A DNA stretch of 64,000 bases, from assembly GCA_040757595.1 (NCBI GenBank), contig JBFLWP010000003.1, positions 62,001-126,000 on the forward strand, given 5' to 3'. Origin of the DNA: Nitrospirota bacterium (GTDB taxonomy: Bacteria > Nitrospirota > Nitrospiria > Nitrospirales > Nitrospiraceae). Positions 1 to 64,000 of the stretch are shown piece by piece (position 1 is the first letter of the stretch; each line of letters begins with the position of its first letter). The position numbers and the translations under genes are program-made. The notes beneath the pieces were generated by a model. That model ran no database searches. It saw only the letters and a program-made list of their open reading frames with translations, and had not been told where the DNA came from.

Positions 1-156
1 GGGGCTGCGGCCTTCCGGATCGCGGAGGCGGAGGAGATCGTGCCCACCTTGAAGAAGGCCCTGGCCGCCGAGGGGCCGGCGCTGATCGAGGTGGCGATTG
101 ACTATCGGGACAACCAGGAGCTGGTCAAGGCGATCGAGGGCTCGGCCCAACATTGA
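1..156 (+). CDS. alsS: Acetolactate synthase-type TPP enzyme, C-terminal end (partial)
   Basis: Only the last 51 codons are in the window, open from base 1 in frame 1 and closing with TGA at 154-156. The residues ALIEVAIDYRDN near the end match the C-terminal part of the TPP-binding domain of acetolactate synthases, where a P-V/A-L-I-E-V-x-V-D-Y-x-D-N segment is typical of the catabolic AlsS branch. The enzyme condenses two pyruvates into 2-acetolactate in the cytoplasm. The acetolactate decarboxylase gene starts 4 bases after the stop, the classic alsS-alsD arrangement, and this context is the main reason for choosing AlsS over the anabolic IlvB. The N-terminus and cofactor-binding motifs are outside the window. 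Confidence 0.7.
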   Translation, partial: GAAAFRIAEAEEIVPTLKKALAAEGPALIEVAIDYRDNQELVKAIEGSAQH

Positions 157-160
157 GCGT

Positions 161-1120
161 ATGATGAGCGGTCCGTTCGAGCAGAAGCTGACACGCCGTG
201 GTTTGCTGAAAGGACTGGGAGTGGGCCTTGCGGCTCTGGTCGTTGCCGGCCCCTGCGGTTTGCTCGAACGGGCGGCCAAGGCGCAAGGCACCGGCCCGGC
301 CCGGACGATGCGGAACGAGGAGGACCGAGGAATGGCGATTGACGATGTCTTCATCAGGGCCTTCCAGGCCCACCGGCAGAAGGGGGATCTGTTCCACCAC
401 GATTCGCACAAGGCCCACGAGCTGTTCCAGGCCTCGACGATCGGCGCCTTGATGGAGGGCGTCTACGACGGAGAGACGACCTACGCGGAGCTGGCCAAGC
501 ACGGGGATTTCGGGCTCGGCACCTTCAACGCCCTGGACGGAGAGATGATCGCGTTCGGCGGCCGGTTCTACCAGATCAAGTCCGACGGGAAGGCCTATCC
601 GGTGGAGCCCTCACAGAAAACGCCCTTCGCGGTCGTCATGCGCTTCGACCCGACCGTGAAGGTCATCTACGAGGAGCTGGTGGACTGGACGCACTTCCAG
701 CAGGCGGTGGACAAGGCGGTGCCGAGCAAGAACGTCTTCTACGCCCTTCTGGCCACGGGTGCGTTCGATTACGTCAAGGTCCGGGCCGTGCCCCGGCAGA
801 CGAAACCCTATCCACCGCTGGCCGAGGTGGCCAAGCGGCAACCGGTCTACGTCCACGAGGGACTCAAGGGCACGTTGGTGGGCTACCGGTTTCCCGACTA
901 TACCCAGGGCATCAACGTGCCGGGCTATCACGTGCACTTCCTGTCCGAAGACCGGACCAGGGGCGGCCACGTGCTGGACTTCCGCCTGAAAGACGCGACG
1001 GTGGAGATTGACGTGACCTCGGACCTGCACATGGAAGTGCCGGCCTCCGGGGCGTTCCTCGACACGGATCTGAGCAAGGACCAGCGCGAGGCGATCGAGA
1101 AGGCCGAACGGGACCGGTGA
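161..1120 (+). CDS. alsD: Alpha-acetolactate decarboxylase with twin-arginine signal peptide
   Basis: Converts 2-acetolactate to acetoin. The family's zinc ligands are visible as HVH (His257, His259) followed by GGH (His270), with the same 2- and 11-residue spacing as known acetolactate decarboxylases. Starting at ATG 161, the protein has 319 residues and begins with a twin-arginine signal: TRRGLLKG, then a hydrophobic stretch ending near ALVVAG. An in-frame ATG at 332 has a stronger purine-rich ribosome site (GAGGACCGAGGA just upstream) and would give a leaderless, cytoplasmic protein starting MAIDDVF, the usual start of the catalytic domain. Both starts may be used. It follows the acetolactate synthase gene by 4 bases, so the two are probably co-transcribed. 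Assignment to the family is firm; export is inferred from the signal motif. Confidence 0.9.
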   Translation: MMSGPFEQKLTRRGLLKGLGVGLAALVVAGPCGLLERAAKAQGTGPARTMRNEEDRGMAIDDVFIRAFQAHRQKGDLFHHDSHKAHELFQASTIGALMEGVYDGETTYAELAKHGDFGLGTFNALDGEMIAFGGRFYQIKSDGKAYPVEPSQKTPFAVVMRFDPTVKVIYEELVDWTHFQQAVDKAVPSKNVFYALLATGAFDYVKVRAVPRQTKPYPPLAEVAKRQPVYVHEGLKGTLVGYRFPDYTQGINVPGYHVHFLSEDRTRGGHVLDFRLKDATVEIDVTSDLHMEVPASGAFLDTDLSKDQREAIEKAERDR

Positions 1121-1168
1121 AGGGCTCACCGACACCCGGCGTTGAATCAGCCACACGGAAGAGGAGAC

Positions 1169-2851
1169 ATGGCTACGAACGACAAGCAGATCATCTTTTC
1201 GCTCATCGGCGTCGGCAAGGTCTATCCGCCGAAGAAGCAGGTGCTCAAGGACATCTACCTCTCGTTCTATTACGGGGCCAAGATCGGCGTGCTCGGGCTC
1301 AACGGGTCCGGCAAGAGCACGCTGCTCCGGATCATCGCCGGGGCGGAGCAGGATTACCTGGGCGAGATCACGATGTCCAAGGGCTACACGGTCGGGCTGC
1401 TGGAACAGGAGCCGCAGCTCGACAAGGCCAAGACCGTCAAGGAAGTGGTCGAGGAGGGGCGGCGGGGCGTCGTCAACCTCCTCCGGGAGTACGAAGCGAT
1501 CAGCAACAAGTTGGGCGACTGCTCGCCGGACGAGATGGAAAAATTGCTGGAGAAGCAGAGCGGGCTCCAGGAGAAGATCGAGGCGGTCAACGGCTGGGAG
1601 TTGGAGAACCAGCTCGAGGTGGCGATGGACGCGCTCCGCTGCCCGCCGCCGGACGCGAAGGTGGGGGTCCTCTCCGGCGGGGAGCGGCGGCGGGTCGCCC
1701 TCTGCCGCCTCTTGATCCAGGAGCCGGACATCCTCCTGCTGGACGAGCCGACCAACCACCTGGACGCCGAGTCGGTCCAATGGCTGGAGCAGCACCTCCA
1801 GCAGTACGAGGGCACGGTCATCGCCGTGACCCACGACCGCTACTTCCTCGACAACGTGGCTCGCTGGATCCTGGAGCTGGACCGGGGGCAGGGGATTCCC
1901 TTCGAGGGCAACTATTCCTCCTGGCTGGAGCAGAAGCAGGCGCGGCTGGAGAGGGAGGAGAAGGCCGAATCCAAGCGGCGGAAGACGCTGGAGCGGGAAT
2001 TGGAATGGATTCGCATGGCCCCCAAGGCCCGGCACGCCAAGGGCAAGGCCCGCGTCACCCGCTACGAAGAGCTGCTCAACCAGAAACAGGAGAAGCAGGT
2101 CGAGGACCTGGAGATCTACATCCCGCCCGGCCCGCGCCTGGGGGACGTGGTGGTCGAGGCCAAGGAGATCGCCAAGGCCTACGGGGACAAGCTGCTCTTC
2201 GAAAAGCTGTCCTTCCACCTGCCGCGCGGCGGCATCGTCGGCGTGATCGGGCCGAACGGGGCGGGCAAGACGACGCTGTTCCGGATGATCGTGGGGAAGG
2301 AAAAGCCGGATTCGGGCACGATCCGGATCGGCGAGACGGTCAAGCTCGGCTACGTGGACCAGGACCGGACGCTGGACGGAACCAAGAGCGTCTATGAAGT
2401 GATCTCCGACGGGAAGGACACGTTTCCGCTCGGCAAGGTGGAGGTCAACGCGCGGGCCTACTGCGGCAAGTTCAACTTCGGCGGCTCCGACCAGCAGAAG
2501 AAGGTGAAGGACCTCTCCGGCGGGGAACGGAACCGGGTGCACCTGGCCCGGATGCTCAAGGAGGGAGCGAACCTGATCCTGCTGGACGAGCCGACCAACG
2601 ACCTGGACGTGAACACGCTCCGGGCCCTGGAGGAGGGCCTGGAGCAGTTCGGCGGCTGCTGCGTGGTGAGCAGCCACGACCGCTGGTTCCTGGACCGGAT
2701 CGCCACCCACATCCTGGCCTTCGAGGGGGACTCCAAGGTGGTCTGGTTCGAGGGGAACTACAGCGAGTACGAGGCGGACCGGAAGAAGCGGCTGGGCAAG
2801 GAGGCCGACCGCCCGCACCGCATCCGCTACCGGAAGCTGACGCGGGATTAG
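1169..2851 (+). CDS. ettA: Energy-dependent translational throttle protein EttA (ABC-F)
   Basis: A 560-residue ABC-F protein with two ATPase modules and no membrane segments. The first Walker A (GLNGSGKS) is near residue 41 and the second (GPNGAGKT) near 363; LSGGE signatures lie near 167 and 449. Each is followed by a [17 protein letters not shown] Walker B. The linker between them has the charged arm typical of ABC-F factors ([14 protein letters not shown]). The length and the [17 protein letters not shown] segment fit EttA, which binds the ribosomal E site and gates entry into elongation according to the ATP/ADP ratio. ATG 1169 is preferred because GAGGAG lies just upstream; an upstream in-frame ATG at 1142 would add nine unconserved residues. 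It stands alone between the acetolactate pair and a lipoprotein gene. Confidence 0.93.
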
Positions 2852-2908
2852 TTGCTTGATACGAGATAGGATTCGGCTGGATCACAGGGTCAGAAATCCT
2901 GGTACGAC

Positions 2909-2933
2909 GGGAACCTCCCACGATGTGGTTCCC
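2909..2933. other. Perfect 7-bp hairpin upstream of the lipoprotein hydrolase gene
   Basis: GGGAACC at 2909-2915 and GGTTCCC at 2927-2933 are perfect inverted repeats around an 11-base loop. The hairpin lies between the ettA stop and the next start, 20 bases before ATG 2955. There is no T-run after it, so it is more likely an operator or leader structure than an intrinsic terminator. Its function is unknown. Confidence 0.4.
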
Positions 2934-2954
2934 GCCAACAAGGAGGGCACCGCT

Positions 2955-4442
2955 ATGAAGGCCCCGATCCTTGGAACGGTCACCATCCTCGCCATACTGG
3001 CGATGCCTGCCTGCACGAAGCTCCAGACCTATCATGCCGAGACCCCGGCTGAGCCGTGCCGGGTGACGGCTGATCGTCAGGGGGGGAAGACCTGCGCCTA
3101 CTCGTCGCTCGTGCAGCGCACGTACACCGCCGGGAAGCTCCAACAGGAACACGATTACTACATGGCCTTTGTAGAGTTCGATGACCAGGGCTGGTTCCGG
3201 GAGCCCAAACAGATGGAAAGGCTGCTGGACTTCCTGAACCGCTCCCAGAAAGACGAGGATTTCATCATCATCGTGTATGCCCACGGGTGGCGGCACAACG
3301 CGGACGCCTGCGACAACAACGTCCAGTGTTTCCAGAGCTTGCTGGAGCGGCTCGATTTCATGGAACGGACGTTGATGGACCAGTCCAGAAAGGTAGTCGG
3401 GGTCTATGTCGGATGGCGTGGATTGTCCGCCACCCTGGAGCCTTTCGAATCCATGAGCTTCTGGGATCGAAAGAACACCGCGCAAGAGGTCGGGTTGGGC
3501 GGCGTAACCGAGTTGCTGGCTCGGCTCAACGAGTTTCGGTCACGGGACAATCCGAGACGAAAGGGGCTCGGGACGCACTTGATCGTCACCGGCCACAGCT
3601 TCGGCGCCAAGGTGATCTATTCCGCCCTGTCCCACGGCCTGACCGAGCGGGCCATTCCCCGGCAGGCCGCCTCGCTCTCGCCCGCCAAGAGCTTCGGCGA
3701 CCTGGTGATTCTCATCAACCCGGCGTTCGAAGGGGCGCTCTACGAACCGCTCCATCGGGTCGCCGTCAATCGCTGCTATCCGGAGCGCCAGCGCCCGGTG
3801 ATGATGGTCGTCAACTCGAAGGCGGACTGGGCGACCAGATTCGCCTTTCCCTTCGGGCGAACCTTCAGCACCCTGTTTGAATCCACGAGCTCGGACGAAC
3901 AGGGAGAGGCGTTGGTGCGGACCGTGGGCCACATGGACCGCTACGTGACGCACGAGCTGTCGTTGATGGATGGCAAGGAGCCGATCCCGAAGACGGGCGA
4001 CACGGGCACGTGCGGGTGCCCCTACCTTGCTCCGATCAAGGATTTCGTGGCGGATTTCGAAAGGCAGGAGGGCGAGGAGTGGCAGTTTTACAAGGCGCTT
4101 GTTGAGGAGAAACGCCGCTTCGCCCCAAAGAAGCCGAGCCCGGGTTCGGAAGAGAAATCGGCGGATCCGGCCATGGATGCCTACATCGTTTCCGAGGATC
4201 TCAACCGGCGAGACATCGCGTATGGTGACCGCGTGCACCTTACCCGGTTTACCAAGGTGCGCGAGTACGAACCGAATCACCCCTATTTCGTGGTCTCGAC
4301 CGACGAGAAGCTGATCCCCGGCCACAACGAGATCTACGGGGAAGACGTGACGAACTTCGTGCGCCGCTTCTACATCCGCCACATCATGGAGCGGATCAAC
4401 TTCCCTCCTGGGCCCCAGTGCAAAGCGCCCCTGAACCAGTGA
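2955..4442 (+). CDS. Lipoprotein with alpha/beta-hydrolase (esterase-like) domain
   Basis: A protein of 495 residues. The start has a strong ribosome site (AAGGAGGG) and a lipoprotein signal: a hydrophobic segment TVTILAILA followed by MPAC as the lipobox, so the mature protein should be anchored by Cys20. The nucleophile elbow GHSFGA is near residue 212, preceded by a beta strand and the segment IIIVYAHGWRHN, which fits an oxyanion-hole strand of an alpha/beta hydrolase. There is no close match that I can name; the layout resembles DUF900-like hydrolases. The substrate is unknown. It lies alone, with the methyltransferase gene 22 bases downstream. The fold assignment is fairly safe, the biochemical role open. 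Confidence 0.75.
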   Translation: MKAPILGTVTILAILAMPACTKLQTYHAETPAEPCRVTADRQGGKTCAYSSLVQRTYTAGKLQQEHDYYMAFVEFDDQGWFREPKQMERLLDFLNRSQKDEDFIIIVYAHGWRHNADACDNNVQCFQSLLERLDFMERTLMDQSRKVVGVYVGWRGLSATLEPFESMSFWDRKNTAQEVGLGGVTELLARLNEFRSRDNPRRKGLGTHLIVTGHSFGAKVIYSALSHGLTERAIPRQAASLSPAKSFGDLVILINPAFEGALYEPLHRVAVNRCYPERQRPVMMVVNSKADWATRFAFPFGRTFSTLFESTSSDEQGEALVRTVGHMDRYVTHELSLMDGKEPIPKTGDTGTCGCPYLAPIKDFVADFERQEGEEWQFYKALVEEKRRFAPKKPSPGSEEKSADPAMDAYIVSEDLNRRDIAYGDRVHLTRFTKVREYEPNHPYFVVSTDEKLIPGHNEIYGEDVTNFVRRFYIRHIMERINFPPGPQCKAPLNQ

Positions 4443-4464
4443 GCGAACGGGGCCAGCGCTTGTC

Positions 4465-5283
4465 ATGTCTGTGACAATTTCCAGTCATGACGGATACTAC
4501 CTCGCGCGAGGAGCCGGGGACGTCGAGCGGCTGCGCCTCCTGAACCGCGCCTACGGTCCCGAGTCGGAAGCGCTGCTGCGGCGGGCCGGGCTCGCGGCGG
4601 GGCTCCGCGTCATGGAGGTCGGCTGCGGCAGCGGGAACATGATCCGCTGGTTGGCCGAGCAGGCGGGCCCCTCCGGCCTGCTCGTGGGCCTCGACATCAG
4701 CGTCGAGCAGATCGAGCAGGCCCGCCGCCAGGTTGAAGCCAGCGGCCTGACGAACGTCTCCTTCCTGGCCGCCGACGTCGCGGCGCCGGCCCTGGCGGAA
4801 GCCGGCTTCGATCTCGTCTATTGCCGTCTGGTCCTCATCCACCTGACGAAGCCGGCCGAGGCCCTGCGGGCCATGGCCGCTCTGCTCAAGCCGGGCGGCC
4901 GCCTGGTCTGCGAGGAGATTGATTCGAGCCGCTGGAGGTGCGAGCCTCCTTCCCGCCTCGTGGCCCGCTCCGCCGAGCTGAAGCTCGCCCTCAGCGATCG
5001 CCGCGGCCAGCACTGGCGGATCGGCTCGGACCTGGCCAAGCTGGTCCGCGAGATCGGCTTCCGCCAAGTGACGGCGAGCGAGCACATGCCGCTTGTCCGA
5101 AAGGGCGAAGAGAAGCGGCTGTTGGGGATCTCGTTCCTCGACCTGGCCCCCGAACTGCTCAAGGAAGGGCTGACGACGCGGGAGGAGGTCGCCGAGGTGG
5201 CGGCCGAGATGGAGCGGGTGGCGGCGGACGACAGGGTCCTGCTGGGCCTTCCCGCGATGGGCCAGGTCTGGGCGGTCAAGTAG
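4465..5283 (+). CDS. Class I SAM-dependent methyltransferase
   Basis: A 272-residue cytoplasmic protein. Motif I (VMEVGCGSGN) is near residue 50, motif II ends in VGLDIS near 76, motif IV is DLVYCRLVLIHL near 115, and a KPGGRLVCEE post-motif is near 143. This is the Rossmann-like methyltransferase fold of the UbiE/Methyltransf_25 type. The N-terminal DGYYLARGAGDVERL stretch and the C-terminal alpha-helical part vary in this superfamily and do not reveal the substrate. It follows the lipoprotein hydrolase by 22 bases and could be co-transcribed with it. Confidence 0.85.
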   Translation: MSVTISSHDGYYLARGAGDVERLRLLNRAYGPESEALLRRAGLAAGLRVMEVGCGSGNMIRWLAEQAGPSGLLVGLDISVEQIEQARRQVEASGLTNVSFLAADVAAPALAEAGFDLVYCRLVLIHLTKPAEALRAMAALLKPGGRLVCEEIDSSRWRCEPPSRLVARSAELKLALSDRRGQHWRIGSDLAKLVREIGFRQVTASEHMPLVRKGEEKRLLGISFLDLAPELLKEGLTTREEVAEVAAEMERVAADDRVLLGLPAMGQVWAVK

Positions 5284-5354
5284 CATCAGTCGGATAGAAA
5301 GAGGCCTCGGCTGACGAAGGGCGGGCAGCTTCGAGGCCGCTTCCGTTGCCGAGG

Positions 5355-5618
5355 CTATTTTCGATACACCTCTCTTCGATGCCCTACTTTGACCACCTCG
5401 ACGATCCGCTGTCCATCGTCCACCGCATAGACCACGCGGTAGTCGCCTTGCCGAATCCGATAGCGATCCTCACCCGACAGTTTTTCACAGCCCGGCGGCC
5501 GCGGGTTGGTGGCCAATGCTTTGATTCGGTCTGCGACCCGTCGGAGGGCTTCTGTGGGAAGGGACCGTAACTCCCGCTCGGCGGACTTCTTCAGCAGGAC
5601 GCTATAGGAGCCCGTCAC
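5355..5618 (-). CDS. RelE/ParE-family toxin
   Basis: An 87-residue basic protein with the compact RelE fold signature: the N-terminal segment YSVLLKKSAERELRSLP, the central region KLSGEDRYRIRQGDYRVVY, and the C-terminal KVGHRREVYRK. In RelE-type toxins these basic and Tyr residues cleave mRNA on the ribosome; ParE relatives instead poison gyrase, and the YRIRQGDYRVVY block fits RelE better. Its start lies inside the end of the antitoxin gene (17-bp overlap), the usual translational coupling of such pairs. The toxin is downstream of the antitoxin on the same strand. Confidence 0.85.
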   Translation of the reverse strand: MTGSYSVLLKKSAERELRSLPTEALRRVADRIKALATNPRPPGCEKLSGEDRYRIRQGDYRVVYAVDDGQRIVEVVKVGHRREVYRK

Positions 5619-5832
5619 GCTTCAGGTCCTCGAGCGCCTTCTCGAACGGACGGCTGGGCTCCTTGCGGCGTTTCTCGAACGCTTCAAGGTCCTCGGCGTC
5701 CTCCCTGAGCAGCTCGATCACGGCCTCGTTGACGAGCTCGGAAATCGTCCGGTCGGTTTCGGCCGCCTTGACCTTCAACGCCCGGTACACCTTGGGCTTC
5801 AGATAGACGGTGGTTCTCGCGTCGTTCGGCAT
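5602..5832 (-). CDS. Ribbon-helix-helix type antitoxin
   Basis: A 76-residue protein. The first 45 residues (ARTTVYLKPKVYRALKVKAAE, then TDRTISELVNEAV, joined) form a typical ribbon-helix-helix DNA-binding unit: one strand followed by two helices. The charged C-terminal tail (DLEAFEKRRKEPSRPFEKAL) is the part that would wrap the toxin. ATG 5832 is chosen because GAAGGGG sits just upstream and the conserved fold begins there; a longer frame runs to 5982 but its extra residues look non-coding. The pair is probably autoregulated from the promoter at 5864-5892. Confidence 0.82.
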   Translation of the reverse strand: MPNDARTTVYLKPKVYRALKVKAAETDRTISELVNEAVIELLREDAEDLEAFEKRRKEPSRPFEKALEDLKRDGLL

Positions 5833-5863
5833 GTTCCCCTTCACGATGACTTGATGGCAGGAC

Positions 5864-5892
5864 ATCATAGCATCACCAGAGAGCCGGGCCAA
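5864..5892 (-). promoter_or_regulatory. Promoter of the toxin-antitoxin pair
   Basis: On the minus strand TTGGCC (5887-5892) and TATGAT (5864-5869) are separated by 17 bases, with TGC before the -10 box. It lies 32 bases upstream of the antitoxin start. Confidence 0.6.
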
Positions 5893-5953
5893 GACCGATC
5901 GCATGGCCTTCCCCTCCTCATCAGGGGAAGGAGCGAGGCTCCGCCGCGGGCTC

Positions 5954-5982
5954 TTTACTTTTCCGCCGGAAATGCCTAGCAT
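5954..5982 (+). promoter_or_regulatory. Promoter of the TPR/oxygenase gene
   Basis: TTTACT (5954-5959) and TAGCAT (5977-5982) are 17 bases apart, 32 bases before ATG 6015. The leader can fold CGGCTCC against GGAGCCG, which includes the purine-rich ribosome site. Confidence 0.5.
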
Positions 5983-6014
5983 CGGCTCCTCTTTTCCGTC
6001 GAGGGGAGCCGGAC

Positions 6015-7709
6015 ATGAATCGGGCGGAGCGGCGGCGGCAGGCCAAGCTTCAGGGGGGCGCGGGACCGTCGCGCGGGACGCCCGACGTCCAGTCCGCCCT
6101 CCAAGATGCCATCTCGTTCCACAGGGCCGGCCGTCACCTGGAAGCCGAGTCCCTCTACAAGCAGATCCTTGAGGCCCATCCGCGCCATGCGGAGGCCTTG
6201 CACCTCTCGGGCATCCTGGCCTACCAGACCGGCCAGCTCGACAAGGCCGTTCAGCTCCTCTCGCAAGCGATCCAGCAGGACTCGGGCAAGGCTCCCTATT
6301 TCTACAACCTCGGCGTCGTCCTGCAGAAGCAGGGCAAGCTGGAGGAGGCTTCTTCGGCCTATCTCAAGGCCCTGGCTCTGAACCCCCGTTACGTGGAGGC
6401 GCAGAGCAACCTCGGCACGGTCCTGATGGAGCAGGACCGGTGGGCGGAGGCGGCGGCCCGGTACGAGAAGCTGCTGGCTTTGAAGCCGGACTATGTCGAA
6501 GCCCACAATAACCTGGGCGTGGTGCTCAAGGAGTTGGGACGGACGGAGGAAGCGGTAGCTTCCTACCGGCGGGCGCTGGCCCTCAAGCCGGACCATGTGG
6601 AAGCCCACTGTAACCTGGGCACCGCCCTCCTGGACGACGACAAGCCGGACGAGGCGGTCGCCTCCTTCGAGCGGGCGCTGGCCCTCAAGCCCGATTACGT
6701 CAAGGCTCACTACAACCTGGCCTTCGCCTATCTCCGGCAGCACCACCTCGACCGGGCCCTGGCCTCTCTGCGCAAGTCAGCCGACCTGAAGTACAACCAC
6801 GGCCGGCCCGTGCCGGACCAGCTCGTCTACAAGTCCCGGCTCAAGCACGACGCCGAGCAGGTCCAGTATCTGCTGGATCGAGGGGTGCTCCCTCAGGGCT
6901 ACATCCTCTACCTGGAGGCCTTGAAGCAGTTGAGGCAGCGCGCCGCTCGGCAACCTGGCTCAGGGACCCGTGTCGCCCTCGGCCGGGACGAACTGCGGGA
7001 CATCGCCCCCTCCTTCAACCGCATCCTCCACTACGCCGACTGTCCCGCCCTGCCGGGCGGGGCCGTGAATCCGGCGCTGAACAGGGCGGAGATCGAGGCG
7101 CGCTACAACGCGTCCCACCCGGAGGTCACGTACGTTGACGGGCTGCTCACGGACGAGGCCCTGCAATCGCTCCGCAAGTTTTGCCTGGAGTCCACGATCT
7201 GGAAGCGGGACTATGAGAACGGCTATGTCGGGGCTTTTTTCGGCGACGGGTTCGCCTGTCCGCTCCTTCTCCAGGTCGCGGAGGAGCTGCGGGAGCGGTT
7301 CCCGGGGATCTTCAAGGATCACCCGCTGCTGCAGAGCTGGGCCTTCAAGTGCGACAGCGAGATGAAGGCCTTGAACATGCACGCCGACGCGGCGGCCGTG
7401 AACGTGAACTTCTGGATCACGCCGGACGAGGCCAACCTGGACCAGGAGAGCGGGGGGCTGATCGTCTGGGACAAGGAAGCGCCGAAGGAGTGGAACTTCA
7501 AGGAGTACAACAGCACGAGGAACGAGCCCAAGGTGCGGGAGTTCCTGCGCGCGAGCGGCGCGAAGGCGGTCCGCGTTCCCTACCGGCAGAACCGGGCCAT
7601 CGTCTTCAACTCGGACCTCTTCCACGAGTCGGACGTGATCCGCTTCCGGGAGGGCTACGAGCACCGCCGGATCAACGTGACCCTGCTCTACGGCCGGCGG
7701 GGGACGTAA
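6015..7709 (+). CDS. TPR-repeat protein fused to a 2-oxoglutarate/Fe(II) oxygenase-like domain
   Basis: A 564-residue protein in two parts. Residues ~25-260 hold about seven tetratricopeptide repeats of 34 residues (repeated signatures such as YNLGVVLQKQGKLEEA and EAHNNLGVVLKELGR). Residues ~370-564 look like a jelly-roll dioxygenase: the HxD iron motif is His456-Ala-Asp458, the distal His is His537 in LFHESD, and the 2-oxoglutarate-binding Arg is in the RRINVTLLYG block near 552. Such enzymes hydroxylate peptides or small molecules; the TPR part presumably recruits a protein partner. The first 15 residues are very basic (MNRAERRRQAK). No partner gene is next to it: upstream is the divergent toxin-antitoxin pair and downstream a convergent dehydratase. 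The substrate is unknown. Confidence 0.8.
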   Translation: MNRAERRRQAKLQGGAGPSRGTPDVQSALQDAISFHRAGRHLEAESLYKQILEAHPRHAEALHLSGILAYQTGQLDKAVQLLSQAIQQDSGKAPYFYNLGVVLQKQGKLEEASSAYLKALALNPRYVEAQSNLGTVLMEQDRWAEAAARYEKLLALKPDYVEAHNNLGVVLKELGRTEEAVASYRRALALKPDHVEAHCNLGTALLDDDKPDEAVASFERALALKPDYVKAHYNLAFAYLRQHHLDRALASLRKSADLKYNHGRPVPDQLVYKSRLKHDAEQVQYLLDRGVLPQGYILYLEALKQLRQRAARQPGSGTRVALGRDELRDIAPSFNRILHYADCPALPGGAVNPALNRAEIEARYNASHPEVTYVDGLLTDEALQSLRKFCLESTIWKRDYENGYVGAFFGDGFACPLLLQVAEELRERFPGIFKDHPLLQSWAFKCDSEMKALNMHADAAAVNVNFWITPDEANLDQESGGLIVWDKEAPKEWNFKEYNSTRNEPKVREFLRASGAKAVRVPYRQNRAIVFNSDLFHESDVIRFREGYEHRRINVTLLYGRRGT

Positions 7710-7721
7710 GAGAAGCGGTCG

Positions 7722-8684
7722 CTAGGCTCTGCCGCCCCGGACGGCTTCGAAGAATGTCGAGAAGTTCACGTTCCCGCCGGTCACGATCACCCCGACCCTC
7801 TTTCCGATCAGCGCCGGCTCCCGCCGTAGGAGCGGGGCCAGGGCCACAGCGCTCGACGGCTCGATGATGAGCTTGAGCCGCTCGAAGGCGAAGCGCATGG
7901 CGGCGACGATCTCCTCCTCCTCGATCGTGAAAAAGCCGGCCAGGTGCTGCCGCAGGATCGGGAGCGTCACGTCGCCCAGGCTCGTCTTCAGCCCCTCCGC
8001 CAGCGTGTTGGGTGCGGGCATCGGCACGATCCGGTTCTCGCGGACCGAATGGAGGGCATCCAGCGCGCCGGTCGGCTCGCAGGCATAGACCCGGATGGAC
8101 GGGTTGAGCCCGTGGGCCGCGATACAGGTGCCGGAAAGGAGCCCGCCCCCGCCCACCGGTGCGAGGACCAGGTCCAGATCGGGCACGGAGGAGAAGAATT
8201 CCAGCATGACGGTCCCCTGTCCCTTGATGACCTGGGGATCGTTGAAGGGATGGATGTACACCCCGTCCAACTCGACGAGCAGGGCCGGCAGCTTGCGCTC
8301 GGCTTCCAGATGATTGGCGGCCTCGTGGATCGTCGCTCCGTAGCCCAGCACCGCCTGCCGTTTCGTCGGATTGGTGAGGCCGCCGGTCAGGATGTGGGCC
8401 TGGCGGCCGAGGAGCTTGCAAGCCAGCGCGACCCCCTGTGCATGGTTGCCGGATGAGATCGTCACGACCGGTTTGCCCTGCTGCTCCGGCGGCAACGTCG
8501 AGATCGCGTGGTAGGCCCCCCGAAACTTGAACGCGCCGACGCGCTGGAAATTCTCGCACTTCAAGAACACCGAGGCGCCGGAGGCCGCGTCGAGCTGGCG
8601 GCCGGTGAAGACGGGCGTCGCGTGGGCGACGCCGTGCAGGCGCTCGGCCGCCCGGCGGATGTCGGCGAGGGTGATCGCGTCCAT
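7722..8684 (-). CDS. Threonine/serine dehydratase-like PLP enzyme (fold type II)
   Basis: A 320-residue enzyme of the threonine dehydratase/serine racemase group. The PLP lysine is Lys53 in AFKFRGAY, the substrate loop is SSGNHAQG near 75, and the phosphate-binding glycine loop is GGGGLLSG. There is no C-terminal ACT regulatory domain, so it resembles catabolic (TdcB-like) dehydratases or serine racemases rather than biosynthetic IlvA. It would deaminate L-threonine to 2-oxobutyrate or L-serine to pyruvate. ATG 8684 begins at the conserved helix; the upstream extension to 8906 lacks coding character. It is divergent from the aminotransferase gene, with 205 bases between them, so the two may share control. 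Confidence 0.87.
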   Translation of the reverse strand: MDAITLADIRRAAERLHGVAHATPVFTGRQLDAASGASVFLKCENFQRVGAFKFRGAYHAISTLPPEQQGKPVVTISSGNHAQGVALACKLLGRQAHILTGGLTNPTKRQAVLGYGATIHEAANHLEAERKLPALLVELDGVYIHPFNDPQVIKGQGTVMLEFFSSVPDLDLVLAPVGGGGLLSGTCIAAHGLNPSIRVYACEPTGALDALHSVRENRIVPMPAPNTLAEGLKTSLGDVTLPILRQHLAGFFTIEEEEIVAAMRFAFERLKLIIEPSSAVALAPLLRREPALIGKRVGVIVTGGNVNFSTFFEAVRGGRA

Positions 8685-8770
8685 GGCAGGCGCCAGTTGT
8701 AGCACGGGCCCACTCGGAGTTCCAGGTGTCCGACCCGATTGACCGGCCGGGCCACGGTTCCGAGGTTTCC

Positions 8771-8779
8771 TGCTATACT
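8771..8779 (+). promoter_or_regulatory. Extended -10 element before the aminotransferase gene
   Basis: TGCTATACT is a good extended -10 box with no convincing -35. It lies about 110 bases before ATG 8890, inside the 205-base divergent region, which otherwise shows no clear operator. Confidence 0.45.
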
Positions 8780-8889
8780 CCCGATCAGTTGAACTCCTCC
8801 GTTGTGGCGTGAGTCTTGTCGCATGGGCACGATGGGTTCTGGAGAGAACCGACATTGGAGGGATAGAATGGTGCGCGAGGACGTGCAGC

Positions 8890-10047
8890 ATGGTGCATGA
8901 CGGCAATCAGCGGCTGGCGAGGCTGGCCCAGTCCGAGATCCGGGCCATGACCATCGCCTGCGAGAGGGTCAAGGGCATCAACCTAGCCCAGGGGGTGTGC
9001 GACACGCCCGTGCCCGCGCCGGTGGTGCAGGGGGCGGAGCGGGCCATGGAGAAGGGCTTGAACACCTACACCCGCTACGACGGGCTGCCGGAGTTGCGCC
9101 AGGCCCTCGCCCGCAAGCTGGCCGCCTACAACGGCATCGCCGCTGACCCGGAGACGGAGATCACGGTCAGCGCCGGCGCGACCGGCTCCTTCCACTGCGC
9201 CTGCCTGGCCCTGCTCAATCCCGGGGACGAGGTCATCCTCTTCGAGCCCTTCTACGCCTACCACGTCAGCGCGCTGGTCGCGGTGGAGGCGGTGCCCAAG
9301 ACCGTTCCGACGCACGCGCCGGACTGGACCTTCTCGTTCCAGGACCTGGAGCGGGCGGTGACGGACAGGACCAGGGCCATCGTGGTCAATACGCCGGGGA
9401 ATCCCTCGGGCAAAGTCTTCAGCCGGGACGAGCTGCAGGGCATCGCGGACCTGGCCCGCTGCCACAACTTGTTCGTCTTCACGGACGAGATCTACGAGTA
9501 CTTCCTGTTCGACGGCCGCCAGCACGTCAGCCTGGCGACGCTGCCGGGCATGGCCGAGCGAACGGTCACGATCGGGGGCTACTCGAAGACTTTCAGCATC
9601 ACCGGCTGGCGGATCGGCTACAGTGTCGCGCAGGCCAAGTGGGCCCAGATGATCGGGGCGATGAACGACCTCCTCTACGTCTGCGCGCCCACGCCGCTCC
9701 AGTACGGCGTCGCGGCGGGGATCACCGAGCTCGGCCGGTCCTTCTACGAGGGGCTGGCGAGGGACTATCAGGACAAGCGGGACCGGTTCTGCCGGGCGCT
9801 GACGAAAGCCGGGTTGCCTCCCTCCGTTCCGCAGGGGGCCTATTACGTGCTGGCGGACGTGTCGCGCCTCCCCGGCGCGACCGGCAAGGAGCGGGCGATG
9901 GCCCTGCTCGAACAAACCGGCGTGGCCGGCGTGCCGGGCGAGGCCTTCTTTCAGGGCGACACGGGCAACCGGTTCATCCGGCTCTGTTTCGCGAAGACGG
10001 ACGCGGACCTGGAGGAGGCCTGCCGACGGATCGAACGGCTCGATTAG
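8890..10047 (+). CDS. Class I/II PLP-dependent aminotransferase
   Basis: A 385-residue fold type I aminotransferase. The PLP lysine is Lys233 in GGYSKTFS, followed by TGWRIGY; the N-P-G-N-P-x-G motif is VNTPGNPSGKV, and VFTDEIYEYFLFDG carries the conserved Asp and Tyr that hold the cofactor. It belongs to the aspartate/kynurenine aminotransferase subgroup, whose amino-acid preference cannot be read from sequence. ATG 8890 has GAGG nearby and starts just before the conserved region; the frame stays open upstream to 8809. Transcribed away from the dehydratase gene. Confidence 0.88.
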   Translation: MVHDGNQRLARLAQSEIRAMTIACERVKGINLAQGVCDTPVPAPVVQGAERAMEKGLNTYTRYDGLPELRQALARKLAAYNGIAADPETEITVSAGATGSFHCACLALLNPGDEVILFEPFYAYHVSALVAVEAVPKTVPTHAPDWTFSFQDLERAVTDRTRAIVVNTPGNPSGKVFSRDELQGIADLARCHNLFVFTDEIYEYFLFDGRQHVSLATLPGMAERTVTIGGYSKTFSITGWRIGYSVAQAKWAQMIGAMNDLLYVCAPTPLQYGVAAGITELGRSFYEGLARDYQDKRDRFCRALTKAGLPPSVPQGAYYVLADVSRLPGATGKERAMALLEQTGVAGVPGEAFFQGDTGNRFIRLCFAKTDADLEEACRRIERLD

Positions 10048-10118
10048 CGGCGAGCGGCTGATCGGCGGCAAGGAACGGCAAGGGACGGACTCCGCCGAAC
10101 GGACCGCCCTGCTTTGGT

Positions 10119-10147
10119 TTGCATTCCCGAACCGGTTCCCCTACCAT
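10119..10147 (+). promoter_or_regulatory. Promoter of the SmpA/OmlA-like lipoprotein gene
   Basis: TTGCAT (10119-10124) and TACCAT (10142-10147) with an exact 17-base spacer, 26 bases before ATG 10174. The same two hexamers with the same spacing recur at 13006-13034. Confidence 0.65.
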
Positions 10148-10173
10148 AGGCCCGCGTTGAGGGGGAGGTCGCC

Positions 10174-10656
10174 ATGGTGCGTCGCGTGAGTCTGGGGCTC
10201 TGCTGGCTGCTGCTGGCCGGGTGCGTCTCGCTCGGCAACGAGAAGATCGCCGACGAAGCGACGGTGGGCCGGGTCAAGGTCGGCGAGACCACCAGGGAGC
10301 AGGTCCTGGCCATGCTGGGCGAGCCGGACGAGCGGCGGCGCGCCGAGCTGGCGGATTATTCGCAAGAATGGTGGGCCTACCAGTACGAAGCCTCGCAGTT
10401 CAATCCCCTCGAATACCTGCTCATCGTCGGCTTGTTCTACAGCGGAATCGGCACGCCGGACAGCCGGACGGAGCTGCACGTCTTCTTCGACCAGAACGGG
10501 GTCGTGCGGAGCCTGGTTCGTCAAGCCACGGTCTACGACATGGGCGCCCCGTTCATCCCGCCGACCCTCACGAGCCGGGTGACGACGGCGGTGCCCTTTG
10601 CTGGCGCGCCGGGCGGCTCCGTCAGCTTCCAGTCAGAATTGGACCGCCGGTACTGA
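10174..10656 (+). CDS. Small lipoprotein with SmpA/OmlA (BamE-like) domain
   Basis: A 160-residue lipoprotein: signal helix VSLGLCWLLLAGC with lipobox LAGC, so Cys17 would be lipidated. The following ~75 residues (VGRVKVGETTREQVLAMLGEPDERR) match the SmpA/OmlA pattern seen in BamE and other envelope lipoproteins, where K-V-G-x-T-x-x-x-V-x-x-x-L-G-x-P is typical. The C-terminal third has no match I can name. A very good ribosome site (GGGGGAGG) precedes ATG 10174. Probably an envelope-assembly or inhibitor-type protein; the role is inferred from the domain only. Confidence 0.75.
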   Translation: MVRRVSLGLCWLLLAGCVSLGNEKIADEATVGRVKVGETTREQVLAMLGEPDERRRAELADYSQEWWAYQYEASQFNPLEYLLIVGLFYSGIGTPDSRTELHVFFDQNGVVRSLVRQATVYDMGAPFIPPTLTSRVTTAVPFAGAPGGSVSFQSELDRRY

Positions 10657-10688
10657 CGGGACACGGGACGGGCCCGGTCGGTTCGCGG

Positions 10689-11060
10689 TCAATACCCGTC
10701 GCTCGATGACGCCTCGGCTTGTGGCTTCGCCGCCTGCGAGAGGTGCGTCACTGCCTCCTCCGCCGCCTTGGTTGCTTCCTCCCCGTGTCCAGCCATGCCG
10801 TGCTCGATCGCCTGGTTGAGCTTCTTGATCCCTTGAGCCAGATGCGGGCTCTTGGTTTCGGTCCGAGCCGCCTCGGCGTGCGTGAGGGCCTCGCGGGCCT
10901 GCGTGACCAGGGCGTCTGGATAGCCCTGCCGGCCTTGCGCGGCCGCGGCCTGCGCATGTTCGACGGCCTGGGGCACGTGCTGGCCCTCGGCCGCGGCGCC
11001 GGATGACAGCAAGACGACGAATCCCAGTGCGGCCACGACCATTCTGGTTTCCGGTTTCAT
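10689..11060 (-). CDS. smbP: SmbP-like small metal-binding protein
   Basis: A 123-residue exported protein: signal peptide MVVAALGFVVLLSSGAAA, then about 95 residues of alternating His- and Ala-rich helices (AVEHAQAAAAQG, EALTHAEAAR, KLNQAIEHGMAGHGEEATKAAEEAVTHL). This is the repeating helical-hairpin pattern of SmbP, a periplasmic protein first described in Nitrosomonas that binds copper and other divalent metals. The fit to the family is good: similar length, same 10-11 residue period, H-x(7)-A pattern. It probably buffers metals in the periplasm. It is followed, 23 bases away on the same strand but in the upstream direction, by a secreted hypothetical gene. Confidence 0.8.
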   Translation of the reverse strand: MKPETRMVVAALGFVVLLSSGAAAEGQHVPQAVEHAQAAAAQGRQGYPDALVTQAREALTHAEAARTETKSPHLAQGIKKLNQAIEHGMAGHGEEATKAAEEAVTHLSQAAKPQAEASSSDGY

Positions 11061-11083
11061 GACGTCCCCTCCCGTGGTGAGCG

Positions 11084-11470
11084 TTACGCACCCTCCAGCT
11101 CGACGACCCGGCGCTTTCCGTCTTCATCGGCCTGAATCGTCATCCGGATGGCTGTGCCTGGACGGAGCCGGCGGAAGAAGTCCATCATGCCGGGGTTGCG
11201 CGGGTAGACGAGCAACTGCGGCTCGGAAGGGACGGGCACCCACCGGCCTCCGTCGTAGACGTGGGTCCAGAGGATCCAGATGGCGGGATCGTAGGTGTCG
11301 AAGGTGAGCAACCGACCGGCGATCAAAGTCGGCGTCTCGAAGCGCATGGACGGGACGATGTCGCCGGACGGTTCGGGTGGTTCCAGGGTCGGAGCGTCCT
11401 GCGCGAAGCCGGGGCTTGCCGCCAGCAGAATCCCGGCCAGAAAGAGCGATAGGCTCGCCACCCGGACCAT
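11084..11470 (-). CDS. Secreted protein of unknown function
   Basis: A 128-residue protein with a Sec signal peptide (SLSLFLAGILLAASPGFAQ, cleavage after AQ). The mature part is about 105 residues, rich in beta-branched residues and aromatic WILWTH, with no domain that I recognise. It is transcribed toward smbP, with 23 bases between them, so the two may form one operon. The start follows a perfect TGCTATAAT box by five bases and so looks leaderless. Confidence 0.6.
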   Translation of the reverse strand: MVRVASLSLFLAGILLAASPGFAQDAPTLEPPEPSGDIVPSMRFETPTLIAGRLLTFDTYDPAIWILWTHVYDGGRWVPVPSEPQLLVYPRNPGMMDFFRRLRPGTAIRMTIQADEDGKRRVVELEGA

Positions 11471-11475
11471 GGACG

Positions 11476-11484
11476 ATTATAGCA
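11476..11484 (-). promoter_or_regulatory. Extended -10 element directly before start 11470 (leaderless)
   Basis: The minus strand reads TGCTATAAT, then five bases, then ATG 11470. Transcription from this box should begin at or next to the start codon. No -35 match is needed or seen. Confidence 0.6.
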
Positions 11485-11572
11485 CCGGCCCTCCGGGAAG
11501 CGTTCCACGGGCTCACGGAAGCCGACCACCCGTGGCCGGCGCGCGACCTCGCGGGGTGCGGGGGCGAGGCGA

Positions 11573-11601
11573 TTGCATTCCCCTTGCGGTTTTCCTAGGA
11601 T
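11573..11601 (+). promoter_or_regulatory. Promoter of the Coq4-like gene
   Basis: TTGCAT (11573-11578) and TAGGAT (11596-11601) with a 17-base spacer; the ATG is 12 bases past the -10 box, giving a leader of only about 6 bases. Confidence 0.6.
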
Positions 11602-11613
11602 GGGAAACGCGTC

Positions 11614-12606
11614 ATGAAGCTGGTGAAGCTCGTCAACGCCAGGGCCGGCGAAGCGCTCGCGATGCTCCGGGCCATGCGCCGGGTGGCCACTCTGGACGGG
11701 ACCAAGCCGCTGACCGGACCCAGTCGCTCGTCCTTGCAAGGCGTGTCCCGGTACGCCTTCGGCCTCAAGGGCGAGGTGGACGTGGACGGGCTCGCTTCGA
11801 TCGCGCCGGCGGAGCTGGCGGCGGCTCTGCCCGATCCCGCACTGGCCGAGTGGGCCGCGCGGTTCCTCGCGGTGACGGCGCTCGTGGACGGGGCACTGGA
11901 CGGAGGGAAGATCGCGCTGGTGCTCGATTATGCGGCCGCGCTCCGGGTGCGGGAGGGCTATCTGGCGCAACTCGGCGCGGCGGCGCGCGGGAATCTGGAC
12001 TGGGCCCTGGCGGACATGACGCGCCAGAACGTCAAGAGCCTCTGGGATCGGCCGTGGCGCGACGACGAGGACATCATGGCCTTGATCCTGCCGTACAAAG
12101 GCGACCGGGCCGATCCGGCCCTGGTCGCCCGGCACGAGGCCCTCGGCTCCCTGCCGCCCGGCACGTTCGGCCGGGCCTACTGGGAGATCTACAAGAAGAA
12201 CGGCTACGCCTTTCCCGGCGATCCGAACGGGGTCAACGCGGCCTTCGCCCGCCCCCACGACTCCACGCACGTCCTCAGCGGCTACGACACGACGCCGCAG
12301 GGGGAAATCCTCGTCTCCACCTTCACGGCCGGCATGCATCCCAAGCTGCCGCTGGAGGGGCACATCCTGCCGGTGATCTTCAGTTGGCACCTGGGGATCG
12401 AGATCAACGAGTTCGCCGGCTCGGCCAGGGGGGCGCTGGATCCGGAGAAGTTCTGGGTGGCCTGGGCGCGCGGCGCCGCGGTCTCGGCGGATCTCTTCGC
12501 GCCGGAGTGGGATTTCTGGTCGGTGGCGGGAGAGCCGGTCGAGTCGGTGCGGAAGCGTTACCACGTCCCGGCGCTCGACCCGCGGCACGCCGCCGGCGGG
12601 CACTGA
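11614..12606 (+). CDS. Coq4-family protein
   Basis: A 330-residue protein. Residues 215-231 read HDSTH followed by 11 residues and Glu, exactly the HDxxHx11E metal-binding motif of Coq4 (His215, Asp216, His219, Glu231). The preceding LPPGTFGRAYWEIYKKNGY segment also matches the region before that motif in Coq4. In ubiquinone makers Coq4 is a metal-dependent protein needed for removing the C1 carboxyl group from the ring intermediate. The long N-terminal ~180 residues are less clear. It stands alone with its own promoter and no quinone genes nearby. Family assignment rests on the motif and its spacing; the function in this organism is uncertain. Confidence 0.7.
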   Translation: MKLVKLVNARAGEALAMLRAMRRVATLDGTKPLTGPSRSSLQGVSRYAFGLKGEVDVDGLASIAPAELAAALPDPALAEWAARFLAVTALVDGALDGGKIALVLDYAAALRVREGYLAQLGAAARGNLDWALADMTRQNVKSLWDRPWRDDEDIMALILPYKGDRADPALVARHEALGSLPPGTFGRAYWEIYKKNGYAFPGDPNGVNAAFARPHDSTHVLSGYDTTPQGEILVSTFTAGMHPKLPLEGHILPVIFSWHLGIEINEFAGSARGALDPEKFWVAWARGAAVSADLFAPEWDFWSVAGEPVESVRKRYHVPALDPRHAAGGH

Positions 12607-12750
12607 CGGCCTCCTCTCCGGCCATCCTCCCTCGGTCTGCAGACTGTTCTTGCACAGATCGGGTTCGGGGCGTAGGCTAGTCCTGTCGGGCATGACCTCC
12701 TCGTGAGACTCCGGACAGCCGTTCATCCTGGTCGGAATGGAGGTGTCGTC

Positions 12751-12924
12751 ATGGCGGAGCCGGCGTTCAAGCAACGGTTCGGCGGGGAATCGGCCGCTGA
12801 GGGAGAACCGCACAGGGAGCCAGCGGAGTGGGAGACCAAGCTCGGGAAGATCATCTTTTATCTCACCTGCGCCCTGAGCCTGTGGTTCTTCTATTGGCTG
12901 AACGGGATTCAGTGCCCCTGCTGA
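12751..12924 (+). CDS. Small single-pass membrane protein
   Basis: A 57-residue protein: a charged N-terminal half (AFKQRFGGESAAEGEPHREP) and one transmembrane segment (KIIFYLTCALSLWFFYWL) ending in the short tail NGIQCPC. ATG 12751 has GGAGG nine bases upstream. No family known to me. Confidence 0.55.
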   Translation: MAEPAFKQRFGGESAAEGEPHREPAEWETKLGKIIFYLTCALSLWFFYWLNGIQCPC

Positions 12925-13005
12925 GGGGGGTCCGAGGGGCGAGGCGGCGCACCCTCCGAGCTTCTGCCGCGGTTTCGTGACGGGGGCGGATCGGTCCGGC
13001 GCTCG

Positions 13006-13034
13006 TTGCATTCGGCAGACGTTTTCCCTACCAT
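13006..13034 (+). promoter_or_regulatory. Promoter of the small membrane protein gene
   Basis: TTGCAT (13006-13011) and TACCAT (13029-13034), 17 bases apart. The -10 box overlaps the ATG at 13033, so the usable start is ATG 13045, ten bases past the box. Confidence 0.6.
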
Positions 13035-13044
13035 GCCGGCGATC

Positions 13045-13317
13045 ATGGAGCGCGGCGTGATCCGTCCCGTCCCGTTCGCCAACGCGTTGACGATCACCGC
13101 CACCGGCCTTTTCGTCTTCCTGATCGTCTTGCGGGACCTCGCTCCCTCGTTCTTCGTGTATTTCTTCAACGCCCAGTTCTTCGGGGCGGACGTCGCCTCC
13201 CTCCTGCCGGCTCGGCCCGGCCCGTTGCGACTGATCGCCGACCTGCTCATCATGCTGGTCGGGGCCTGGCTGTTCGGCTACTGCTGGGCCTGGTTCTACA
13301 ACCGGCTGACCAAGTAG
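13045..13317 (+). CDS. Small two-helix membrane protein (DUF5676-like)
   Basis: A 90-residue protein with two hydrophobic helices (ALTITATGLFVFLIVL and LIADLLIMLVGAWLFGYCWAW, the latter split here) joined by SFFVYFFNAQFFGADVASLL. The pattern N-A-L, a first helix, F-x-x-x-F-x-x-x-F-x-G-x-D, and a second helix ending W-F-Y-N-R-L matches small DUF5676 membrane proteins. The start at 13045 follows from the promoter position. Confidence 0.6.
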   Translation: MERGVIRPVPFANALTITATGLFVFLIVLRDLAPSFFVYFFNAQFFGADVASLLPARPGPLRLIADLLIMLVGAWLFGYCWAWFYNRLTK

Positions 13318-13347
13318 CCGTCCGTTCAACCGGCTGAACCGGTCCCT

Positions 13348-14073
13348 GTGCGAGAAGAGCGGCTTGGAGGCCTGACCGTCCGGATCACCGGCGGAACAGA
13401 CGGCAGGGGCGGAGGCGTCGGGCCGGTCGTCGTCCTGCTGCACGGATTCGGGGCGCCGGGCGACGACATGGTCTGGCTTGGGCGGGCGCTGGATGCACCG
13501 GCCGGAACCAGGTTCGTCTTCCCCGAGGGGCCGCTCTTCCTGGACCTGGGAATCGTCGAGTCCCACGCCTGGTGGATGATTGATTTGGAGAAGGTGGCCC
13601 GCGAGGTGGCGGCGGGGCGACTGCGGGAGCTCTCGCGCGAAGTGCCCCCCGGCCTGACCGAGGCGAGGGAGCGGGTCGTCGCGCTGCTTCGGGACCTCGA
13701 CCGCCGGGCAGGCGTCAAACCGAGCCAGACCGTGCTCGGAGGATTCTCGCAGGGGGCCATGCTGGCTTGCGACGTGGCCCTGCGCCAGGAGCAGCCGTTC
13801 GCCGGGTTGGCGCTGTTGTCGGGCACCCTGCTGGCGAGGGACCAGTGGGAGCCGCTCGCGCGGAGACGGCGGGGCCTGAGGATCTTCCAGAGCCACGGGA
13901 GCCAGGACCCGCTTCTGCCGTTCGCCCTCGCCGAGCAGTTGCGCGATCTCTTGACCAGGGCCGGCCTGTCGGTGGAGTGGATCGGCTTCCGGGGCGGGCA
14001 CGAAATTCCGGAGCCAGTCATCGGCCGGCTCGGCACGTTCCTCAAGAGGATTCTGGGACCGCCCGCCCGCTAG
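13348..14073 (+). CDS. Phospholipase/carboxylesterase-type alpha/beta hydrolase
   Basis: A 241-residue cytoplasmic enzyme. LLHGFGAPGDDM is the oxyanion-hole strand, GFSQGA near residue 132 is the nucleophile elbow (Ser134), SHGSQDPLLPF carries the catalytic Asp near 188 and GGHEIP the His near 219. This is the EstB/acyl-protein-thioesterase-like carboxylesterase family. GTG 13348 is the only reasonable start. Its stop overlaps the convergent hydrolase stop in a shared CTAG. Confidence 0.85.
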   Translation: MREERLGGLTVRITGGTDGRGGGVGPVVVLLHGFGAPGDDMVWLGRALDAPAGTRFVFPEGPLFLDLGIVESHAWWMIDLEKVAREVAAGRLRELSREVPPGLTEARERVVALLRDLDRRAGVKPSQTVLGGFSQGAMLACDVALRQEQPFAGLALLSGTLLARDQWEPLARRRRGLRIFQSHGSQDPLLPFALAEQLRDLLTRAGLSVEWIGFRGGHEIPEPVIGRLGTFLKRILGPPAR

Positions 14074-14891
14074 CCGGCCCGCGCCAGCCAGCCCCGCACA
14101 GCCGAGAAGAAGGCCTCCGGCTCTTCCACGAACGGGAAATGCCCGCTCCGCTCGAAGATGACCAGCTCGGAGCCGCGGATGCCCTTGTGGAGCCGCTCGG
14201 ACTGGGACGGCGGGGTGATGAAGTCGTCGCGGCCGGTCGCGATCAGGGTAGGGACTCGGATCCGGTCCAGTCGGGCGACCGTGTCGTACTGCCGCTGCAG
14301 CTCCTCCCCGCGCAAGGCGGCGCCGATCGAGAACTGGGTGCGCCGGAACAGTCGCTGGGCGGCCTCGAGGTCGAACGTCGCGTAATAGAGGGGGGCGGTC
14401 AGTTGGAAGGCGCGCCGCTGCGCCCGCTCGTCGTCCAGCTTGCCGATCTCGATCGCCGCCAGCATCTCGGGCGTCGCGCCCTTGCGCAGGGCGTTGGCCC
14501 GAATTTCCTCCTCAAAGTCCCAGGCCGGAGCCGTGTTCAGCAGGACCAGACGGCTCACCCGCCGCGGATAGCGGAGCGCATACTCCAGCGCGATGAAGCC
14601 TCCGTAGGAATGGCCCAGGACGGCGACCCGGTCGAGCTCGAGCGCGGCCCGCAGGGCGTCCGCATCGGCGGCGAACTGCTCGAACGTGAGGGTCGAAAGT
14701 GGCGGCCGACCCGAACGGCCGTTGCCGCGCTGGTCGTAGTAGACGAGGCGCAGCCGGTCGCCGAGCGGATCGAGCGCGGGATGCAGGTAGGTATGGTCCA
14801 GGCCCAGCCCCCCGTGCATCACCAGGCAAGGAAGGCCGGCTCCGACCTCCAGATAGAAGAGATCGGTGCCGTTGACCGCCGCAATCGGCAT
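14070..14891 (-). CDS. Alpha/beta hydrolase (proline iminopeptidase/epoxide hydrolase-like)
   Basis: A 273-residue enzyme: oxyanion-hole strand VMHGGLG, the segment YYDQRGNGRSGRP typical of proline iminopeptidase and related hydrolases, nucleophile elbow GHSYGG, catalytic Asp in TGRDDFITP and catalytic His in SGHFPF. ATG 14891 begins at the conserved N-terminus; the longer frame is antisense to leuD. It lies 19 bases downstream of leuD on the same strand and is probably the last gene of the leu operon. It ends on a palindromic CTAG stop shared with the convergent esterase. Confidence 0.82.
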   Translation of the reverse strand: MPIAAVNGTDLFYLEVGAGLPCLVMHGGLGLDHTYLHPALDPLGDRLRLVYYDQRGNGRSGRPPLSTLTFEQFAADADALRAALELDRVAVLGHSYGGFIALEYALRYPRRVSRLVLLNTAPAWDFEEEIRANALRKGATPEMLAAIEIGKLDDERAQRRAFQLTAPLYYATFDLEAAQRLFRRTQFSIGAALRGEELQRQYDTVARLDRIRVPTLIATGRDDFITPPSQSERLHKGIRGSELVIFERSGHFPFVEEPEAFFSAVRGWLARAG

Positions 14892-14910
14892 AGTGGCGTT
14901 CGACCGCGGC

Positions 14911-15528
14911 TTACCGGTCGGAGAAGAGCCAGGGCGCCTCGGCCTTACGCCGGCGCTCGTAGGCCGTGATGGCCGCTTCGTGCTGGAGGGTGAGCCCGAT
15001 GGAGTCGAGTCCCTTGAGCAGACAGTCCTTGCGGAAGGGGTCCACATCGAACCGGTAGACCGTCCCGTCCGGCGTCGTCACGGTCTGGGCCGCCAGGTCC
15101 ACCGTGAGCCGGTAGCCTTCCCGCGCGGCGACCGCATGGAACAAGGCCTGGACCTCTTCCGCCTTCAGGACCACCGGCAGGATCCCGTTCTGGAAGCAGT
15201 TGTTGTAGAAGATGTCGGCGAAGCTGGGCGCGATGAGGCACCGGATGCCGTAGTCCAGCAGCGCCCAGGGGGCATGCTCCCGGGAGGACCCGCAGCCGAA
15301 GTTGTCGCGCGCGAGCAGGATCGTCGCGCCCCGATAGCGGGGCTGGTTGATGAAGAAGTCCGGGTCCGGCGAGCCGTCCTGCTTCGTCCGCCAGTCCAGG
15401 AACAGCCCTTCCTTGAGCCCCGTCCGCTTGATCGTCTTGAGGAACTGCTTCGGGATGATCTGGTCGGTGTCCACGTTGACCCGATCCAGCGGCGCGACCA
15501 GCCCGGTCAATGTCGTAAACGGCTCCAT
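14911..15528 (-). CDS. leuD: 3-isopropylmalate dehydratase small subunit
   Basis: A 205-residue swivelling domain of isopropylmalate isomerase. The conserved block [13 protein letters not shown] near residue 18 and the substrate loop [15 protein letters not shown] near 75 are diagnostic. With LeuC it interconverts 2- and 3-isopropylmalate in leucine synthesis. It is downstream of leuC, separated by 101 bases that hold a long palindrome. Confidence 0.97.
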
Positions 15529-15542
15529 GCAAACCCTCGTTA

Positions 15543-15615
15543 GACGTGAAACGTGAAACGTAAGACGTGAAGTGACTCCAGAAATCCGTTCGTCCTCGTC
15601 TCACGTCTTACGTTT
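15543..15615. repeat. Palindromic repeat of ACGTGAAACG-type units between leuC and leuD
   Basis: AAACGTAAGACGTGA (15556-15570) and its exact reverse complement (15601-15615) form 15-bp arms around a 30-base loop. The left arm is preceded by two more ACGTGAAACG-like units, so the arms are built from a roughly 10-base unit. A similar element sits between znuC and znuB. Confidence 0.75.
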
Positions 15616-15629
15616 GCGTCTCGCGGTTC

Positions 15630-17033
15630 TTAGGACCAGTGCCGGATGTCCACGAAATGTCCTTCCACCGCCGCGGCGACCGCCATGCCCGGGGAGACCA
15701 GGTGCGTGCGGCCCCCCTTCCCCTGCCGCCCCTCGAAGTTCCGGTTGCTGGTGGAGGCGCACCGCTCGCCCGGCTGGAGCACGTCGGCGTTCATGGCCAG
15801 GCACATGCTGCAACCCGGTTCCCGCCACTCGAAGCCGGCCTCGCGGAAGATCCGGTCCAGCCCTTCCTCCTCCGCCTGCTTCTTGACGAGCCCCGATCCG
15901 GGCACCACCATCGCGTGGACGCTCTTGGCCACCTTCTTGCCCTTGGCGTACCGGGCCGCCAGGCGCAGGTCCTCGATCCGGGAATTGGTGCAGGAGCCGA
16001 TGAACACCCGGTCGATCGCGATGGCCGTGATCGGGGTGCCGGGCGTCAGGCCCATGTACTCCAGCGCGCGTTCCGCCGCCTGGCGCGACTTCTCGTCCGG
16101 CATCTCGCGGGGGTCCGGGACCTTGCCGTCCACGCCCGTCACCATGCCGGGGCTCGTGCCCCAGGTGACCTGGGGAGCGATCCGCTCCGCGCGCAGCTCG
16201 ATGGTCCTGTCGAACCGGGCGTCCGGCTCGGTGCCGAGCTGGCGCCAGGCCTGCGCCGCCCGTTCGAAGAGATCCCCCTTGGGAGCCAGCGGCCTGCCCT
16301 TGACGTAGGCGATCGTCTGCTCGTCCGGCGCGACCATCCCCGCCCGGGCCCCGGCCTCGATGGACATGTTGCAGAGCGTCATCCGTCCCTCCATCGAAAG
16401 CGCGCGGATCGCCGAGCCGGCGTACTCGACGACGTAGCCCGTGCCGCCGGCCGTGCCGATCTGTCCGATGATCGCGAGGATGATGTCCTTGGCGGAGCAA
16501 CGGTCCGGGAGCACCCCTTCCACGCGGACGACCATGGTCTTGGGCCGCTTCTGGAGCAGGCACTGGGTGGCCAGCACGTGCTCGACCTCGCTGGTGCCGA
16601 TCCCGAAGGCCAGCGCGCCGAACGCCCCGTGGGTGGAGGTGTGCGAGTCCCCGCAGACGATCGTCATGCCCGGCAGCGTGAAGCCCTGCTCGGGCCCGAT
16701 CACGTGCACGATCCCCTGCCGGACGTCGCTCATCCCGTACAGGGTGATCCCGAACTCCGCGCAGTTTTCCTCCAGCGTCGCCACCTGCTTGGCGCTGACC
16801 GGGTCCGTGATGCCGAGGCGCCGGTCGGTGGTGGGCACGTTGTGGTCGGGGACCGCCAGGGTCGCGGCGGGCCGGCGCGGCTTGCGCCCCGCGACGCGCA
16901 GCCCTTCGAACGCCTGGGGCGAAGTCACCTCGTGGACCAGGTGCCGGTCAACGTACAGGAGCGTCGTGCCATCCGCCTCCTCCCGCACGACGTGGGCGTC
17001 CCAGATCTTGTCGAACAGCGTCTTGCCGGCCAT
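15630..17033 (-). CDS. leuC: 3-isopropylmalate dehydratase large subunit
   Basis: A 467-residue aconitase-family protein. The [4Fe-4S] cluster cysteines are in FIGSCTNSR near residue 340 and GCSMC near 400. [16 protein letters not shown] at the N-terminus and [25 protein letters not shown], in two adjacent blocks, are diagnostic for LeuC. First gene of the leuC-leuD-hydrolase operon. ATG 17033 has AAGGAG nearby, and the leader carries a strong hairpin. Confidence 0.97.
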
Positions 17034-17048
17034 GCACGCTCCTTAGGA

Positions 17049-17069
17049 CCCGCCGCGGTCGGCGGCGGG
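17049..17069 (-). promoter_or_regulatory. GC-rich hairpin in the leuC leader
   Basis: CCCGCCGC and GCGGCGGG form an 8-bp perfect stem with a 5-base loop, lying between the -10 box and the ribosome site. There is no T-run and no Leu-rich leader peptide, so classical attenuation is not evident. Confidence 0.4.
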
Positions 17070-17076
17070 AGGCTGG

Positions 17077-17085
17077 ATTATAGCA
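17077..17085 (-). promoter_or_regulatory. Extended -10 element of leuC
   Basis: Minus strand TGCTATAAT, 43 bases upstream of ATG 17033; no good -35 box. Confidence 0.6.
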
Positions 17086-17165
17086 GGCTTGCCCTCCGCT
17101 CTGCACCCGCCGCCGAACGGGCCGGCCCGGTAAAGTTTCCGGGAGAATCAGCCGATCCTGACAAC

Positions 17166-17354
17166 ATGAGCGAGCCCATCAACGCCGACCTCGTGACCAT
17201 TCCCCGCTGGACGATCCAGCGGGAACCCCTGGCGCCGGACTGTCCCCGTTGCGGCTCCAGCGTCGTGCGGGTCCTGGCCGACGACCGGCACCAGTTCTTC
17301 TGTAGCTGCCAGATTCTGGCGGACCTCTACGTCCCCCGTCACCGGAGCCGCTGA
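17166..17354 (+). CDS. Small zinc-ribbon-like protein
   Basis: A 62-residue protein with CPRCG near residue 26 and CSC near 49, a possible treble-clef or zinc-ribbon pair. The N-terminus is NADLVTIPRWTIQREPL. No family name; small zinc proteins of this kind recur in this window (26797, 27109). It is divergent from leuC. Confidence 0.5.
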   Translation: MSEPINADLVTIPRWTIQREPLAPDCPRCGSSVVRVLADDRHQFFCSCQILADLYVPRHRSR

Positions 17355-17424
17355 CCACGGGGCACGGGGTCCGGCCTGGTTGAAACCCTCGTGCCCGCTC
17401 CCCCGCATGCTTCAGCCGACCCGA

Positions 17425-17453
17425 TTGCCCCGCAGCCGGTTTTCCTGTAGGGT
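17425..17453 (+). promoter_or_regulatory. Promoter of the secreted protein gene at 17503
   Basis: TTGCCC (17425-17430) and TAGGGT (17448-17453) with a 17-base spacer; 49 bases from the ATG. Confidence 0.45.
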
Positions 17454-17502
17454 GGCGGGGCCGCGGCGCGACCCCGTCGGTTCAGCCGCTCCGTGGCCGG
17501 CT

Positions 17503-18273
17503 ATGCGTCCTCTTACGCCACCACCGGTGGGATTCCGGCGACGTTTCCTTCCGTTTTGCGCGGGCGTTGCGCTCCTGTGCCTGCCGGCCGCGGCGGCGGA
17601 GGGAGGGGAACAGTTGTCGCTGGGGGAGCGGGTCTTCGGCGCGGACAGCATCGTCGAGGCACGGCTCCCGCTGCACGCGCCGATCCCGAAGCGTTGGCCC
17701 AACCAGACCTACGATCCGAAGGGGTGGGCGTTCCCCAAGGAGCTGATCGATCAGGCGCTCAAGGGGGCGCGCATCGAGCGGGTGCTCAAGGCGCCGTCAT
17801 CCGGCAAGCCCGTGCTGCCCGCGCAACCCTACATCTTCTCGATCGGCTCCCCCTGCTGGTGGATGAGCCACGAGCGGGGGGAAGTGCGGAGCCTGTTCTT
17901 CCTGCGACGGGACGGAAGGGGACGTTGGCGCGAGCTCGCGGGGGTGGAGCAGGAGCAGGGCCTGTACAGCGACCTCAACCCGGCGTACGAGGATCTCGTG
18001 GCGGCGATCAAGATCGTAGCCGGCTGGCCGGCCCAGGCTCCGGAGGAGGCCAGGGAATCCCAACGGAGGCTGCTCAACGCCAGCCACAACCCCTACCTGC
18101 TGCACCTGGCCTCCCTGTACCTGACCAAACATGCGCCGGCCGTGCTCGAAGAGGTCTGGGGCAAGCCCGGCTCCCCGGAGCGCAGACAGTATGAGAAGCT
18201 GGCGACCGAGCCGGCGCCGAAGAATTCCTGTGTTCCGGCTTTACCTGGTGATTTGCGGGAAAAGATCCCGTGA
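17503..18273 (+). CDS. Secreted protein of unknown function
   Basis: A 256-residue protein with a signal peptide (FRRRFLPFCAGVALLCLP, cleavage near AAAAEGG). The mature part contains two Trp-rich segments (KRWPNQTYDPKGWAFP and SPCWWMSHERGE) and a helical C-terminal region. No recognisable enzyme motif. It ends just before a long palindromic repeat that it shares with the convergent CBS gene. Confidence 0.6.
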   Translation: MRPLTPPPVGFRRRFLPFCAGVALLCLPAAAAEGGEQLSLGERVFGADSIVEARLPLHAPIPKRWPNQTYDPKGWAFPKELIDQALKGARIERVLKAPSSGKPVLPAQPYIFSIGSPCWWMSHERGEVRSLFFLRRDGRGRWRELAGVEQEQGLYSDLNPAYEDLVAAIKIVAGWPAQAPEEARESQRRLLNASHNPYLLHLASLYLTKHAPAVLEEVWGKPGSPERRQYEKLATEPAPKNSCVPALPGDLREKIP

Positions 18274-18278
18274 GACTA

Positions 18279-18460
18279 CAGGGCGCTCAAAAAGGCCATC
18301 CAGCGAGGCCGCAGGGAGCGAGGACCCCGAGACTATAACCCGTTGCATTTTACAGAGCAACGAGTACCCGCAGATTGGATGAGGGGTTTGACGGGGACCC
18401 ATTGCATGGCTTTGTGCAATGGGTGGCGAGAACAAAGCTGGAGCCTTTTTCAGCGCCCTG
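18279..18460. repeat. Palindromic dispersed element, copy A
   Basis: A 182-bp element filling the gap between two convergent genes. The outer arms CAGGGCGCT and AGCGCCCTG pair perfectly, followed after one mismatch by AAAAAGGCC opposite GGCTTTTT-like sequence. Inside is a second hairpin, ACCCATTGCA/TGCAATGGGT (18397-18406 with 18415-18424). Copies B-D are at 30365, 36099 and 55401; this one is in the reverse orientation. Confidence 0.85.
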
Positions 18461-19075
18461 TCAGGTCCAGAGTTCGAGCGGCGCGTGCGTCATCACGCGG
18501 CGCAGGATGTCGCTGATCGTCACGATCCCGACCGGATGGTGCTGGGCGTCGATGATCGGGAGCGCGCTGATCCGCTCGTGCAACATCACGCGGGCCAGCT
18601 CGCGAATGTCCGTCGCGGTCGTGGCGGTGAGCACCTCCGTGGACATGATGGCGGAGATCGGATGGGTGAGCGAAGGCGCGTGTCCCGTGGCTTCGAGGAG
18701 GCTCGAGAAGCCCAGCAGGTCGCGGTCCGAGGCGATGCCGACGAGGGCGCCGGTCGCGGAGGTCACGGGAAGATGACGGAAGCCCTTGCTCTTCATCAGC
18801 GCCCAGGCTTCGGTCAGCGTGGCCTCCGGTCTCACGGTCAGCACCGGGACGCTCATGATGTCCTGGGCGAGTATCGCCGGCTTGCGGGTCTGGGGAGCCT
18901 GGCTCTTCTCGTAGGCCATCCGCGCAGCCAGGACGGTGATGTCCAGCCCGGCCTGACCCTGGTGCTGGGGCGGGTCCTGCCCGTAGCGCTGCACGTCGGC
19001 GACCTTCGGCTTGCCGGTGACGGACCTGGGCCGATAGGTCTCGACGGCTCCGTTGACGGCGAGCACGACCGGCAT
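18461..19075 (-). CDS. CBS-domain pair protein
   Basis: A 204-residue protein. Two CBS motifs occupy residues ~70-195: DIMSVPVLTVRPEATLTEAW and PISAIMSTEVLTATTATDI, each followed by the strand-helix pattern that ends in LPVTS and LPIID. CBS pairs bind adenine nucleotides and act as energy or ligand sensors. The first 65 residues carry the segment TYRPRSVTGKPKV and show no second domain, so this is a stand-alone sensor. A strong ribosome site (GGAGGAG) precedes ATG 19075. Confidence 0.85.
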   Translation of the reverse strand: MPVVLAVNGAVETYRPRSVTGKPKVADVQRYGQDPPQHQGQAGLDITVLAARMAYEKSQAPQTRKPAILAQDIMSVPVLTVRPEATLTEAWALMKSKGFRHLPVTSATGALVGIASDRDLLGFSSLLEATGHAPSLTHPISAIMSTEVLTATTATDIRELARVMLHERISALPIIDAQHHPVGIVTISDILRRVMTHAPLELWT

Positions 19076-19167
19076 GGAGACTCCTCCTCTCGTCTTCCTA
19101 TCGGCTGGTTCCCGCGAAACCTTGAGGGAAAGCCGGGCAGCCGCTGCCCGAGCCGGGAGGGCGCCGG

Positions 19168-19644
19168 ATGATGGGGGAACAGTGGAACGAACCGCCGGTG
19201 GTGGCCTGGTGTCAGCTCCTGCTGGACAGCTTCCGCCGGTGGACGGGCCGCGAGTTGATCGAGCGAACCGGTCCGGCCGAGACCCAGGCGGCGGCGCTCT
19301 TCCATGCCCCGTTCGTCCTGGTCTCCCACGGGACCGGGACGGACCCGGTCCTGAATTATGGGAACCGGGCGGCGCTGGACCTCTGGGAGATGGACTGGGA
19401 GCGGTTCACCCGCACGCCGTCGCGGTTCACGGCCGAGCCGGTCAACCAGGCCGAACGGGCGCGGATGCTCGCCAAGGCCGCTGCGCGGGGCGTCATTCAC
19501 GATTATCGGGGGGTGCGGATTTCCGGCAGCGGGCGCCGCTTTCTCGTGGAAGACGCGGTCGTTTGGAACGTGACGGACGCCGAGGGAACGAAGCGGGGCC
19601 AGGCGGCCACGTTCTCGAAGTGGAAACTTCTAGATGAACCGTGA
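19168..19644 (+). CDS. MEKHLA-domain protein
   Basis: A 158-residue protein whose whole length matches the MEKHLA domain, a PAS-like fold found in plant homeobox proteins and in bacteria. Recognisable blocks are FVLVSHGTGTDPVLNYGNRAALDLWEM, in two parts, PSRFTAEPVNQAERARML and VEDAVVWNV. Such bacterial proteins probably act as small-molecule or redox sensors. ATG 19168 or 19171. Confidence 0.75.
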   Translation: MMGEQWNEPPVVAWCQLLLDSFRRWTGRELIERTGPAETQAAALFHAPFVLVSHGTGTDPVLNYGNRAALDLWEMDWERFTRTPSRFTAEPVNQAERARMLAKAAARGVIHDYRGVRISGSGRRFLVEDAVVWNVTDAEGTKRGQAATFSKWKLLDEP

Positions 19645-19686
19645 CGGGTGATGGGCGGTGGACGGCGGATCGGGCTGCCGGCCCGC

Positions 19687-20406
19687 TCAATGGAGCCGCT
19701 TGAGGACCGTGTCGGTGCCCTGCTCCCGCCAGACCATCCGGTTGCGACTCAGCTCCACGATCTCGTAGACGCGCGCGAGCTGGGTCCCGGACAGCATGTC
19801 CAGCCCCGGCACCGCCGCGCCTCCCGGGACCATGCCGACGCCGACCATGCCGTTGATCAGGATCTTGATGTGCCGCTGGTCCGGGAACGTGTAGCCGGCG
19901 GAGAGCCGCCGGATCAGCACGGTTCCGTCCTTGAAAAACTCCCAGGTCTGGCTGTTCCCGTCCTCCCACTGTCCGAGGACGAGGGTTTCGGGGTTGCCGT
20001 CCACCGGCCCGGACGAGGCGCCGGGTTCGGCGCCGACCGGCACGAAGTAGGCGTTTGATCCCTGCACGGAGCGGATGGCGGTTCCCGCGATCGTCATCGG
20101 GCCCCTGGCCGTGTCGAGCTGGATTTCCCCGCCGCGGACGGTCACGGTGCCGGCGAAGAGGGACCCGCGGTCCAGGGTCATGCCGGCGGGAGACAGGGCG
20201 CGCAGGCGGACGGCCTCGATCTGGCGCGTCCCGAACGCCGTCTCGATGGTCAGGGTCCCGCCCGTGATACGGCCCTCGACCAATCGCCCGTCAGCCGTGG
20301 CGATCCGCACGGGCGGATTCTCGGACTGGGGGCTCCGCATCGCCACGGTGGCGACCAGGATCACCAGCAAGCCGAGGAGGAGCCACGAAAAGCTGAGCCG
20401 ACGCAT
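19687..20406 (-). CDS. Membrane-anchored or exported protein of unknown function
   Basis: A 239-residue protein with an N-terminal hydrophobic segment (FSWLLLGLLVILVATVAM) that may be a signal anchor. The middle has a beta-rich stretch resembling a repeated strand region (TADGRLVEGRITGGTLTIET). The C-terminal part (WEDGNSQTWEFFKDGTVLI) looks like a small beta domain. No family name. The 269 bases upstream of it, up to the next gene at 20676, hold no gene or structure I can support. Confidence 0.55.
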   Translation of the reverse strand: MRRLSFSWLLLGLLVILVATVAMRSPQSENPPVRIATADGRLVEGRITGGTLTIETAFGTRQIEAVRLRALSPAGMTLDRGSLFAGTVTVRGGEIQLDTARGPMTIAGTAIRSVQGSNAYFVPVGAEPGASSGPVDGNPETLVLGQWEDGNSQTWEFFKDGTVLIRRLSAGYTFPDQRHIKILINGMVGVGMVPGGAAVPGLDMLSGTQLARVYEIVELSRNRMVWREQGTDTVLKRLH

Positions 20407-20675
20407 CGCCAGATCTCCCGACAGAAGAAACGTCAGTCTTTATGTCGGTTGCCTGTCCCATAACCTTGAGCGGATTTTGGCGATCCCGTCGCGCCCTGCC
20501 GCTGCGGGGTTGGACTGCGGAGCGAGGCCGCGCCATCAGGGCGTCCAGCCGAAGCGGGAAGCATTCGGAAACTCAAAGAGTTGCCGTTCGGCGCCACGTA
20601 CGCCTGCTTGCCGGAGGCCTTCTACGCGCTGGTCCCGCCGGCGCCCCGGCAGAGCGGCGTTCCCCGCTCAACTCG

Positions 20676-21167
20676 TCAACCGGGCCTCGACAGGCAATCT
20701 GGGCAGAGCCCGCGGCTGAACTGCGTTCCCGAGTGCTCTTCCAGGTAGAGCTCCAGTTGCTTCCAGTACCCCCGGTCGTCCCGGACCTTCTTGCAGGAGG
20801 AGCAGAGCGGCAGCAGGCTCTCCAGCGCAAGGAGCCGGCCGCGCACCCGCTCGTGGAGCATGGAGAAGACCGCGGCGACGCCGATCGCCAGGACGGCCAT
20901 GGCGCGGTTGGCGACCGCCATCCAGTAGGGCCCTCCTCCCGGCTCCGACACGTACAGGCCGACGACCGTGAGGATGGTCGCGGCGACGGCCACGGGGAGG
21001 AAATAGCGCCGCCCCGGAGTCAACAACGTCAACAAGAGCGGCACCGTATAGAGAACGGGGACCAGAACGCCGACCGGAACGAACATATCAAGGATAAAAA
21101 TTCCGACGATCAAGAGAGCGATGACGGCCGCCAGCGGCAGGCCCGCCGTGGGCACAGGGTCCTTCAT
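20676..21167 (-). CDS. Membrane protein with a C-terminal Cys-rich zinc-like motif
   Basis: A 163-residue protein with four predicted membrane segments (residues ~10-105), then the conserved block LCSSCKKVRDDRGYW and, near the end, GLCPDCL. The CxxCKK-x-RDD-x-GYW ... CPxC block is a small metal-binding segment usually found in histidine kinases and diguanylate cyclases. Here there is no kinase or cyclase domain after it, so this is an orphan sensor-like protein or a domain donor. A GCCTATATAGGC palindrome lies at 21204-21215, upstream of the start. The ribosome site is GGAGGAGG. Confidence 0.6.
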   Translation of the reverse strand: MKDPVPTAGLPLAAVIALLIVGIFILDMFVPVGVLVPVLYTVPLLLTLLTPGRRYFLPVAVAATILTVVGLYVSEPGGGPYWMAVANRAMAVLAIGVAAVFSMLHERVRGRLLALESLLPLCSSCKKVRDDRGYWKQLELYLEEHSGTQFSRGLCPDCLSRPG

Positions 21168-21267
21168 GGCACCTCCTCCCTGAGTAGTGGGGGTGGGTAT
21201 GAAGCCTATATAGGCAAGGCTTGTAGGCCGATTTTATCCCCTGGTCAAGGGGTTCTTGGCCGGTCGG

Positions 21268-21295
21268 TTGACTCCTGGAGCGAAATCGGTAAGCT
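21268..21295 (+). promoter_or_regulatory. Possible promoter upstream of the DUF2569/methyltransferase operon
   Basis: TTGACT (21268-21273) and TAAGCT (21290-21295), 16 bases apart. The operon's first start is 21450, so the leader would be about 150 bases; a 48-codon ORF (21332-21478) overlaps that leader but lacks independent support. Confidence 0.4.
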
Positions 21296-21449
21296 TGCCG
21301 GCGGCATGGGACGGGTCGAGCCGGTGGAACTATGAAGCGGAGCAGGGGGATGCGGGGATGGTGGCCGGCTCTGTCGGTCTGGCTGGCGGCACTCGTGCGC
21401 GCCCGGTGTCCGCACGGGGTCTGGGTGGAGGAGGAGGCGGAAGCGGGTC

Positions 21450-21941
21450 ATGAAGCGGCGGCACGTTCCTCCTCCTGACACCAAACGGGCCCTCGGGGGG
21501 TGGCTGCTGCTCCTCGCGCTGGCTTTCGTCGCTCTGCCGATCCGGCTCCTGCTGTTCATCTGGGAGGACCTGCTGCCGGCCTTTTCCCGGGAAGCCTGGC
21601 CGCTCCTCACGACGCCGGGCAGCCCGGCCTACCATCCCCTCAACAAGCCGATCCTGCTGTTTGAGCTGATCGGGAACAGCCTGACCCTGCTGGGCGCGCT
21701 GGTCGTCGCCAGCCTGTTTTTTCTGCGACACCGGCGGTTCCCCCTCCTCGGCGTGGTCTTCCTGGCTCTGGCCGTGGCTTTCTATGTCGCGGACTACTTC
21801 ATCACGCGACAGCTTCCGCTGGTTGCGGAACAGAGCGGGAGCGAGTCGAAGCTGGACCTGATCGGCGCCCTGCTCGTCGGCGTCGCGGTCTCGACCTATC
21901 TGCTGGTCTCGAAGCGGGTCAAGGAGACCTTCGTCCGGTGA
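21450..21941 (+). CDS. DUF2569-family membrane protein
   Basis: A 163-residue protein with about four membrane helices. The N-terminal GGWLLLLALAFVALPIRLLL and the following Pro/Trp-rich loop fit the DUF2569 family of unknown function. It is the first gene of a tight three-gene set: its stop overlaps the GTG of the next gene (GTGA). Confidence 0.7.
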   Translation: MKRRHVPPPDTKRALGGWLLLLALAFVALPIRLLLFIWEDLLPAFSREAWPLLTTPGSPAYHPLNKPILLFELIGNSLTLLGALVVASLFFLRHRRFPLLGVVFLALAVAFYVADYFITRQLPLVAEQSGSESKLDLIGALLVGVAVSTYLLVSKRVKETFVR

Positions 21942-22642
21942 GGCGCCCCGTTCGTCAGAGAGGCGTCGTCGCCCGTTCCGCCGGTCAGTTCTTCACCCAG
22001 TACGACCGGGTCGGCCGCACCTATACGAAGGCGAAGCGATCCGGCCCGCCGCTGGACTACCGGCTGGCCTTCCGGGCGCGACTGCCGCGCTCGCTCAAGG
22101 GGAAACGCGCGCTGGACGCCGGCTGCGGCTACGGTCCGGACCTGGCGGATCTCGCGCGCCGAGGCGCCGAAGTCTACGGTATTGATCCGTCCCCGACGAT
22201 GATCGAGCTGGCTCGTCGGCTCTCCCCGGCCTTCGCGAACCTGTCCGTCCAACGTGTCCGCCGCACCAATTTCCCCGACCGCTTCTTCGACCTCGTCATC
22301 AGCATCTACGCCTTCCACAACGAGCCGAACCTGAAGCCCGCCTTCCGGGAGGTCCACCGTATTCTCAAGCCGGGCGGGCTGTTTCTCTACGTCGTCCAGC
22401 ATCCGCTGTTCGTCTTCCAGGCCAAGCCGACCAAGGTTTACCACGAGCAGGAAGTCTTCAGGTTCGACATCCCCAAGGCCTTCCCGCCGGTGAAGATCAG
22501 CCAGCCGTCTCACACCCTCTCGGAGTATTTCAACGATTTCGTGTTGAGCCGGTTCGACGTCCTGGACTTCGCGGAGAGCCGGGACCCGCTGCCCCCCTGG
22601 TTCCTCGTCAAGCTCCGCAAACGAGCCTCGGGTCGCCGATGA
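21938..22642 (+). CDS. Class I SAM-dependent methyltransferase
   Basis: A 234-residue protein: motif I ALDAGCGYGPD near residue 60, motif II YGIDPSPTM near 79, motif IV DLVISIYAFHN near 111 and the post-motif KPGGLFLYVVQH. N-terminal helices suit a small-molecule substrate. GTG 21938 overlaps the previous stop, and its own stop overlaps the next ATG, so all three genes are translationally coupled. Confidence 0.82.
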   Translation: MRRPVRQRGVVARSAGQFFTQYDRVGRTYTKAKRSGPPLDYRLAFRARLPRSLKGKRALDAGCGYGPDLADLARRGAEVYGIDPSPTMIELARRLSPAFANLSVQRVRRTNFPDRFFDLVISIYAFHNEPNLKPAFREVHRILKPGGLFLYVVQHPLFVFQAKPTKVYHEQEVFRFDIPKAFPPVKISQPSHTLSEYFNDFVLSRFDVLDFAESRDPLPPWFLVKLRKRASGRR

Positions 22643-22854
22643 CTTCCACCCGCACCAGGGCTTTCGTCGCCCGGACGGTGGGCATCGTCTGCATCGCGCT
22701 GGGGTTCGTGGCCGGGATGCAGGGACTGGACCGGCCGGACTCGCTCTGGATGGGCACCGCGCTGGGCCTGCTGGCGACGGGGATGCTCGCGCAGGGCTAC
22801 GCGCTCTACTGCACGTTCAAGAGGATGAAGGGGAAGGACGGCCGGGGGCGGTAG
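22639..22854 (+). CDS. Small two-helix membrane protein
   Basis: A 71-residue protein with two hydrophobic segments (FVARTVGIVCIALGFVAGM and TALGLLATGMLAQGYALY). It starts inside the methyltransferase stop (ATGA) and overlaps the convergent RuBisCO-like gene by 38 bases at the 3' end. No family name. Confidence 0.5.
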   Translation: MTSTRTRAFVARTVGIVCIALGFVAGMQGLDRPDSLWMGTALGLLATGMLAQGYALYCTFKRMKGKDGRGR

Positions 22855-23995
22855 CGGAGCGGGCCACCAGGTCCGCGCATTCCCGGCAGCTCCGGACCAG
22901 ATCGGGGCCGCGCAGGCGGAGGGCTCCGCCGAGCAGCAGCAGCACGTCGTTGCCGTAGAAGCGGCAGAGCTCCGGCACCCGCTCGACCGTCACCCCGCCC
23001 CCCACGATCGGCAGGCTCGGCTTGAGCGTGCCGAACCCGTCCCTGAGCCCGCTCGCGATCTCCCGGCACTCTTCCGGCGTGAAGGAGAACCGGCTGCCGT
23101 AGGTCGGGAAGATGCAGGCGTCAGCCCCGGCCAGACGCGGCAACCGTCCGAACAGGACGGACGGGGCCAGGCCGCCGGCCTCGTGGGCGACGGAAGGGCC
23201 GAGCCAGGCCGGATGCATCACCACGGGCAGGCCCAGGTGCTCGTCGGCGGCCAGCGTCCGCAGCGCGTCCCAGCCGGCAAGGCCGGGCGCGAGCATGAGC
23301 CCGCCGGCTCCGGCCCGCTTGGCGGTGCGGGCCCGCTCGCCGACGAGCGGCGCCGGCGCGGTGACGTTGGGGACGTACAGGCACCGCCGGCCGGTCTCCC
23401 GACCGGCCCTGGCGACGGCCTCCGCGCAGCGGGCGACCCGTTCCGCGAACGGGGCGAAGGGCTGGTCGGTCAGCACGCTGTCGTCCTTGATGAAGTCCAT
23501 CCCGCCCAGCGCGAACTGGTAGGCGAGATCGGCCAGCTCCTCCGCGGAGAGGCCGATCGGCTTGACGACCGTGCCGAGCAGCGGCCGGTCCGGCACGCCG
23601 AGGAGATCGCGCAGGCCGGCTGTCCCGAAGCGGGGACCGCGCAGCCAGGCGAAGCCGCCGGGCGGAAGGTCCAGGCCGCCCACGCGGACGCCTCGTTTGA
23701 GGCTGATGGTCCCGTACGCGACATTGAGGAACTGGGGCAGCTCTCCCGCGACGAGCTCGATCGCGTAGCTGATCGCGGCTTCGAACCGTCCCGAGGGCAA
23801 CGGTTTGAAGGAGTCCAGACGGCCGACGAGCCGGTCCCGGATCGGCCCCTCCGGGATCGCCGCCTCCGGCAGTTCGACGGTCTGCTCGATGCCGATCGCC
23901 GTCGCCAGAGCCCTGGCCTCCCGCTCCGGACCGTCCAGATGGTACCGGACCGTGAACCGCTCGCCGGAAATGCCAAGGGGGTCGGAAGTCGGCAT
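22817..23995 (-). CDS. RuBisCO-like protein (form IV-type)
   Basis: A 392-residue member of the RuBisCO large-subunit fold. The block GTVVKPIGLSAEEL aligns with the catalytic GT-x-x-KPKLGLS, keeping the first Lys but replacing the second (spinach Lys177) with Ile. GGMDFIKDDSV aligns with the metal-ligand motif GGxDFxKDDE, keeping Lys and Asp but replacing Glu204 with Ser. The loop-6 Lys is absent (PTYGSRF). The phosphate-binding glycines are partly kept (IVGGGV, LLLGGAL). It is therefore not a carbon-fixing RuBisCO; form IV homologs act as enolases or isomerases. No methionine-salvage genes lie nearby. ATG 23995 is six bases past a clear -10 box, so the message is leaderless. Confidence 0.85.
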   Translation of the reverse strand: MPTSDPLGISGERFTVRYHLDGPEREARALATAIGIEQTVELPEAAIPEGPIRDRLVGRLDSFKPLPSGRFEAAISYAIELVAGELPQFLNVAYGTISLKRGVRVGGLDLPPGGFAWLRGPRFGTAGLRDLLGVPDRPLLGTVVKPIGLSAEELADLAYQFALGGMDFIKDDSVLTDQPFAPFAERVARCAEAVARAGRETGRRCLYVPNVTAPAPLVGERARTAKRAGAGGLMLAPGLAGWDALRTLAADEHLGLPVVMHPAWLGPSVAHEAGGLAPSVLFGRLPRLAGADACIFPTYGSRFSFTPEECREIASGLRDGFGTLKPSLPIVGGGVTVERVPELCRFYGNDVLLLLGGALRLRGPDLVRSCRECADLVARSATAPGRPSPSSS

Positions 23996-24001
23996 GGGCG
24001 C

Positions 24002-24030
24002 AAGCTAGCACCGGGGCAAAGACCGGTCAA
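24002..24030 (-). promoter_or_regulatory. Leaderless promoter of the RuBisCO-like gene
   Basis: Minus strand TTGACC (24025-24030), 17 bases, TAGCTT (24002-24007), six bases, ATG 23995. Transcription should start at the A of the start codon. Confidence 0.7.
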
Positions 24031-24042
24031 CCGGCGATCCGG

Positions 24043-24048
24043 TATAAT
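24043..24048 (+). promoter_or_regulatory. -10 box of the SPL-like radical SAM gene
   Basis: TATAAT, 18 bases before ATG 24067; the ribosome site GCGGAGCG fits in between. It lies back to back with the RuBisCO-like promoter in a 71-base divergent region. Confidence 0.6.
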
Positions 24049-24066
24049 GCCGCTGGCGGAGCGACT

Positions 24067-24957
24067 ATGGTCACCTTGCAGATTCCGACGCGCACGATCC
24101 TCAATCCCACGGGCGGATACCTGGGCGAGGGATTCACCCACACGATCAACCTGTACCGGGGCTGCGCATTAGGCAACTCCCTCTGCGGCCTCTACTGTTA
24201 CGCCCAGTGGAATCCCCACCATACGTTGGGACGGGCCTGGGGCTCCTTCTTGGACGCCAAGGCCGGGGTGGTCGAGGCTTACCAGGCCCAGTATGACCGG
24301 CTCAAGCAGCCGCGCACCGGCCCTCCCAAGCCCTTGCGCATCTTCATGTCGAGCGTGACCGAGCCCTACCCGCCCCAGGAGCGGGCCGCCCGTCGCACGC
24401 GACGTCTGCTGGAGGCGATGCTCGACCGGCCGCCGGATCTGCTCGTGCTCCAATCTCACACGACCCTGGTCGTGGACGACCTGGCCCTGCTCCAGGAGCT
24501 GCACCGGAAATGCCAACTCCAGGTGAACATCACGGTCGAGACGGACAAGCCGGCGCTGCCGCCGCCCTTCGCCCGCCACGCCTATACGCCGGCCGAGCGG
24601 ATCGGGGCGCTGAGAACGTTGCGGGAGGCGGGCCTCTGCACGGTGGCGGCGGTGAGCCCGTTGCTGCCGCTGGACGATCCTCCTCGGTTCGCCCGTGAGC
24701 TTGAGCGGGCCGCGGAGCGGGTGGTCCTGGATCACTACTTGATCGGCGACGGGAGCCGGGATGGCCAGCGGACCAAGCAGACCAGGCTGCCGATGTTGCT
24801 GGAGGGGGCCGGGTTGATGGCTTGGACCGGCTTGGCACGCTTCGAAGAGGTCGTCGCGATCTTCCGGGAGGTCTTCGGCCGGGAGGAGCGGGTCGGGGTC
24901 AGCCGGGCCGGATTCAACCGGGTTCACGACCCCGCGGCCCAGGAGCTGCCCGGATGA
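24067..24957 (+). CDS. SPL-like radical SAM protein
   Basis: A 296-residue radical SAM enzyme of the spore-photolyase-like (Rv2578c/PA0069) group. TINLYRGCALGNSLCGLYCYAQ, in two parts, carries the cluster cysteines, here spaced C-x6-C-x3-C rather than the usual C-x3-C-x2-C. IFMSSVTEPYPPQE and QVNITVETDKP are further conserved blocks of the barrel. The group's reaction is not established; DNA repair or a tRNA-like substrate has been suggested only by analogy. Its stop overlaps the ATG of a lipoprotein gene. Confidence 0.75.
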   Translation: MVTLQIPTRTILNPTGGYLGEGFTHTINLYRGCALGNSLCGLYCYAQWNPHHTLGRAWGSFLDAKAGVVEAYQAQYDRLKQPRTGPPKPLRIFMSSVTEPYPPQERAARRTRRLLEAMLDRPPDLLVLQSHTTLVVDDLALLQELHRKCQLQVNITVETDKPALPPPFARHAYTPAERIGALRTLREAGLCTVAAVSPLLPLDDPPRFARELERAAERVVLDHYLIGDGSRDGQRTKQTRLPMLLEGAGLMAWTGLARFEEVVAIFREVFGREERVGVSRAGFNRVHDPAAQELPG

Positions 24958-25271
24958 GGCGTGAGGCAACGCGGCTGGGGCTCGGCCTCGCCGCCGGCTT
25001 GCTCCTGGCCTGCTCGACCTGGCAGGCCGACTACCTGGCGCAGCATGTGGAACGGGCGACGCAGGCTGAAGTGGAGCAGAAACTGGGACGTCCGGTCTTG
25101 ACGAGGCCGCTCGACGGCGGCGGGACCGAGTGGGTCTATCACGTGTTTCCCCGTTCGCTCTTCGACTATCCCTACCGGGGCCATCCCTACGGGGACGGGT
25201 CGTGCGAGGAGTACCTCCTCACCTTCGACCAGCAGGGGATTTTGACCACGTGGCTCAAGCAGGACTGTTAG
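24954..25271 (+). CDS. Small lipoprotein
   Basis: A 105-residue lipoprotein: signal helix GLGLAAGLLLAC, lipobox LLAC, and a mature part of about 86 residues that resembles SmpA-like lipoproteins (QAEVEQKLGRPVLTRPLDGG and VYHVFP). ATG 24954 overlaps the preceding stop (ATGA), so it is coupled to the radical SAM gene. Confidence 0.65.
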   Translation: MRREATRLGLGLAAGLLLACSTWQADYLAQHVERATQAEVEQKLGRPVLTRPLDGGGTEWVYHVFPRSLFDYPYRGHPYGDGSCEEYLLTFDQQGILTTWLKQDC

Positions 25272-25310
25272 AAGTAGACCGATGCCGCCGCCTCGCCGTG
25301 ACCGGGGCGC

Positions 25311-25339
25311 CTGACTTCGCCCAAGCCCCGTGGTACCAT
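25311..25339 (+). promoter_or_regulatory. Leaderless promoter of exonuclease III gene
   Basis: CTGACT (25311-25316), 17 bases, TACCAT (25334-25339) preceded by TGG, then eight bases to ATG 25348. Confidence 0.65.
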
Positions 25340-25347
25340 GACGGCCC

Positions 25348-26121
25348 ATGAAGATCGCGACGTTCAACGTCAACTCGCTCCGCAAGCGTCTCCCGCTCGT
25401 GCTGGACTGGCTGGCCGGACACCAGCCCGACGTCCTCTGCCTGCAGGAGACCAAGGTGCAGGACGAGGATTTCCCGGCGATGGCGCTGACCGCGGCCGGC
25501 TACCACGTCACGTTCCGCGGGATGAAGGCCTACAACGGGGTCGCGGTCCTGACCAGGAAGCAGCCGGAGCAGGCGTTCTACGGGCTGGACGACGGAGGCG
25601 AGCCGGACGAGGCGCGCCTCATCCGGATCGTGTATCAGGGGGTGCCGATCATCAACACCTATATCCCGCAGGGGTACCTGATCGAGTCGCCCAAGTACGC
25701 CTACAAGCTGGAGTGGTTCAAGCGGCTCCGCCGCTACTTCGACAAGCACCTCTCGCCGAAGAAGCCGGCCGTCTGGTGCGGGGACATGAACGTGGCACCG
25801 CGCCCGCTCGACGTGCACAGTCCCGAGAAGCACCTCCAGCACGTCTGCTACCACGAGGACGCCCGCAAGGCCTACCAGGACACGGTCGCCTGGGGCTTCG
25901 TGGACGTGTTCCTCAAGCTCTATCCGGACCGGCAGCAGTACACCTTCTGGGATTACCGCCAGCCCAGCTCCCTGGAGGCCAACAAGGGCTGGCGGATCGA
26001 TCACATCCTGGCGACCAAGCCCCTTGCCGAGAAGGTCGCGGAGGTGGCGGTGGACATCGAGCCCCGCCGCGCGAAGGAGCCCTCCGACCACACCTTTCTC
26101 TGGGCGGAGTTCAAGGTTTGA
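25348..26121 (+). CDS. xth: Exodeoxyribonuclease III (AP endonuclease)
   Basis: A 257-residue enzyme of the exonuclease III/APE1 family. MKIATFNVNSLRKRL is the metal-binding N-terminus with the catalytic Asn, LQETKVQDEDF holds the metal-binding Glu34, WCGDMNVAP the catalytic Asp-Asn pair near 147, and WRIDHILAT and PSDHTFLW the Asp and His at the end. It cuts abasic sites in base excision repair. ATG 25348 sits eight bases from the -10 box. Confidence 0.95.
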   Translation: MKIATFNVNSLRKRLPLVLDWLAGHQPDVLCLQETKVQDEDFPAMALTAAGYHVTFRGMKAYNGVAVLTRKQPEQAFYGLDDGGEPDEARLIRIVYQGVPIINTYIPQGYLIESPKYAYKLEWFKRLRRYFDKHLSPKKPAVWCGDMNVAPRPLDVHSPEKHLQHVCYHEDARKAYQDTVAWGFVDVFLKLYPDRQQYTFWDYRQPSSLEANKGWRIDHILATKPLAEKVAEVAVDIEPRRAKEPSDHTFLWAEFKV

Positions 26122-26147
26122 CGGATTCGAAGCGTGAACGGACCACG

Positions 26148-26732
26148 ATGAGCCGCCGCTTGAACAGACTGACCGTGTTGCTCCCCTGCCTGCTCCTCTT
26201 CGGTTGCGCGAGCGCGGAGAGCTTGTACGACACGGTGATGGGGGCGGGACCCTTGGCTCTGTCAGACGTCCGGGAAGACCAGGCGAAGAACTATCTCGTT
26301 GACGCCTTGAACTACTGGCTGGGAAAGCCCAAGGACGAGCGTGTGCGGGTGGTGGGATCGCCGAGCCAGTGTGCTCCGCTCAACACGGCGGAAGAGGTCT
26401 GCGAGTGGCGGCAACCGACGCAGCAGGTCCTGTTCACCTACGACAAGGACGGCATCGGTAAGTCGTGGAGCTACCGCGGCGATTACGGCGAGTTCACGAA
26501 CGCGAATTACCAGTCGGCGCGCCTCCTGCCGGCCTCCTCATCCCGAGCGGCGCAGCAACGGGAAACGGAGTGGGTCCACCCGACCAAAAAGAAAACGGAC
26601 CTTTCCCAGGACTTTCTGGAATGTCAGAGCGGCCTCCTGCAGAACCCCAACGTCCAGACGGGCAGCAAGTACGCGGTGCAGGTTCAGGCCGAGAAATGCC
26701 TCCAAGAAAAGGGATGGGTGCGGGGGCGGTAG
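26148..26732 (+). CDS. Lipoprotein of unknown function
   Basis: A 194-residue lipoprotein (signal LTVLLPCLLLFGC, lipobox LFGC). The mature part includes CAPLNTAEEVCEWRQPTQQ, which has a pair of cysteines that may form a disulfide, and a similar pair near the C-terminus (ECQ, KCL). Related in size and style to SmpA-like lipoproteins, but without a secure match. Confidence 0.55.
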   Translation: MSRRLNRLTVLLPCLLLFGCASAESLYDTVMGAGPLALSDVREDQAKNYLVDALNYWLGKPKDERVRVVGSPSQCAPLNTAEEVCEWRQPTQQVLFTYDKDGIGKSWSYRGDYGEFTNANYQSARLLPASSSRAAQQRETEWVHPTKKKTDLSQDFLECQSGLLQNPNVQTGSKYAVQVQAEKCLQEKGWVRGR

Positions 26733-26796
26733 CGGACGCCGCCAGGCTGACCCCGGGCGCGAGCCGTCGCGCCGTCTGCAGCCGGACCGCTGCTCC

Positions 26797-26985
26797 CTAT
26801 CGCTTCAACGGCAGTGCTTGGGAGAGCTGCCCGGCCGCGCTGCCGACCGGCTCGGCGAGCCGGTCCCGCCGGACGGTCGGGTCCACGATCGCGCCGCAGT
26901 TCACGCACCGCCAGACGAACGGATCCTCGAAGAAGTCCGGCACCCACTCCCGCACCATGAATCCCTTGCACCGGCGACATTCCAT
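26797..26985 (-). CDS. Small zinc-ribbon protein
   Basis: A 62-residue protein with CRRCKG near residue 3 and CVNCGA near 27, spaced as in a zinc ribbon, plus conserved REWVPDFFEDPFVWRC. A strong ribosome site (AGGAGGGAG) precedes the start. Very likely a small nucleic-acid or protein-interaction protein; function unknown. Confidence 0.65.
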   Translation of the reverse strand: MECRRCKGFMVREWVPDFFEDPFVWRCVNCGAIVDPTVRRDRLAEPVGSAAGQLSQALPLKR

Positions 26986-27108
26986 AGCTCCCTCCTGTTC
27001 ACGCCGGCCTGAAAGACCGGCCGGACAGGAGGGGATGGTAGCGCCGGAAGATGAAGGGAAGGTTAACCCCGGGTTAAAAGTTTCTAATCAACCGGAGAGC
27101 CTGACGGG

Positions 27109-27420
27109 TTAAGTCCGTTCTTCGATGCCGTACCTGGGCGGGGTGATCGCCTCCCCTTTGCAGCGGGGGCAACGGCTGGGGCGGGTCAGTCTGGTCCGCT
27201 CCCGGAAGACGAAGCCGCAGTCCCGGCACCCGGAAGGCTCCAGGAGGAAGCGGCGCGTCCGGTCGTGCGTCAGGGAGCGGACGATGTGCCGGAGATGGTC
27301 CTCGACCTGCCGCTCCGGAATGCCTGCGAGCTCGGCCAGCTCGCGGGAGGACCGGAGGGTGCCGGTGATGAGCTGCACGAGCCGCTGACGGACGGTCAAC
27401 TCGGGCGCGGCCATCGTCAC
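27109..27420 (-). CDS. HTH plus zinc-ribbon transcriptional regulator
   Basis: A 103-residue protein. Residues ~8-55 (TVRQRLVQLITGTLRSSREL then AELAGIPERQVEDHLRHIV) form a helix-turn-helix, and residues ~64-95 (CRDCGF ... RCPRCKGE) a zinc ribbon. This HTH/zinc-ribbon layout is common in archaea and rarer in bacteria; the RLTRPSRCPRC segment is the conserved part. GTG 27420 or ATG 27414. It lies between a zinc-ribbon gene and the CDF transporter, both on the same strand, so it might control metal-related genes. Confidence 0.65.
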   Translation of the reverse strand: MTMAAPELTVRQRLVQLITGTLRSSRELAELAGIPERQVEDHLRHIVRSLTHDRTRRFLLEPSGCRDCGFVFRERTRLTRPSRCPRCKGEAITPPRYGIEERT

Positions 27421-27460
27421 CCCGACCCTCGAAGCTCCATCGCGTGCGCCTTTTCTTCGC

Positions 27461-28375
27461 CTAGACCACGACCACGCGCGACGTGCTCGGGGCGATCACC
27501 ACGTGGCTGCCCGGAATCTTCTGCTCCAGGCCGGCCCGCATCGCGTCAATGGATTTCTGCACGTCGCCCATCGTCCGGTCCGGATCGAATTCCAGGAAGA
27601 TCTCGATGTAGATGTTGGTGCCGGACCGGCGGGAGCGTATGCCGTGAAACGCGACGTACTCGTCGTAGTAGGCCGTCAGCTCCCGGAGGATCACCAACTG
27701 TAGCGATTCGTCCAGCGCCCGGTCGAGCAGGTCGGCGGCGTTCTTGGAGACGACGTTATAGATCGAGTTCACGAGGAATCCGCAAAGGACCAGGGAGGCG
27801 ATCGGGTCGATGTACATGGACCAGGGGTGGTCCTCCATCGCGAGCGTGAGCCCGAGCGCCGCGACCACGCAGACGTTGGCGACGGTCTTGGTCCGGAACA
27901 GGTGCCATTGAGACTCCATGACCGGGGACCGGTCATGGCGGGCCACCCGATAGGTCCGCAGCCACCGGATCGTGTTGGCTCCGGTCGCGTAAATGGCCAC
28001 GAAGAAGCCCAGCTCCACCTGGCGGGCGACGACCGGGTGCCGGAGCCGGTCGACGGCTCCGGACAGCGCCACCACCAGCGAGACGATCATCACCCCTCCG
28101 ACGATCAGGCTGGAGAAGTTCTCCAGCTTTCCGTAGCCGTACTCGTAGGCCAGGGCCTTGCCCTTGGAGATCCGGCGGATCATCAGCCAGGTCATCCCGC
28201 AGGCGAAGGTCTCCCCCAGGTTCCGCAGCAGGTCCGTGAAGATGGTCAGGGAGTTGCTGATGAGGCTCGCCGTGAGCTTCAGCGCGAAGGAGAGAGAGCT
28301 GGTCAGGAAGTTGACGCGGACGAACCGCTCCTTGACGCGGTAGGCGCTGGCGAGGGCGGCGAGACGGGACCCCAT
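27461..28375 (-). CDS. Cation diffusion facilitator (CDF) family transporter
   Basis: A 304-residue membrane protein with about six helices (residues ~20-215) and a C-terminal soluble domain (~220-300) in the typical ferredoxin-like fold (AFHGIRSRRSG and IEIFLEFDPDRTM). The metal-site helices are less standard than in zinc exporters: TIFTDLLRNLGET in helix 2 and YIDPIASLVL in helix 5 lack the usual His. So the metal (zinc, iron, manganese) cannot be told. It would move divalent cations out of the cytoplasm. The start has AGGAG close by. Confidence 0.82.
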   Translation of the reverse strand: MGSRLAALASAYRVKERFVRVNFLTSSLSFALKLTASLISNSLTIFTDLLRNLGETFACGMTWLMIRRISKGKALAYEYGYGKLENFSSLIVGGVMIVSLVVALSGAVDRLRHPVVARQVELGFFVAIYATGANTIRWLRTYRVARHDRSPVMESQWHLFRTKTVANVCVVAALGLTLAMEDHPWSMYIDPIASLVLCGFLVNSIYNVVSKNAADLLDRALDESLQLVILRELTAYYDEYVAFHGIRSRRSGTNIYIEIFLEFDPDRTMGDVQKSIDAMRAGLEQKIPGSHVVIAPSTSRVVVV

Positions 28376-28444
28376 GGCTCCTCTGGCTTGACGACCCCCG
28401 CCAAGCTACCGGCTGAGCCTGCCCGAGTCAAGCCGGAGGCCGGC

Positions 28445-28473
28445 TTGACAGGCTCCGCCGGTTCCGATATCCG
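28445..28473 (+). promoter_or_regulatory. Promoter of the exported methyltransferase gene
   Basis: TTGACA (28445-28450) and TATCCG (28468-28473) with a 17-base spacer; 44 bases before ATG 28518. Confidence 0.5.
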
Positions 28474-28517
28474 ATGGGGGAATAACGGAGGGCGTCCACG
28501 ATCAGCGGGGTGTTCGG

Positions 28518-29135
28518 ATGAGACGACTGGTCGCCTTGCTCCTGGCTCTTGCGGTCTGCCCGTCCCTGGTGGCCGCCGCCCCGAAGGACCGGGAGCGGTG
28601 GGATTCCCGGTACGGCGGAGAGGGCTATCTGTTCGGCACGGACCCGATTCCCTTCCTCGCCCAGCACGTCCACCTGCTTCCGAAAGGCAAGGTCCTCGAC
28701 CTCGCCATGGGCGAGGGGCGCAACGGGGTCTATCTGGCGGCCCAGGGGTTTCAGGTCGTCGGGTTGGACATCTCCGAGAAGGGGCTCGCCAAGGCCAGGA
28801 AGCTCGCCGAGGAGCGGCACGTCTCCATCGAGACCCGCGTCGCGGACCTGGAGGAGGTGCAGCTCGAGCGGAACGTCTACGACGTAGTGCTCTGCACCTA
28901 CTACGTCCAGCGGGACCTCTTCCCCCGGATCAAAGACGCGCTCAAGAGCGGCGGGGTCGTCGTCATTGAGGATTATACGGTTGAGTACCTCAAATACAAC
29001 CCGTCCTTCCCGAAACCCTACGTGCTCCAGACGAACGAGCTCCTGGAACATTTCAAGGACTTCAAGATCCTCCGTTACCAGGCTTACGACGACGGGAAGA
29101 CCGCCTACGCCAGCCTGATCGCCCAGAAGCCCTGA
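28518..29135 (+). CDS. Exported SAM-dependent methyltransferase-like protein (TehB-like)
   Basis: A 205-residue protein. The N-terminus is a clear Sec signal (RLVALLLALAVCPSLVAA, cleavage near AAA). The mature part has the methyltransferase fold: VLDLAMGEGRNG as motif I near residue 60, VVGLDISEKGL as motif II, DVVLCTYYVQRDLF as motif IV. The ERWDSRYGGEGYLFG start resembles TehB and thiopurine-type methyltransferases. An exported member is odd because SAM is cytoplasmic. Either the signal is a membrane anchor, or the start is further downstream (no good ATG is seen before KDRERW). Confidence 0.7.
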   Translation: MRRLVALLLALAVCPSLVAAAPKDRERWDSRYGGEGYLFGTDPIPFLAQHVHLLPKGKVLDLAMGEGRNGVYLAAQGFQVVGLDISEKGLAKARKLAEERHVSIETRVADLEEVQLERNVYDVVLCTYYVQRDLFPRIKDALKSGGVVVIEDYTVEYLKYNPSFPKPYVLQTNELLEHFKDFKILRYQAYDDGKTAYASLIAQKP

Positions 29136-29167
29136 CCGGAACTTTTGTCCAGGATGTCGGTTCCTCC

Positions 29168-29195
29168 TTGATTCTGTCGGTTTGCGTGTTACAAT
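29168..29195 (+). promoter_or_regulatory. Promoter before the small ORF and the Lon-like protease pair
   Basis: TTGATT (29168-29173) and TACAAT (29190-29195), 16 bases apart. A GTG follows six bases later (29202). Confidence 0.55.
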
Positions 29196-29201
29196 AAGGC
29201 C

Positions 29202-29345
29202 GTGATCGGGAAGAGACCTGGCGAATCCTCTCCGAATCCCCTGCTCTCTCCCCCACGACGTTTTGCCGGTCGCTCCACCGGCGGCCCCAGACGGCTGGGC
29301 CCGCAAGCTGGCGCCACCGTGAGAGTTCTGCGCCGCGGCGGGTGA
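29202..29345 (+). CDS. Candidate leaderless small ORF (47 codons)
   Basis: A GTG-started frame six bases after a good -10 box, ending TGA at 29343-29345, encoding a basic Pro/Arg-rich peptide of 47 residues with no known similarity. Support is only the promoter position, and GC-rich DNA often has open frames of this size, so it may be a leader sequence rather than a gene. Confidence 0.25.
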   Translation: MIGKRPGESSPNPLLSPPRRFAGRSTGGPRRLGPQAGATVRVLRRGG

Positions 29346-29420
29346 AGGGCCGTTCCTCTCAAGCCCCCGCCCGGACTTGACGATACTCTTGTTAGGACGC
29401 AGAGCACGGAGGGGCCACCT

Positions 29421-29666
29421 GTGGGCGACGCACGAAAACAACCGAGACCGCTCAGCCACGACGAAGCCAAGGCTGCCGAAGCCGCGTTTCAAGGCCGGCC
29501 CTTCAACGAGGACTGGTCGGAATCCGCACGGACGATCTATGACGGTCTGATGGACGCGATGCGCAAGCGGAGCGGCATGTGGAGCGACGTCCCGTTGTTG
29601 GACGATCGGTCGCACGACGGCGAGACGGAACTCGACTACGTCACATCCTATGGCGAAACGGAATGA
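29421..29666 (+). CDS. Small acidic protein of unknown function
   Basis: An 81-residue protein with a GTG start, helical in the middle (DEAKAAEAAFQGRPFNEDW) and acidic at the end. No family known. Its end overlaps the protease gene start by 17 bases, so the two are probably translated together. Confidence 0.45.
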   Translation: MGDARKQPRPLSHDEAKAAEAAFQGRPFNEDWSESARTIYDGLMDAMRKRSGMWSDVPLLDDRSHDGETELDYVTSYGETE

Positions 29667-30363
29667 CATGACCCAGCGGACGACGAGGGCGGAGAACCGG
29701 GCCAAGCGCGGTTCGTCCCGTCTGTGGTGGTCGTTCGGCCTGCTCGCTTCCCTGATGCTGCTCGCGCCCCAGGGTGCGGGGGCCAGCACGTGGCCCTCCC
29801 ATCGGGAGCAACTTCTCCCGATCGTGGGCGTGACCGTAGGGCAGAGGCCGACCGGGATCGTGACGAACCTCATCCTGTCCTTCGACGATCGGGGGGATCA
29901 TGAAGGCCTGGTCGTGCAGTTCCGCTCGACCCCCGGGCGGTTCTCGCGGATGGCCCAGACCGCGGTCGAGCAGGCGATCTACCGAACCGCCAAGGCCGCC
30001 GGCCTCTCCACCGACTCCTGGACCGTGGTGCTCAGCGTGCCTTACGAAGGCGTGACCATCTACGGGGACAGTCTCTCCGCGATGGTGGCGCTGGGGGTGG
30101 TCGCCCTGGCCAAGGGGGACTTCATTCCGCCCGACCGGGTGATGACCGGGACCGTCGCGCCGGACGGGCACATTGCGCCGGTGGGTGCCGTGCCGCTGAA
30201 GGTCGCGGCGGCGAACGAGGCGCACATGCACCGTGTGCTGGTGCCGGACGAGGTGGATGTCACCGACGGGGATTGGAAGACGCCCTTCCTCGTGCAGGTG
30301 TCTCCGGTCGGATCGGTCAGCCAGGCGTATGAGGCCTTGACCGGCCGCGCCCTCAAACCTTGA
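29650..30363 (+). CDS. Exported Lon-type (S16) protease domain
   Basis: A 237-residue protein: an N-terminal signal segment (SSRLWWSFGLLASLMLLAPQG) followed by a Lon proteolytic domain without ATPase. YGDSLSAMVALG holds the catalytic Ser in the LonB-like GDSxSA form, and VGAVPLKVAAANEA the catalytic Lys, with MTGTVAPDGHIAPVG between them as in the MTGxIxxxGxVxPVGG block of Lon. ATG 29650 overlaps the previous gene; an in-frame ATG at 29668 is an alternative. It ends just before repeat copy B. Periplasmic Lon-like domains are known in families such as YlbL, but there with a PDZ domain, which is missing here. Confidence 0.78.
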   Translation: MAKRNDMTQRTTRAENRAKRGSSRLWWSFGLLASLMLLAPQGAGASTWPSHREQLLPIVGVTVGQRPTGIVTNLILSFDDRGDHEGLVVQFRSTPGRFSRMAQTAVEQAIYRTAKAAGLSTDSWTVVLSVPYEGVTIYGDSLSAMVALGVVALAKGDFIPPDRVMTGTVAPDGHIAPVGAVPLKVAAANEAHMHRVLVPDEVDVTDGDWKTPFLVQVSPVGSVSQAYEALTGRALKP

Positions 30364-30364
30364 C

Positions 30365-30487
30365 CGGGCGTTGAAAAAGGCCTCCAGCTTCGTTCTCGCA
30401 TCGCTTCCACCCTCAACGTACAACTGAAGAGTACGCCTCGGGTGTTCACTCGCTGCGGCCTCGCTGGGCGGCCTTTTTGAACGCCCG
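30365..30487. repeat. Palindromic dispersed element, copy B
   Basis: A 123-bp element between two convergent genes. Outer arms CGGGCGTT (30365-30372) and AACGCCCG (30480-30487) pair exactly; after one mismatch the arms continue AAAAAGGCC opposite GGCCTTTTT. The T-run after the GC stem would allow termination of both neighbours. Confidence 0.85.
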
Positions 30488-30506
30488 TTAGTCGTTTGTC
30501 CAACCC

Positions 30507-32753
30507 TCAGACTAGCAGCAGGCCGGCGCGCCGCGCCTGATCCCAGGCGTCGGTGCGCAGCAGCCGGTCGAAGGCGCGCGGTCCCCCAAGGGGATAAGCC
30601 GCGCGCACATCCCGGAGCCAGGGATAGCCCTCTCCCCTCTTGCCGTGTTGCGGCGTCGCCTCCCGGATCAACTCCACGAGCCAGGCCGCCTTGTCCGGCG
30701 GAAGCGTCAGCACGACGTCCTCGGTCCGGCTGGGCAGAATCGCGCGGGCCCGATGCCGTCCGGCCAGCTCGACCACCGGCGTCCCCCCGATCCAGACGAA
30801 CCGGCGCTCCCATGATTGCGATCGCCGCTCGTGGCCCGTACGGAAACCGCCGGCCCCGTCATCCGCGAGCCGGGGCTGAGCCAGAGCCCGAGCGACCCAA
30901 TTCCGCGGGACAGGGGGCCGTGCCAGCCGACGGGCAGCCGGATGCTTGAACCAAGCCCGCACGTCGGACGCGAGGCTCTCCCCCTCCATGTAGGCGTCGA
31001 GCGCCAGCCGCAACCCGTTGCCCAGCCAATCAGGGGCCTGCCCGACCGGATCCCTGTGCGTCAGATCGTTCTCCGCAAAGCCGCCGAAGGCCGGCCCGGT
31101 GAGCCGGATCCCGTGGACGGTCGGGTCCAGCCCGACGGGACTGTGGGCGGTTGCCACGAACCGGTGCCAGAAGGCCGACTGGATCAGATCGTGGGCGAAG
31201 AGCTGCCGGACCCGCTCCAGACTCTCCACGGTCTCCGCGATCGTTTCGCCGGGGAAGCCGTACATGAGATAGGCGTGGACCAGGATGCCCGCTCGGCGGA
31301 AGGCCGCGGCGACGCGCGCCGCCTGATCCACGGTGATCCCCTTCTTCATTGCGGCCAGCAGCCGGTCGCAGGCCGTTTCCAGACCGGCCGTGACCGCGAT
31401 GCAGCCGGAGGCGGCCAGCAGCCGGCAGAGGTCCGGCGTGAAGGCCTCTTCGAAGCGAATGTTGCCCCACCAGGAGATCGTCACGTCCCGCTCCAGCAGG
31501 GCCAGCGCCAGCCCCTTGAGCCCCGCGGGCGGCGCGGCCTCGTCCACGAAATGGAAGCCCCGCCGCCCCGTCTCGGCGAGCAGAGCTTCGACCCGGTCTG
31601 CCAGGATCTCCGCCGGCGCGGCCTCATACCGTTCGATGTAGTCCAGCCCCACGTCGCAGAAAGTGCATTGCTTCCAATAGCAGCCGTGCGCGACCGTCAG
31701 CTTGTTCCAGTGTCCGTCAGACCAGAGCCGGTGCATGGGGTTCAAGGTGTCCAGGATCGAGAGGTACCGGTCGAGCGGCAGGCCGTCGTAGGTCGGCGTC
31801 CCCAGCTCGGCCATGCCGAAGTCCCTCGCGCCCGCCCCGTCCCGCCAGACCACGGTCCCCTCGACGCGCAGGAAGGTCCGGCAGAGCTCGGTCTGGTCGC
31901 GCTTCCCCTGGAGGTGCTCGAGCAGGCAGAGGAGCGGCCGCTCCCCGTCGTCCAGCGTCACATAGTCCACGAGGTCGAAGACGCGCGGGTCTTGCAGCCG
32001 CCGCAGCTCGGTGTTCGCGTAGCCGCCGCCCAGCACGATCCGCACCGACGGCTGCCGCGCCTTGAGGGCCTGGGCGATCCGGAGGGCTCCGTAGAGGTTG
32101 CCGGGGAAGGGCACGGTCAGCCCGATGGCCGAAGGTCCCGTCGCCTCCACGTGCCGCCACAGGGCCTCCAGCATCAGCTCGTCCGTCAGGCTCGGAGGCT
32201 CGGCGAGCGCCTGGGCGATCGGATCGAACGAGGAAGCGGATCGGCCTATCTGCTCCGCGTACCGGCTCAGGGCGAACTGCGGAGCGATCGTCTCGCGGAT
32301 GAGGTCGGCCAGGTCCTCCAGGTACCGCGTCGCCCAGTGCTTCGCCCGGTCGGCGGAAGAATCGGCACGGAGGCCGGGAGGCTTGGGCTTCGCGGATGCG
32401 AACCGGGGCCCTTGCGGGAGGAATCCGCCCTGGCAGATGCGGGGCGCCAGGGCGGGGTCGGCTCCCTGCAGGAAGGCGATCACCGGCTCGATCGTCGCGA
32501 GGTAGTCTCGCTCGAGCGCCAGCATCTGTCGGGCCTCGCCGGGCAGGCTCCCCGGTCGAGCCCGAATCTGCGCGAAGGCCCGCGCGAGCCCGGACCGCGA
32601 GAACAGCGCGAGCGCCAATTCGATCCCCAGGTCCGCCTGCGCGACGGAGTAGCCCCGCGACCGTAGGAAGCCGGTCAGGTAGGCGGTGGACGGATAGGGG
32701 GTGTTCAACTGGGTGAGCGGCGGGATGAGGAGGAGCAGAGAGCCCTGGGACAT
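30507..32753 (-). CDS. Cobalamin-binding-domain radical SAM protein
   Basis: A 748-residue protein. The N-terminal half (residues ~1-290) contains PSTAYLTGFLRSRGYSVAQADLGIEL, in two parts, and VRIVLGGGYANTELR, features of B12-binding (DUF-type) N-terminal domains of this group; the exact cobalamin site is not obvious. The radical SAM barrel starts with HGCYWKQCTFCDVG near residue 360, a C-x4-C-x2-C cluster motif. WGNIRFEEAFTPDLCRLLAASG, in two parts, and LMYGFPGETIAET follow as typical barrel blocks. The C-terminal 150 residues are a separate domain. Substrate unknown. Converges on repeat B with the protease gene. Confidence 0.75.
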   Translation of the reverse strand: MSQGSLLLLIPPLTQLNTPYPSTAYLTGFLRSRGYSVAQADLGIELALALFSRSGLARAFAQIRARPGSLPGEARQMLALERDYLATIEPVIAFLQGADPALAPRICQGGFLPQGPRFASAKPKPPGLRADSSADRAKHWATRYLEDLADLIRETIAPQFALSRYAEQIGRSASSFDPIAQALAEPPSLTDELMLEALWRHVEATGPSAIGLTVPFPGNLYGALRIAQALKARQPSVRIVLGGGYANTELRRLQDPRVFDLVDYVTLDDGERPLLCLLEHLQGKRDQTELCRTFLRVEGTVVWRDGAGARDFGMAELGTPTYDGLPLDRYLSILDTLNPMHRLWSDGHWNKLTVAHGCYWKQCTFCDVGLDYIERYEAAPAEILADRVEALLAETGRRGFHFVDEAAPPAGLKGLALALLERDVTISWWGNIRFEEAFTPDLCRLLAASGCIAVTAGLETACDRLLAAMKKGITVDQAARVAAAFRRAGILVHAYLMYGFPGETIAETVESLERVRQLFAHDLIQSAFWHRFVATAHSPVGLDPTVHGIRLTGPAFGGFAENDLTHRDPVGQAPDWLGNGLRLALDAYMEGESLASDVRAWFKHPAARRLARPPVPRNWVARALAQPRLADDGAGGFRTGHERRSQSWERRFVWIGGTPVVELAGRHRARAILPSRTEDVVLTLPPDKAAWLVELIREATPQHGKRGEGYPWLRDVRAAYPLGGPRAFDRLLRTDAWDQARRAGLLLV

Positions 32754-32889
32754 GCCAGAGAACTACCACATGCGGCACCGGATGGCCAGGGAGCCACTCT
32801 GAGCTCGGGAGGTCGGTGTAATGATCCGCCGGGAACCTAGACTAACAGGGTAGGAACGACGGGCGATGGGCTGAGACGGGAGGGACGCA

Positions 32890-33390
32890 ATGGAACGGCG
32901 GACGGTGCTGAAAATGGGGGTGGCGCTGGGGCTGGGACTTATGGCAAAACTGTTCGGAGAGCGGACCGTGTTCGCCAAGGAGGCGGCCGTGAAGGAAACG
33001 TTCGAAGTCGTCAAGACCGACGCGGAGTGGAAGGCGCGGCTCACGCCCGAGCAGTACCAAGTGCTCCGGCACGAGGCGACGGAGCCGCCGTTCCAGAACA
33101 AGTATTTCGACAACAAACAGCCGGGGACCTATGCGTGTGCCGGTTGCGACCTGCCGCTGTTCTCCTCCGAACACAAGTACGACAGCCGCACCGGCTGGCC
33201 GAGCTTCTGGCAGCCGATCGACGAGAACGCGGTCCGCACCAGGACCGACTACAAGCTGATCTTCCCGCGCACCGAGGTCCATTGCCGGCGCTGCGGCGGC
33301 CACCTGGGCCATGTCTTCGAGGACGGCCCTCCGCCCACGGGCCTGCGGTACTGCATCAATTCCGCCGCGCTGAGTTTTGTCCCCGCCTGA
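32890..33390 (+). CDS. msrB: Peptide-methionine (R)-S-oxide reductase with Tat-like signal
   Basis: A 166-residue protein. Residues 1-25 ([20 protein letters not shown]) resemble a twin-arginine signal, so this MsrB probably works in the periplasm. The MsrB domain follows: zinc ligands CAGC near 82 and CRRC near 131, substrate block RTGWPSFW near 102 and the catalytic Cys in RYCINSAAL near 155. It repairs oxidised methionine. The 136 bases upstream are divergent from the radical SAM gene. Confidence 0.92.
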
Positions 33391-33396
33391 CGGACG

Positions 33397-34500
33397 TCAA
33401 TCTTCGTCGGGCTTGGCGATCAGGAGACAGACCGTGAGCCACCGGCAGCGGGTGGCGGAGGGATCGGCTTCGATCTTGCGGCGCAGGGCCGCGTAGAAGT
33501 CTTCGACGAGTTGCTGCCGGGCGTCCGGCGACCGGTCGGAGTCCAGGGAGCGGAAGAGCGGCGGCTCGCTCCAGGCCCGGAACCAGGCCGTGAGGGCCGC
33601 GGCGTAGGCGCGGGCGTCCCGGCCGTGCTCGTACTGCTCCCAGAGGGGATCGGGCAAAACGACCGGCGAACACTCCTCCAGCACCAACTGGGCGCTCAGC
33701 GGACCCCGTTCGAAGGGCTCGCGGAACTCCTCGATGCGCCGGTTGTAGGTCGGCACCAGCATCCGCTCATATTCCCCGGTCCGCAAAGCCCTGGCCTCCG
33801 TGAGTTCCCGCAGGGCCCGGTTCGCCAGGTCCAGGAGCCCCTCCCCGCCGCTCAAACCCCGCTCGTCTGCGGCCCCGGCCAGGATGACCAATCGGCCGCC
33901 CGGCCGCAGCTCGTGCGCGCGATGCTCCAGGAACCGCTGCCAATCCTCCCGCCCCTGTTTCGCGAAGGCCTCGGCCAGTTGGCCTGTCGCGCGCGGGGTC
34001 CAGATGTGGTCCGGCATGGTCGCGGGGACCTTGCTGAGCCAGTGCAGGGCGATAGCCGACCAGCCCAGGCTCACCTGCCCGGCCGGGAAGAGCCGCTCGA
34101 AAAAGGACCGGCCGGTGGCGAAGGTGAACACGTTCGAGGCCCCGCGCAGGTAGCTCTCCGGCGAGGACTCCAGCAGCAGGAAGAGCGAGGAGAAATCGTT
34201 GGCCGGCTGGTCGTTGTGGACGATGGCGATCGGCACGGCCTCCGAGGCCCGCCGGCGGACCAGGCCGATGACGGTCTTCATCGGCTCGAGCGAGTTCCGC
34301 CCTTCGGATGACCCGTAGTCGGCGACGAGGAACGCGCCGCCCGGCTCCGGCAGCGGCACGGCCTTGACGGCCCGCTCGAGCAGGGGCAGCCCGTAGGCGA
34401 TCGCGCTGCGCTGGAGCTGCGAATGGGTATTGTAGAAGCCCTGTCCCCGCATGACGGCCTGGTGGGCGGGCACGGGAGGCCGGGTCTCTGATGGGCTCAT
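33397..34500 (-). CDS. SABATH-family methyltransferase-like protein
   Basis: A 367-residue protein. MRGQGFYNTHSQLQRSAI near the N-terminus aligns with the M-N-G-G-x-G-x-x-S-Y-A-x-N-S-x-x-Q block of plant SABATH methyltransferases, and FLVADYGSSEGRNSL with their motif I region (IADLGCSSGPNT). Other blocks, QPANDFSSLFLLLES and SAIALHWLSKVP, match the DxPxNDFN and S-x-x-x-x-HWLS positions of that family. SABATH enzymes methylate carboxyl groups or ring nitrogens of small molecules such as salicylate and xanthosine derivatives. ATG 34500 follows GGAGCC. The family call rests on motif recognition only. Confidence 0.72.
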   Translation of the reverse strand: MSPSETRPPVPAHQAVMRGQGFYNTHSQLQRSAIAYGLPLLERAVKAVPLPEPGGAFLVADYGSSEGRNSLEPMKTVIGLVRRRASEAVPIAIVHNDQPANDFSSLFLLLESSPESYLRGASNVFTFATGRSFFERLFPAGQVSLGWSAIALHWLSKVPATMPDHIWTPRATGQLAEAFAKQGREDWQRFLEHRAHELRPGGRLVILAGAADERGLSGGEGLLDLANRALRELTEARALRTGEYERMLVPTYNRRIEEFREPFERGPLSAQLVLEECSPVVLPDPLWEQYEHGRDARAYAAALTAWFRAWSEPPLFRSLDSDRSPDARQQLVEDFYAALRRKIEADPSATRCRWLTVCLLIAKPDED

Positions 34501-34543
34501 AGGGGCTCCTGGAATGGATCCTCGAACATGCGCGGCAGCCAGC

Positions 34544-34572
34544 ATTCTGCCGGGAGTCGGAACGGATTGCAA
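34544..34572 (-). promoter_or_regulatory. Promoter of the SABATH-like gene
   Basis: Minus strand TTGCAA (34567-34572), 17 bases, CAGAAT (34544-34549), 43 bases before ATG 34500. Confidence 0.45.
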
Positions 34573-34622
34573 GCCGGCCGTCCGGCCCTGCGCGACGGCC
34601 TGAATCCTCGCGGCAAATCCCC

Positions 34623-34628
34623 TATAAT
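34623..34628 (+). promoter_or_regulatory. -10 box of tag (leaderless)
   Basis: TATAAT, eight bases before the GTG start at 34637; no clear -35 box. Confidence 0.55.
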
Positions 34629-34636
34629 GGCGGCCC

Positions 34637-35239
34637 GTGACGAAAAGCCGGGGAGACAAACCGCAAGTGACCCGCTGCGCATGGGCGACGACCGATCCGG
34701 CCGTCCGCTACCACGACGGGGAGTGGGGCGTGCCGGTCCACGACGACCGGAGGCTGTTCGAGTTCCTGATCCTGGAGGGAGCCCAGGCCGGCCTGAGCTG
34801 GGAGACGATCCTCAAGAAACGGGAAGCCTATCGCGCGGCCTTTGATCGCTTCGACCCGCGGGCCGTCGCGCGCTATGACGGGAAGAAGATCCGGCGCCTG
34901 CTCGCCGATCCCGGCATCGTGCGCAACCGGCTGAAGATCGCCGCAGCCATCCGGAACGCGCGCGCCTTCCTGGCCGTGCAACGGGAGTTCGGGAGCTTCG
35001 ACGCCTATATCTGGCGATTCGTGGGCGGGAAGCCGATCGTGAACCGGCGGCGCTCGCTCAAGGAGGTGCCGGCCCGCACGCCCGAGTCGGACGCGATGAG
35101 CAAGGATCTGAAGCGGCGCGGGTTCACGTTCGTCGGCTCCACGATCTGCTATGCGTTCATGCAAGCCGTCGGGATGGTCAACGATCATACGCTCCGCTGC
35201 TTCCGGTACCGGCAGCTCAAGGAGGGGAGGAGCCCATGA
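34637..35239 (+). CDS. tag: DNA-3-methyladenine glycosylase I
   Basis: A 200-residue glycosylase. RCAWATTDPAVRYHDGEWG is the diagnostic N-terminus with the zinc-binding Cys and His, LFEFLILEGAQAGLSWETIL the helix-hairpin core with the catalytic acid Glu, and GMVNDHTLRCF the C-terminal zinc site. It removes 3-methyladenine from DNA. GTG 34637 fits the promoter position; its stop overlaps the next ATG (ATGA). Confidence 0.95.
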   Translation: MTKSRGDKPQVTRCAWATTDPAVRYHDGEWGVPVHDDRRLFEFLILEGAQAGLSWETILKKREAYRAAFDRFDPRAVARYDGKKIRRLLADPGIVRNRLKIAAAIRNARAFLAVQREFGSFDAYIWRFVGGKPIVNRRRSLKEVPARTPESDAMSKDLKRRGFTFVGSTICYAFMQAVGMVNDHTLRCFRYRQLKEGRSP

Positions 35240-36096
35240 CGATCGCATTTCTGGGAACCGGCCTGCTGGGCCGGCCCATGGCGGAGAAGCTGGCGGCGGC
35301 CGGGCATGCGGTCGTCGCTTACAACCGGACCGTCGCCAAGGCTGAGCCGTTGTGTCAGGTCGGCGCCGTGGTCGTCGCTCGGCCGGAGGAGGCGGTCCGT
35401 GCCGCCTCCTGCACGATCCTGATGCTGGCCGACGCGCGGGCCATCCGCCAGGTGCTGCTCGAGACTCCCGCGCGCCAGGAGCTGGCCGGCCGCACCGTGA
35501 TCCAGATGGGTACGATCGGCCCGCAGGAGAGCCGGGCGCTCCAACGGGAGGTCCTCGCGGCGGGCGGCGACTATCTGGAGGCGCCGGTCCTGGGCAGCAT
35601 CGCTGAGGCCAAGGCCGGCAGGCTGCTCGTGATGGCGGGCGGAACCCAGGAGCAGTTCGCCCGGTGGGCGGACCTGTTCCGAAGCTTCGGGCCGGAGCCG
35701 CGTCTGATCGGCCCGGTGGGCCGGGCCGCCGCGCTCAAGCTGGCCCTGAACCAGTTCATCGCGGCGGAGATCGCGGCCTTCTCGCTCAGCCTGGGGCTGG
35801 TCTTGCGGGAGGAGATTCCGGTGGAGACCTTCATGGGGGTGCTGCGGGAGAGCGCCCTCTATGCCCCGGTCTTCGACAAGAAGCTTCCGCGCCTGCGCGC
35901 GCGCGACTATGCCAATCCCAACTTCTCGACCCGACACCTGCTGAAGGACGTGGATCTCTTTCTCGCGGAAGCGGAGACGCTCGGGCTGGTCACCGAGAGC
36001 CTGGCCGGTGCCCGTGCCCTGTTGAGCCGGACGGTCGAGCGGGGCCTGGCCGAGGTGGATTACTCGGCCGTGTATGACGCGATCAATCCGCGATAA
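35236..36096 (+). CDS. NAD(P)-dependent 3-hydroxyisobutyrate dehydrogenase-like oxidoreductase
   Basis: A 286-residue enzyme. FLGTGLLGRPMAEKLAAAGH at the N-terminus is the Rossmann loop with the GxGxxGxxMAxNL pattern, YLEAPVLGSIAEAKAGRLLVM near 113 the substrate loop, and ALKLALNQFIAAEIAAFS near 170 carries the catalytic Lys. It belongs to the beta-hydroxyacid dehydrogenase family (gamma-hydroxybutyrate/glyoxylate reductase-like). Coupled to tag by a four-base overlap. Confidence 0.87.
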   Translation: MTIAFLGTGLLGRPMAEKLAAAGHAVVAYNRTVAKAEPLCQVGAVVVARPEEAVRAASCTILMLADARAIRQVLLETPARQELAGRTVIQMGTIGPQESRALQREVLAAGGDYLEAPVLGSIAEAKAGRLLVMAGGTQEQFARWADLFRSFGPEPRLIGPVGRAAALKLALNQFIAAEIAAFSLSLGLVLREEIPVETFMGVLRESALYAPVFDKKLPRLRARDYANPNFSTRHLLKDVDLFLAEAETLGLVTESLAGARALLSRTVERGLAEVDYSAVYDAINPR

Positions 36097-36098
36097 CC

Positions 36099-36250
36099 GG
36101 ATGTTGAAAAAGGCCTCCAGCTTCGTTCTCACCACCCATTGCACGAAGCCAAGCAATGGGTACCCGCCGTCTCCCTGCGACGTACCAGAAAACGTACGCC
36201 TCAGTCGCCGTACTCCCTGCGGCCTCGCTGGGCGGCCTTTTTGAACATCC
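36099..36250. repeat. Palindromic dispersed element, copy C
   Basis: A 152-bp element after the oxidoreductase gene. Outer arms GGATGTT (36099-36105) and AACATCC (36244-36250) pair, followed by AAAAAGGCC against GGCCTTTTT. It contains the inner hairpin ACCCATTGC/GCAATGGGT also seen in copy A, and the AACGTACGCCTCAG type stretch of copies B and D. Confidence 0.85.
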
Positions 36251-36275
36251 TGACCTGTGTTTTGCCGTCATCGGT

Positions 36276-36304
36276 TTGACATGAAAATCATAAGTCACTA
36301 TCCT
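36276..36304 (+). promoter_or_regulatory. Promoter of the restriction endonuclease gene
   Basis: A perfect TTGACA (36276-36281), 17 bases, TATCCT (36299-36304), 86 bases before ATG 36391, in the AT-richer region. Confidence 0.65.
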
Positions 36305-36390
36305 TCCGTGGCCAATGCCAAATCAAAGGCAAAGTCGCCAACGTTCCAGCAAGCGCTTCGGGGCGGGAGAGCTTTTTTAGTTGGTCCGCC

Positions 36391-37314
36391 ATGTCCAAGA
36401 AGCAGATAGCTCCATTGAGAGATGCGCAGAGATTTTGCAGGGGTGAGATTGAGCGCATGCTCAAAAACTCTCAGACCAAGGTCATCATGCCCGTGATCAC
36501 GCTTGGGCTGCTTCGTGAGTTCTTAAAAACGGGCAGGCAGGTATTCAGCGACAAGGAAATCGGGGGCACCTATAAGGCTGCCGTCAAGGACCTGAAAGAC
36601 TATCTCCATCACGATGTCCATTTTGGCGCCAAATACTACGACGCCTATGGAAGCCGAATGTCTCGTTACAGCGTCCTCAAGCCGGTTGGGCACCTAAAAT
36701 ACAAGCTGATGCCGCCCTACACAGAGGTTGCGCAGCCCCTTTGCGAGTGGATTCCTTCCAGGGTCAATCAGCACATTCAAGAGCGTTTGGGTGTGATCCC
36801 ATCGCTCCAGGATTCAAGTAATAGAGTGGCTCTGGCCAGTGACAAACAGCGGCTTTTGGGTCTGATTCATGAGCAGATCAACAAGACGGCGGCTAACTTT
36901 GAGATTTTCAGCTTTGCCGTCCTGAAGGTCCATTTGGAGAAGTTCGCGTGCAAGATCTATCGTGACACACGAACTGCTGCCCACGACCAAGGAGTTGATC
37001 TTTCCACCAATTTCGGCGTCGTTTATCAGGTCAAAAAGCTCCAAATCAGAACGGAATCGGAAGCTGACCAGGTGTATGCTGAGCTCAAACTTAACTTTGA
37101 CAACAAGCGCCTTCAAGATGGCAATGTGATCTTGGTCATTGATGACATCTCAAAGGGAGTGAAGAAATACCTCATCGACATGAAAGTGCAGTCTATCAGC
37201 AGGCAGGACGTCCTGAAGCTTGCGGCCAATTTTGACGAACCTGAGGACAGACAGAAGGTGCTACGAATTGTTTATGAGGAATTCCGTCGGGAGTACTCGA
37301 GCAGAATCGAATGA
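36391..37314 (+). CDS. HaeII-family-like type II restriction endonuclease (orphan)
   Basis: A 307-residue protein in a region clearly poorer in G+C than its surroundings. Residues ~205-222 read GVDLSTNFGVVYQVKKLQ, which resembles the D-x(n)-QxK active site of HaeII-type nucleases (there, as I remember it, a GLDMWANFG...QIKHL block). The C-terminal EEFRREYSS also fits that memory. No DNA methyltransferase lies next to it, so it would be an orphan nuclease or an inactive copy. I recognise the family from memory only. The region from 36258 to 37680 differs in base composition, a sign of recent acquisition. Confidence 0.5.
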   Translation: MSKKQIAPLRDAQRFCRGEIERMLKNSQTKVIMPVITLGLLREFLKTGRQVFSDKEIGGTYKAAVKDLKDYLHHDVHFGAKYYDAYGSRMSRYSVLKPVGHLKYKLMPPYTEVAQPLCEWIPSRVNQHIQERLGVIPSLQDSSNRVALASDKQRLLGLIHEQINKTAANFEIFSFAVLKVHLEKFACKIYRDTRTAAHDQGVDLSTNFGVVYQVKKLQIRTESEADQVYAELKLNFDNKRLQDGNVILVIDDISKGVKKYLIDMKVQSISRQDVLKLAANFDEPEDRQKVLRIVYEEFRREYSSRIE

Positions 37315-37339
37315 GTTGTCAGGACTTGTGCGGCCAGGA

Positions 37340-37642
37340 TTAAGCCATATTCGGAGAAACGATTTGCTCAACCAAATCTTCTGCCATGCGGAGTGCTTTT
37401 TCTTCCGACACAAAGTGTTTCTCAAACTTTGTGATGTAGTCTACTGGGTAATTCCCCTCCACCACGCAGGTGGTTGCTCCGCCAAACCCATCAGCTTCTA
37501 CGACAACGACCTCGTCTTCTAGTGCATAAAGTGGTGAGAGGTAAAGGACAGCGTCCGGAGCACTGATCCCCATGTCCCGACGAATCGCATCAACTTCCGC
37601 CTGCAGGCGCTTGAGTTGTTTTAGCTGCTGGTCTCGGCTCAT
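37340..37642 (-). CDS. Small protein of unknown function in the AT-richer island
   Basis: A 100-residue protein with an N-terminal coiled-coil start (QQLKQLKRLQAEVDAIRRDM) and a strand-rich middle (DEVVVVEADGFGGATTCVVE). No family known. It converges with the endonuclease gene and shares its unusual base composition. AGGAGGG precedes the start. Confidence 0.5.
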   Translation of the reverse strand: MSRDQQLKQLKRLQAEVDAIRRDMGISAPDAVLYLSPLYALEDEVVVVEADGFGGATTCVVEGNYPVDYITKFEKHFVSEEKALRMAEDLVEQIVSPNMA

Positions 37643-37681
37643 GGCTTAGCCCTCCTAGTGGCTTACTAACAATCCAAGCCG

Positions 37682-38710
37682 CTATCGAGGCTTCTTGGAT
37701 ACGAACGTGGGGAAGATGCCCTGCGTGTCGGGCACGGTCTGCACGTCCCGGAAGCCTGCCGCCTCCAACTGACCCTTCACGACTTCCCTCGGCTTCACGA
37801 GCGACTCCCACAGGGCTCCGACCAGCACCGTGAGGACCACGGCCTGGAGCCGCCAGTGCGTCAGGTTGATCCGCCTCCAGACATACTCGGTGTGCGGCAC
37901 GACGTGGCCCGTGACGAAGACCCCGCCGGGCTTCAGGGCTCCGTACACGTGGCGATAGAACCGCTCACACTGCTCGTTGGTCAGATAGATGTTGAGGCCG
38001 GAGGAAGTCAGCAGGTCGAACTCCTCGCGGACGGGCGGCTTCGAGAACCCCGGCGCGAGCGCGTCGCCTTCGCGCAACTCGACTACGACGTGCGGCGGCC
38101 GGCCGGCAGAGAGGAGGTCGGCGAAGGCTTGCGCGCCTTTCAACGCCTCCGGGTCCTTGTCGATCCCCACCAGGCGCGCGCCCGTCGTCAGGCGTCCGAA
38201 GTCCAGGGCCAGCAGGTCGCGCATGCGGCCGCAGGGCAGGCTGGCCAGCACGGCTCCGTCGCGGAGCAGGGGCTGGGTGTGCCGCTGGTGGAGCCTGGCC
38301 CGCTCCTGCGTGGCGAGGAACAGCGGGAACGTGAAGAAGGCCAGCTTGTCGAAGAGACAGAGGGCGCCCTCTCGCTCCTCTCGCCTGAGCGTCGCATGGT
38401 AGTCGGCGTCGAACAGGAGGTCGGTGATCCGCCAGTTGAGCCCGCGCGCGCAGAGGAGGAAGCGGCCGACCTCGCTCTTGGCCGCCTCCTCGGCGAGCGA
38501 GCGCAGGAAGGCCCTCGGCTCCTCGAACCGGAGGCCGCAGGCGGTGCCGAACTCGGCCCGCACCTGCTCCATCAACGGTTCCAGGCCGAAGCCGTACTTG
38601 GTCTCGAACCGGCGCGGGTCCAGGGTCTCGACCCGCTTGGCCGCGCCGTCCAGGGCCTGCTCGATGGAGTTGGCCTCGGCGAGATGCGACTGGAATCGTT
38701 CGGAAGACAT
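37682..38710 (-). CDS. SAM-dependent methyltransferase-like protein
   Basis: A 342-residue protein. The N-terminal ~150 residues are helical. The C-terminal half has a methyltransferase fold: the motif I region is ASLPCGRMRDLLAL, motif II is LVGIDKDPEAL, then REGDALAP, DLLTSSGLNIYLTN as motif IV and LKPGGVFVTGH as the post-motif. The layout with a long helical N-terminus resembles methyltransferases acting on lipids or natural products. Its start is nine bases after a TGCTAGAAT box (leaderless). Confidence 0.68.
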   Translation of the reverse strand: MSSERFQSHLAEANSIEQALDGAAKRVETLDPRRFETKYGFGLEPLMEQVRAEFGTACGLRFEEPRAFLRSLAEEAAKSEVGRFLLCARGLNWRITDLLFDADYHATLRREEREGALCLFDKLAFFTFPLFLATQERARLHQRHTQPLLRDGAVLASLPCGRMRDLLALDFGRLTTGARLVGIDKDPEALKGAQAFADLLSAGRPPHVVVELREGDALAPGFSKPPVREEFDLLTSSGLNIYLTNEQCERFYRHVYGALKPGGVFVTGHVVPHTEYVWRRINLTHWRLQAVVLTVLVGALWESLVKPREVVKGQLEAAGFRDVQTVPDTQGIFPTFVSKKPR

Positions 38711-38719
38711 GCGGGGGCC

Positions 38720-38728
38720 ATTCTAGCA
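38720..38728 (-). promoter_or_regulatory. Extended -10 element of the methyltransferase gene (leaderless)
   Basis: Minus strand TGCTAGAAT followed by nine bases and ATG 38710. It overlaps the gap between this gene and the upstream beta-barrel gene, whose stop is at 38739. Confidence 0.5.
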
Positions 38729-38738
38729 CTCCGTGAGG

Positions 38739-39782
38739 CTAGAACGTCCACAGGAGGGAGAAGAAAACGCCCTGCCGCCGGGCGTTCGCCTGGTTCAGGT
38801 TCGTCACCGAGACGGTCCCGTTGCTTCCGAACGCGGTGGAGGTGCCGCCGGTGGTTTTCATGTCCCAATAACGATAGCCGGCCTCGAACGTGAGGCTTTG
38901 CCAGAGCGTGAGTCTTGCCGCGCCTTCCATCTGGATTCCCTCGCCGGTCGCGATATCAATGAAGGAAGGATCGTGCTTCAGGTCGGTCCGGAGGTTGTGG
39001 TTGTCGTCGTTGCGGTAATAGGTGTAGGGGACGTAGAAGAGGCTCCCGACGAGCTGGACCTTCGTGAGGACCGGGAGTTCGGCCTGCGAGAACAGGGGGA
39101 CCGCCACCTTGGGGCCGAGACGCAGGCTGATCCATTGCACGGTCTCGGTGAGGGCCGTCACCGTGGTGGGTTGATCGCGGGCCCCGCCGCCGGAAATGTC
39201 AACGATCCCCTTCGCGCTGTACTTCTCCGTCCAGTACTGGAATCCGAGCAGCAGGTCCGCCGCGCCGACCTGGTCCGCATACTTCCAGCGAAGGAGTCGC
39301 GGCCCCACGTCCAGGGAGACGTACCAGACCTGCCCGTCGGTCGAGGGGCTGAGGGTGTTGCTGCACACCGTGCCGGGGATCGGAGACCCGGTGCAGGTCC
39401 GGTTGTTGTTGGTCCAATCCAGATCCTGCAGGGTCCCCTTGGACGAGATGGCTCCATAGCCGAGAGACAGGTTGGCCACGAACCGCTGAATCGCCAGATC
39501 GGCCGCCAGCTCGTAGATCGGGATGTTCTGCCCCTGGAAGATCAGCTCCGAGAGGACGTTGGGCTGCCCGCCGCTGCCCTGGATGTTGTAGGCCAGCTTC
39601 CCCTGACTGAGCCAGATCCTTCCGCCCAGCGTGAACGTGGACGGATAGTCCCCGCTTCCCGTCAGATCGCCGGAAAGCACCTTCTGGATGAGCGGCTGAG
39701 GAGTGGACTGAGCCAGCGCCAGGTCCAGCCCGGACAGCCAGACGGATGCGATCACGGCGAACGGGATGAGCCTGGCACGCAT
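38739..39782 (-). CDS. Outer-membrane beta-barrel protein (omptin-like size)
   Basis: A 347-residue exported protein: signal peptide RLIPFAVIASVWLSGLDLALAQ, mature part of alternating hydrophobic strands with aromatic girdle residues (KYADQVGAADLLLGFQYW), ending with the C-terminal Phe of FFSLLWTF that is typical of outer-membrane barrels. Size and strand count (about ten) resemble omptins or related barrels, but the omptin active-site residues are not evident. The start is set by the signal peptide; the frame opens far upstream. Confidence 0.7.
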   Translation of the reverse strand: MRARLIPFAVIASVWLSGLDLALAQSTPQPLIQKVLSGDLTGSGDYPSTFTLGGRIWLSQGKLAYNIQGSGGQPNVLSELIFQGQNIPIYELAADLAIQRFVANLSLGYGAISSKGTLQDLDWTNNNRTCTGSPIPGTVCSNTLSPSTDGQVWYVSLDVGPRLLRWKYADQVGAADLLLGFQYWTEKYSAKGIVDISGGGARDQPTTVTALTETVQWISLRLGPKVAVPLFSQAELPVLTKVQLVGSLFYVPYTYYRNDDNHNLRTDLKHDPSFIDIATGEGIQMEGAARLTLWQSLTFEAGYRYWDMKTTGGTSTAFGSNGTVSVTNLNQANARRQGVFFSLLWTF

Positions 39783-39840
39783 CAAATGTTCCCGGTGGAC
39801 GGAACGGCCGACGGCGGCTCGACGCGGGAAGATAGGTCCA

Positions 39841-39869
39841 GTACTAGCCAGGGCGAGCGGGACTGTCAA
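39841..39869 (-). promoter_or_regulatory. Promoter of the beta-barrel gene
   Basis: Minus strand TTGACA (39864-39869), 17 bases, TAGTAC (39841-39846), 58 bases before ATG 39782. Confidence 0.6.
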
Positions 39870-40046
39870 GGAAGGGAATCCTCGATATTCGGGTGCGGTC
39901 AGTTCCGAGCCCTGACGCACAGGCTGCGGCGCAACGCAGAGTCCGCTGTCCAGCCGGATCGCCTCCCCCGCTGACAAAGGCGGCTGGGGGCTGATGCCGC
40001 CGGGCCGACTGTGATACAACCAGGCCTGTCACCCACGCGGCAAACC

Positions 40047-40874
40047 ATGGCGACGACGGCTCTCTTGCGGACAAGCATCTTTCACGTCCTGGCCGGTGCG
40101 CTCCTCTGCCTGTCGCCCGCGCAGGGCTGGGCCTGGGGCGACGAGGGACACAGGATCGTGGCGCTGGTGGCCGAGAGCCGGCTGACGGATCGAGCGCGGG
40201 ATGCGACGAGGGCGCTGCTCGACGGCGACAACCTCATCACCGTGGCCACCTGGGCGGACGCCGTCAAGGGCGAGCGGTCCGAGACGGCGTCCTGGCACTA
40301 TACCGACATCCCGAAAGCCGCCGATTCGTACGACCCAACCCGCGATTGCCCCCAGGGGAATTGCGCGGTGGAGCAGGTCGAGCGGTTCCGGACGGTCCTG
40401 GACAACCAACTGAGACCCCGATCTGAGCGGATTGAAGCCCTCAAGTTCCTCGTGCATCTCGTGGCGGATCTGCACCAGCCCCTGCACAGTGTGGACGATC
40501 GCGACCGGGGCGGGAACGAGGTCTTGGTGACCTTCATGGGCCAGCGCACGAGACCGGATCGGGACCGCCCGTGGAACCTGCACGCCGTGTGGGACTACGG
40601 GCTCATCGAGCAGGTCGGGATGACCGAGACCGACTATGCCCGCCACCTCACGAGATGGCTGCGCGGCCAGCCGGTTGCCGAGTGGGAGCGCGGCACGGTG
40701 CTCGACTGGACGTTGGAGGCCCATCGGGTGGCCGTGGCCCAGGCCTATGCCGTTCCCGCGGATCGGCAGCTCGGGGCGGACTATCTGCGCGCGATGCGGC
40801 CGGCGCTGGATACGATGCTGGCCAAGGCGGGCGTGCGGCTCGCCAAGATGCTCAATGACCTCTTTCGAAAATAG
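40047..40874 (+). CDS. S1/P1-type nuclease
   Basis: A 275-residue exported enzyme. The signal peptide FHVLAGALLCLSPAQGWA is followed directly by WAWGDEGHRIVA, in which the mature Trp N-terminus and first His are zinc ligands of S1/P1 nucleases. Further ligands are in FLVHLVADLHQPLHS and NLHAVWDYGL (His, Asp). A trinuclear-zinc nuclease acting on single-stranded DNA and RNA or as a 3'-nucleotidase, in the periplasm. It overlaps the next lipoprotein gene by 20 bases. Confidence 0.9.
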   Translation: MATTALLRTSIFHVLAGALLCLSPAQGWAWGDEGHRIVALVAESRLTDRARDATRALLDGDNLITVATWADAVKGERSETASWHYTDIPKAADSYDPTRDCPQGNCAVEQVERFRTVLDNQLRPRSERIEALKFLVHLVADLHQPLHSVDDRDRGGNEVLVTFMGQRTRPDRDRPWNLHAVWDYGLIEQVGMTETDYARHLTRWLRGQPVAEWERGTVLDWTLEAHRVAVAQAYAVPADRQLGADYLRAMRPALDTMLAKAGVRLAKMLNDLFRK

Positions 40875-41517
40875 GCTGCCGCTGGCCGGCGGTCTCGCGC
40901 TCCTCCTCGCCGCCTGCATCCCCTACAAGCCCACGGTCTCGCTGGAGGACAGTCCGCAGGCCATTCCCGTGAACGTCCTGGTCCAGACGCTGCGCGACGC
41001 CACGCTGCCGGCGGACAGGGAAGATCCGGCGGAGGGGGGCGTCTCGCAGACGAGCCTCCGGATGATGGAGGGCGAGCCGGGCCCGCTCGTCACCCAGGCG
41101 GTCTTCGGCGGGCTGCACGCGAGTGGCCTCTTCCGGTCCATCAGCAGGAAGGAGGAGCGGCCCGATCTGATCCTGAGTGGCACGATCCGCCGCTTCTCCG
41201 GCCGGGTCGTCCTGCCCGCCTGGGTGCTCACGCCGGTCATCGGCCAGATCGGGCACCTCGTCCTGGGCCCGACCCAGGAATGGATCGGCGAGGTGGACCT
41301 GGAGGTGACGCTCTCCACGCCGCACGGGCAGGTCGTCGGTACCTATCGGGGCCATGCGGCCTACGACGAGCTGGCGGAGCATGACCGCCGTCACTGGGCC
41401 ACGCCCCTCTACCCGGCCCACCAGCGCCTGAACGAAGCCCTGACGGAAGCCGTCCGGCAGGTTCACGATCAGATGCTCGCGGATCGGGAGAAGCTGGTGG
41501 CCTCGACGGCCCGGTAA
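40855..41517 (+). CDS. Lipoprotein of unknown function
   Basis: A 220-residue lipoprotein (signal LPLAGGLALLLAAC, lipobox LAAC). The mature part has a pattern of three strands and helices reminiscent of small periplasmic lipoproteins (LILSGTIRRFSGRVVLPAW). Coupled to the S1 nuclease gene by a 20-base overlap, so it may be its partner in the envelope, but no family match is known. Confidence 0.55.
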   Translation: MTSFENRLPLAGGLALLLAACIPYKPTVSLEDSPQAIPVNVLVQTLRDATLPADREDPAEGGVSQTSLRMMEGEPGPLVTQAVFGGLHASGLFRSISRKEERPDLILSGTIRRFSGRVVLPAWVLTPVIGQIGHLVLGPTQEWIGEVDLEVTLSTPHGQVVGTYRGHAAYDELAEHDRRHWATPLYPAHQRLNEALTEAVRQVHDQMLADREKLVASTAR

Positions 41518-41709
41518 CTGCCGGCTTCCGGCCCTGTGGCATCTCTCACAGCCGACTGCGCGATTCCTGCAACAGTTTGGCGACCTCGGCGCGAAATCAA
41601 TTCACAAGTGTCTCAAATGTTGGAGTGTCTTGGTTGGCCTCGCTCTTGCCTGATCGGGGAGCTCTGTGGTTAGGTGAGGCGTCTCGGGGACCAACAGCGA
41701 AAGGAACAA

Positions 41710-42120
41710 ATGGTCATGTCGATGCGAACCCCGGTGTACGTGATGCTTCTGAGTGCGATCCTGCTGACGGCTTCCCTGGCCGCCGCAGCCAGGCCGCATC
41801 TCGTGAGCGACCGGAGCCAGGCTCCGCAGATGGTCGGTCCGTTCAATGACCGGACGGAGCCGGCGGAGAGCCGGTTCGCTCCCTTCTCCAATCCTTCAAC
41901 GGATCTGCTCCGGCAGCCGCCCGGCAGGGCCGGCCGCGTTCATCCGGACGACGCGGCGGTGACGCCCTACTTCGGCGCCGGCTTCAACGGCGGGTACCCC
42001 ACCCAGCAGGATCGGATGCTCCGGGAGAGCCTCGTGCAGGACGATCGCAAGCAGCGCGATCTCTTCGGCAAGAGCCTCGTGCCGAACGAAGTGCAGATGG
42101 GCGTCCGCATCCCGTTCTGA
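41710..42120 (+). CDS. Secreted hypothetical protein
   Basis: A 136-residue protein with an N-terminal signal (MRTPVYVMLLSAILLTASLAAAA). The mature part is rich in Pro, Arg and Asp and looks disordered. Three closely spaced in-frame ATGs (41710, 41716, 41722) are possible; AAGGA lies right before the first. No known family. Confidence 0.5.
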   Translation: MVMSMRTPVYVMLLSAILLTASLAAAARPHLVSDRSQAPQMVGPFNDRTEPAESRFAPFSNPSTDLLRQPPGRAGRVHPDDAAVTPYFGAGFNGGYPTQQDRMLRESLVQDDRKQRDLFGKSLVPNEVQMGVRIPF

Positions 42121-42170
42121 TTGACACCGCACATTGCGAGGGCGTGCCGGCAGCCGCCAACGAAGCCAGG

Positions 42171-43394
42171 TCACCCCTTGACCTTGTCCGGATAGACCGT
42201 CTGGATCAACTTGAGGGTCAACGCGTCGGCTCCCGCCCGGTTCGGGTCCATGGTCAGCAGGACCACGAAGGTCGCATCGAGCTCGGGTGAATAGAGGATG
42301 CAGGTGTCGTAACCCGGCACCTCGCCCCGGTGGCCGATGAACCCGGCGAGGGTCAGCACCCCCAGTCCGTAGCGCGCGGCTCCTCCCGTGGGGATGGCCA
42401 CGGTCTTGAACTGCTCCTCCTGCATCTTTTTGCTGACGAGCTGCCCGGTCCCGAGCGCCTTGGCGTAGACCTTGAGGTCGTTGAGGTCCGAGACCATCGC
42501 GCCGGCCGTCCAGGGCCAGGAGGGGTGCAGGGCGGTCACGTCCGTCATCGCGCCGGGCGTCTTGCTCCCACGGAGCGTCATCGAGAGGGTGAAGAGGTCC
42601 GCGTCCGCGATGTAGCCCTTCGCGTAGGGCTCCTGCAGGGTCTGGTCCCTGGGGAACGAGGTGTTGGCCAGACCCAGGCGCTTGATGATCCGCTGGTCGA
42701 TCTCCTCGGCCGCGCTCTTCTTCTCCTTGCTCTCGTCCTCGAGGATCAGGCCCAGGAGCGCGTAGCCCGTATTCGAGTAGTGGTATTCCTTGCCGGGCGG
42801 GGCATAGTCCCGGTGGGAGACGGCGAAGTTGATCAGCTCCTCGGGCGACCAGACGAGCAATAGGTTCGCGTAGCTGACCGCCTCCAGGGCCGGGTCGTCG
42901 GTATAGCTGAACAGCCCGCTGGTGTGGTTGAGCAACTGCCGGATCGTGATGTCCTTGGCGTTGAGGATGTTCAGCTTGTGCTTGCGGACGTACTTTTCGA
43001 TCGAGTCGTCGAGGCCGATCCGGCCCTCGTCCACGAGCTGGAGGACCGCCGTCGCGGTGAACATCTTCGTGAGGCTGCCGATGCGGACCTTGTGGGTGAC
43101 CGCGAGCGGGGTCTTGGCGCCCGCATCGGCCACCCCAAAGGCCTCGACCCAGGTCCCGCGGTCCGGAGCCCAGACGCCGATGATCGCGCCGGGGATGCCC
43201 GCCTGCTGGATGGCGGTCTGGACCGTGCTTCTGAGCGAGACGAGCTGCTGCTCGCTGAAGGTGGCCGCCGGCTTGGGGGGCCGCGCCTCACCGCCGGATT
43301 TGCACCCGCCCGTTCCCGACAGGAGCAGGATCGCAAGGGTCGCCGCCAGGGTGGAACGTCCGAGACGATTCAGGCCGATCGTGATCCTTTCCAC
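42171..43394 (-). CDS. Beta-lactamase-family lipoprotein (serine hydrolase)
   Basis: A 407-residue protein. Signal and lipobox LLLSGTGGC suggest outer-membrane anchoring. The active-site triad of the class C beta-lactamase/PBP4* group is visible as SLTK near 105 (Ser and Lys), YSN near 204 (Tyr and Asn) and HRGEVPG near 350, the position of the KTG motif, here HRG. Family members are carboxypeptidases or esterases; with the last motif being HRG an esterase or peptidase role is as likely as a beta-lactamase. GTG start with AAAGGAGG upstream. Confidence 0.82.
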   Translation of the reverse strand: MERITIGLNRLGRSTLAATLAILLLSGTGGCKSGGEARPPKPAATFSEQQLVSLRSTVQTAIQQAGIPGAIIGVWAPDRGTWVEAFGVADAGAKTPLAVTHKVRIGSLTKMFTATAVLQLVDEGRIGLDDSIEKYVRKHKLNILNAKDITIRQLLNHTSGLFSYTDDPALEAVSYANLLLVWSPEELINFAVSHRDYAPPGKEYHYSNTGYALLGLILEDESKEKKSAAEEIDQRIIKRLGLANTSFPRDQTLQEPYAKGYIADADLFTLSMTLRGSKTPGAMTDVTALHPSWPWTAGAMVSDLNDLKVYAKALGTGQLVSKKMQEEQFKTVAIPTGGAARYGLGVLTLAGFIGHRGEVPGYDTCILYSPELDATFVVLLTMDPNRAGADALTLKLIQTVYPDKVKG

Positions 43395-43424
43395 AGGGCC
43401 TCCTTTCTGCTACATCTCTCCGCC

Positions 43425-43931
43425 GTGACCGATCGGGACCAGGCAGGACGGCGTTCCGGCTCCGCCGATCCGGAGCGCGAGCTGTTGGTGACGACCGCCG
43501 AGACGCTGGCGGCCATCCTGGATTCGGCTGTCCGCATTCCCGGCACGCGGATCACGGTCGGACTGGACCCGCTGCTCGGGTTGATCCCCGGCGTCGGGGA
43601 CCTGCTGGCCAGCCTGATCGGGGCCGCGATCCTGGGCATCGCGGCCCGCCTGCGGGTTCCGAAGATCGTGCTCGCCCGGATGTGCCTCAACCTGCTCCTC
43701 AACGGGGCGCTGGGCGCGGTGCCCGGCGCCGGCGACGCCTTCTCCGTCTGGTTCCGCAGCAACGTTCGCAACGCGGCGTTGCTCCGCCGGGTGGTCCAGG
43801 TCCCTCATCCGACCACGGCCCCGGACTGGGCCTTCGTCGTCGGCATCCTGGGGATGACCCTCGCGCTGCTGATCGGGGCGATCCTCGTGATCCTCTGGCT
43901 CCTGGCCCGACTGTGGGAGTTCCTGCGGTAG
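43425..43931 (+). CDS. DUF4112 membrane protein
   Basis: A 168-residue protein with about four membrane helices. RIPGTRITVGLDPLLGLIPGVGD is the diagnostic block of DUF4112, followed by LASLIGAAILGIAA and NLLLNGALGAVPGAGD, the second Gly-rich block. GTG 43425; the divergent beta-lactamase-like gene starts only 30 bases away. Confidence 0.8.
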   Translation: MTDRDQAGRRSGSADPERELLVTTAETLAAILDSAVRIPGTRITVGLDPLLGLIPGVGDLLASLIGAAILGIAARLRVPKIVLARMCLNLLLNGALGAVPGAGDAFSVWFRSNVRNAALLRRVVQVPHPTTAPDWAFVVGILGMTLALLIGAILVILWLLARLWEFLR

Positions 43932-44018
43932 CGGATTCGCCGGAGCCGCCGACCTCCCTCTCTACCGAGCCGGACCGGTTCTGTCAATGGAAGGCGGCTT
44001 GCGCGACAGAGCCGCACG

Positions 44019-46019
44019 TCAGCGATCCAGAAAGAGCGCGCCCTCACCCGTCAGGATCTGTCCGTTGTCGCGCTGGCCGGAAGCCGAGGCCGGCACGAGG
44101 ACGTACTCGTCCTCCTCCGCTAGGTCGAAGAACCCGCCCAGGCTCTTGCTGTGCGCCGTGCCCATGCCGGTCGGGACGAGGTACCGGTCCTTGCCGCCCT
44201 CGTCAACGAAGAGCCCCCAGGCACCGAGATCGGCCAGGCCGAGCCCGTCCGATTTCGAGAGGTCGTAGCGGTCGTCGCCGGTCCCCGCGTCCAGACAGAG
44301 GGCGACGCTCCGGTCCCAGGCGGCCCCGCCGTCATAGTGGGGGCCGGTGGAGCCATAACGGTCGTATCCCTCGTAGTCCACGTGCAGGCCGAGGCCGCCG
44401 TGTGCGGCTGCCCCCAGCCCGTACCGGGCTGCAAGGTGCTGATCGTGGCCGGCGAGGTCCAGCTTGATCCCCGCGCCGAAGAAGTAGCCGGCGCCCTGCG
44501 AGAAGTTGGCGCTCCGGTACCGGTCGTCGCCCGCCAGGTCAAGGAGCCAGCCCTCCCCGCCAGCCACGCCGTCGAAGGAAAGAGTCTCGCCGTCGCGGCG
44601 GACGACCCGGAAACCGGAGCCGGCTCCCAGCCCGAAGCAATCGTACTGAAAGAAAGGGTCGTCCCGCTTGGCCTCCGGATGCTCCTCGATGTTATAAGCG
44701 CTGGCGAGATGATCGCCGCACTCGTACCGGTCGTCGCCGTCCCCGTCGAGGACCGCGCCGAGCCCCAACGGGCCCCCGAAGCCGAGGGAATAGCCGAAGC
44801 TGGTGAAGCGGTCCTCCCCGAGCCGGTCCATCAGGAGCCCGAGCCCGCCCAGGGCCGCACCCTGCGTGAAGGTGGCCCCAATGTACCGGTCCGCTCCCTC
44901 GCGATCGTCCAGGATCCCGATGCCCGCGAAGCCGGTGCCGCCTGACCCAATGGCCAGCTCGTAGGTGTCGTCCCCGAACCGGTCAACCAACAGGCCGACG
45001 CCCAGCCGGCCAGTCGCCAGGCCCAAGGGCGAGGCACGATAGGCGTCGTGGCCGGACAGGTCCAGGATGACGCTGATGCCCCGTTCCGGCGAAGCCGGCG
45101 CGGCGATCGCTCCTTCATAGAGGTCGTCCCCGCCCAGGTCGAGGATCAGGGCGAACCGCTGATCCAGGTGATACCGGTTGGGCCCGCGGTCGCCGATGAC
45201 GATCAAGCCGGCTGGCGTCTCTCTGACGAGGAGCACGTCGCCGGTGACGCCGGGCGGAGGAGGCTGGGCCGGCTGGTCGGCGAAGATCTCCTCCATGAGC
45301 CCCAGCCACCGGTCGTCGTCCAGCCGCGCCAGCACTTGAGCGGCGGCGAGCAGCGAAGTCTGGTCAATCTGCCGGCCCACCAGGTCGCAGAAGCGCTGCA
45401 TGGCCTGAACCTGCTGGCTGGTCCGCTCGTCCGTCTCGTCCACCTGGGGCGTGAACTGCTCCACGAGGGTCGCCGCATGGTCGAAGAGGAACTGCCGCTC
45501 GGCCTTATTGAGCTTCCGCAGGGCATGCTCCCGGAACTGTCCGGCCTGTTGCAGCACCGACGTGAGAAAGGCCATCTGAACGTCAACCAGCCGATCCTCT
45601 GGGACGGGCGGGACCGGCGCCGAGGCGGCCACGATGTTTCCCGTTGCCGCCAGGGTCTCGAGCAACTCCGACAGGGGGATGGAACCGGACCGGGCCAGGC
45701 CGGCGAGGCGGAGTCCGTACCGTTCGAAGGTGCTCATCCCGGCCCAGGGGGCGGGCAACCCCTGCGCGACGAGGTCCTGCGCATGGCTGGCCGGAATTGC
45801 GTCGCGCAATGAGGTGAGCGTGACCGTCTGCGCGGCGGAGACGCGGCGATCCAACTCGATCTGGACGATTCCTTGCAGCCTGGGGATCGCCGGCGCGGGT
45901 AGGGCATCCACCGTCGGGACGGTTCCGGAGGGAGGCCCCGAGGCGCAAGCGCTCACCAGCACGAACAGTGCGCCGACCCCGAGAATTTCTGACAGACGGG
46001 TGGAGGCCTGGCTGGTCAC
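44019..46019 (-). CDS. Large repeat-rich lipoprotein (beta-solenoid-like)
   Basis: A 666-residue lipoprotein (signal ILGVGALFVLVSAC, lipobox VSAC). Residues ~60-270 are helical. Residues ~280-660 consist of about a dozen repeats of roughly 24 residues with the pattern LDL-x-GDDxY ... G-x-G-x-x-G-x-G, for example DLGGDDLYEGA, DRFGDDTYELA, DGDGDDRYECG and DAGTGDDRYDLS. The Asp-rich turns are the kind that bind Ca2+ in beta-rolls. Function unknown; likely a surface or periplasmic structural protein. GTG 46019, seven bases after the deaminase stop, so it is downstream in the RlmL-deaminase operon. Confidence 0.65.
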   Translation of the reverse strand: MTSQASTRLSEILGVGALFVLVSACASGPPSGTVPTVDALPAPAIPRLQGIVQIELDRRVSAAQTVTLTSLRDAIPASHAQDLVAQGLPAPWAGMSTFERYGLRLAGLARSGSIPLSELLETLAATGNIVAASAPVPPVPEDRLVDVQMAFLTSVLQQAGQFREHALRKLNKAERQFLFDHAATLVEQFTPQVDETDERTSQQVQAMQRFCDLVGRQIDQTSLLAAAQVLARLDDDRWLGLMEEIFADQPAQPPPPGVTGDVLLVRETPAGLIVIGDRGPNRYHLDQRFALILDLGGDDLYEGAIAAPASPERGISVILDLSGHDAYRASPLGLATGRLGVGLLVDRFGDDTYELAIGSGGTGFAGIGILDDREGADRYIGATFTQGAALGGLGLLMDRLGEDRFTSFGYSLGFGGPLGLGAVLDGDGDDRYECGDHLASAYNIEEHPEAKRDDPFFQYDCFGLGAGSGFRVVRRDGETLSFDGVAGGEGWLLDLAGDDRYRSANFSQGAGYFFGAGIKLDLAGHDQHLAARYGLGAAAHGGLGLHVDYEGYDRYGSTGPHYDGGAAWDRSVALCLDAGTGDDRYDLSKSDGLGLADLGAWGLFVDEGGKDRYLVPTGMGTAHSKSLGGFFDLAEEDEYVLVPASASGQRDNGQILTGEGALFLDR

Positions 46020-46026
46020 CGCAGGG

Positions 46027-46482
46027 CTAGTCTTCACCGATGTCTTCGTTCCAAATCTCGGGATGGGCTGCGATGTAGGAGGCCAGGATCTCGATACACT
46101 CGCGGGAGTGGAGGTCAATCACCTCGACCCCCTGCTGGCGGAGCCAGTCGAGACCACCCTGGAAGTTCACCGACTCGCCGGCCACGACGGTCCCGATGCG
46201 GAACTGGCGGACCAGCCCGCTGCAGTACCAGCAGGGGGCCAGGGTCGTGACCATGATCGTCTGCCGGTAGCTGCGCTGCCGGCCGGCTTTGCGAAACGCG
46301 TCGGTCTCGCCGTGGATGGAGGGGTCGTTCTCCTGCACGCGGCGGTTGTGCCCGCGCCCGAGGAGCAGGCCCTGTTTCGTGAAGAGGGCGGCGCCGATCG
46401 GAATCCCCCCTTCGGCCAGCCCCTGCCTGGCCTCCTCGATCGCGACCCGGAGCATCGCCTGGTAGTCGGGCACTTGGCTCAT
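46027..46482 (-). CDS. Cytosine deaminase (Fcy1-like)
   Basis: A 151-residue zinc deaminase. The active site is SIHGETDAF (His and catalytic Glu) and LAPCWYCSGL (two zinc Cys). The C-terminus WNEDIGED closely matches the yeast Fcy1 end (WFEDIGE), and GESVNFQGG the Fcy1 block GENVNF. It deaminates cytosine to uracil. Operon partners: RlmL upstream, the repeat lipoprotein downstream. Confidence 0.85.
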   Translation of the reverse strand: MSQVPDYQAMLRVAIEEARQGLAEGGIPIGAALFTKQGLLLGRGHNRRVQENDPSIHGETDAFRKAGRQRSYRQTIMVTTLAPCWYCSGLVRQFRIGTVVAGESVNFQGGLDWLRQQGVEVIDLHSRECIEILASYIAAHPEIWNEDIGED

Positions 46483-46539
46483 CGGTCCCGTTCTCCTCTT
46501 CTGATGGTGTGGCGCATCGGTCCGATTGGTCCTCGGCAA

Positions 46540-46611
46540 CCCCACGGAGCGTGCCCCTCCCGGACCATGCTCACCGGGAGGGGGCCCCACGGAGCGTGCC
46601 CCTCCCGGACC
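46540..46611. repeat. 27-bp direct repeat with alternative hairpins
   Basis: The same 27 bases occur at 46540-46566 and 46585-46611. Between them CCGGGAGGGG (46574-46583) is complementary to a CCCCTCCCGG in both copies, so two mutually exclusive hairpins are possible. It covers the last codons of rlmL and the gap before the deaminase gene. Confidence 0.6.
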
Positions 46612-47782
46612 CACGTACCAGCTTGAACTCGAACAGCCGGCACTCCAACGCCCCGTTGAAGAGCGGGGTACGGCGGGACGGGGCCAGCCCGATCAGCTTG
46701 GGCAGTCGCGGGTCGGCACTCAGGAGATAGGCGCGCCAGCCGGGAAACTGTTGCTTGAGCCGGTCGCCCAGCTTGGGATAGAAGGCCGCGAGGGCCTCCC
46801 GCTCCCCCACCCGCACCCCGTAGGGCGGGTTCGTGACGATGAGGCCGGACTCGGCCGGAGGCGTCAGCTCCAGCACGTCGGCCAGGCGGAGCGAGACCGA
46901 ATCAACCAGCCCGGCCGCCTCCAGGTTGGCCCGCGCCGCGTCCAGCGCCGCTTGGTCGCGGTCGCATCCGTAGAGGCGGAGCGGGAGCCCGGCGGCCTGG
47001 CGCGAGCGGCTGGCCTGGCAGAGGGTCTCCCAGGCCCGCCGGTCGAAATTCCTGAGCCGCTCGAACGCAAAGCGCCGGCCCAGCCCCGGCGCGATCCGTC
47101 GCGCCATCAGGCCGGCCTCGAGCAGGATCGTGCCGCTCCCGCACATCGGGTCGAGCAGCGGCTGGTCGCCGGTCCAGCCGGCCAGCTTGAGGAGGCCCGC
47201 GGCCAGGTTCTCGCGCAGCGGCGCCTCGCCGCCGGCCAGGCGGAAGCCCCGCTTGAACAGGGCCTCTCCCGACGTGTCGAGGTACCAGGTCGCGGTCCGC
47301 TCCTCCAGGAAGGCGTCGATCCGGATGTCCGGCTTGGCCGTGTCCACGCTGGGTCTGGCGCCGGCGGCCTTCCGGAAACAGTCGCAGATCGCGTCCTTGA
47401 TCCGCAGCGTCACGAAGTCCAGGCTCTGGAGCGGGCACCGGCGGGCGCTGACCTTGACCTTGATCGTCTGGTCGGGCGTGAACCAGTCGGGCCAGGGGAG
47501 GAGGCGGGTCGCCTCGTAGAGGTCCCGCTCGTCCCGGTAGGCCCCCTGGCCGACGCGCCAGAGGATGCGGCTGGCCAGGCGGGACTGGAGGTTGGCCGAG
47601 TAGCAGAGGGTGAAGGGCCCGGCGAACCCGACGCCGCCGGGCGCAGGCTCGAGGTCCTGGGCGCCGAGCTCGGCCAACTCGACGGTGAGCAACGGCTCCA
47701 GCCCGCGCGGGCAGGGAGCGAAGAAGGGCTCGATCCGACCGGCCGCCACGGCGTCCCGGCGCTTTTTGCTATAATCGGCCAT
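46571..47782 (-). CDS. rlmL: THUMP-domain 23S rRNA methyltransferase (RlmL-type, N-terminal half)
   Basis: A 403-residue protein. Residues ~20-165 are a THUMP domain, and ~180-390 a class I methyltransferase with motif I PMCGSGTI near 215 and motif IV TNPPYGVR near 318, as in RlmL enzymes that make m2G in 23S rRNA. It lacks the second methyltransferase domain of E. coli RlmKL. ATG 47782; the C-terminus reads into the 27-bp repeat. It is divergent from the pteridine reductase gene. Confidence 0.9.
   Translation of the reverse strand: MADYSKKRRDAVAAGRIEPFFAPCPRGLEPLLTVELAELGAQDLEPAPGGVGFAGPFTLCYSANLQSRLASRILWRVGQGAYRDERDLYEATRLLPWPDWFTPDQTIKVKVSARRCPLQSLDFVTLRIKDAICDCFRKAAGARPSVDTAKPDIRIDAFLEERTATWYLDTSGEALFKRGFRLAGGEAPLRENLAAGLLKLAGWTGDQPLLDPMCGSGTILLEAGLMARRIAPGLGRRFAFERLRNFDRRAWETLCQASRSRQAAGLPLRLYGCDRDQAALDAARANLEAAGLVDSVSLRLADVLELTPPAESGLIVTNPPYGVRVGEREALAAFYPKLGDRLKQQFPGWRAYLLSADPRLPKLIGLAPSRRTPLFNGALECRLFEFKLVRGSGRGTLRGAPSR
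47767..47775 (+). promoter_or_regulatory. Extended -10 element of the pteridine reductase operon
   Basis: TGCTATAAT, 41 bases before ATG 47817, placed inside the beginning of the divergent rlmL gene. Confidence 0.55.
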
Positions 47783-47816
47783 TCGCCGTCGCGGCACCGG
47801 AATCCGGAATAGCAAG

Positions 47817-48554
47817 ATGAACGTACGAGGAAAAGTCGCGCTCGTGACCGGCGCCGCCAGACGGGTCGGGCGCGCGATCGCGCTGGCCCTGGCGCAGCGG
47901 GGCGCCTCGGTCGCGATCCATTGTAATCGTTCCCGGCGGGAGGCTCAACGACTGGCCGAGGAGCTGCGCCGCCGGTTCGGGACCGACGCGCGGGTCTTCA
48001 CCGCCGACCTGGCCGACGTGCGCCAGGTGACGCGGCTGGCCGACGCGGTCGTGCGCCGCTTCGGCACGGTGCACGTGCTGGTGAACAACGCCTCCCTCTA
48101 CGAGAAGAGCCGCTTCGGCCGGACGAGCCTGGCCGAGTGGAACGGGCACCTCGACGTGAACCTGCGCGCGCCCTTCTTCCTCAGCCAAGCCCTCGGTTCC
48201 CTGATGAAGCAGGCCGGCGAGGGGAAGATCGTGAACATCGCCGACTGGTCGGCCCACCGTCCCTATGCGACGTACATTCCCTACTGTGTCTCGAAGGCCG
48301 GGCTCCTCTGCCTCAACGCGGCCCTGGCCAAGGCGCTGGCGCCCGAGGTCCAGGTCAACGCCATCCTGCCTGGGCCGGTCCTGTTGCCCGAGGGCACCAA
48401 GCCGAAGCTGGCGCGCGCCGTGCGGGAGGCGACCCTGCTCAAGCGGCTGGGCCGTCCGGAAGACGTGGCGCAGGCGGTGCTCTTCCTGATCGAGGGATCG
48501 GACTTCGTGACCGGCGCGGCCCTGACCGTGGACGGGGGGAGGCTCATCGCGTGA
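47817..48554 (+). CDS. SDR oxidoreductase, pteridine reductase-like
   Basis: A 245-residue short-chain dehydrogenase. The cofactor loop GAARRVGRAIA (rather than TGxxxGIG) is the pteridine-reductase-type signature, and NNAS and DWSAHRPYATYIPYCVSKAG hold the catalytic Ser, Tyr and Lys. Probably reduces dihydropterins or a related carbonyl. Its stop overlaps the next GTG, so the two SDRs form one operon. Confidence 0.85.
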   Translation: MNVRGKVALVTGAARRVGRAIALALAQRGASVAIHCNRSRREAQRLAEELRRRFGTDARVFTADLADVRQVTRLADAVVRRFGTVHVLVNNASLYEKSRFGRTSLAEWNGHLDVNLRAPFFLSQALGSLMKQAGEGKIVNIADWSAHRPYATYIPYCVSKAGLLCLNAALAKALAPEVQVNAILPGPVLLPEGTKPKLARAVREATLLKRLGRPEDVAQAVLFLIEGSDFVTGAALTVDGGRLIA

Positions 48555-49282
48555 CGGACAGGAAACGGCTGGACGGGAAGGTCGCGATCGTCACGGGGAG
48601 CAGCAGCGGGATCGGCAAGGCCATCGCCCTGACCTTCGCGCGCGAGGGGGCCCGCGTGGTCGTGGCCGCCCGCCGGCCGGCGCTCTGCGAGCGGGTGGCG
48701 GCCCAGATCCGCGAGCGGGGCGGAGAGGCGCTCGCGGTGCAGACCGACGTGACGGACGAGGCGCAGGTGGATCGGCTCGTCCGGGAGACCGTGAGCCGGT
48801 TCGGCCGGCTCGACATCCTCGTCAACAACGCCGGCATCGGCGGCGGGGGCCGTCTCGTCGAGACGAGCACCCAGGCCTTCGACGAGGTGCTCGACACCAA
48901 CCTGCGGGGCACGTTCTTCTGCTGTCGGGCCGGCTTCCGGCAGATGATGACGCAGAAGACCGGGGGCACGATCCTCAACATGTCCAGCGTCGCCGGGGTG
49001 CAGGCCTGGGCCGGGACCGGCACCTACAGCGCCTCCAAGCACGGGATCATGGCGCTCACGAAGGCGCTGGCCGACGAGGGAAGGCCGTACAGGATCAAAG
49101 TCAGCGCGATTTGCCCCGGCGGCGTGGCCGACGCACTGGTAGACGCTCCGCCCGAGGAGATCGAACGCAGCGAGCAGATCAGCCCCTACGACATCGCCGA
49201 GACCGCCGTGTATCTCGCGTCCCTGGGGCCCTACGCGGTCGTGCACCAGGTGATCGTGGACCGGCTGGGTGCGGACTGGTAG
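48551..49282 (+). CDS. SDR-family oxidoreductase
   Basis: A 243-residue short-chain dehydrogenase with TGSSSGIGKAIA as cofactor loop, NNAGIGG, and SSVAGVQAWAGTGTYSASKHG for the catalytic Ser/Tyr/Lys. GTG 48551, coupled to the preceding SDR. Substrate unknown; similar to 3-oxoacyl-ACP-type reductases. Confidence 0.85.
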   Translation: MTDRKRLDGKVAIVTGSSSGIGKAIALTFAREGARVVVAARRPALCERVAAQIRERGGEALAVQTDVTDEAQVDRLVRETVSRFGRLDILVNNAGIGGGGRLVETSTQAFDEVLDTNLRGTFFCCRAGFRQMMTQKTGGTILNMSSVAGVQAWAGTGTYSASKHGIMALTKALADEGRPYRIKVSAICPGGVADALVDAPPEEIERSEQISPYDIAETAVYLASLGPYAVVHQVIVDRLGADW

Positions 49283-49291
49283 ATCGGGAGA

Positions 49292-49654
49292 TCAGTCGCA
49301 GCCGATGCGGCGCCCCGACACGATCAGCCCGTTGGGATCCGAGAAGAAGATGAGCTGACAGCTCACGTTCCCGCCGTACATCGGCAGCGTCCCGTAGTAG
49401 TCGGCCTGGCCCGGCATCCGGTCGATGGTGAAATCCCAGCCCATCTCGAGGTACCCGTCCTTCGATTCCTTCGGGTGCAGGTTGGGCGGCCCCAGCTCAT
49501 AATAGAGGTCGCTCTTCTGCTTGCCGATCCAGCGGTTGATCACGTCGTCCCAGGTCTGATAGTTCCCGGTGACGCCCGGCTGCATCTCGCTCGCGCAGCC
49601 GGCGATGACTAGCGCGAGCAGCAGGGCCAGCAGTCTCATCGTCCGTTCGCTCAT
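49292..49654 (-). CDS. Small lipoprotein
   Basis: A 120-residue lipoprotein with signal LLALLLALVIAGC and lipobox IAGC. The mature region NYQTWDDVINRWIGKQKSDL then YYELGPPNLHPKES resembles small envelope lipoproteins with an SmpA-like start. AAGGAG upstream of ATG 49654. It lies 25 bases after the small membrane-anchored gene on the same strand. Confidence 0.6.
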   Translation of the reverse strand: MSERTMRLLALLLALVIAGCASEMQPGVTGNYQTWDDVINRWIGKQKSDLYYELGPPNLHPKESKDGYLEMGWDFTIDRMPGQADYYGTLPMYGGNVSCQLIFFSDPNGLIVSGRRIGCD

Positions 49655-49679
49655 CACGCGCTCCTTCCTTTTCATCCGC

Positions 49680-49997
49680 TTACGGAGCGGCCCAGAGGAC
49701 CCGATTGTCCTTGTCCAGCAGGCGGAGGGCCTGTTTCTCGTCCGGCGAGAAGTAGAGGCGCCGGTTGCCCTCCCTCCCCGTCAGGACCAGACCGATCTCT
49801 CCGTTGGCGTCAAGCCCGAGCCCGGCCCTGGTGCGGCCGAACTTGTCCACCAGCAGGAACTCCTCCGCGTTCACGACCTTGAAACGCTGCTGGGCCCAGG
49901 CCGGGTCGGTCGCCCAGAACCGGCCGGAGAGGGCGCCGCCGACGAGCCCGGCCAGCGCCGCGACCATGAGCACCGTCGCAAACTGTTTCCGATCCAT
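49680..49997 (-). CDS. Small membrane-anchored protein
   Basis: A 105-residue protein with an N-terminal hydrophobic anchor (VLMVAALAGLVGGALSG), then a beta-rich domain with repeats of the form FLLVDKFGRTRAGLGLDANGEIGL and LLDKDNRVLW. This strand-turn pattern recurs in small bacterial exported proteins; no family name. AGGAG lies just upstream of ATG 49997. Confidence 0.55.
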   Translation of the reverse strand: MDRKQFATVLMVAALAGLVGGALSGRFWATDPAWAQQRFKVVNAEEFLLVDKFGRTRAGLGLDANGEIGLVLTGREGNRRLYFSPDEKQALRLLDKDNRVLWAAP

Positions 49998-50062
49998 AGG
50001 TCCGCTCCTCCCGTCTGACTGTTCCCGCCCTTGTATCACGTTCCGCCTTGCGATGCGATCCC

Positions 50063-50092
50063 TTGTGTCCGTGAAATCCTTTGCAGTAAGAT
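50063..50092 (+). promoter_or_regulatory. Promoter of the heme-domain protein gene
   Basis: TTGTGT (50063-50068), 18 bases, TAAGAT (50087-50092), 45 bases before ATG 50138. Confidence 0.45.
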
Positions 50093-50137
50093 CGGCCACA
50101 TTTTCTCGGGCTCATTGGGGGGAAAGAGGAGGAGCAC

Positions 50138-50689
50138 ATGCAACGGCGCAGCACCAAACGGGCGGCTCTGCTCGCGGGATTCCTCAGCCTCGTGTGGCTG
50201 GTTTCCTCCGTGCAGGCCGAGGAGTCCTACGAACTGGCCGCCAGGTACATCCTGGAGACGGTCAAGGCGTTCCGGGCTGCCTACGTCATCAACGTGGTCG
50301 AGCACGTGCGGGAGGGCGGGATCCTGCCCAACGAGGAGTGGGTCAAGAATTCCCACACCATTCCCCTGCCCGCCCAGTTCGTGAAGGCCGCCGCGGCGGA
50401 CATCGAGGACTTCGAGATCGGCCTCATCGGTCTCACGCCGATCTACCGGAACAACCTCCCCCGGACCCAGGCGGAGGCCGATGCGCTCATGAAGATGGCA
50501 ACCGACCGGACGAAGCGGGTCGTCACCTTCGTGGACGGGAAACAGTTCAAGGCCATGTCCGCGGACGTGGCGGTCGTCCAGTCCTGCGTGGACTGCCACA
50601 ACGGCCACCCGAACAGCCCCTGGCGGAACTTCAAGAAGGGCGACGTCATGGGGGCGCTCGTGGTGCGGTTGAACATGCAGAAGAAATAG
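50138..50689 (+). CDS. Tll0287-like (DUF3365) c-type heme protein
   Basis: A 183-residue exported protein: signal FLSLVWLVSSVQA, then a helical bundle and the heme-binding motif CVDCH near residue 150 followed by NGHPNSPW. This fits the DUF3365/Tll0287-like domain, known as a heme or redox sensor in cyanobacteria. It is probably attached in the periplasm with covalent heme. The ribosome site GGAGGAG precedes ATG 50138. Confidence 0.78.
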   Translation: MQRRSTKRAALLAGFLSLVWLVSSVQAEESYELAARYILETVKAFRAAYVINVVEHVREGGILPNEEWVKNSHTIPLPAQFVKAAAADIEDFEIGLIGLTPIYRNNLPRTQAEADALMKMATDRTKRVVTFVDGKQFKAMSADVAVVQSCVDCHNGHPNSPWRNFKKGDVMGALVVRLNMQKK

Positions 50690-50695
50690 CCCGCG

Positions 50696-51130
50696 ATGGC
50701 CCCGCCCTATCCGCGCAGCCCCACGGTCCGGCTCGGCGGCCTCGCGCACCTGGCTCGGTTCATCGATAAGGTTCGCCTGCGCCACGCGGGTCACATCCAG
50801 GACTACAACTTCCTCACGACCGGGTTCGACAAGCACCTGCTCGAGTTCCTGGACGTTGCGCCGCTGGCGATCGAGCAGCGCATTCTCGCTGGCGGCACCG
50901 ACGAGGAGATCCTCGCCTGGGTGCGGGCGAACGGCCGGCCGCGGTCGGCGGACGAGGTTGCCCGCTGGAGCGACCTGCTGCTGAGCAGCAAGCCCAAGGA
51001 CGACGAAGCACGCCAGCGGTTCCAAGCCCGGCTGGCCGAGGTGGCCGCCAAGCGCGGAACGACGGTCGAGCGACTGCCGAAGGTCAGCACCTGGGCGGAA
51101 GCCATTGATCTGGACGAGGATCGACTCTAG
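50696..51130 (+). CDS. DUF5069 protein
   Basis: A 144-residue protein. PPYPRSPTVRLGGLAHLARF and IDKVRLRHAGHIQDYNFL are the characteristic blocks of DUF5069, a family of unknown function. It starts 7 bases after the heme protein gene and shares its CTAG stop with the convergent DUF2726 gene. Confidence 0.75.
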   Translation: MAPPYPRSPTVRLGGLAHLARFIDKVRLRHAGHIQDYNFLTTGFDKHLLEFLDVAPLAIEQRILAGGTDEEILAWVRANGRPRSADEVARWSDLLLSSKPKDDEARQRFQARLAEVAAKRGTTVERLPKVSTWAEAIDLDEDRL

Positions 51131-51657
51131 CCTTCTTCAGCCGTGCCCAGGAGTTCCGCCAGCGCCGGGACCGTATAGGCCATCCTGGCGTCGAGCCGGA
51201 CCAATTCGAGCCCCGCCTTCTGCAAGATCCCCTCGACCAGCCGGTCCCGCTCGCGCTTCTGCGGCGTGGTCCGAGTCTGATCGTCCAGCTCCACCACCTT
51301 GGCCACCGTCAACGTTCCCGGATGGAGGAGGAGAAAGTCCACGCGCTTGAGCGCGATCCGGTTCAGAAAGGCCGTCCGCGTCGCCCGATCGCTCCCCCCG
51401 ATGTCCACGAGACACCAGAGCGGCACCTGGGCGAAGACCAGGTACTGGTCCTGCACGGCCAGCCGCAGGAGGTTGTAAAAGGACGCCTCGGTCTCGGTCA
51501 GCACCGGCTGGGCTTGGAGGATCAACCCCTCGGGCACCGGCGGCTGGATCGCCTGGGCCCGGTCGGTGGGAGCCGTCTGCTGGCGGCGACCCAGACGCAG
51601 CACGAGCAGGAGCGCGAGCCCCAACCCGCCCAGGACCAGGAGGGCCGTTTCGGTCAT
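51127..51657 (-). CDS. DUF2726-domain protein
   Basis: A 176-residue protein with one N-terminal membrane segment (ALLVLGGLGLALLLVL). The rest matches DUF2726, a nuclease-like fold: TETEASFYNLLRLAVQ, WCLVDIGGSDRA, KRVDFLLLHPGTLTVAKVVELDD in two parts, and a C-terminal KAGLELVRLDA. DUF2726 is related to restriction-endonuclease-like folds. It is four bases downstream of anmK and ends on a palindromic CTAG. Confidence 0.8.
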   Translation of the reverse strand: MTETALLVLGGLGLALLLVLRLGRRQQTAPTDRAQAIQPPVPEGLILQAQPVLTETEASFYNLLRLAVQDQYLVFAQVPLWCLVDIGGSDRATRTAFLNRIALKRVDFLLLHPGTLTVAKVVELDDQTRTTPQKRERDRLVEGILQKAGLELVRLDARMAYTVPALAELLGTAEEG

Positions 51658-51661
51658 GCCG

Positions 51662-52834
51662 TCACCGCCGTGTCCCGGTTCGGACCCGGCTCCCCGGCAC
51701 GATCTTGCCCAGGACCACCGGGTGGGACGCACCCGTCACGGAGGGCACGTTGGTGCCTTCGCCCTGCATGGCCTGGTAGGCCAGCACGGCGAACGCCGCC
51801 GATTCGAAGGCCTTGCTCGACCAGCCCAGGTCTTCGAAGGTGCGGACCGGGGTCGGCGCGAAGACGCTGCCCAGGTCCCGCATGAGCGATCGGTTGCGGA
51901 CGCCGCCTCCTCCGACCACTACCTCGTCAATCGTTCCCTTCAGCCACCGCCTCGCCCCGCCGATCGCCGCGGCGGTCAGCAACGTGCAGGTCGCCATGAC
52001 GTCCTCCGGGGCGAGCTTGCGCCGGCGCATGTGGGACAGGACCCGCGCCAGGAACGGCTCTCCGAACTCCTCCCTCCCGGTCGTCTTGGGGGGGCGGCGC
52101 GTGAAGAAGGGGTGGGCCAGCAGCTCGGCCAGCAGCAGCGGGTCCACCGCTCCCCTCGCGGCGATCCGTCCGTTCCGGTCCATGGCCAACCGGCCGCGGG
52201 TCAGACGGTGCGCCAGTGCGTCCAGCACCATGTTGCCCGGTCCCGTGTCGAAGGCGCGGATCGAGTCCAGATCGCCGCCGGCCGGCAGGTAGGTGACGTT
52301 GCCGATCCCGCCCAGGTTCGCGATCAGGCGCGAGACGCGGGCGTTCCGGAACAGGAGGTGGTGGACGTAGGGGGTCAGCGGCGCTCCCTCCCCGCCGGCG
52401 GCCAGGTCGCGGGGCCGGAAGTCGGCCACGGTGGTGATGCCGGTCCGTTCGGCGATGATGCAGGGCTCCGCGATCTGCAGGGTGGAGCGGATGAGCCCGA
52501 GGCCCGGCTCACGGACCGGTTGGGGACGGTGGTGGACCGTCTGGCCGTGGGAGCCGATCAAGTCCACGTCCGACGGACGCAGCCCGGCCCGTTCGATGAC
52601 CTTCAGGGCGCCCCTGGCGAACCACTCGCCCAGGACCGCGTTGAGGTGGCAGATCTCGGCAACCGTGCCGTGGCTCGCGGCGTCCAGGATCCGCCGGCGA
52701 AGCCGGGGCGGGTACGGGGTGGGCGCGAAGGCGCGCAGCCGGACCCGGAGCCCGCGGGCGGCGGGAGCGATCGAGACGAGCGCGGCGTCCACTCCGTCCC
52801 CCGAGGTGCCCGACATCAAGCCGACGACGTTCAC
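51662..52834 (-). CDS. anmK: Anhydro-N-acetylmuramic acid kinase
   Basis: A 390-residue kinase of the actin-like ATPase fold. VVGLMSGTSGDGVDAALV is the diagnostic N-terminal phosphate-binding loop, IGSHGQTVHHRP and LGGIGNVTYLP follow, then FDTGPGNMVLDALAHRLT in two parts and VVGGGGVRNRSLM. It phosphorylates and opens anhydro-MurNAc in peptidoglycan recycling, which fits the lytic transglycosylase at the end of the window. Confidence 0.95.
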   Translation of the reverse strand: MNVVGLMSGTSGDGVDAALVSIAPAARGLRVRLRAFAPTPYPPRLRRRILDAASHGTVAEICHLNAVLGEWFARGALKVIERAGLRPSDVDLIGSHGQTVHHRPQPVREPGLGLIRSTLQIAEPCIIAERTGITTVADFRPRDLAAGGEGAPLTPYVHHLLFRNARVSRLIANLGGIGNVTYLPAGGDLDSIRAFDTGPGNMVLDALAHRLTRGRLAMDRNGRIAARGAVDPLLLAELLAHPFFTRRPPKTTGREEFGEPFLARVLSHMRRRKLAPEDVMATCTLLTAAAIGGARRWLKGTIDEVVVGGGGVRNRSLMRDLGSVFAPTPVRTFEDLGWSSKAFESAAFAVLAYQAMQGEGTNVPSVTGASHPVVLGKIVPGSRVRTGTRR

Positions 52835-52903
52835 GCCTGCTTTTCCCTATTCACGAATGACGAATCGCGAGTGACGACAGACGATCCTTACAGAACGCGG
52901 GCT

Positions 52904-52932
52904 ACGCTAGCCGATGTCTCGTGAGCGGTCAA
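52904..52932 (-). promoter_or_regulatory. Promoter of anmK
   Basis: Minus strand TTGACC (52927-52932), 17 bases, TAGCGT (52904-52909), 69 bases before ATG 52834. The leader then contains TGACGAAT-like repeated units. Confidence 0.55.
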
Positions 52933-53003
52933 GGGAAAGCTCGGCCCGGGAGCGCTCCAAGAAGCTGCTGGTTGGAGCCCGGGTCGGGGCCGGCGGCCGC
53001 CGG

Positions 53004-54260
53004 TCAGAGATTCTCGCGAGGGGTTGCCGAGCGGAGCACTTCTCGAATGGCGTTCGCGTCGAGGCGCAGCACTTCCGAAACCGAGAGGTTGGCGATGTCG
53101 GCCGACTTTGGCGCTCGCTCGTGGTCCGGCAGGTCGAGGACGCGCGAGTAGGTCCTGGGAATGAGGTGCTCCCCGTTCCCGGACGGCCTCCTGATCCCGT
53201 AGGTCACGTGCTCGAGGATTTGGGAGGGCAACGAGCTGAGGAAGTGCTTGGTGGCCCAGATGGCGCCGTCCCGGGCCTGGCCCGAGAGCCGCGCCGTGAT
53301 GTTGACGGTGTCGCCGAGCGCGGTGAATTCCGGCGTCGGCAGGGTCGGCAGGTAGCCGAACCATTCCCGGCCTTCGTGGAGCCCGATGTTGAGGACCAGG
53401 TCGTTCAGCCAATGCTTTTTGACCTTCCAGGACGCGCTGATCTCCTGCATGATCTGCCGGATCGAGTCGGCGCAGAGGAGGGCGTTCACGATGTGGGCAT
53501 AAGCGCTGTCGTGCCGCGCCAGAAAATAGCGCACCACCCCGTCTCCGACGTGCTTTCCGGAGGCGCCGCCGTGGTCGCGGAACGGCTGCTCCAGCCGCGA
53601 CCACATTTCGGTGATCAGCTCGAAATATTCCTCCGGAGGCAGGTCCGCGCAAATTTTTACGGAATTCTGAAGGTCGGCCACTAGAACCGCCATCGACTTC
53701 ATGGCGGGCAGCTTGTTCATCAGGAGGTCGGAGATGACGTTCTGGCGTCCGGTCAGCAGATCCAGCATGGGGGACAGATTCAGGGCGGCGGGAATCCAGA
53801 TGACGAGGATCCCCTCCCGGAAGATCGCGGCGACGCGATGGTGCCGGTCGAACGGGGACTTCCGGAAGCGCACCGACTCTTCCCGATAATCAATCGCCGG
53901 CAGAGCGGGGAACTCTTGAGGCCAGACCTGCTGCAGCCATTCCACGACCTGGCTCCCGAGCGGCACGAGCATCGGGTTCTTCGTCGGAGGCGGGATGTCG
54001 CCTTGCACCAGCGGCAGGTGGCTCTTGACGAAGCTCTCGAAGTCTCCGACCAGCTCGATGGCTTCGGTCGTGAAGAGCAGCTTGAAGAAATGCCGCTCCT
54101 CGATTTGGGCGATCTTGCGGACGGGGCGTCCGAAGATCATCTCCTCGGCTTGGGCGTTGAGCCATTCAATGTCCCAGTTCCGGCTAACCATGTACGCCGG
54201 ATACGCGATCTGGGTGATCACGCGCGGGATCTGGGGTTGAATGTCGGCTTTCGTCGTCAT
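53004..54260 (-). CDS. Class III adenylate/guanylate cyclase with PAS-like N-terminus
   Basis: A 418-residue cytoplasmic protein. Residues ~1-190 look like a PAS or PAS-like sensor (AYPAYMVSRNWDIEWLNAQAE). The cyclase domain spans ~230-385: metal-binding Asp in VLVADLQNSVKI, second Asp in KHVGDGVVRYFL, and FTALGDTVNITARLSG for the transition-state block. Whether cAMP or cGMP is made cannot be read from the few visible substrate residues. The upstream region holds a perfect 7-bp hairpin (54321-54338). Confidence 0.82.
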   Translation of the reverse strand: MTTKADIQPQIPRVITQIAYPAYMVSRNWDIEWLNAQAEEMIFGRPVRKIAQIEERHFFKLLFTTEAIELVGDFESFVKSHLPLVQGDIPPPTKNPMLVPLGSQVVEWLQQVWPQEFPALPAIDYREESVRFRKSPFDRHHRVAAIFREGILVIWIPAALNLSPMLDLLTGRQNVISDLLMNKLPAMKSMAVLVADLQNSVKICADLPPEEYFELITEMWSRLEQPFRDHGGASGKHVGDGVVRYFLARHDSAYAHIVNALLCADSIRQIMQEISASWKVKKHWLNDLVLNIGLHEGREWFGYLPTLPTPEFTALGDTVNITARLSGQARDGAIWATKHFLSSLPSQILEHVTYGIRRPSGNGEHLIPRTYSRVLDLPDHERAPKSADIANLSVSEVLRLDANAIREVLRSATPRENL

Positions 54261-54347
54261 CCGTTTACCTTGCTCGCGGCCTTGGAGGGGCCTCTCCGGC
54301 GGTTCTTGCCTGCATCCCCTCTGCCTCTGCTGAGGCAGCGTGACTCA

Positions 54348-54376
54348 GTGAAATCACAGTCTACGTAAATTGTCAA
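54348..54376 (-). promoter_or_regulatory. Possible promoter of the cyclase gene
   Basis: Minus strand TTGACA (54371-54376), 17 bases, TTTCAC (54348-54353). The -10 is weak. Confidence 0.35.
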
Positions 54377-54441
54377 ACATAAACGCGAATTCGACATGGC
54401 GCGTGCGGCGTCGCTCGTCGCGCCGCGGCTGTTCCGACGCG

Positions 54442-54470
54442 TTGACTTTCGCCGGATGCGATGCTACGGT
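54442..54470 (+). promoter_or_regulatory. Leaderless promoter of znuA
   Basis: TTGACT (54442-54447), 17 bases, TACGGT (54465-54470), then seven bases to ATG 54478. No ribosome site is present. Confidence 0.7.
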
Positions 54471-54477
54471 CCCGCGC

Positions 54478-55395
54478 ATGCTTCGGAGGCTCCTGGCGTG
54501 CGCCCTCGCGATCAGCGCGGCGGCCGCGTCCTTCCTGCTCGCTCCACCGACATCGGCTTCCGCTGCGGAACCGGTCCGCGTGGTCGTCACGATCCCGGTT
54601 TTGAAGGATCTGGCGGAACGGATCGGGGGGCCGCACGTGCGCGCCACCTCGCTCCTGACCGGCCTGGAGAGCGAGCACAGTTACTCCCCCAGGCCCAGCG
54701 ACCTGGTCGCGGTGCGGAAGGCGCGGGTCCTCCTCGAGATCGGCCTCGGGCTGGAGGTCTGGGTCTCTTCGCTGGTCCAGAACTCCGGAAACCCCGCGCT
54801 CCTCGTCGTCACGACCTCGCAGGGCATCGAACCGGTGCGTGAGCCGGCCGGACACACGGGCGGCGGGCACGAGCATCAGGCCGGCAACCCGCACGTGTGG
54901 CTGGACCCGGAAAACGTCAAGGTCATGGTGCGGCACATCGCCGAGGCTTTCGGCACGGTGGATCCGGCGCACGCGGCGGATTACCGGGCCAACCAGGCGG
55001 CCTACCTGCGCCAGCTCGATGCCCTGGAAGCGGAGCTGTCGGCGCGGCTCGCGCGTCTTCCGGACCGGCGCATCGTCGTGCACCATCCGGCCTGGCCCTA
55101 CTTCGCCCGGCGGTTCGGGTTCCTGGTCGTGGGAGAGATCGTGAGCCAGGCGGGATCGGAGCCGTCGGCTCATCACATTCAGGAGCTCATCGCGGGTATT
55201 CGAAAGGAGCGGATCCGGGTCGTGGTCTCCGAGCCCCAGTTGAACCAGAAGATTCCGCAGATGCTGGCGCGCGAGACCGGCGCCCGCGTCGTGGTCTTGA
55301 CGCCGCTCCCCGGGGCGGTGCCCGGCACCGAGACCTATCTGGACCTCCTGCGGTACAACGTCCGGCAGCTTGCACTGGCCCTCGAAGCCTCGTAG
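54478..55395 (+). CDS. znuA: Zinc/manganese ABC transporter substrate-binding protein
   Basis: A 305-residue periplasmic protein. Signal peptide ALAISAAAASFLLAPPTSASA. Metal ligands of the cluster A-I (ZnuA/TroA) type: ESEHSYSPRPSDL (first His near 60), NPHVWLDPENV (second His near 139), VVHHPAWPYFARRFGF (third His near 200), and a Asp/Glu near SEPQLNQK. The His-rich loop HTGGGHEHQAGNPH before the second ligand is typical of zinc rather than manganese binders. First gene of znuA-[copy D]-znuC-znuB. Confidence 0.92.
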   Translation: MLRRLLACALAISAAAASFLLAPPTSASAAEPVRVVVTIPVLKDLAERIGGPHVRATSLLTGLESEHSYSPRPSDLVAVRKARVLLEIGLGLEVWVSSLVQNSGNPALLVVTTSQGIEPVREPAGHTGGGHEHQAGNPHVWLDPENVKVMVRHIAEAFGTVDPAHAADYRANQAAYLRQLDALEAELSARLARLPDRRIVVHHPAWPYFARRFGFLVVGEIVSQAGSEPSAHHIQELIAGIRKERIRVVVSEPQLNQKIPQMLARETGARVVVLTPLPGAVPGTETYLDLLRYNVRQLALALEAS

Positions 55396-55400
55396 GCTAT

Positions 55401-55524
55401 CAGGATGTTGAAACAGTCCTCCAGCTTTGTTCTCGCATCGCTCAAAGCCTCAACGTACAGCGAAGAGTACGCCTCGGCTTCTCGCTCGCTGCGGCCTCGC
55501 TGGACGGCCTGTTTGAACATCCTG
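55401..55524. repeat. Palindromic dispersed element, copy D (between znuA and znuC)
   Basis: A 124-bp element. Outer arms CAGGATGTT (55401-55409) and AACATCCTG (55516-55524) pair exactly. The next bases are AAACAG opposite CTGTTT, where the other copies have AAAAAG opposite CTTTTT, so the pairing is kept although the sequence changed. It interrupts the otherwise tight znu operon. Confidence 0.85.
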
Positions 55525-55647
55525 GGTGTCCGAGAACTCCACGGCTGGCTTTGACGGTTACATTTTTGAGCATCAGCGGAGTTCTTTAGCAGCCAACTAG
55601 ACGGAATCAACGGCACCGACCGAAACGCCGCCGCGGAGCTGCATTCC

Positions 55648-56427
55648 ATGGGCAATACGATCATCCGGTTCTCGCACGCGACCTTCGGGTTCCCCGGCGT
55701 CGTCGCCCTGCAGGACATCTCGCTGGAGATCGGCGAGGGGGAGTTCGTCGGGGTCATCGGCCCGAACGGGTCCGGGAAGACGACCCTCTGCCGGGCGGTG
55801 CTGGGGCTCATGCCCCCGCTGGAGGGAAGCCTCCAGATCTTCGACTGCGCCTGCGAGGAGCTACGGTGCCATCACCGCGCGCGCATCGGATACCTCCCGC
55901 AGAAGGGGACGCTGGACCGGAACTTCCCGATCACGGTCCTGGAGGCCGTCATGATGGGCCGGTACGGCGCGCTCGGGCTCCTGCGGCGGCCGGGCCGGCG
56001 CGACCGTGAGATCGCCCTGGAGGCCCTGAGCAACGTGGGCATGCAGGACCATCGCAACAGCGCGCTCGGCCACCTATCCGGGGGGCAGCAGCAGCGGGTC
56101 CTGATCGCGCGGGCGCTGGCGCAGCAGCCGCAGGTCCTGCTGCTGGACGAGCCGACCACCGGGCTCGACATCACCACGCAGCACGGGGTGCTGGACCTGG
56201 TCCGTCGCCTGCACCGGGACCTCACGTTGACGGTCCTGCTGATCACGCACGACATCAACATGATCCGCGACCACGTGGACCGGCTCGTGTTGTTGAAGAC
56301 CCGCCTCTACGCGGCCGGGCTCCCGGAGGAGGTGCTCCGGCCCGAGGTGCTCCGCCAGGTCTACGGCAAGGACCTCGTAATCACCGAAAAGGACCTGATC
56401 ATCGTCGAGGACTATCACCACCATTGA
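55648..56427 (+). CDS. znuC: Zinc ABC transporter ATPase
   Basis: A 259-residue ABC ATPase. Walker A GPNGSGKT near residue 37, ABC signature LSGGQQQR near 143 and Walker B LLLDEPTTGLD near 165. The C-terminus ends EDYHHH, a His-rich tail common in zinc importers. ATG 55648 follows the repeat by 123 bases. Confidence 0.93.
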   Translation: MGNTIIRFSHATFGFPGVVALQDISLEIGEGEFVGVIGPNGSGKTTLCRAVLGLMPPLEGSLQIFDCACEELRCHHRARIGYLPQKGTLDRNFPITVLEAVMMGRYGALGLLRRPGRRDREIALEALSNVGMQDHRNSALGHLSGGQQQRVLIARALAQQPQVLLLDEPTTGLDITTQHGVLDLVRRLHRDLTLTVLLITHDINMIRDHVDRLVLLKTRLYAAGLPEEVLRPEVLRQVYGKDLVITEKDLIIVEDYHHH

Positions 56428-56430
56428 TTC

Positions 56431-56510
56431 CGTGAAACGTGAGGGGTGAGACGTGAGGGCTTTCAATGCCAGGTCGGTTTCCTGCGTCTCACGTTTCACG
56501 TCTCACGTCT
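56431..56510. repeat. Palindromic repeat of ACGTGAAACG-type units between znuC and znuB
   Basis: CGTGAAACGTGAG (56431-56443) pairs exactly with CTCACGTTTCACG (56488-56500); AGACGTGAG (56449-56457) also matches CTCACGTCT (56502-56510). Same unit type as the element between leuC and leuD. Confidence 0.75.
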
Positions 56511-56523
56511 GACGCGGCGTTCC

Positions 56524-57342
56524 ATGATCGAGATGCTCTCCTACGAGTTCATGCAGCGCTCGCTCCTGGCGGCGGCCCTGGTCGGGGCGGTCTGCTCGGT
56601 GATCGGCGTCTTCGTGATCCTGCGGGGGCTGGCCTTCGTCGGGGCGGGCACGGCCCACGCGGCCTTCGCCGGCGTCGCGTTCGCCTACCTGGTGGGACTG
56701 CCCCCGCTGCCGCTGGCCGTGGCGTTCGGCCTCGTGACGGTCTGGGTGACCGGCGTGATGGAGGAGCGGGGACGGATGAAGCTGGACGTCTCGATCGGCA
56801 TCCTCTACACCGCGACGATGGCGCTGGCAATCCTCTTCATCGGGCTCATGAAGGGCTACAACGCGGAGGTGTACGGGTACCTGTTCGGGAGCGTGCTGTC
56901 GGTCACGCCGGAGGAGCTGCGGGCGATCCTGTGGCTGGGCCTGATCGTCGCCGGGGTCATCCTGCTGTTTGCGAAGGAGCTCTACTTCATCGCGTTCGAT
57001 CAGGAGATGGCGGAGGCGTCGGGCGTGCCGGCCCGGCGCATCTTCTACCTGCTGCTCACGCTCGTGGCACTCACCGTGGTGGTGTCGCTGAAGACCGTCG
57101 GGGCCATCCTCGTGTTCGCGATGGTCCTGATCCCGGCCGCCACCGCCTACCAGCTCACGCACAGCCTCTACGCGATGACCGGCTACGCGGTGCTGGTCGG
57201 CGTCCTGTGCGCGGTCGGCGGCGTGCTGCTCTCCTACGTCTGGGACCTGCCGTCCGGGCCGGCCATCGTGCTCCTGGCCACGACCGTCTTCTTCCTCTCG
57301 GTGCTCTTCTCGCCCAAGCGTCTCCGGCGGGTGCCGGCTTAA
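56524..57342 (+). CDS. znuB: Zinc/manganese ABC transporter permease
   Basis: A 272-residue permease of the ABC-3 family with about eight membrane helices. The conserved GVFVILRGLAFVGAGTAHAAFAGVAF, in two parts, and VVSLKTVGAILVFAMVLIPAATAYQL fit that family. ATG 56524 or 56533. Its stop TAA overlaps the convergent oxidase-like gene in a TTAA palindrome. Confidence 0.92.
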   Translation: MIEMLSYEFMQRSLLAAALVGAVCSVIGVFVILRGLAFVGAGTAHAAFAGVAFAYLVGLPPLPLAVAFGLVTVWVTGVMEERGRMKLDVSIGILYTATMALAILFIGLMKGYNAEVYGYLFGSVLSVTPEELRAILWLGLIVAGVILLFAKELYFIAFDQEMAEASGVPARRIFYLLLTLVALTVVVSLKTVGAILVFAMVLIPAATAYQLTHSLYAMTGYAVLVGVLCAVGGVLLSYVWDLPSGPAIVLLATTVFFLSVLFSPKRLRRVPA

Positions 57343-57860
57343 TCATTCGGGACCGACCGGTAGTCGTCAGCCGCCACCCAACCCATCACGCCGAAGCCGC
57401 CGACGTAGTAGAGATCCGCGATCTCCATCCGGTAGAAGGCGAAGTCGCCGAAGTCCACCCAGTCCCCTGCCTCCGGGTGCCTGGCCAAATAGGCCTGTCG
57501 GGCCGGCTCCCGCTCCTCCTGCGGGACCCTGGAGACGCGCCCCAGGACCGTGACGCGCGCGGCGGCGAGTGGATCGCCGGTCGCCGCGCCCTCCATGACC
57601 ATCAGGCTGGCGCGCGGATCGGCCTGCAGATTCTTCGTGTGCATGGCCATCGTGCTGATCAGGAAGAGCGGGCGACCTCGTCCGTCCAGGGCGTAGGGCA
57701 TGACGGACCCGAAGGGCCAGCCGGGATGTTGCTGAGACAGGGTGGAGAGGCTTCCCAGACGGCCCAGCTCCAGCAACCGGCGGGCCTGCGCCGCCAGGGA
57801 GGAGCCGGGAGCAGGAGCCCGCTCATTCTGTGGAGCGCGGTCGGCCAAGGAACGTCCCAT
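57339..57860 (-). CDS. Pyridoxamine 5'-phosphate oxidase-like (HugZ-type) protein
   Basis: A 173-residue protein with a split-barrel flavin-binding fold: LLELGRLGSLSTLSQQHPGWPFGSVMPYAL in two parts, LFLISTMAMHTKNLQADPRASLMV in two parts, and YLARHPEAGDWVDFGDFAFYRME. This resembles the N-terminal domain of HugZ-type heme-degrading proteins and other PNPOx-like proteins. It likely binds FMN or heme. ATG 57860. Confidence 0.78.
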   Translation of the reverse strand: MGRSLADRAPQNERAPAPGSSLAAQARRLLELGRLGSLSTLSQQHPGWPFGSVMPYALDGRGRPLFLISTMAMHTKNLQADPRASLMVMEGAATGDPLAAARVTVLGRVSRVPQEEREPARQAYLARHPEAGDWVDFGDFAFYRMEIADLYYVGGFGVMGWVAADDYRSVPND

Positions 57861-58024
57861 TACAGTACAAGGTGTATCTTTGGATATCGGCCGCGGCGCC
57901 GTCAACCTTGAGCCAGGCGAGGAGGCGTCGCGCAATTCTACGGTGACCGGCGGCGGGCGTTTGTGATACACAAGCAAGCGGGAGCCGGTTTGGCCCGGCC
58001 TCTCGCTTGCGTCGGAGTGCGGAG

Positions 58025-58633
58025 ATGGCGGACTCGCCGACTCGAAAGGTCACCCTCCAACCGGGGCAGATGCTGATGGTTCGGGTCGCCCCGCCGGGCG
58101 AAGCCACCCAGACCGCCCTGTTCATCCGGGACCGCACCCAGACGGTCACAAGCTTCGGCCGCACGCCCGGCATCGCCGGGCGGTACCGGGGCCTCGACTG
58201 GCAGCGCCAGGTGCTGGTCGTGGCGCTCGTCATCCGGGTGCGGACGCCGCAGGACCCGCAGTTCTACCGGCTCTGGCTCAACCTGAGGGAATCGGCCTCA
58301 ACGACAGCCCATCTGGTGGACCTGGCCGTGCAGCCGAAGCTGACCTTTCAGTTCTTCGGCGACGGGGGACGGCCCCTGACGGCCTGCACGATCAGGAATC
58401 CGTTTCAGGACTTCTCGCGGGCGGTCCTCAAGCAACTGGAAGAGTACCCGGCCTGGGACCAGGATCAATTCAGCCGGGCGGTCGCCGAGTTCACGGACCG
58501 GTATCGGACGGCGAAGAGCCTTTGGGAGGGGCTGGCCCGGATCAATCCGTCCGAGGTGCCGACGCTCTTGATCCGTCCGACTTCCCCTCCCCGGGAGCCG
58601 GTCCGGAAACGGGAGCGGGCGGATCAGTCATGA
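58025..58633 (+). CDS. Protein of unknown function coupled to the NUDIX hydrolase
   Basis: A 202-residue protein without signal peptide or membrane segment. Strand-rich first half (VTLQPGQMLMVRVAPPGEATQTALFI) and a helical second half (DQFSRAVAEFTDRYRTAKSLW). No domain that I recognise. Its stop overlaps the NUDIX start (ATGA). Confidence 0.55.
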   Translation: MADSPTRKVTLQPGQMLMVRVAPPGEATQTALFIRDRTQTVTSFGRTPGIAGRYRGLDWQRQVLVVALVIRVRTPQDPQFYRLWLNLRESASTTAHLVDLAVQPKLTFQFFGDGGRPLTACTIRNPFQDFSRAVLKQLEEYPAWDQDQFSRAVAEFTDRYRTAKSLWEGLARINPSEVPTLLIRPTSPPREPVRKRERADQS

Positions 58634-59172
58634 AGTACTGCAGCCAGTGCGGCGCGCCGGTCTCCCTCAAGGTGCCGCCGGGCGACAACCTCCCGCGCCA
58701 CGTGTGCGAAGCCTGCCAGGCCATCCACTACCTGAACCCCAAGATCGTCGTCGGCTGCATTCCCGAATGGGAGGGCCGGATTCTCCTCTGCCGCCGGGCG
58801 ATCGAGCCGAGAGCCGGGCTCTGGACCATCCCGGGTGGCTTCATGGAGACGGGCGAGCATGCGGTGCAGGCGGCGGCCCGGGAGACGAGAGAGGAGGCCA
58901 AGGCGGAGGTGGAGATCACCGGCCTTTTCGCCCTGTTCAGCCTCCCGCACGTGAGCCAGGTCTACATGATCTTCCGGGGGACGATGCGCAGCCCCGACTT
59001 CGGGCCGGGCAGCGAGAGCCTGGAGGCGCAGCTCTTCGACTACGACAAGATTCCCTGGGAGACCCTCGCCTTCCCCGTCATCCACGAGGCGCTGACTCGC
59101 TACGTGCGGGACCTGGCGCGCGGCCAGTTCGACGTGCACGTGGACGTGGTGGACCGGCCTTGGCCCGGCTGA
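58630..59172 (+). CDS. NUDIX hydrolase with N-terminal zinc ribbon
   Basis: A 180-residue protein. An N-terminal zinc ribbon (YCSQCG near residue 3, CEACQA near 28) and a NUDIX domain with the box GGFMETGEHAVQAAARETREEA near 75, which has the G-x5-E-x7-R-E-x-x-E-E-x-x pattern. Similar enzymes hydrolyse NADH or ADP-ribose; the zinc ribbon layout is that of the NudC family, but the NudC SQPWPFPxS motif is missing. ATG 58630 overlaps the previous stop. Confidence 0.87.
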   Translation: MKYCSQCGAPVSLKVPPGDNLPRHVCEACQAIHYLNPKIVVGCIPEWEGRILLCRRAIEPRAGLWTIPGGFMETGEHAVQAAARETREEAKAEVEITGLFALFSLPHVSQVYMIFRGTMRSPDFGPGSESLEAQLFDYDKIPWETLAFPVIHEALTRYVRDLARGQFDVHVDVVDRPWPG

Positions 59173-59269
59173 GGAGTCCGCGTGCGCGTGGGGCGCGGCA
59201 GCTCGGATAAGGCGAGAACTTCTCAAGGAAGTAGATGCGAAGGTACGGTCGAGGTTTGCGAGACGAGTC

Positions 59270-59512
59270 TTAGCCGTCGCCATTGCGCGGGACCGGTTTG
59301 CCGTCGCGGACGACCACGTCCTTGCGTTGGTAGACGGCCCTGCCTTGGAGCTTCTGAGCCGCGTTCTTGACGCCAAAGGTGTGAGTCCTCCCTCCTCCTG
59401 CCTCGCCGGCGCCGCTTTTCTCGTATTTCCAGTCTGACTTTTCCAGGAACACCACATCAACACGCCAGATGACGATGGGTTTCCCTGGCTCAAGCGACTC
59501 GGTTTGGTCCAC
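59270..59512 (-). CDS. Small protein after the DNA methyltransferase, possibly a restriction-enzyme remnant
   Basis: An 80-residue protein with a GTG start 14 bases after the methyltransferase stop. It contains IVIWRVDVVFLEKSDWKYEK and RTHTFGVKNAAQKLQGRAVYQ, the latter typical of a folded core rather than random sequence. The frame stays open upstream into the methyltransferase gene in a different frame. It may be the C-terminal remnant of a restriction endonuclease, or a small accessory protein. Confidence 0.4.
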   Translation of the reverse strand: MDQTESLEPGKPIVIWRVDVVFLEKSDWKYEKSGAGEAGGGRTHTFGVKNAAQKLQGRAVYQRKDVVVRDGKPVPRNGDG

Positions 59513-59526
59513 GCGGGACTGATGGA

Positions 59527-60504
59527 TTAAAGTCCTCTTTGCGAGCCATTCCCGTTGCCTTCCTTTGGCTTGAGGTCCGCGAGGGCAGGAATGGCCTTGG
59601 TCGCGAGCTGGTAATACTCCGAATTGATCTCTAGACCGATGCTCCGTAGGCCACAGGCAGAGGCCGCCGCAATGGTCGAGCCCGCCCCCATGAACGGATC
59701 GAGGATCACACCCTGTCCAAACGGCAAGGCCGCCCGGACAAGTTGGCGCACGAAATGTTGAGGCTTGAGAGAGGGGTGTGGGGCGATACCACGTTCAATC
59801 CCGCGGGCTGGAGAGGAATAGATCAAGTCTTTGAAGGGCTCCTCCGCCGATATCCGCCGCAGTCCCCCGGTCTTCCACTTCCGCAGGTTGTCTTGGACCC
59901 GTCCTTCACATGGTTTGCGGAAGAGCCCCCAGGGCTCCCAGCAGGACTTGGGCATGACGGAGATTTCCGGGAACTCTTCATGAGCATTCTTCGGCCGATC
60001 CCCACCCCGCAGGGTGTAGACGACCCGGATAATCTCCCCTCGCTTTTCGTAGCCGGCCGCGACGAATGGCTCATACACGAGATAGGAAACCAGCGGGTTG
60101 GTGGCAATGAAGAGATGAGCCCCCGGGACAAGCACGGGCATGAGGCTTTCGGCCAGGCGCTGGAAGAACGTGCGCAGCTCCGTCCGATCCCGTTCGCTCA
60201 GAACGGTGAAACGGGGCAACGGCTTGCGTTGGCATCCATCGAAGGCGGGAGGGATTCGCCACACTCCCCCGCGCCCCTTGCGCAATTTTTCAAGCTCCCG
60301 CGGGGTGTATTCGACGAGGCCGTAAGGCGGGTCTGTCACGACGGCGTGGATGGAATTGGGCGCGACATGCGCCAACCATTCGAACGCGTCAACGTGGAAA
60401 ATCTGGTACTTGCCGAGCTTTGAAGAGGAAGGAGCGGAGAGAGAAAAGAGAGGGAGGGTCCCGTTCTGGCTACGGCTCTTTATCGTGCGATGAGCCAGAG
60501 GCAT
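59527..60504 (-). CDS. Beta-class DNA (N4-cytosine or N6-adenine) methyltransferase
   Basis: A 325-residue enzyme. Motif IV TDPPYGLVEY is near residue 52 and motif I DPFMGAGSTIAAA near 280, the order of beta-class methyltransferases. FHVDAFEWLAHV precedes the catalytic motif and HPSLKPQHFV lies before motif I, as usual in this class. The target base (adenine N6 or cytosine N4) follows the DPPY/SPPY choice and here points to adenine or cytosine N4 equally. Base composition is lower in G+C than the neighbours. No intact restriction enzyme is adjacent. ATG 60504; upstream frame is not conserved. Confidence 0.85.
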   Translation of the reverse strand: MPLAHRTIKSRSQNGTLPLFSLSAPSSSKLGKYQIFHVDAFEWLAHVAPNSIHAVVTDPPYGLVEYTPRELEKLRKGRGGVWRIPPAFDGCQRKPLPRFTVLSERDRTELRTFFQRLAESLMPVLVPGAHLFIATNPLVSYLVYEPFVAAGYEKRGEIIRVVYTLRGGDRPKNAHEEFPEISVMPKSCWEPWGLFRKPCEGRVQDNLRKWKTGGLRRISAEEPFKDLIYSSPARGIERGIAPHPSLKPQHFVRQLVRAALPFGQGVILDPFMGAGSTIAAASACGLRSIGLEINSEYYQLATKAIPALADLKPKEGNGNGSQRGL

Positions 60505-60607
60505 GTCCGGGCGATAGTCATTGGAGGTGAGGGTGCCAGTGTGTCGCGGAATCCTAGCACTTCTCGGTAGGGGCGGCAATAGCGCAGAAACTGTGGTGGG
60601 AAAACGG

Positions 60608-61063
60608 TTAGGACCTGAGGGCCGTGAGGACTTCCTGCGCGTGGCCGTGAACGCGGACCTTGGGGAAGATGGCCTTGAGGCGGCCGGCTTGGTCAATGAC
60701 GAAGGTGCGGCGCCTGGGTCCGATCAGCCCGTTGATGAGCGGGCGGTAGACCCCGTAGGCCTTCTGCACGGTCCCGTCCTCGTCAACGAGCAGCCGGAAG
60801 GGCAGGGAGAATTTCTCGATGAACCGTTGGTGGGAGCCCCGGTCGTCGGGGCTGATGCCCAGCACGACCGCCTCGGCCCGCTCGATCGCGGCGATCTGGT
60901 CGCGGAATCCGCAGGCTTCGACCGTGCAGCCGGAGGTGTCGTCCTTGGGATAGAAATAGAGGACCACCTGCTTCCCGCGGAGCCCTGCGAGCGAGACGAC
61001 CTCCCCGCTCTCGCAGGGAAGCGAGAAGTCCGGCGCCGGGTCGCCGACCTTCAATTCGGGCAT
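60608..61063 (-). CDS. bcp: Thioredoxin-dependent peroxiredoxin (Bcp/PrxQ)
   Basis: A 151-residue peroxiredoxin. FYPKDDTSGCTVEACGFRD near residue 37 has both cysteines spaced C-x4-C, as in Bcp (peroxidatic and resolving Cys), and FSLPFRLLVDEDG follows. It reduces peroxides with thioredoxin. It ends 17 bases after the aldo/keto reductase gene starts upstream, and both are on the same strand. Confidence 0.93.
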   Translation of the reverse strand: MPELKVGDPAPDFSLPCESGEVVSLAGLRGKQVVLYFYPKDDTSGCTVEACGFRDQIAAIERAEAVVLGISPDDRGSHQRFIEKFSLPFRLLVDEDGTVQKAYGVYRPLINGLIGPRRRTFVIDQAGRLKAIFPKVRVHGHAQEVLTALRS

Positions 61064-61080
61064 CGGCCTTTCCGATCCCT

Positions 61081-62049
61081 TCAGTCGTAAAAGTTCCGCA
61101 GCCAGACGTGCCGGCCGAGAGAGGCGAGGAGCCCCTCGCTCAGGCGGCGTCCGTCCGAGACCGAGCAGTTGGCCTGGACGTGCTTTTTGGTCCTCATGCC
61201 CGGGATCACCGTGCTGACCGCCGGCTGGGCCAGGCAGTAGCGGAGGGCCAGCTCCGGCAGGGTTTTGGCCTCGGCGCCGAGCAGCGGCGTGAGCTTGGCG
61301 GCGCGCGCCGCCACCTGGGCCTTGCGGTCCCCGCGGAAGTACTCGTTCCGCCAGTCGCTTGCGGGGAACGTCGTTTCGGGCGTGATCGTGCCGGTCAACC
61401 CCCCTTCGTCGAATGGGCAGCGGGCCAGCAGGCCCACGTCGTGCTGCAGGCAGGCCGGGAAGAGGGTCTCCACGGGAGACTGGTCGAAGATGTTGAAGAT
61501 GACCTGGACCGTGTCAATCAGGCCGCTGGTCACCAGCTTGAGCGCCGAGTCCGGCTCATGGTCGTTGATCGAGACGCCGATGGCCCGGACCTTGCCCTGG
61601 GCCTTCAACTGCAGCAGCGCGTCCAGCCAGCTCCGGTCCTCCATCCATTCGTCGCGCCAGACGTGGAGCTGCTGGAGGTCGAGGCAGTCCAGCTTCAGGT
61701 TGCGCAGGCTCTGCTCGGTGGACTCGATGATGTGGGAGGGGGGAAAACAGTCCTGCGCCCGGTCCGCTGGCTGGGCCGGCCAGTGCTCGTTCTTCGGCGG
61801 GACCTTGCTCGCCACGTAGATCCGCTCCTTGCGGGACCGCACCACCTGCCCGACGAGCTGCTCGCTGTGTCCGTCCCCATAGACCAGAGCCGTGTCAATG
61901 AAATTGGTGCCGGCGTCGATCGCGGCGTGGAGGGCGGCGACGGATTCCTTGTCCTCCGCCCCGACCCACATGGTTCCGCCGATGCCCCAGGCGCCGAACC
62001 CGATCTCGGACACCTGATAGCCGGTCTTGCCCAGCCGCCGGTATTGCAC
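61081..62049 (-). CDS. Aldo/keto reductase
   Basis: A 322-residue TIM-barrel reductase. The catalytic set is visible: Asp in NFIDTALVYGDGHSE with Tyr six residues on, Lys in YVASKVPP and His in LDLQQLHVW. GKTGYQVSEIGFGAWGIGG is the typical start and TVIPGMRTKKHVQAN the NADPH-phosphate region near the end. It reduces aldehydes or ketones with NADPH. Probably co-transcribed with bcp. Confidence 0.92.
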   Translation of the reverse strand: MQYRRLGKTGYQVSEIGFGAWGIGGTMWVGAEDKESVAALHAAIDAGTNFIDTALVYGDGHSEQLVGQVVRSRKERIYVASKVPPKNEHWPAQPADRAQDCFPPSHIIESTEQSLRNLKLDCLDLQQLHVWRDEWMEDRSWLDALLQLKAQGKVRAIGVSINDHEPDSALKLVTSGLIDTVQVIFNIFDQSPVETLFPACLQHDVGLLARCPFDEGGLTGTITPETTFPASDWRNEYFRGDRKAQVAARAAKLTPLLGAEAKTLPELALRYCLAQPAVSTVIPGMRTKKHVQANCSVSDGRRLSEGLLASLGRHVWLRNFYD

Positions 62050-62128
62050 GATCTCCTCACGCCAAGGGTGGTCGGAGGGGCTACTCTACAATGGGGTCTC
62101 GGCCGGGCGCAACGGAGCCCTTCGAGTG

Positions 62129-62157
62129 TTGTCTGTCAGGGGCCTCGGTGCTAAGCT
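62129..62157 (+). promoter_or_regulatory. Leaderless promoter before the gene at 62166
   Basis: TTGTCT (62129-62134), 17 bases, TAAGCT (62152-62157), eight bases, ATG 62166. Confidence 0.6.
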
Positions 62158-62165
62158 TGACCCCG

Positions 62166-62816
62166 ATGGACAGCCGGCTGCCGCCCGATCACGCCATGCC
62201 GATCGAGCACAAGTACCATGACCTGGTCTCCTTCCGCCGGGCGCTTGACGAGCGGCTGCGTGCGCTGGAGTTGGACCTCAAGCGCGTGGCCGGGGACATC
62301 CCCGCGCAGGTGGCCAAGCGGAAGGCCCTGGCCCAGAGCCTGGAGCTCGGCCGGCGGCTCTTGGAGATGTACGAGCCGGTGAAACATTCCCCCGGCTGGA
62401 TCAGGGCCGGCGCCTCGGTGGTGAGCGATCCGGTGCCGAACCTGGTCACTAAGCAGGAGGGCGAGGAAGACATTCTGGAGTTCGAGCACAACCGGCGGTC
62501 CTACTCGCTCCGGTTCCGACGATGCCCGGAGCAGCAGTCTCCCGGTCTCTCTGCCGAGGGCGACGTGCCTCATGCGCTGCTGTCCTTTTGCAACGAACAG
62601 GGGATGGCTCTGTTCGCCAACTCGATCGTGGAAGAGCAGGACGCGCGGGGGCGCTACTGCAAGCCGCTGGACATCGAGGTGTTCATCCCCGGCGAGTGGA
62701 TCAAGGACTTTCTGGAGCTCTCCGAAGAGATCGCCGCACTCAAGCGCGAGATGGAGATTCGCAGGAAGTACGACCCGGCTGAATTGGAACGGCTGCGGCG
62801 GCACTTCGGACTCTGA
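62166..62816 (+). CDS. Coiled-coil protein of unknown function
   Basis: A 216-residue cytoplasmic protein. A coiled-coil N-terminal part (FRRALDERLRALELDLKRVAGDIPAQVAKRKAL in parts), a beta-rich centre (YSLRFRRCPEQQ) and a charged C-terminal helix (KREMEIRRKYDPAELERLRR). A later in-frame ATG at 62196 is possible, but ATG 62166 fits the promoter. It lies 17 bases before a transglycosylase gene. Confidence 0.5.
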   Translation: MDSRLPPDHAMPIEHKYHDLVSFRRALDERLRALELDLKRVAGDIPAQVAKRKALAQSLELGRRLLEMYEPVKHSPGWIRAGASVVSDPVPNLVTKQEGEEDILEFEHNRRSYSLRFRRCPEQQSPGLSAEGDVPHALLSFCNEQGMALFANSIVEEQDARGRYCKPLDIEVFIPGEWIKDFLELSEEIAALKREMEIRRKYDPAELERLRRHFGL

Positions 62817-62832
62817 GCGCAGGAGGCGAGCG

Positions 62833-64000
62833 ATGCGGGGCAGATCGGCGATGGGACTGGCAGGGGGGCTGGCGCTGGCGACGGCGCTGTGGGGATCGGT
62901 CGCGACCATCCCCGTTTCGGCGGGCGATGCCTTCGAAGAAATCAACAAACGCTTCCAGCAGAAGCAACAGGAGCTCGACGACTCGCTCCGTGCCGTGCAG
63001 GAGCAGTATCGGGCCAAGCGGACGGCCATGGAGGCCCAGTGGAAACGGCGGGAGCAGGAGATCGAGGCCCGGTGGCAGCAGAGGAAGCGGGAGATCGAGC
63101 AGAAGTGGGACCGGGCCCTCCGGTCCACCCCCACGTCCTGGGTGGACTATTCATCCGACGACGAGGCGCGGAGCGTCGTGGACTTCGAGAACGGCACGGT
63201 GGAGGTCACGGCCCTGGCTCCGGTCGGGGAGACTGGCTCGTGGCCGGCGGCGCCGGCCGCGGTCGCCGCGCTCGCATCCGGGCCGGCCGGCTCCGGCAGG
63301 GCGCTGGCCGTGCCCGTTTCGCTGCGCGCCGAGGTCGCCGGGGTCCCGCAGCCGCTGGTGCTGGCCGCGCTCCCGGCCGCCTGGGCCAAGATGCTCCGCC
63401 AGTTCGAGCAGGTCTTCTCACAGGAAGCCAAGTCCGGGCAGCCGGTGCTGGCGAACCAGGTGGTGAGCCGGGCCGGCCAGCCGGTGGACAAACAGACGGT
63501 GAAGGCCTACGTGCAGGACGAGGTCCTGCCGGGTGCGGTGGTGGGCGAGAAGCCGGTGCCGTCCCGGGACGGCGTGGCGCGGATTCAGGTGACGGCCCGG
63601 GTCAAGATGGCTCCGGACCACGTGAAAAAGCGGGCCCAGCAGTACCAGGACGTGGTCCCGGCGTACGCCAAGCAGCACGGGCTGGATCCCCGTCTGCTCT
63701 ACGCGATCATCCACACGGAATCCTTCTTCAATCCCAAGGCCCAGTCTCCCCTCCCCACCTACGGGCTCATGCAGCTCGTGCCCCGCGGTGCGGCCCGCGA
63801 CGCCTACAACTTCCTCTACAAGGACGACCGGGTGCTCGACGATGAATATCTCCTGGATCCGGCCCACAACGTCGAGTTGGGGGCGGCCTACCTCCGCCTG
63901 CTGCGGAAGCAGCTCTTCGCCACCCTCGACGACGGGGACAAGAAGAACTACCTGTTGATCTGCGCGTTCAAGTGGGGGCCGGAGAACACCCAGAGCAAAA
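62833..64000 (+). CDS. MltC-like membrane-bound lytic transglycosylase (cut by window end)
   Basis: Open from ATG 62833 to the window end (389 complete codons). A signal segment GLAGGLALATALWGSVATI is followed by a DUF3393-like N-terminal domain with a coiled coil (QQKQQELDDSLRAVQEQYR), then a lytic transglycosylase domain: YAIIHTESFFNPKAQS has the catalytic Glu, YGLMQLVPRGAARDAY and NVELGAAYLRLL are typical SLT blocks. It cleaves peptidoglycan between MurNAc and GlcNAc to give anhydro-MurNAc, the substrate of AnmK after further steps. AGGAGG precedes the start. The rest of the SLT domain lies outside. Confidence 0.87.
   Translation, partial: MRGRSAMGLAGGLALATALWGSVATIPVSAGDAFEEINKRFQQKQQELDDSLRAVQEQYRAKRTAMEAQWKRREQEIEARWQQRKREIEQKWDRALRSTPTSWVDYSSDDEARSVVDFENGTVEVTALAPVGETGSWPAAPAAVAALASGPAGSGRALAVPVSLRAEVAGVPQPLVLAALPAAWAKMLRQFEQVFSQEAKSGQPVLANQVVSRAGQPVDKQTVKAYVQDEVLPGAVVGEKPVPSRDGVARIQVTARVKMAPDHVKKRAQQYQDVVPAYAKQHGLDPRLLYAIIHTESFFNPKAQSPLPTYGLMQLVPRGAARDAYNFLYKDDRVLDDEYLLDPAHNVELGAAYLRLLRKQLFATLDDGDKKNYLLICAFKWGPENTQSK

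Follow-up and report, generated by a model that had tools for sequence, protein, structure and literature searches.

A predicted exported, single-domain Lon-type peptidase and a small order-restricted partner in a candidate sigma28-linked operon of Nitrospirota

Comparative analysis of a 64,000-nucleotide stretch of Nitrospirota DNA (hereinafter the window; G000:C3:62001-126000, from a 3.37-Mb assembly) supports the presence of a small operon in which the gene for a predicted exported peptidase of the S16 (Lon) family, P0001, follows that for a small partner protein, P0002 (Table 1). By profile and alignment, the one domain of P0001 is an S16 (Lon-type) peptidase domain that has the Ser-Lys dyad, and the protein has neither an AAA+ ATPase nor a PDZ domain. 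P0002 typifies a domain family so far seen only in one order and undescribed in the four family libraries that we used; applied to genomes, order and family here denote the ranks assigned by the genome-collection tool. The promoter that matters for the pair is most likely a sigma28/FliA-type candidate. Our working account, to which we give slightly less than an even chance, is that of an ATP-independent envelope peptidase of the sigma28 regulon, with a cytosolic partner that would tether or regulate it. The window's five relatives in the named collection are Nitrospira or Nitrospirota MAGs.

Table 1. Positions in the window of the features of the two-gene locus
Feature	Coordinates	Strand	Remarks
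Predicted sigma28/FliA-type promoter, TCAAG-N16-ACGATA	29359..29385	+	35 bases 5' of the partner-gene GTG; alignment with five loci
Ribosome-binding site GGAGGGG, partner gene	29408..29414	+	read directly from the sequence
Partner protein P0002, 81 aa; order-specific domain at residues ~5-50, then acidic C-terminal tail	29421..29666	+	
Predicted exported single-domain S16 Lon-type peptidase P0001, 237 aa	29650..30363	+	
P0001 signal-peptide hydrophobic core and AxA-type site, residues ~24-45	29719..29784	+	by eye
Catalytic Ser141 codon, within YGDSLSAM	30070..30072	+	aligned to LonB GDS
Catalytic Lys184 codon	30199..30201	+	aligned to LonB Lys

The assignment of P0001 to the Lon-type proteases, proposed in an earlier sequence-only reading of this DNA, is borne out by profile, by the closest solved structure, and by predicted fold. 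In Pfam searches, residues 125-201 match Lon_C (PF05362) above its cut-off (25.5 bits against 21.1; E 1.1e-5), which places the protein in peptidase family S16 by profile. The closest solved relative by sequence is the protease domain of A. fulgidus LonB (1z0b; E 1.5e-9), and the top NCBIfam matches are LonB-type models, scoring far below their full-length cut-offs. An AlphaFold2 model built from 60 sequences (mean pLDDT 87.5, low before residue 50) retrieves Lon as its best Foldseek match (E 4.2e-13), and comparison with B. subtilis LonBA (8dvh) by VIA-align gives Z 22.2 and rmsd 2.1 over 170 residues, the LonA structures 6on2 and 1rr9 lying within 1 Z of 8dvh. The predicted fold is that of S16 and occupies residues 52-235. 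Pfam searches up to E 1 found neither AAA nor PDZ in P0001, and since the fold match begins at residue 52 there is no space for an ATPase or a PDZ domain, as the same reading had held.

Aligned to 1z0b, Ser141 and Lys184 of P0001 coincide with the LonB dyad. Among 75 homologues the serine is kept in 73 and replaced by His in two, and the lysine is kept in 71, with Gln in two and gaps in two (one a contig end, the other a frame-broken gene); both residues are retained in close relatives and are near-invariant down to ~40% identity. The His and Gln replacements fall in the same two paralogues (G134:C78 and G036:C24), a joint loss that fits a working dyad in the remaining homologues. These two copies (loci L146 and L147) are apparent pseudoproteases, which retain upstream the sigma28-type motif described below. 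The site had been called LonB-like, and this holds for the position of the dyad but not for the surrounding motif, which in LonB is [E/D]GDSA[S/T] (PMC2605481) and in P0001 is YGDSLS. The homologues show YG[D/E]SLS, residue 140 being D in 36 and E in 29, and residue 142 L in 71, of 76 rows. RadA and ComM domains are also found among the structural matches of the model; as the Lon-fold parts of these proteins are taken to be structural or binding domains, the S16 fold alone is no proof of proteolysis by P0001. That the S16 domain here is structural or binding, and not a protease, would accord with those matches, with the unusual motif, and with the two paralogues that have lost both catalytic residues; we nevertheless judge it improbable, given the near-invariance of Ser and Lys and their loss only in tandem.

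P0001 is predicted to be exported, with its peptidase domain outside the cytoplasm. This prediction, made also in the earlier reading, draws on hydrophobicity and on the recognition by eye of a hydrophobic stretch near the N-terminus with an AxA-type site after it. The model places a low-confidence helix at residues 25-37, and in 63 of 74 homologues the hydrophobicity of some window within the first 90 residues reaches 1.6 or more; for P0001 itself, over its first 160 residues, the peak window falls at 137-153, within the S16 domain. An alternative start for P0001 is the ATG at 29668, just 3' of the stop codon of the partner.

Close homologues of P0001 are patchily distributed (36 of 175 genomes of the family at E 1e-30, in 15 of 22 genera), and a profile search at E 1e-20 recovered 26 of 148 genomes of the phylum, every one within the order. 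At E 0.001 a match exists in 138 of the 146 genomes sampled from the order, a count that includes paralogues of ~30% identity; S16 copies at about this identity are present in many genomes of the order. The genome under study encodes a second S16-type copy, 31% identical, on contig 11 (G000:C11:98141-98695). Across 60 fetched protease regions, in nine of which the protease is missing from the called genes, we found support for local synteny only and saw no single order-wide gene neighborhood for the protease. At seven loci of the second family (L144 9328-10608 and six others), a member of one gene cluster is oriented divergently from the protease; the one divergent gene that was scanned codes for an HD-GYP-like protein (DUF3391 plus HD).

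The partner gene is real by its homologues, by purifying selection (dN/dS ~0.07-0.12 in three pairs within genus g4), and by its GGAGGGG ribosome-binding site, its codon score being weak alone (+0.03 per codon). P0002 has no match in Pfam up to E 1, DUF6573 (PF20213) included, nor any in NCBIfam, PHROGs, or PADLOC, and searches of plasmids, phages, and viral contigs were likewise empty; titles and abstract openings in the literature yielded nothing on this protein or domain. The domain is a predicted helical hairpin of ~45 aa in the N-terminal half of the protein, with invariant residues (30 rows) that include D14, E15, K17, A18, G25, and Y40, followed by an acidic C-terminal tail of net charge -6. 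Its model (helices 13-24 and 34-52, low-confidence tail; pLDDT 73.7) has a best Foldseek match of E 0.97, and a PDB profile search up to E 10 was empty, which is not proof of a new fold. MAFFT had overlaid the domain on part of S16, but profile comparison gives no support for such a kinship (probability 0.1%).

At E 0.01 the P0002 domain is present in 135 of the 146 genomes sampled from the order. A 13-row profile recovered it from 76 of 245 genomes of the phylum, all 76 in the order; one genome of the order appears among the non-matches listed, 149 further non-matching genomes being outside that list. The domain is found as a stand-alone protein, at the N-terminus of proteins of ~225 aa, and with the protease. 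The second context is seen in many genomes of the order (e.g., loci L046, L047, and L066), where a P0002-type domain precedes a divergent DUF6573-like C-terminus; this resemblance is weak, with all three scanned proteins matching below the cut-off (E 6e-6 to 4.5e-4).

Eight of the 60 protease regions contain the P0002 domain, always adjoining or fused to the protease, which with the window makes nine loci across five genera. In seven of these (the window and G114, G027, G137, G150, G154, and G155) the domain gene immediately precedes the protease gene and has the same orientation, and in the window, G150, G154, and G155 the start and stop codons overlap or are no more than four bases apart. 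In two separate MAGs, G233 and G231, a single reading frame codes for the domain, a linker, a hydrophobic segment, and S16; the junction is open in both, the S16 half of the G231 fusion being broken further on. In the loci of genus g4, a candidate protease start lies 25-91 bases beyond the partner, that in G137 being a TTG. There (L094 7659-8651) a lone TAA separates partner and protease, which are in the same frame, and the vicinity offers neither an ATG nor a GTG as a start for the protease. The sequence ATGGGGTAA occurs at or just past the partner stop in the three g4 genomes examined. Fusion by stop-codon readthrough or frameshift in g4 is disfavored: by eye, the linkers of G027 and G137 differ at many residues, which we take to mean that the linker is either not coding or under little constraint.

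The domain is found in many places other than beside the protease, so its link to the protease is a trait of a subclade. The remaining 52 protease regions are without it, although little upstream sequence is present in at least one of them (L100), so that a few misses may reflect contig ends. Flanking genes for cation efflux, peroxiredoxin-like, and radical SAM proteins are partly common to genera g1, g4, and g37, whose pairings are therefore likely to share a single ancestral arrangement. In a quick 71-row tree, from which five fragmentary loci (the broken G231 fusion among them) had been dropped, pairing requires three clustered changes, a value as low as this being reached in none of 500 shuffles; the pairing may have had one origin with later losses. 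These same features feed another explanation, namely that P0002 is merely co-transcribed with a real exported S16 peptidase, its gene having landed upstream once in a subclade, with a chance fusion in one genus. The abundance of the domain in the order, usually away from the protease, the many proteases without it, the few tree changes, and the shared flanks all favor it. We hold it to be rather unlikely, as the pairing has been kept in five genera with tight or overlapping start and stop codons in four loci, and as the two MAGs with the fusion are separate and each has an open junction.

The fusion also bears on topology. Basic residues precede its hydrophobic segment, and by the positive-inside rule a basic flank stays cytoplasmic, which would leave the small domain in the cytoplasm and S16 outside. 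P0002 has no signal peptide by eye, so that it and the exported domain should sit on opposite sides of the membrane. This arrangement is pertinent to the proposal of the sequence-only reading that the protease is in an operon with two possible regulators or substrates. One partner stands, by virtue of the seven adjacent loci and the two fusions; the second does not, and the role of substrate is disfavored since in the fusions the partner is N-terminal, by charge cytoplasmic, and part of the protease. A related idea, by analogy, is that P0002 is a substrate or inhibitor that is cut or released on a signal. This is what happens to CalpT with the CRISPR-associated Lon-type protease CalpL, and operon order, small size, and that precedent would suit it. 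We think it very improbable, in view of the expected placement on opposite sides of the membrane, of the fusions, and of the PADLOC CRISPR-Lon models, which match P0001 weakly (E 0.015 or worse, and in the Lon part only) and P0002 not at all.

The earlier reading had also set two small ORFs before the protease, the first of them (29202) a leaderless candidate with a promoter six bases before its GTG. Here the evidence divides: the ORF at 29421, which encodes P0002, is conserved, and that at 29202 (47 aa) is not. The latter has a codon score of -0.41 per codon, against +0.20 for the protease, and its best tblastn match in nine related regions has E 0.37. A search of 175 genomes with 29136-29420 returned, besides itself, short weak pieces in nine (E 2.9e-4 or worse). 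On codon score, absent homologues, and position upstream of a better promoter candidate, we reject it as a gene. The promoter does exist as a sigma70-like site (TTGATT-16-TACAAT, 9/12; one match in 28900-30700, where 0.1 would be expected), its end lying six bases 5' of that GTG, but none of the weak pieces covers it, and the sigma28-type candidate is better supported. A structured leader RNA at 29202-29425 was likewise rejected (z-score -1.39; 20 of 200 shuffles fold equally well), and no Rfam family scored over its gathering threshold in the window. Just upstream of the operon, at 28518-29135, lies a gene for a TehB-like methyltransferase with an N-terminal signal peptide apparent by eye. 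Elsewhere, 36001-38000 has a G+C content of 0.54, against 0.63-0.71 in the other 2-kb steps, and is a possible island.

The sigma28-type candidate emerged from a MAFFT alignment of the window with five related loci of g4 and g37, in which CGATA upstream of the partner is invariant; each of the six also has TCAAG, separated from (A/C)CGATA by 16 or 17 bases, MAFFT having put that of the window apart. In the window, TCAAGN{14,18}CGATA has three matches against 0.13 expected; the other two, both on the reverse strand, precede the genes for a CBS-domain protein (19099-19125) and a CREG/pyridoxamine-oxidase-like protein (57885-57911). TCAAG-N14-18-CCGATA occurs 22 times in the genome under study against two in the reversed control, and the corresponding counts are 23 and 7 in G027, 29 and 6 in G114, 21 and 4 in G137, and 10 and 3 in G233. 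We examined the context of 20 of the 22 sites as 2.1-kb pieces: 19 fall outside ORFs scored as coding, and a downstream ORF was assigned for 16, of which 14 were scanned for domains. Seven of the 14 encode motility or c-di-GMP proteins, namely FlgM (E 1.3e-16), a YcgR PilZ protein, a second PilZ protein, CheR, a GGDEF response regulator, a GGDEF/HD protein, and an MCP; the other seven are not clearly related to motility (GAF, CBS, caspase-type, CREG/pyridoxamine-oxidase-like, globin, and pentapeptide proteins, and one without matches). The same genome encodes FliA (265.7 bits). The motif has the layout of the E. coli sigma28 consensus, TAAAGTTT-n11-GCCGATAA (PMC2859248), and for V. vulnificus PMC8032703 gives a -35 element CTAAAG and a -10 element GCCGATAA. 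The -10 element of the window has A in place of the first C, and the spacer is 17 in g4 and g37, against 15 or 16 in 18 of the 22 sites of the genome under study.

With any base allowed before CGATA and spacers of 13-19, the motif precedes the protease gene at 13 of 61 loci, a set made up of the 60 regions plus the genome's own paralogue, and the reversed pattern does so at one; eight of these 13 loci are unpaired, and at one of the eight, G189, the motif is far upstream. A looser motif score picks out 17 of 60 loci, against 1.45 expected from mononucleotide shuffles and three in reversed sequence. In the second family the strict motif is found at none of 17 loci and the looser one at two. At 40 genes elsewhere that encode the P0002 domain, the motif was found within 350 bases of none. 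Accordingly the motif goes with the protease and not with the domain, a result that also sits well with mere co-transcription of P0002.

The match between the motif and FliA is imperfect. FliA scores above cut-off in 128 of 175 genomes, and in a comparison of 48 hand-picked genomes, 24 of each class, the mean motif count is 20.1 in those with FliA (control 5.5) and 8.25 in those without (control 4.1); the p of 8e-8 on the excess is too good because the genomes are akin, and those without FliA still have some excess. In the paired loci G150, G154, and G155 the motif is absent, as is FliA over the cut-off from the genomes. The motif nevertheless stands at the protease in G137, G032, G233, G231, G135, and G211, where FliA is below cut-off or absent, the first two being 99% complete. 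TCAAG-CGATA could hence be the site of another regulator or sigma factor and not of FliA, as these six loci, the many motif copies in G137, and the non-motility half of the scanned downstream proteins would have it. We regard this as unlikely, for in the genome under study the motif precedes the gene for the anti-sigma28 factor FlgM and chemotaxis genes, its excess tracks the presence of FliA, and its layout is that of the E. coli consensus.

Taken with the FliA-type promoter, the working account would run as follows. P0002 and then P0001 would be transcribed as a two-gene operon from the sigma28 (FliA-type) promoter, so that the unit would be made together with motility, chemotaxis, and c-di-GMP genes. 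The small domain, from charge and hydrophobicity, would lie in the cytoplasm and the peptidase outside, where it might cut flexible or small envelope proteins without ATP, as proposed for YlbL. At the weakest step, P0002, in the cytosol, would tether or regulate P0001 at the membrane by acting on the N-terminal region of the peptidase or on its export. A stronger version, which we put forward as doubtful, is a two-compartment flagellar-regulon protease whose cytosolic, order-restricted domain controls or anchors the ATP-independent Lon-type peptidase across the membrane. Were it true, a cytoplasmic signal such as the motile state would set the cleavage of an envelope substrate, and, on the other proteins that carry it in the order, the domain would serve generally as a module for binding membranes or partners. 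To our knowledge, exported S16 peptidases without an ATPase have been little studied. Those described here form a set, from one Nitrospirota order, that has no PDZ; some members appear to be controlled by the flagellar sigma factor, and some are joined to a small undescribed domain. For nitrifiers this is a lead, open to test, on motility and on proteolysis in the envelope, and the gene fusion gives a first functional handle on a domain carried by most sampled genomes of the order.

Among known systems, CalpL, which is reported to be activated by a second messenger, and other CARF/SAVED-Lon effectors share with P0001 a Lon-type protease domain. These effectors have no ATPase and carry a non-ATPase sensor; Pfam found no CARF or SAVED domain in P0001. 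DUF6573 proteins (PF20213) are linked to the locus through the order's ~225-aa proteins, which join a P0002-type domain to a weakly DUF6573-like part, P0002 itself being without such a part. The two best-known ATPase-less exported S16 peptidases, YlbL of B. subtilis and SepM of S. mutans, are Gram-positive and PDZ-bearing, each with a membrane segment as well, and we know of no cytosolic partner domain for either. P0001 scores 15.8 bits against the YlbL/SepM family NF041438 (cut-off 200) and has no PDZ domain, with no space for one between its hydrophobic segment and the fold. It is like YlbL in being an S16 peptidase without an ATPase. YlbL is held to act outside the cell; for P0001 this is a prediction. 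According to PMC6051672, YlbL depends on both Ser and Lys, and removal of the small membrane protein YneA has been proposed as its task, its authors having seen no activity in vitro; it illustrates what an enzyme of this kind might do. Finally, P0001 aligns in its GDS and Lys with Lon protease domains (1z0b, 8dvh), but unlike LonA and LonB, which carry the AAA+ ATPase in the same chain, its 237 residues have no AAA+ module, it is predicted to be exported, and it belongs to a set with YG[D/E]SLS at the active site in place of the LonB motif.
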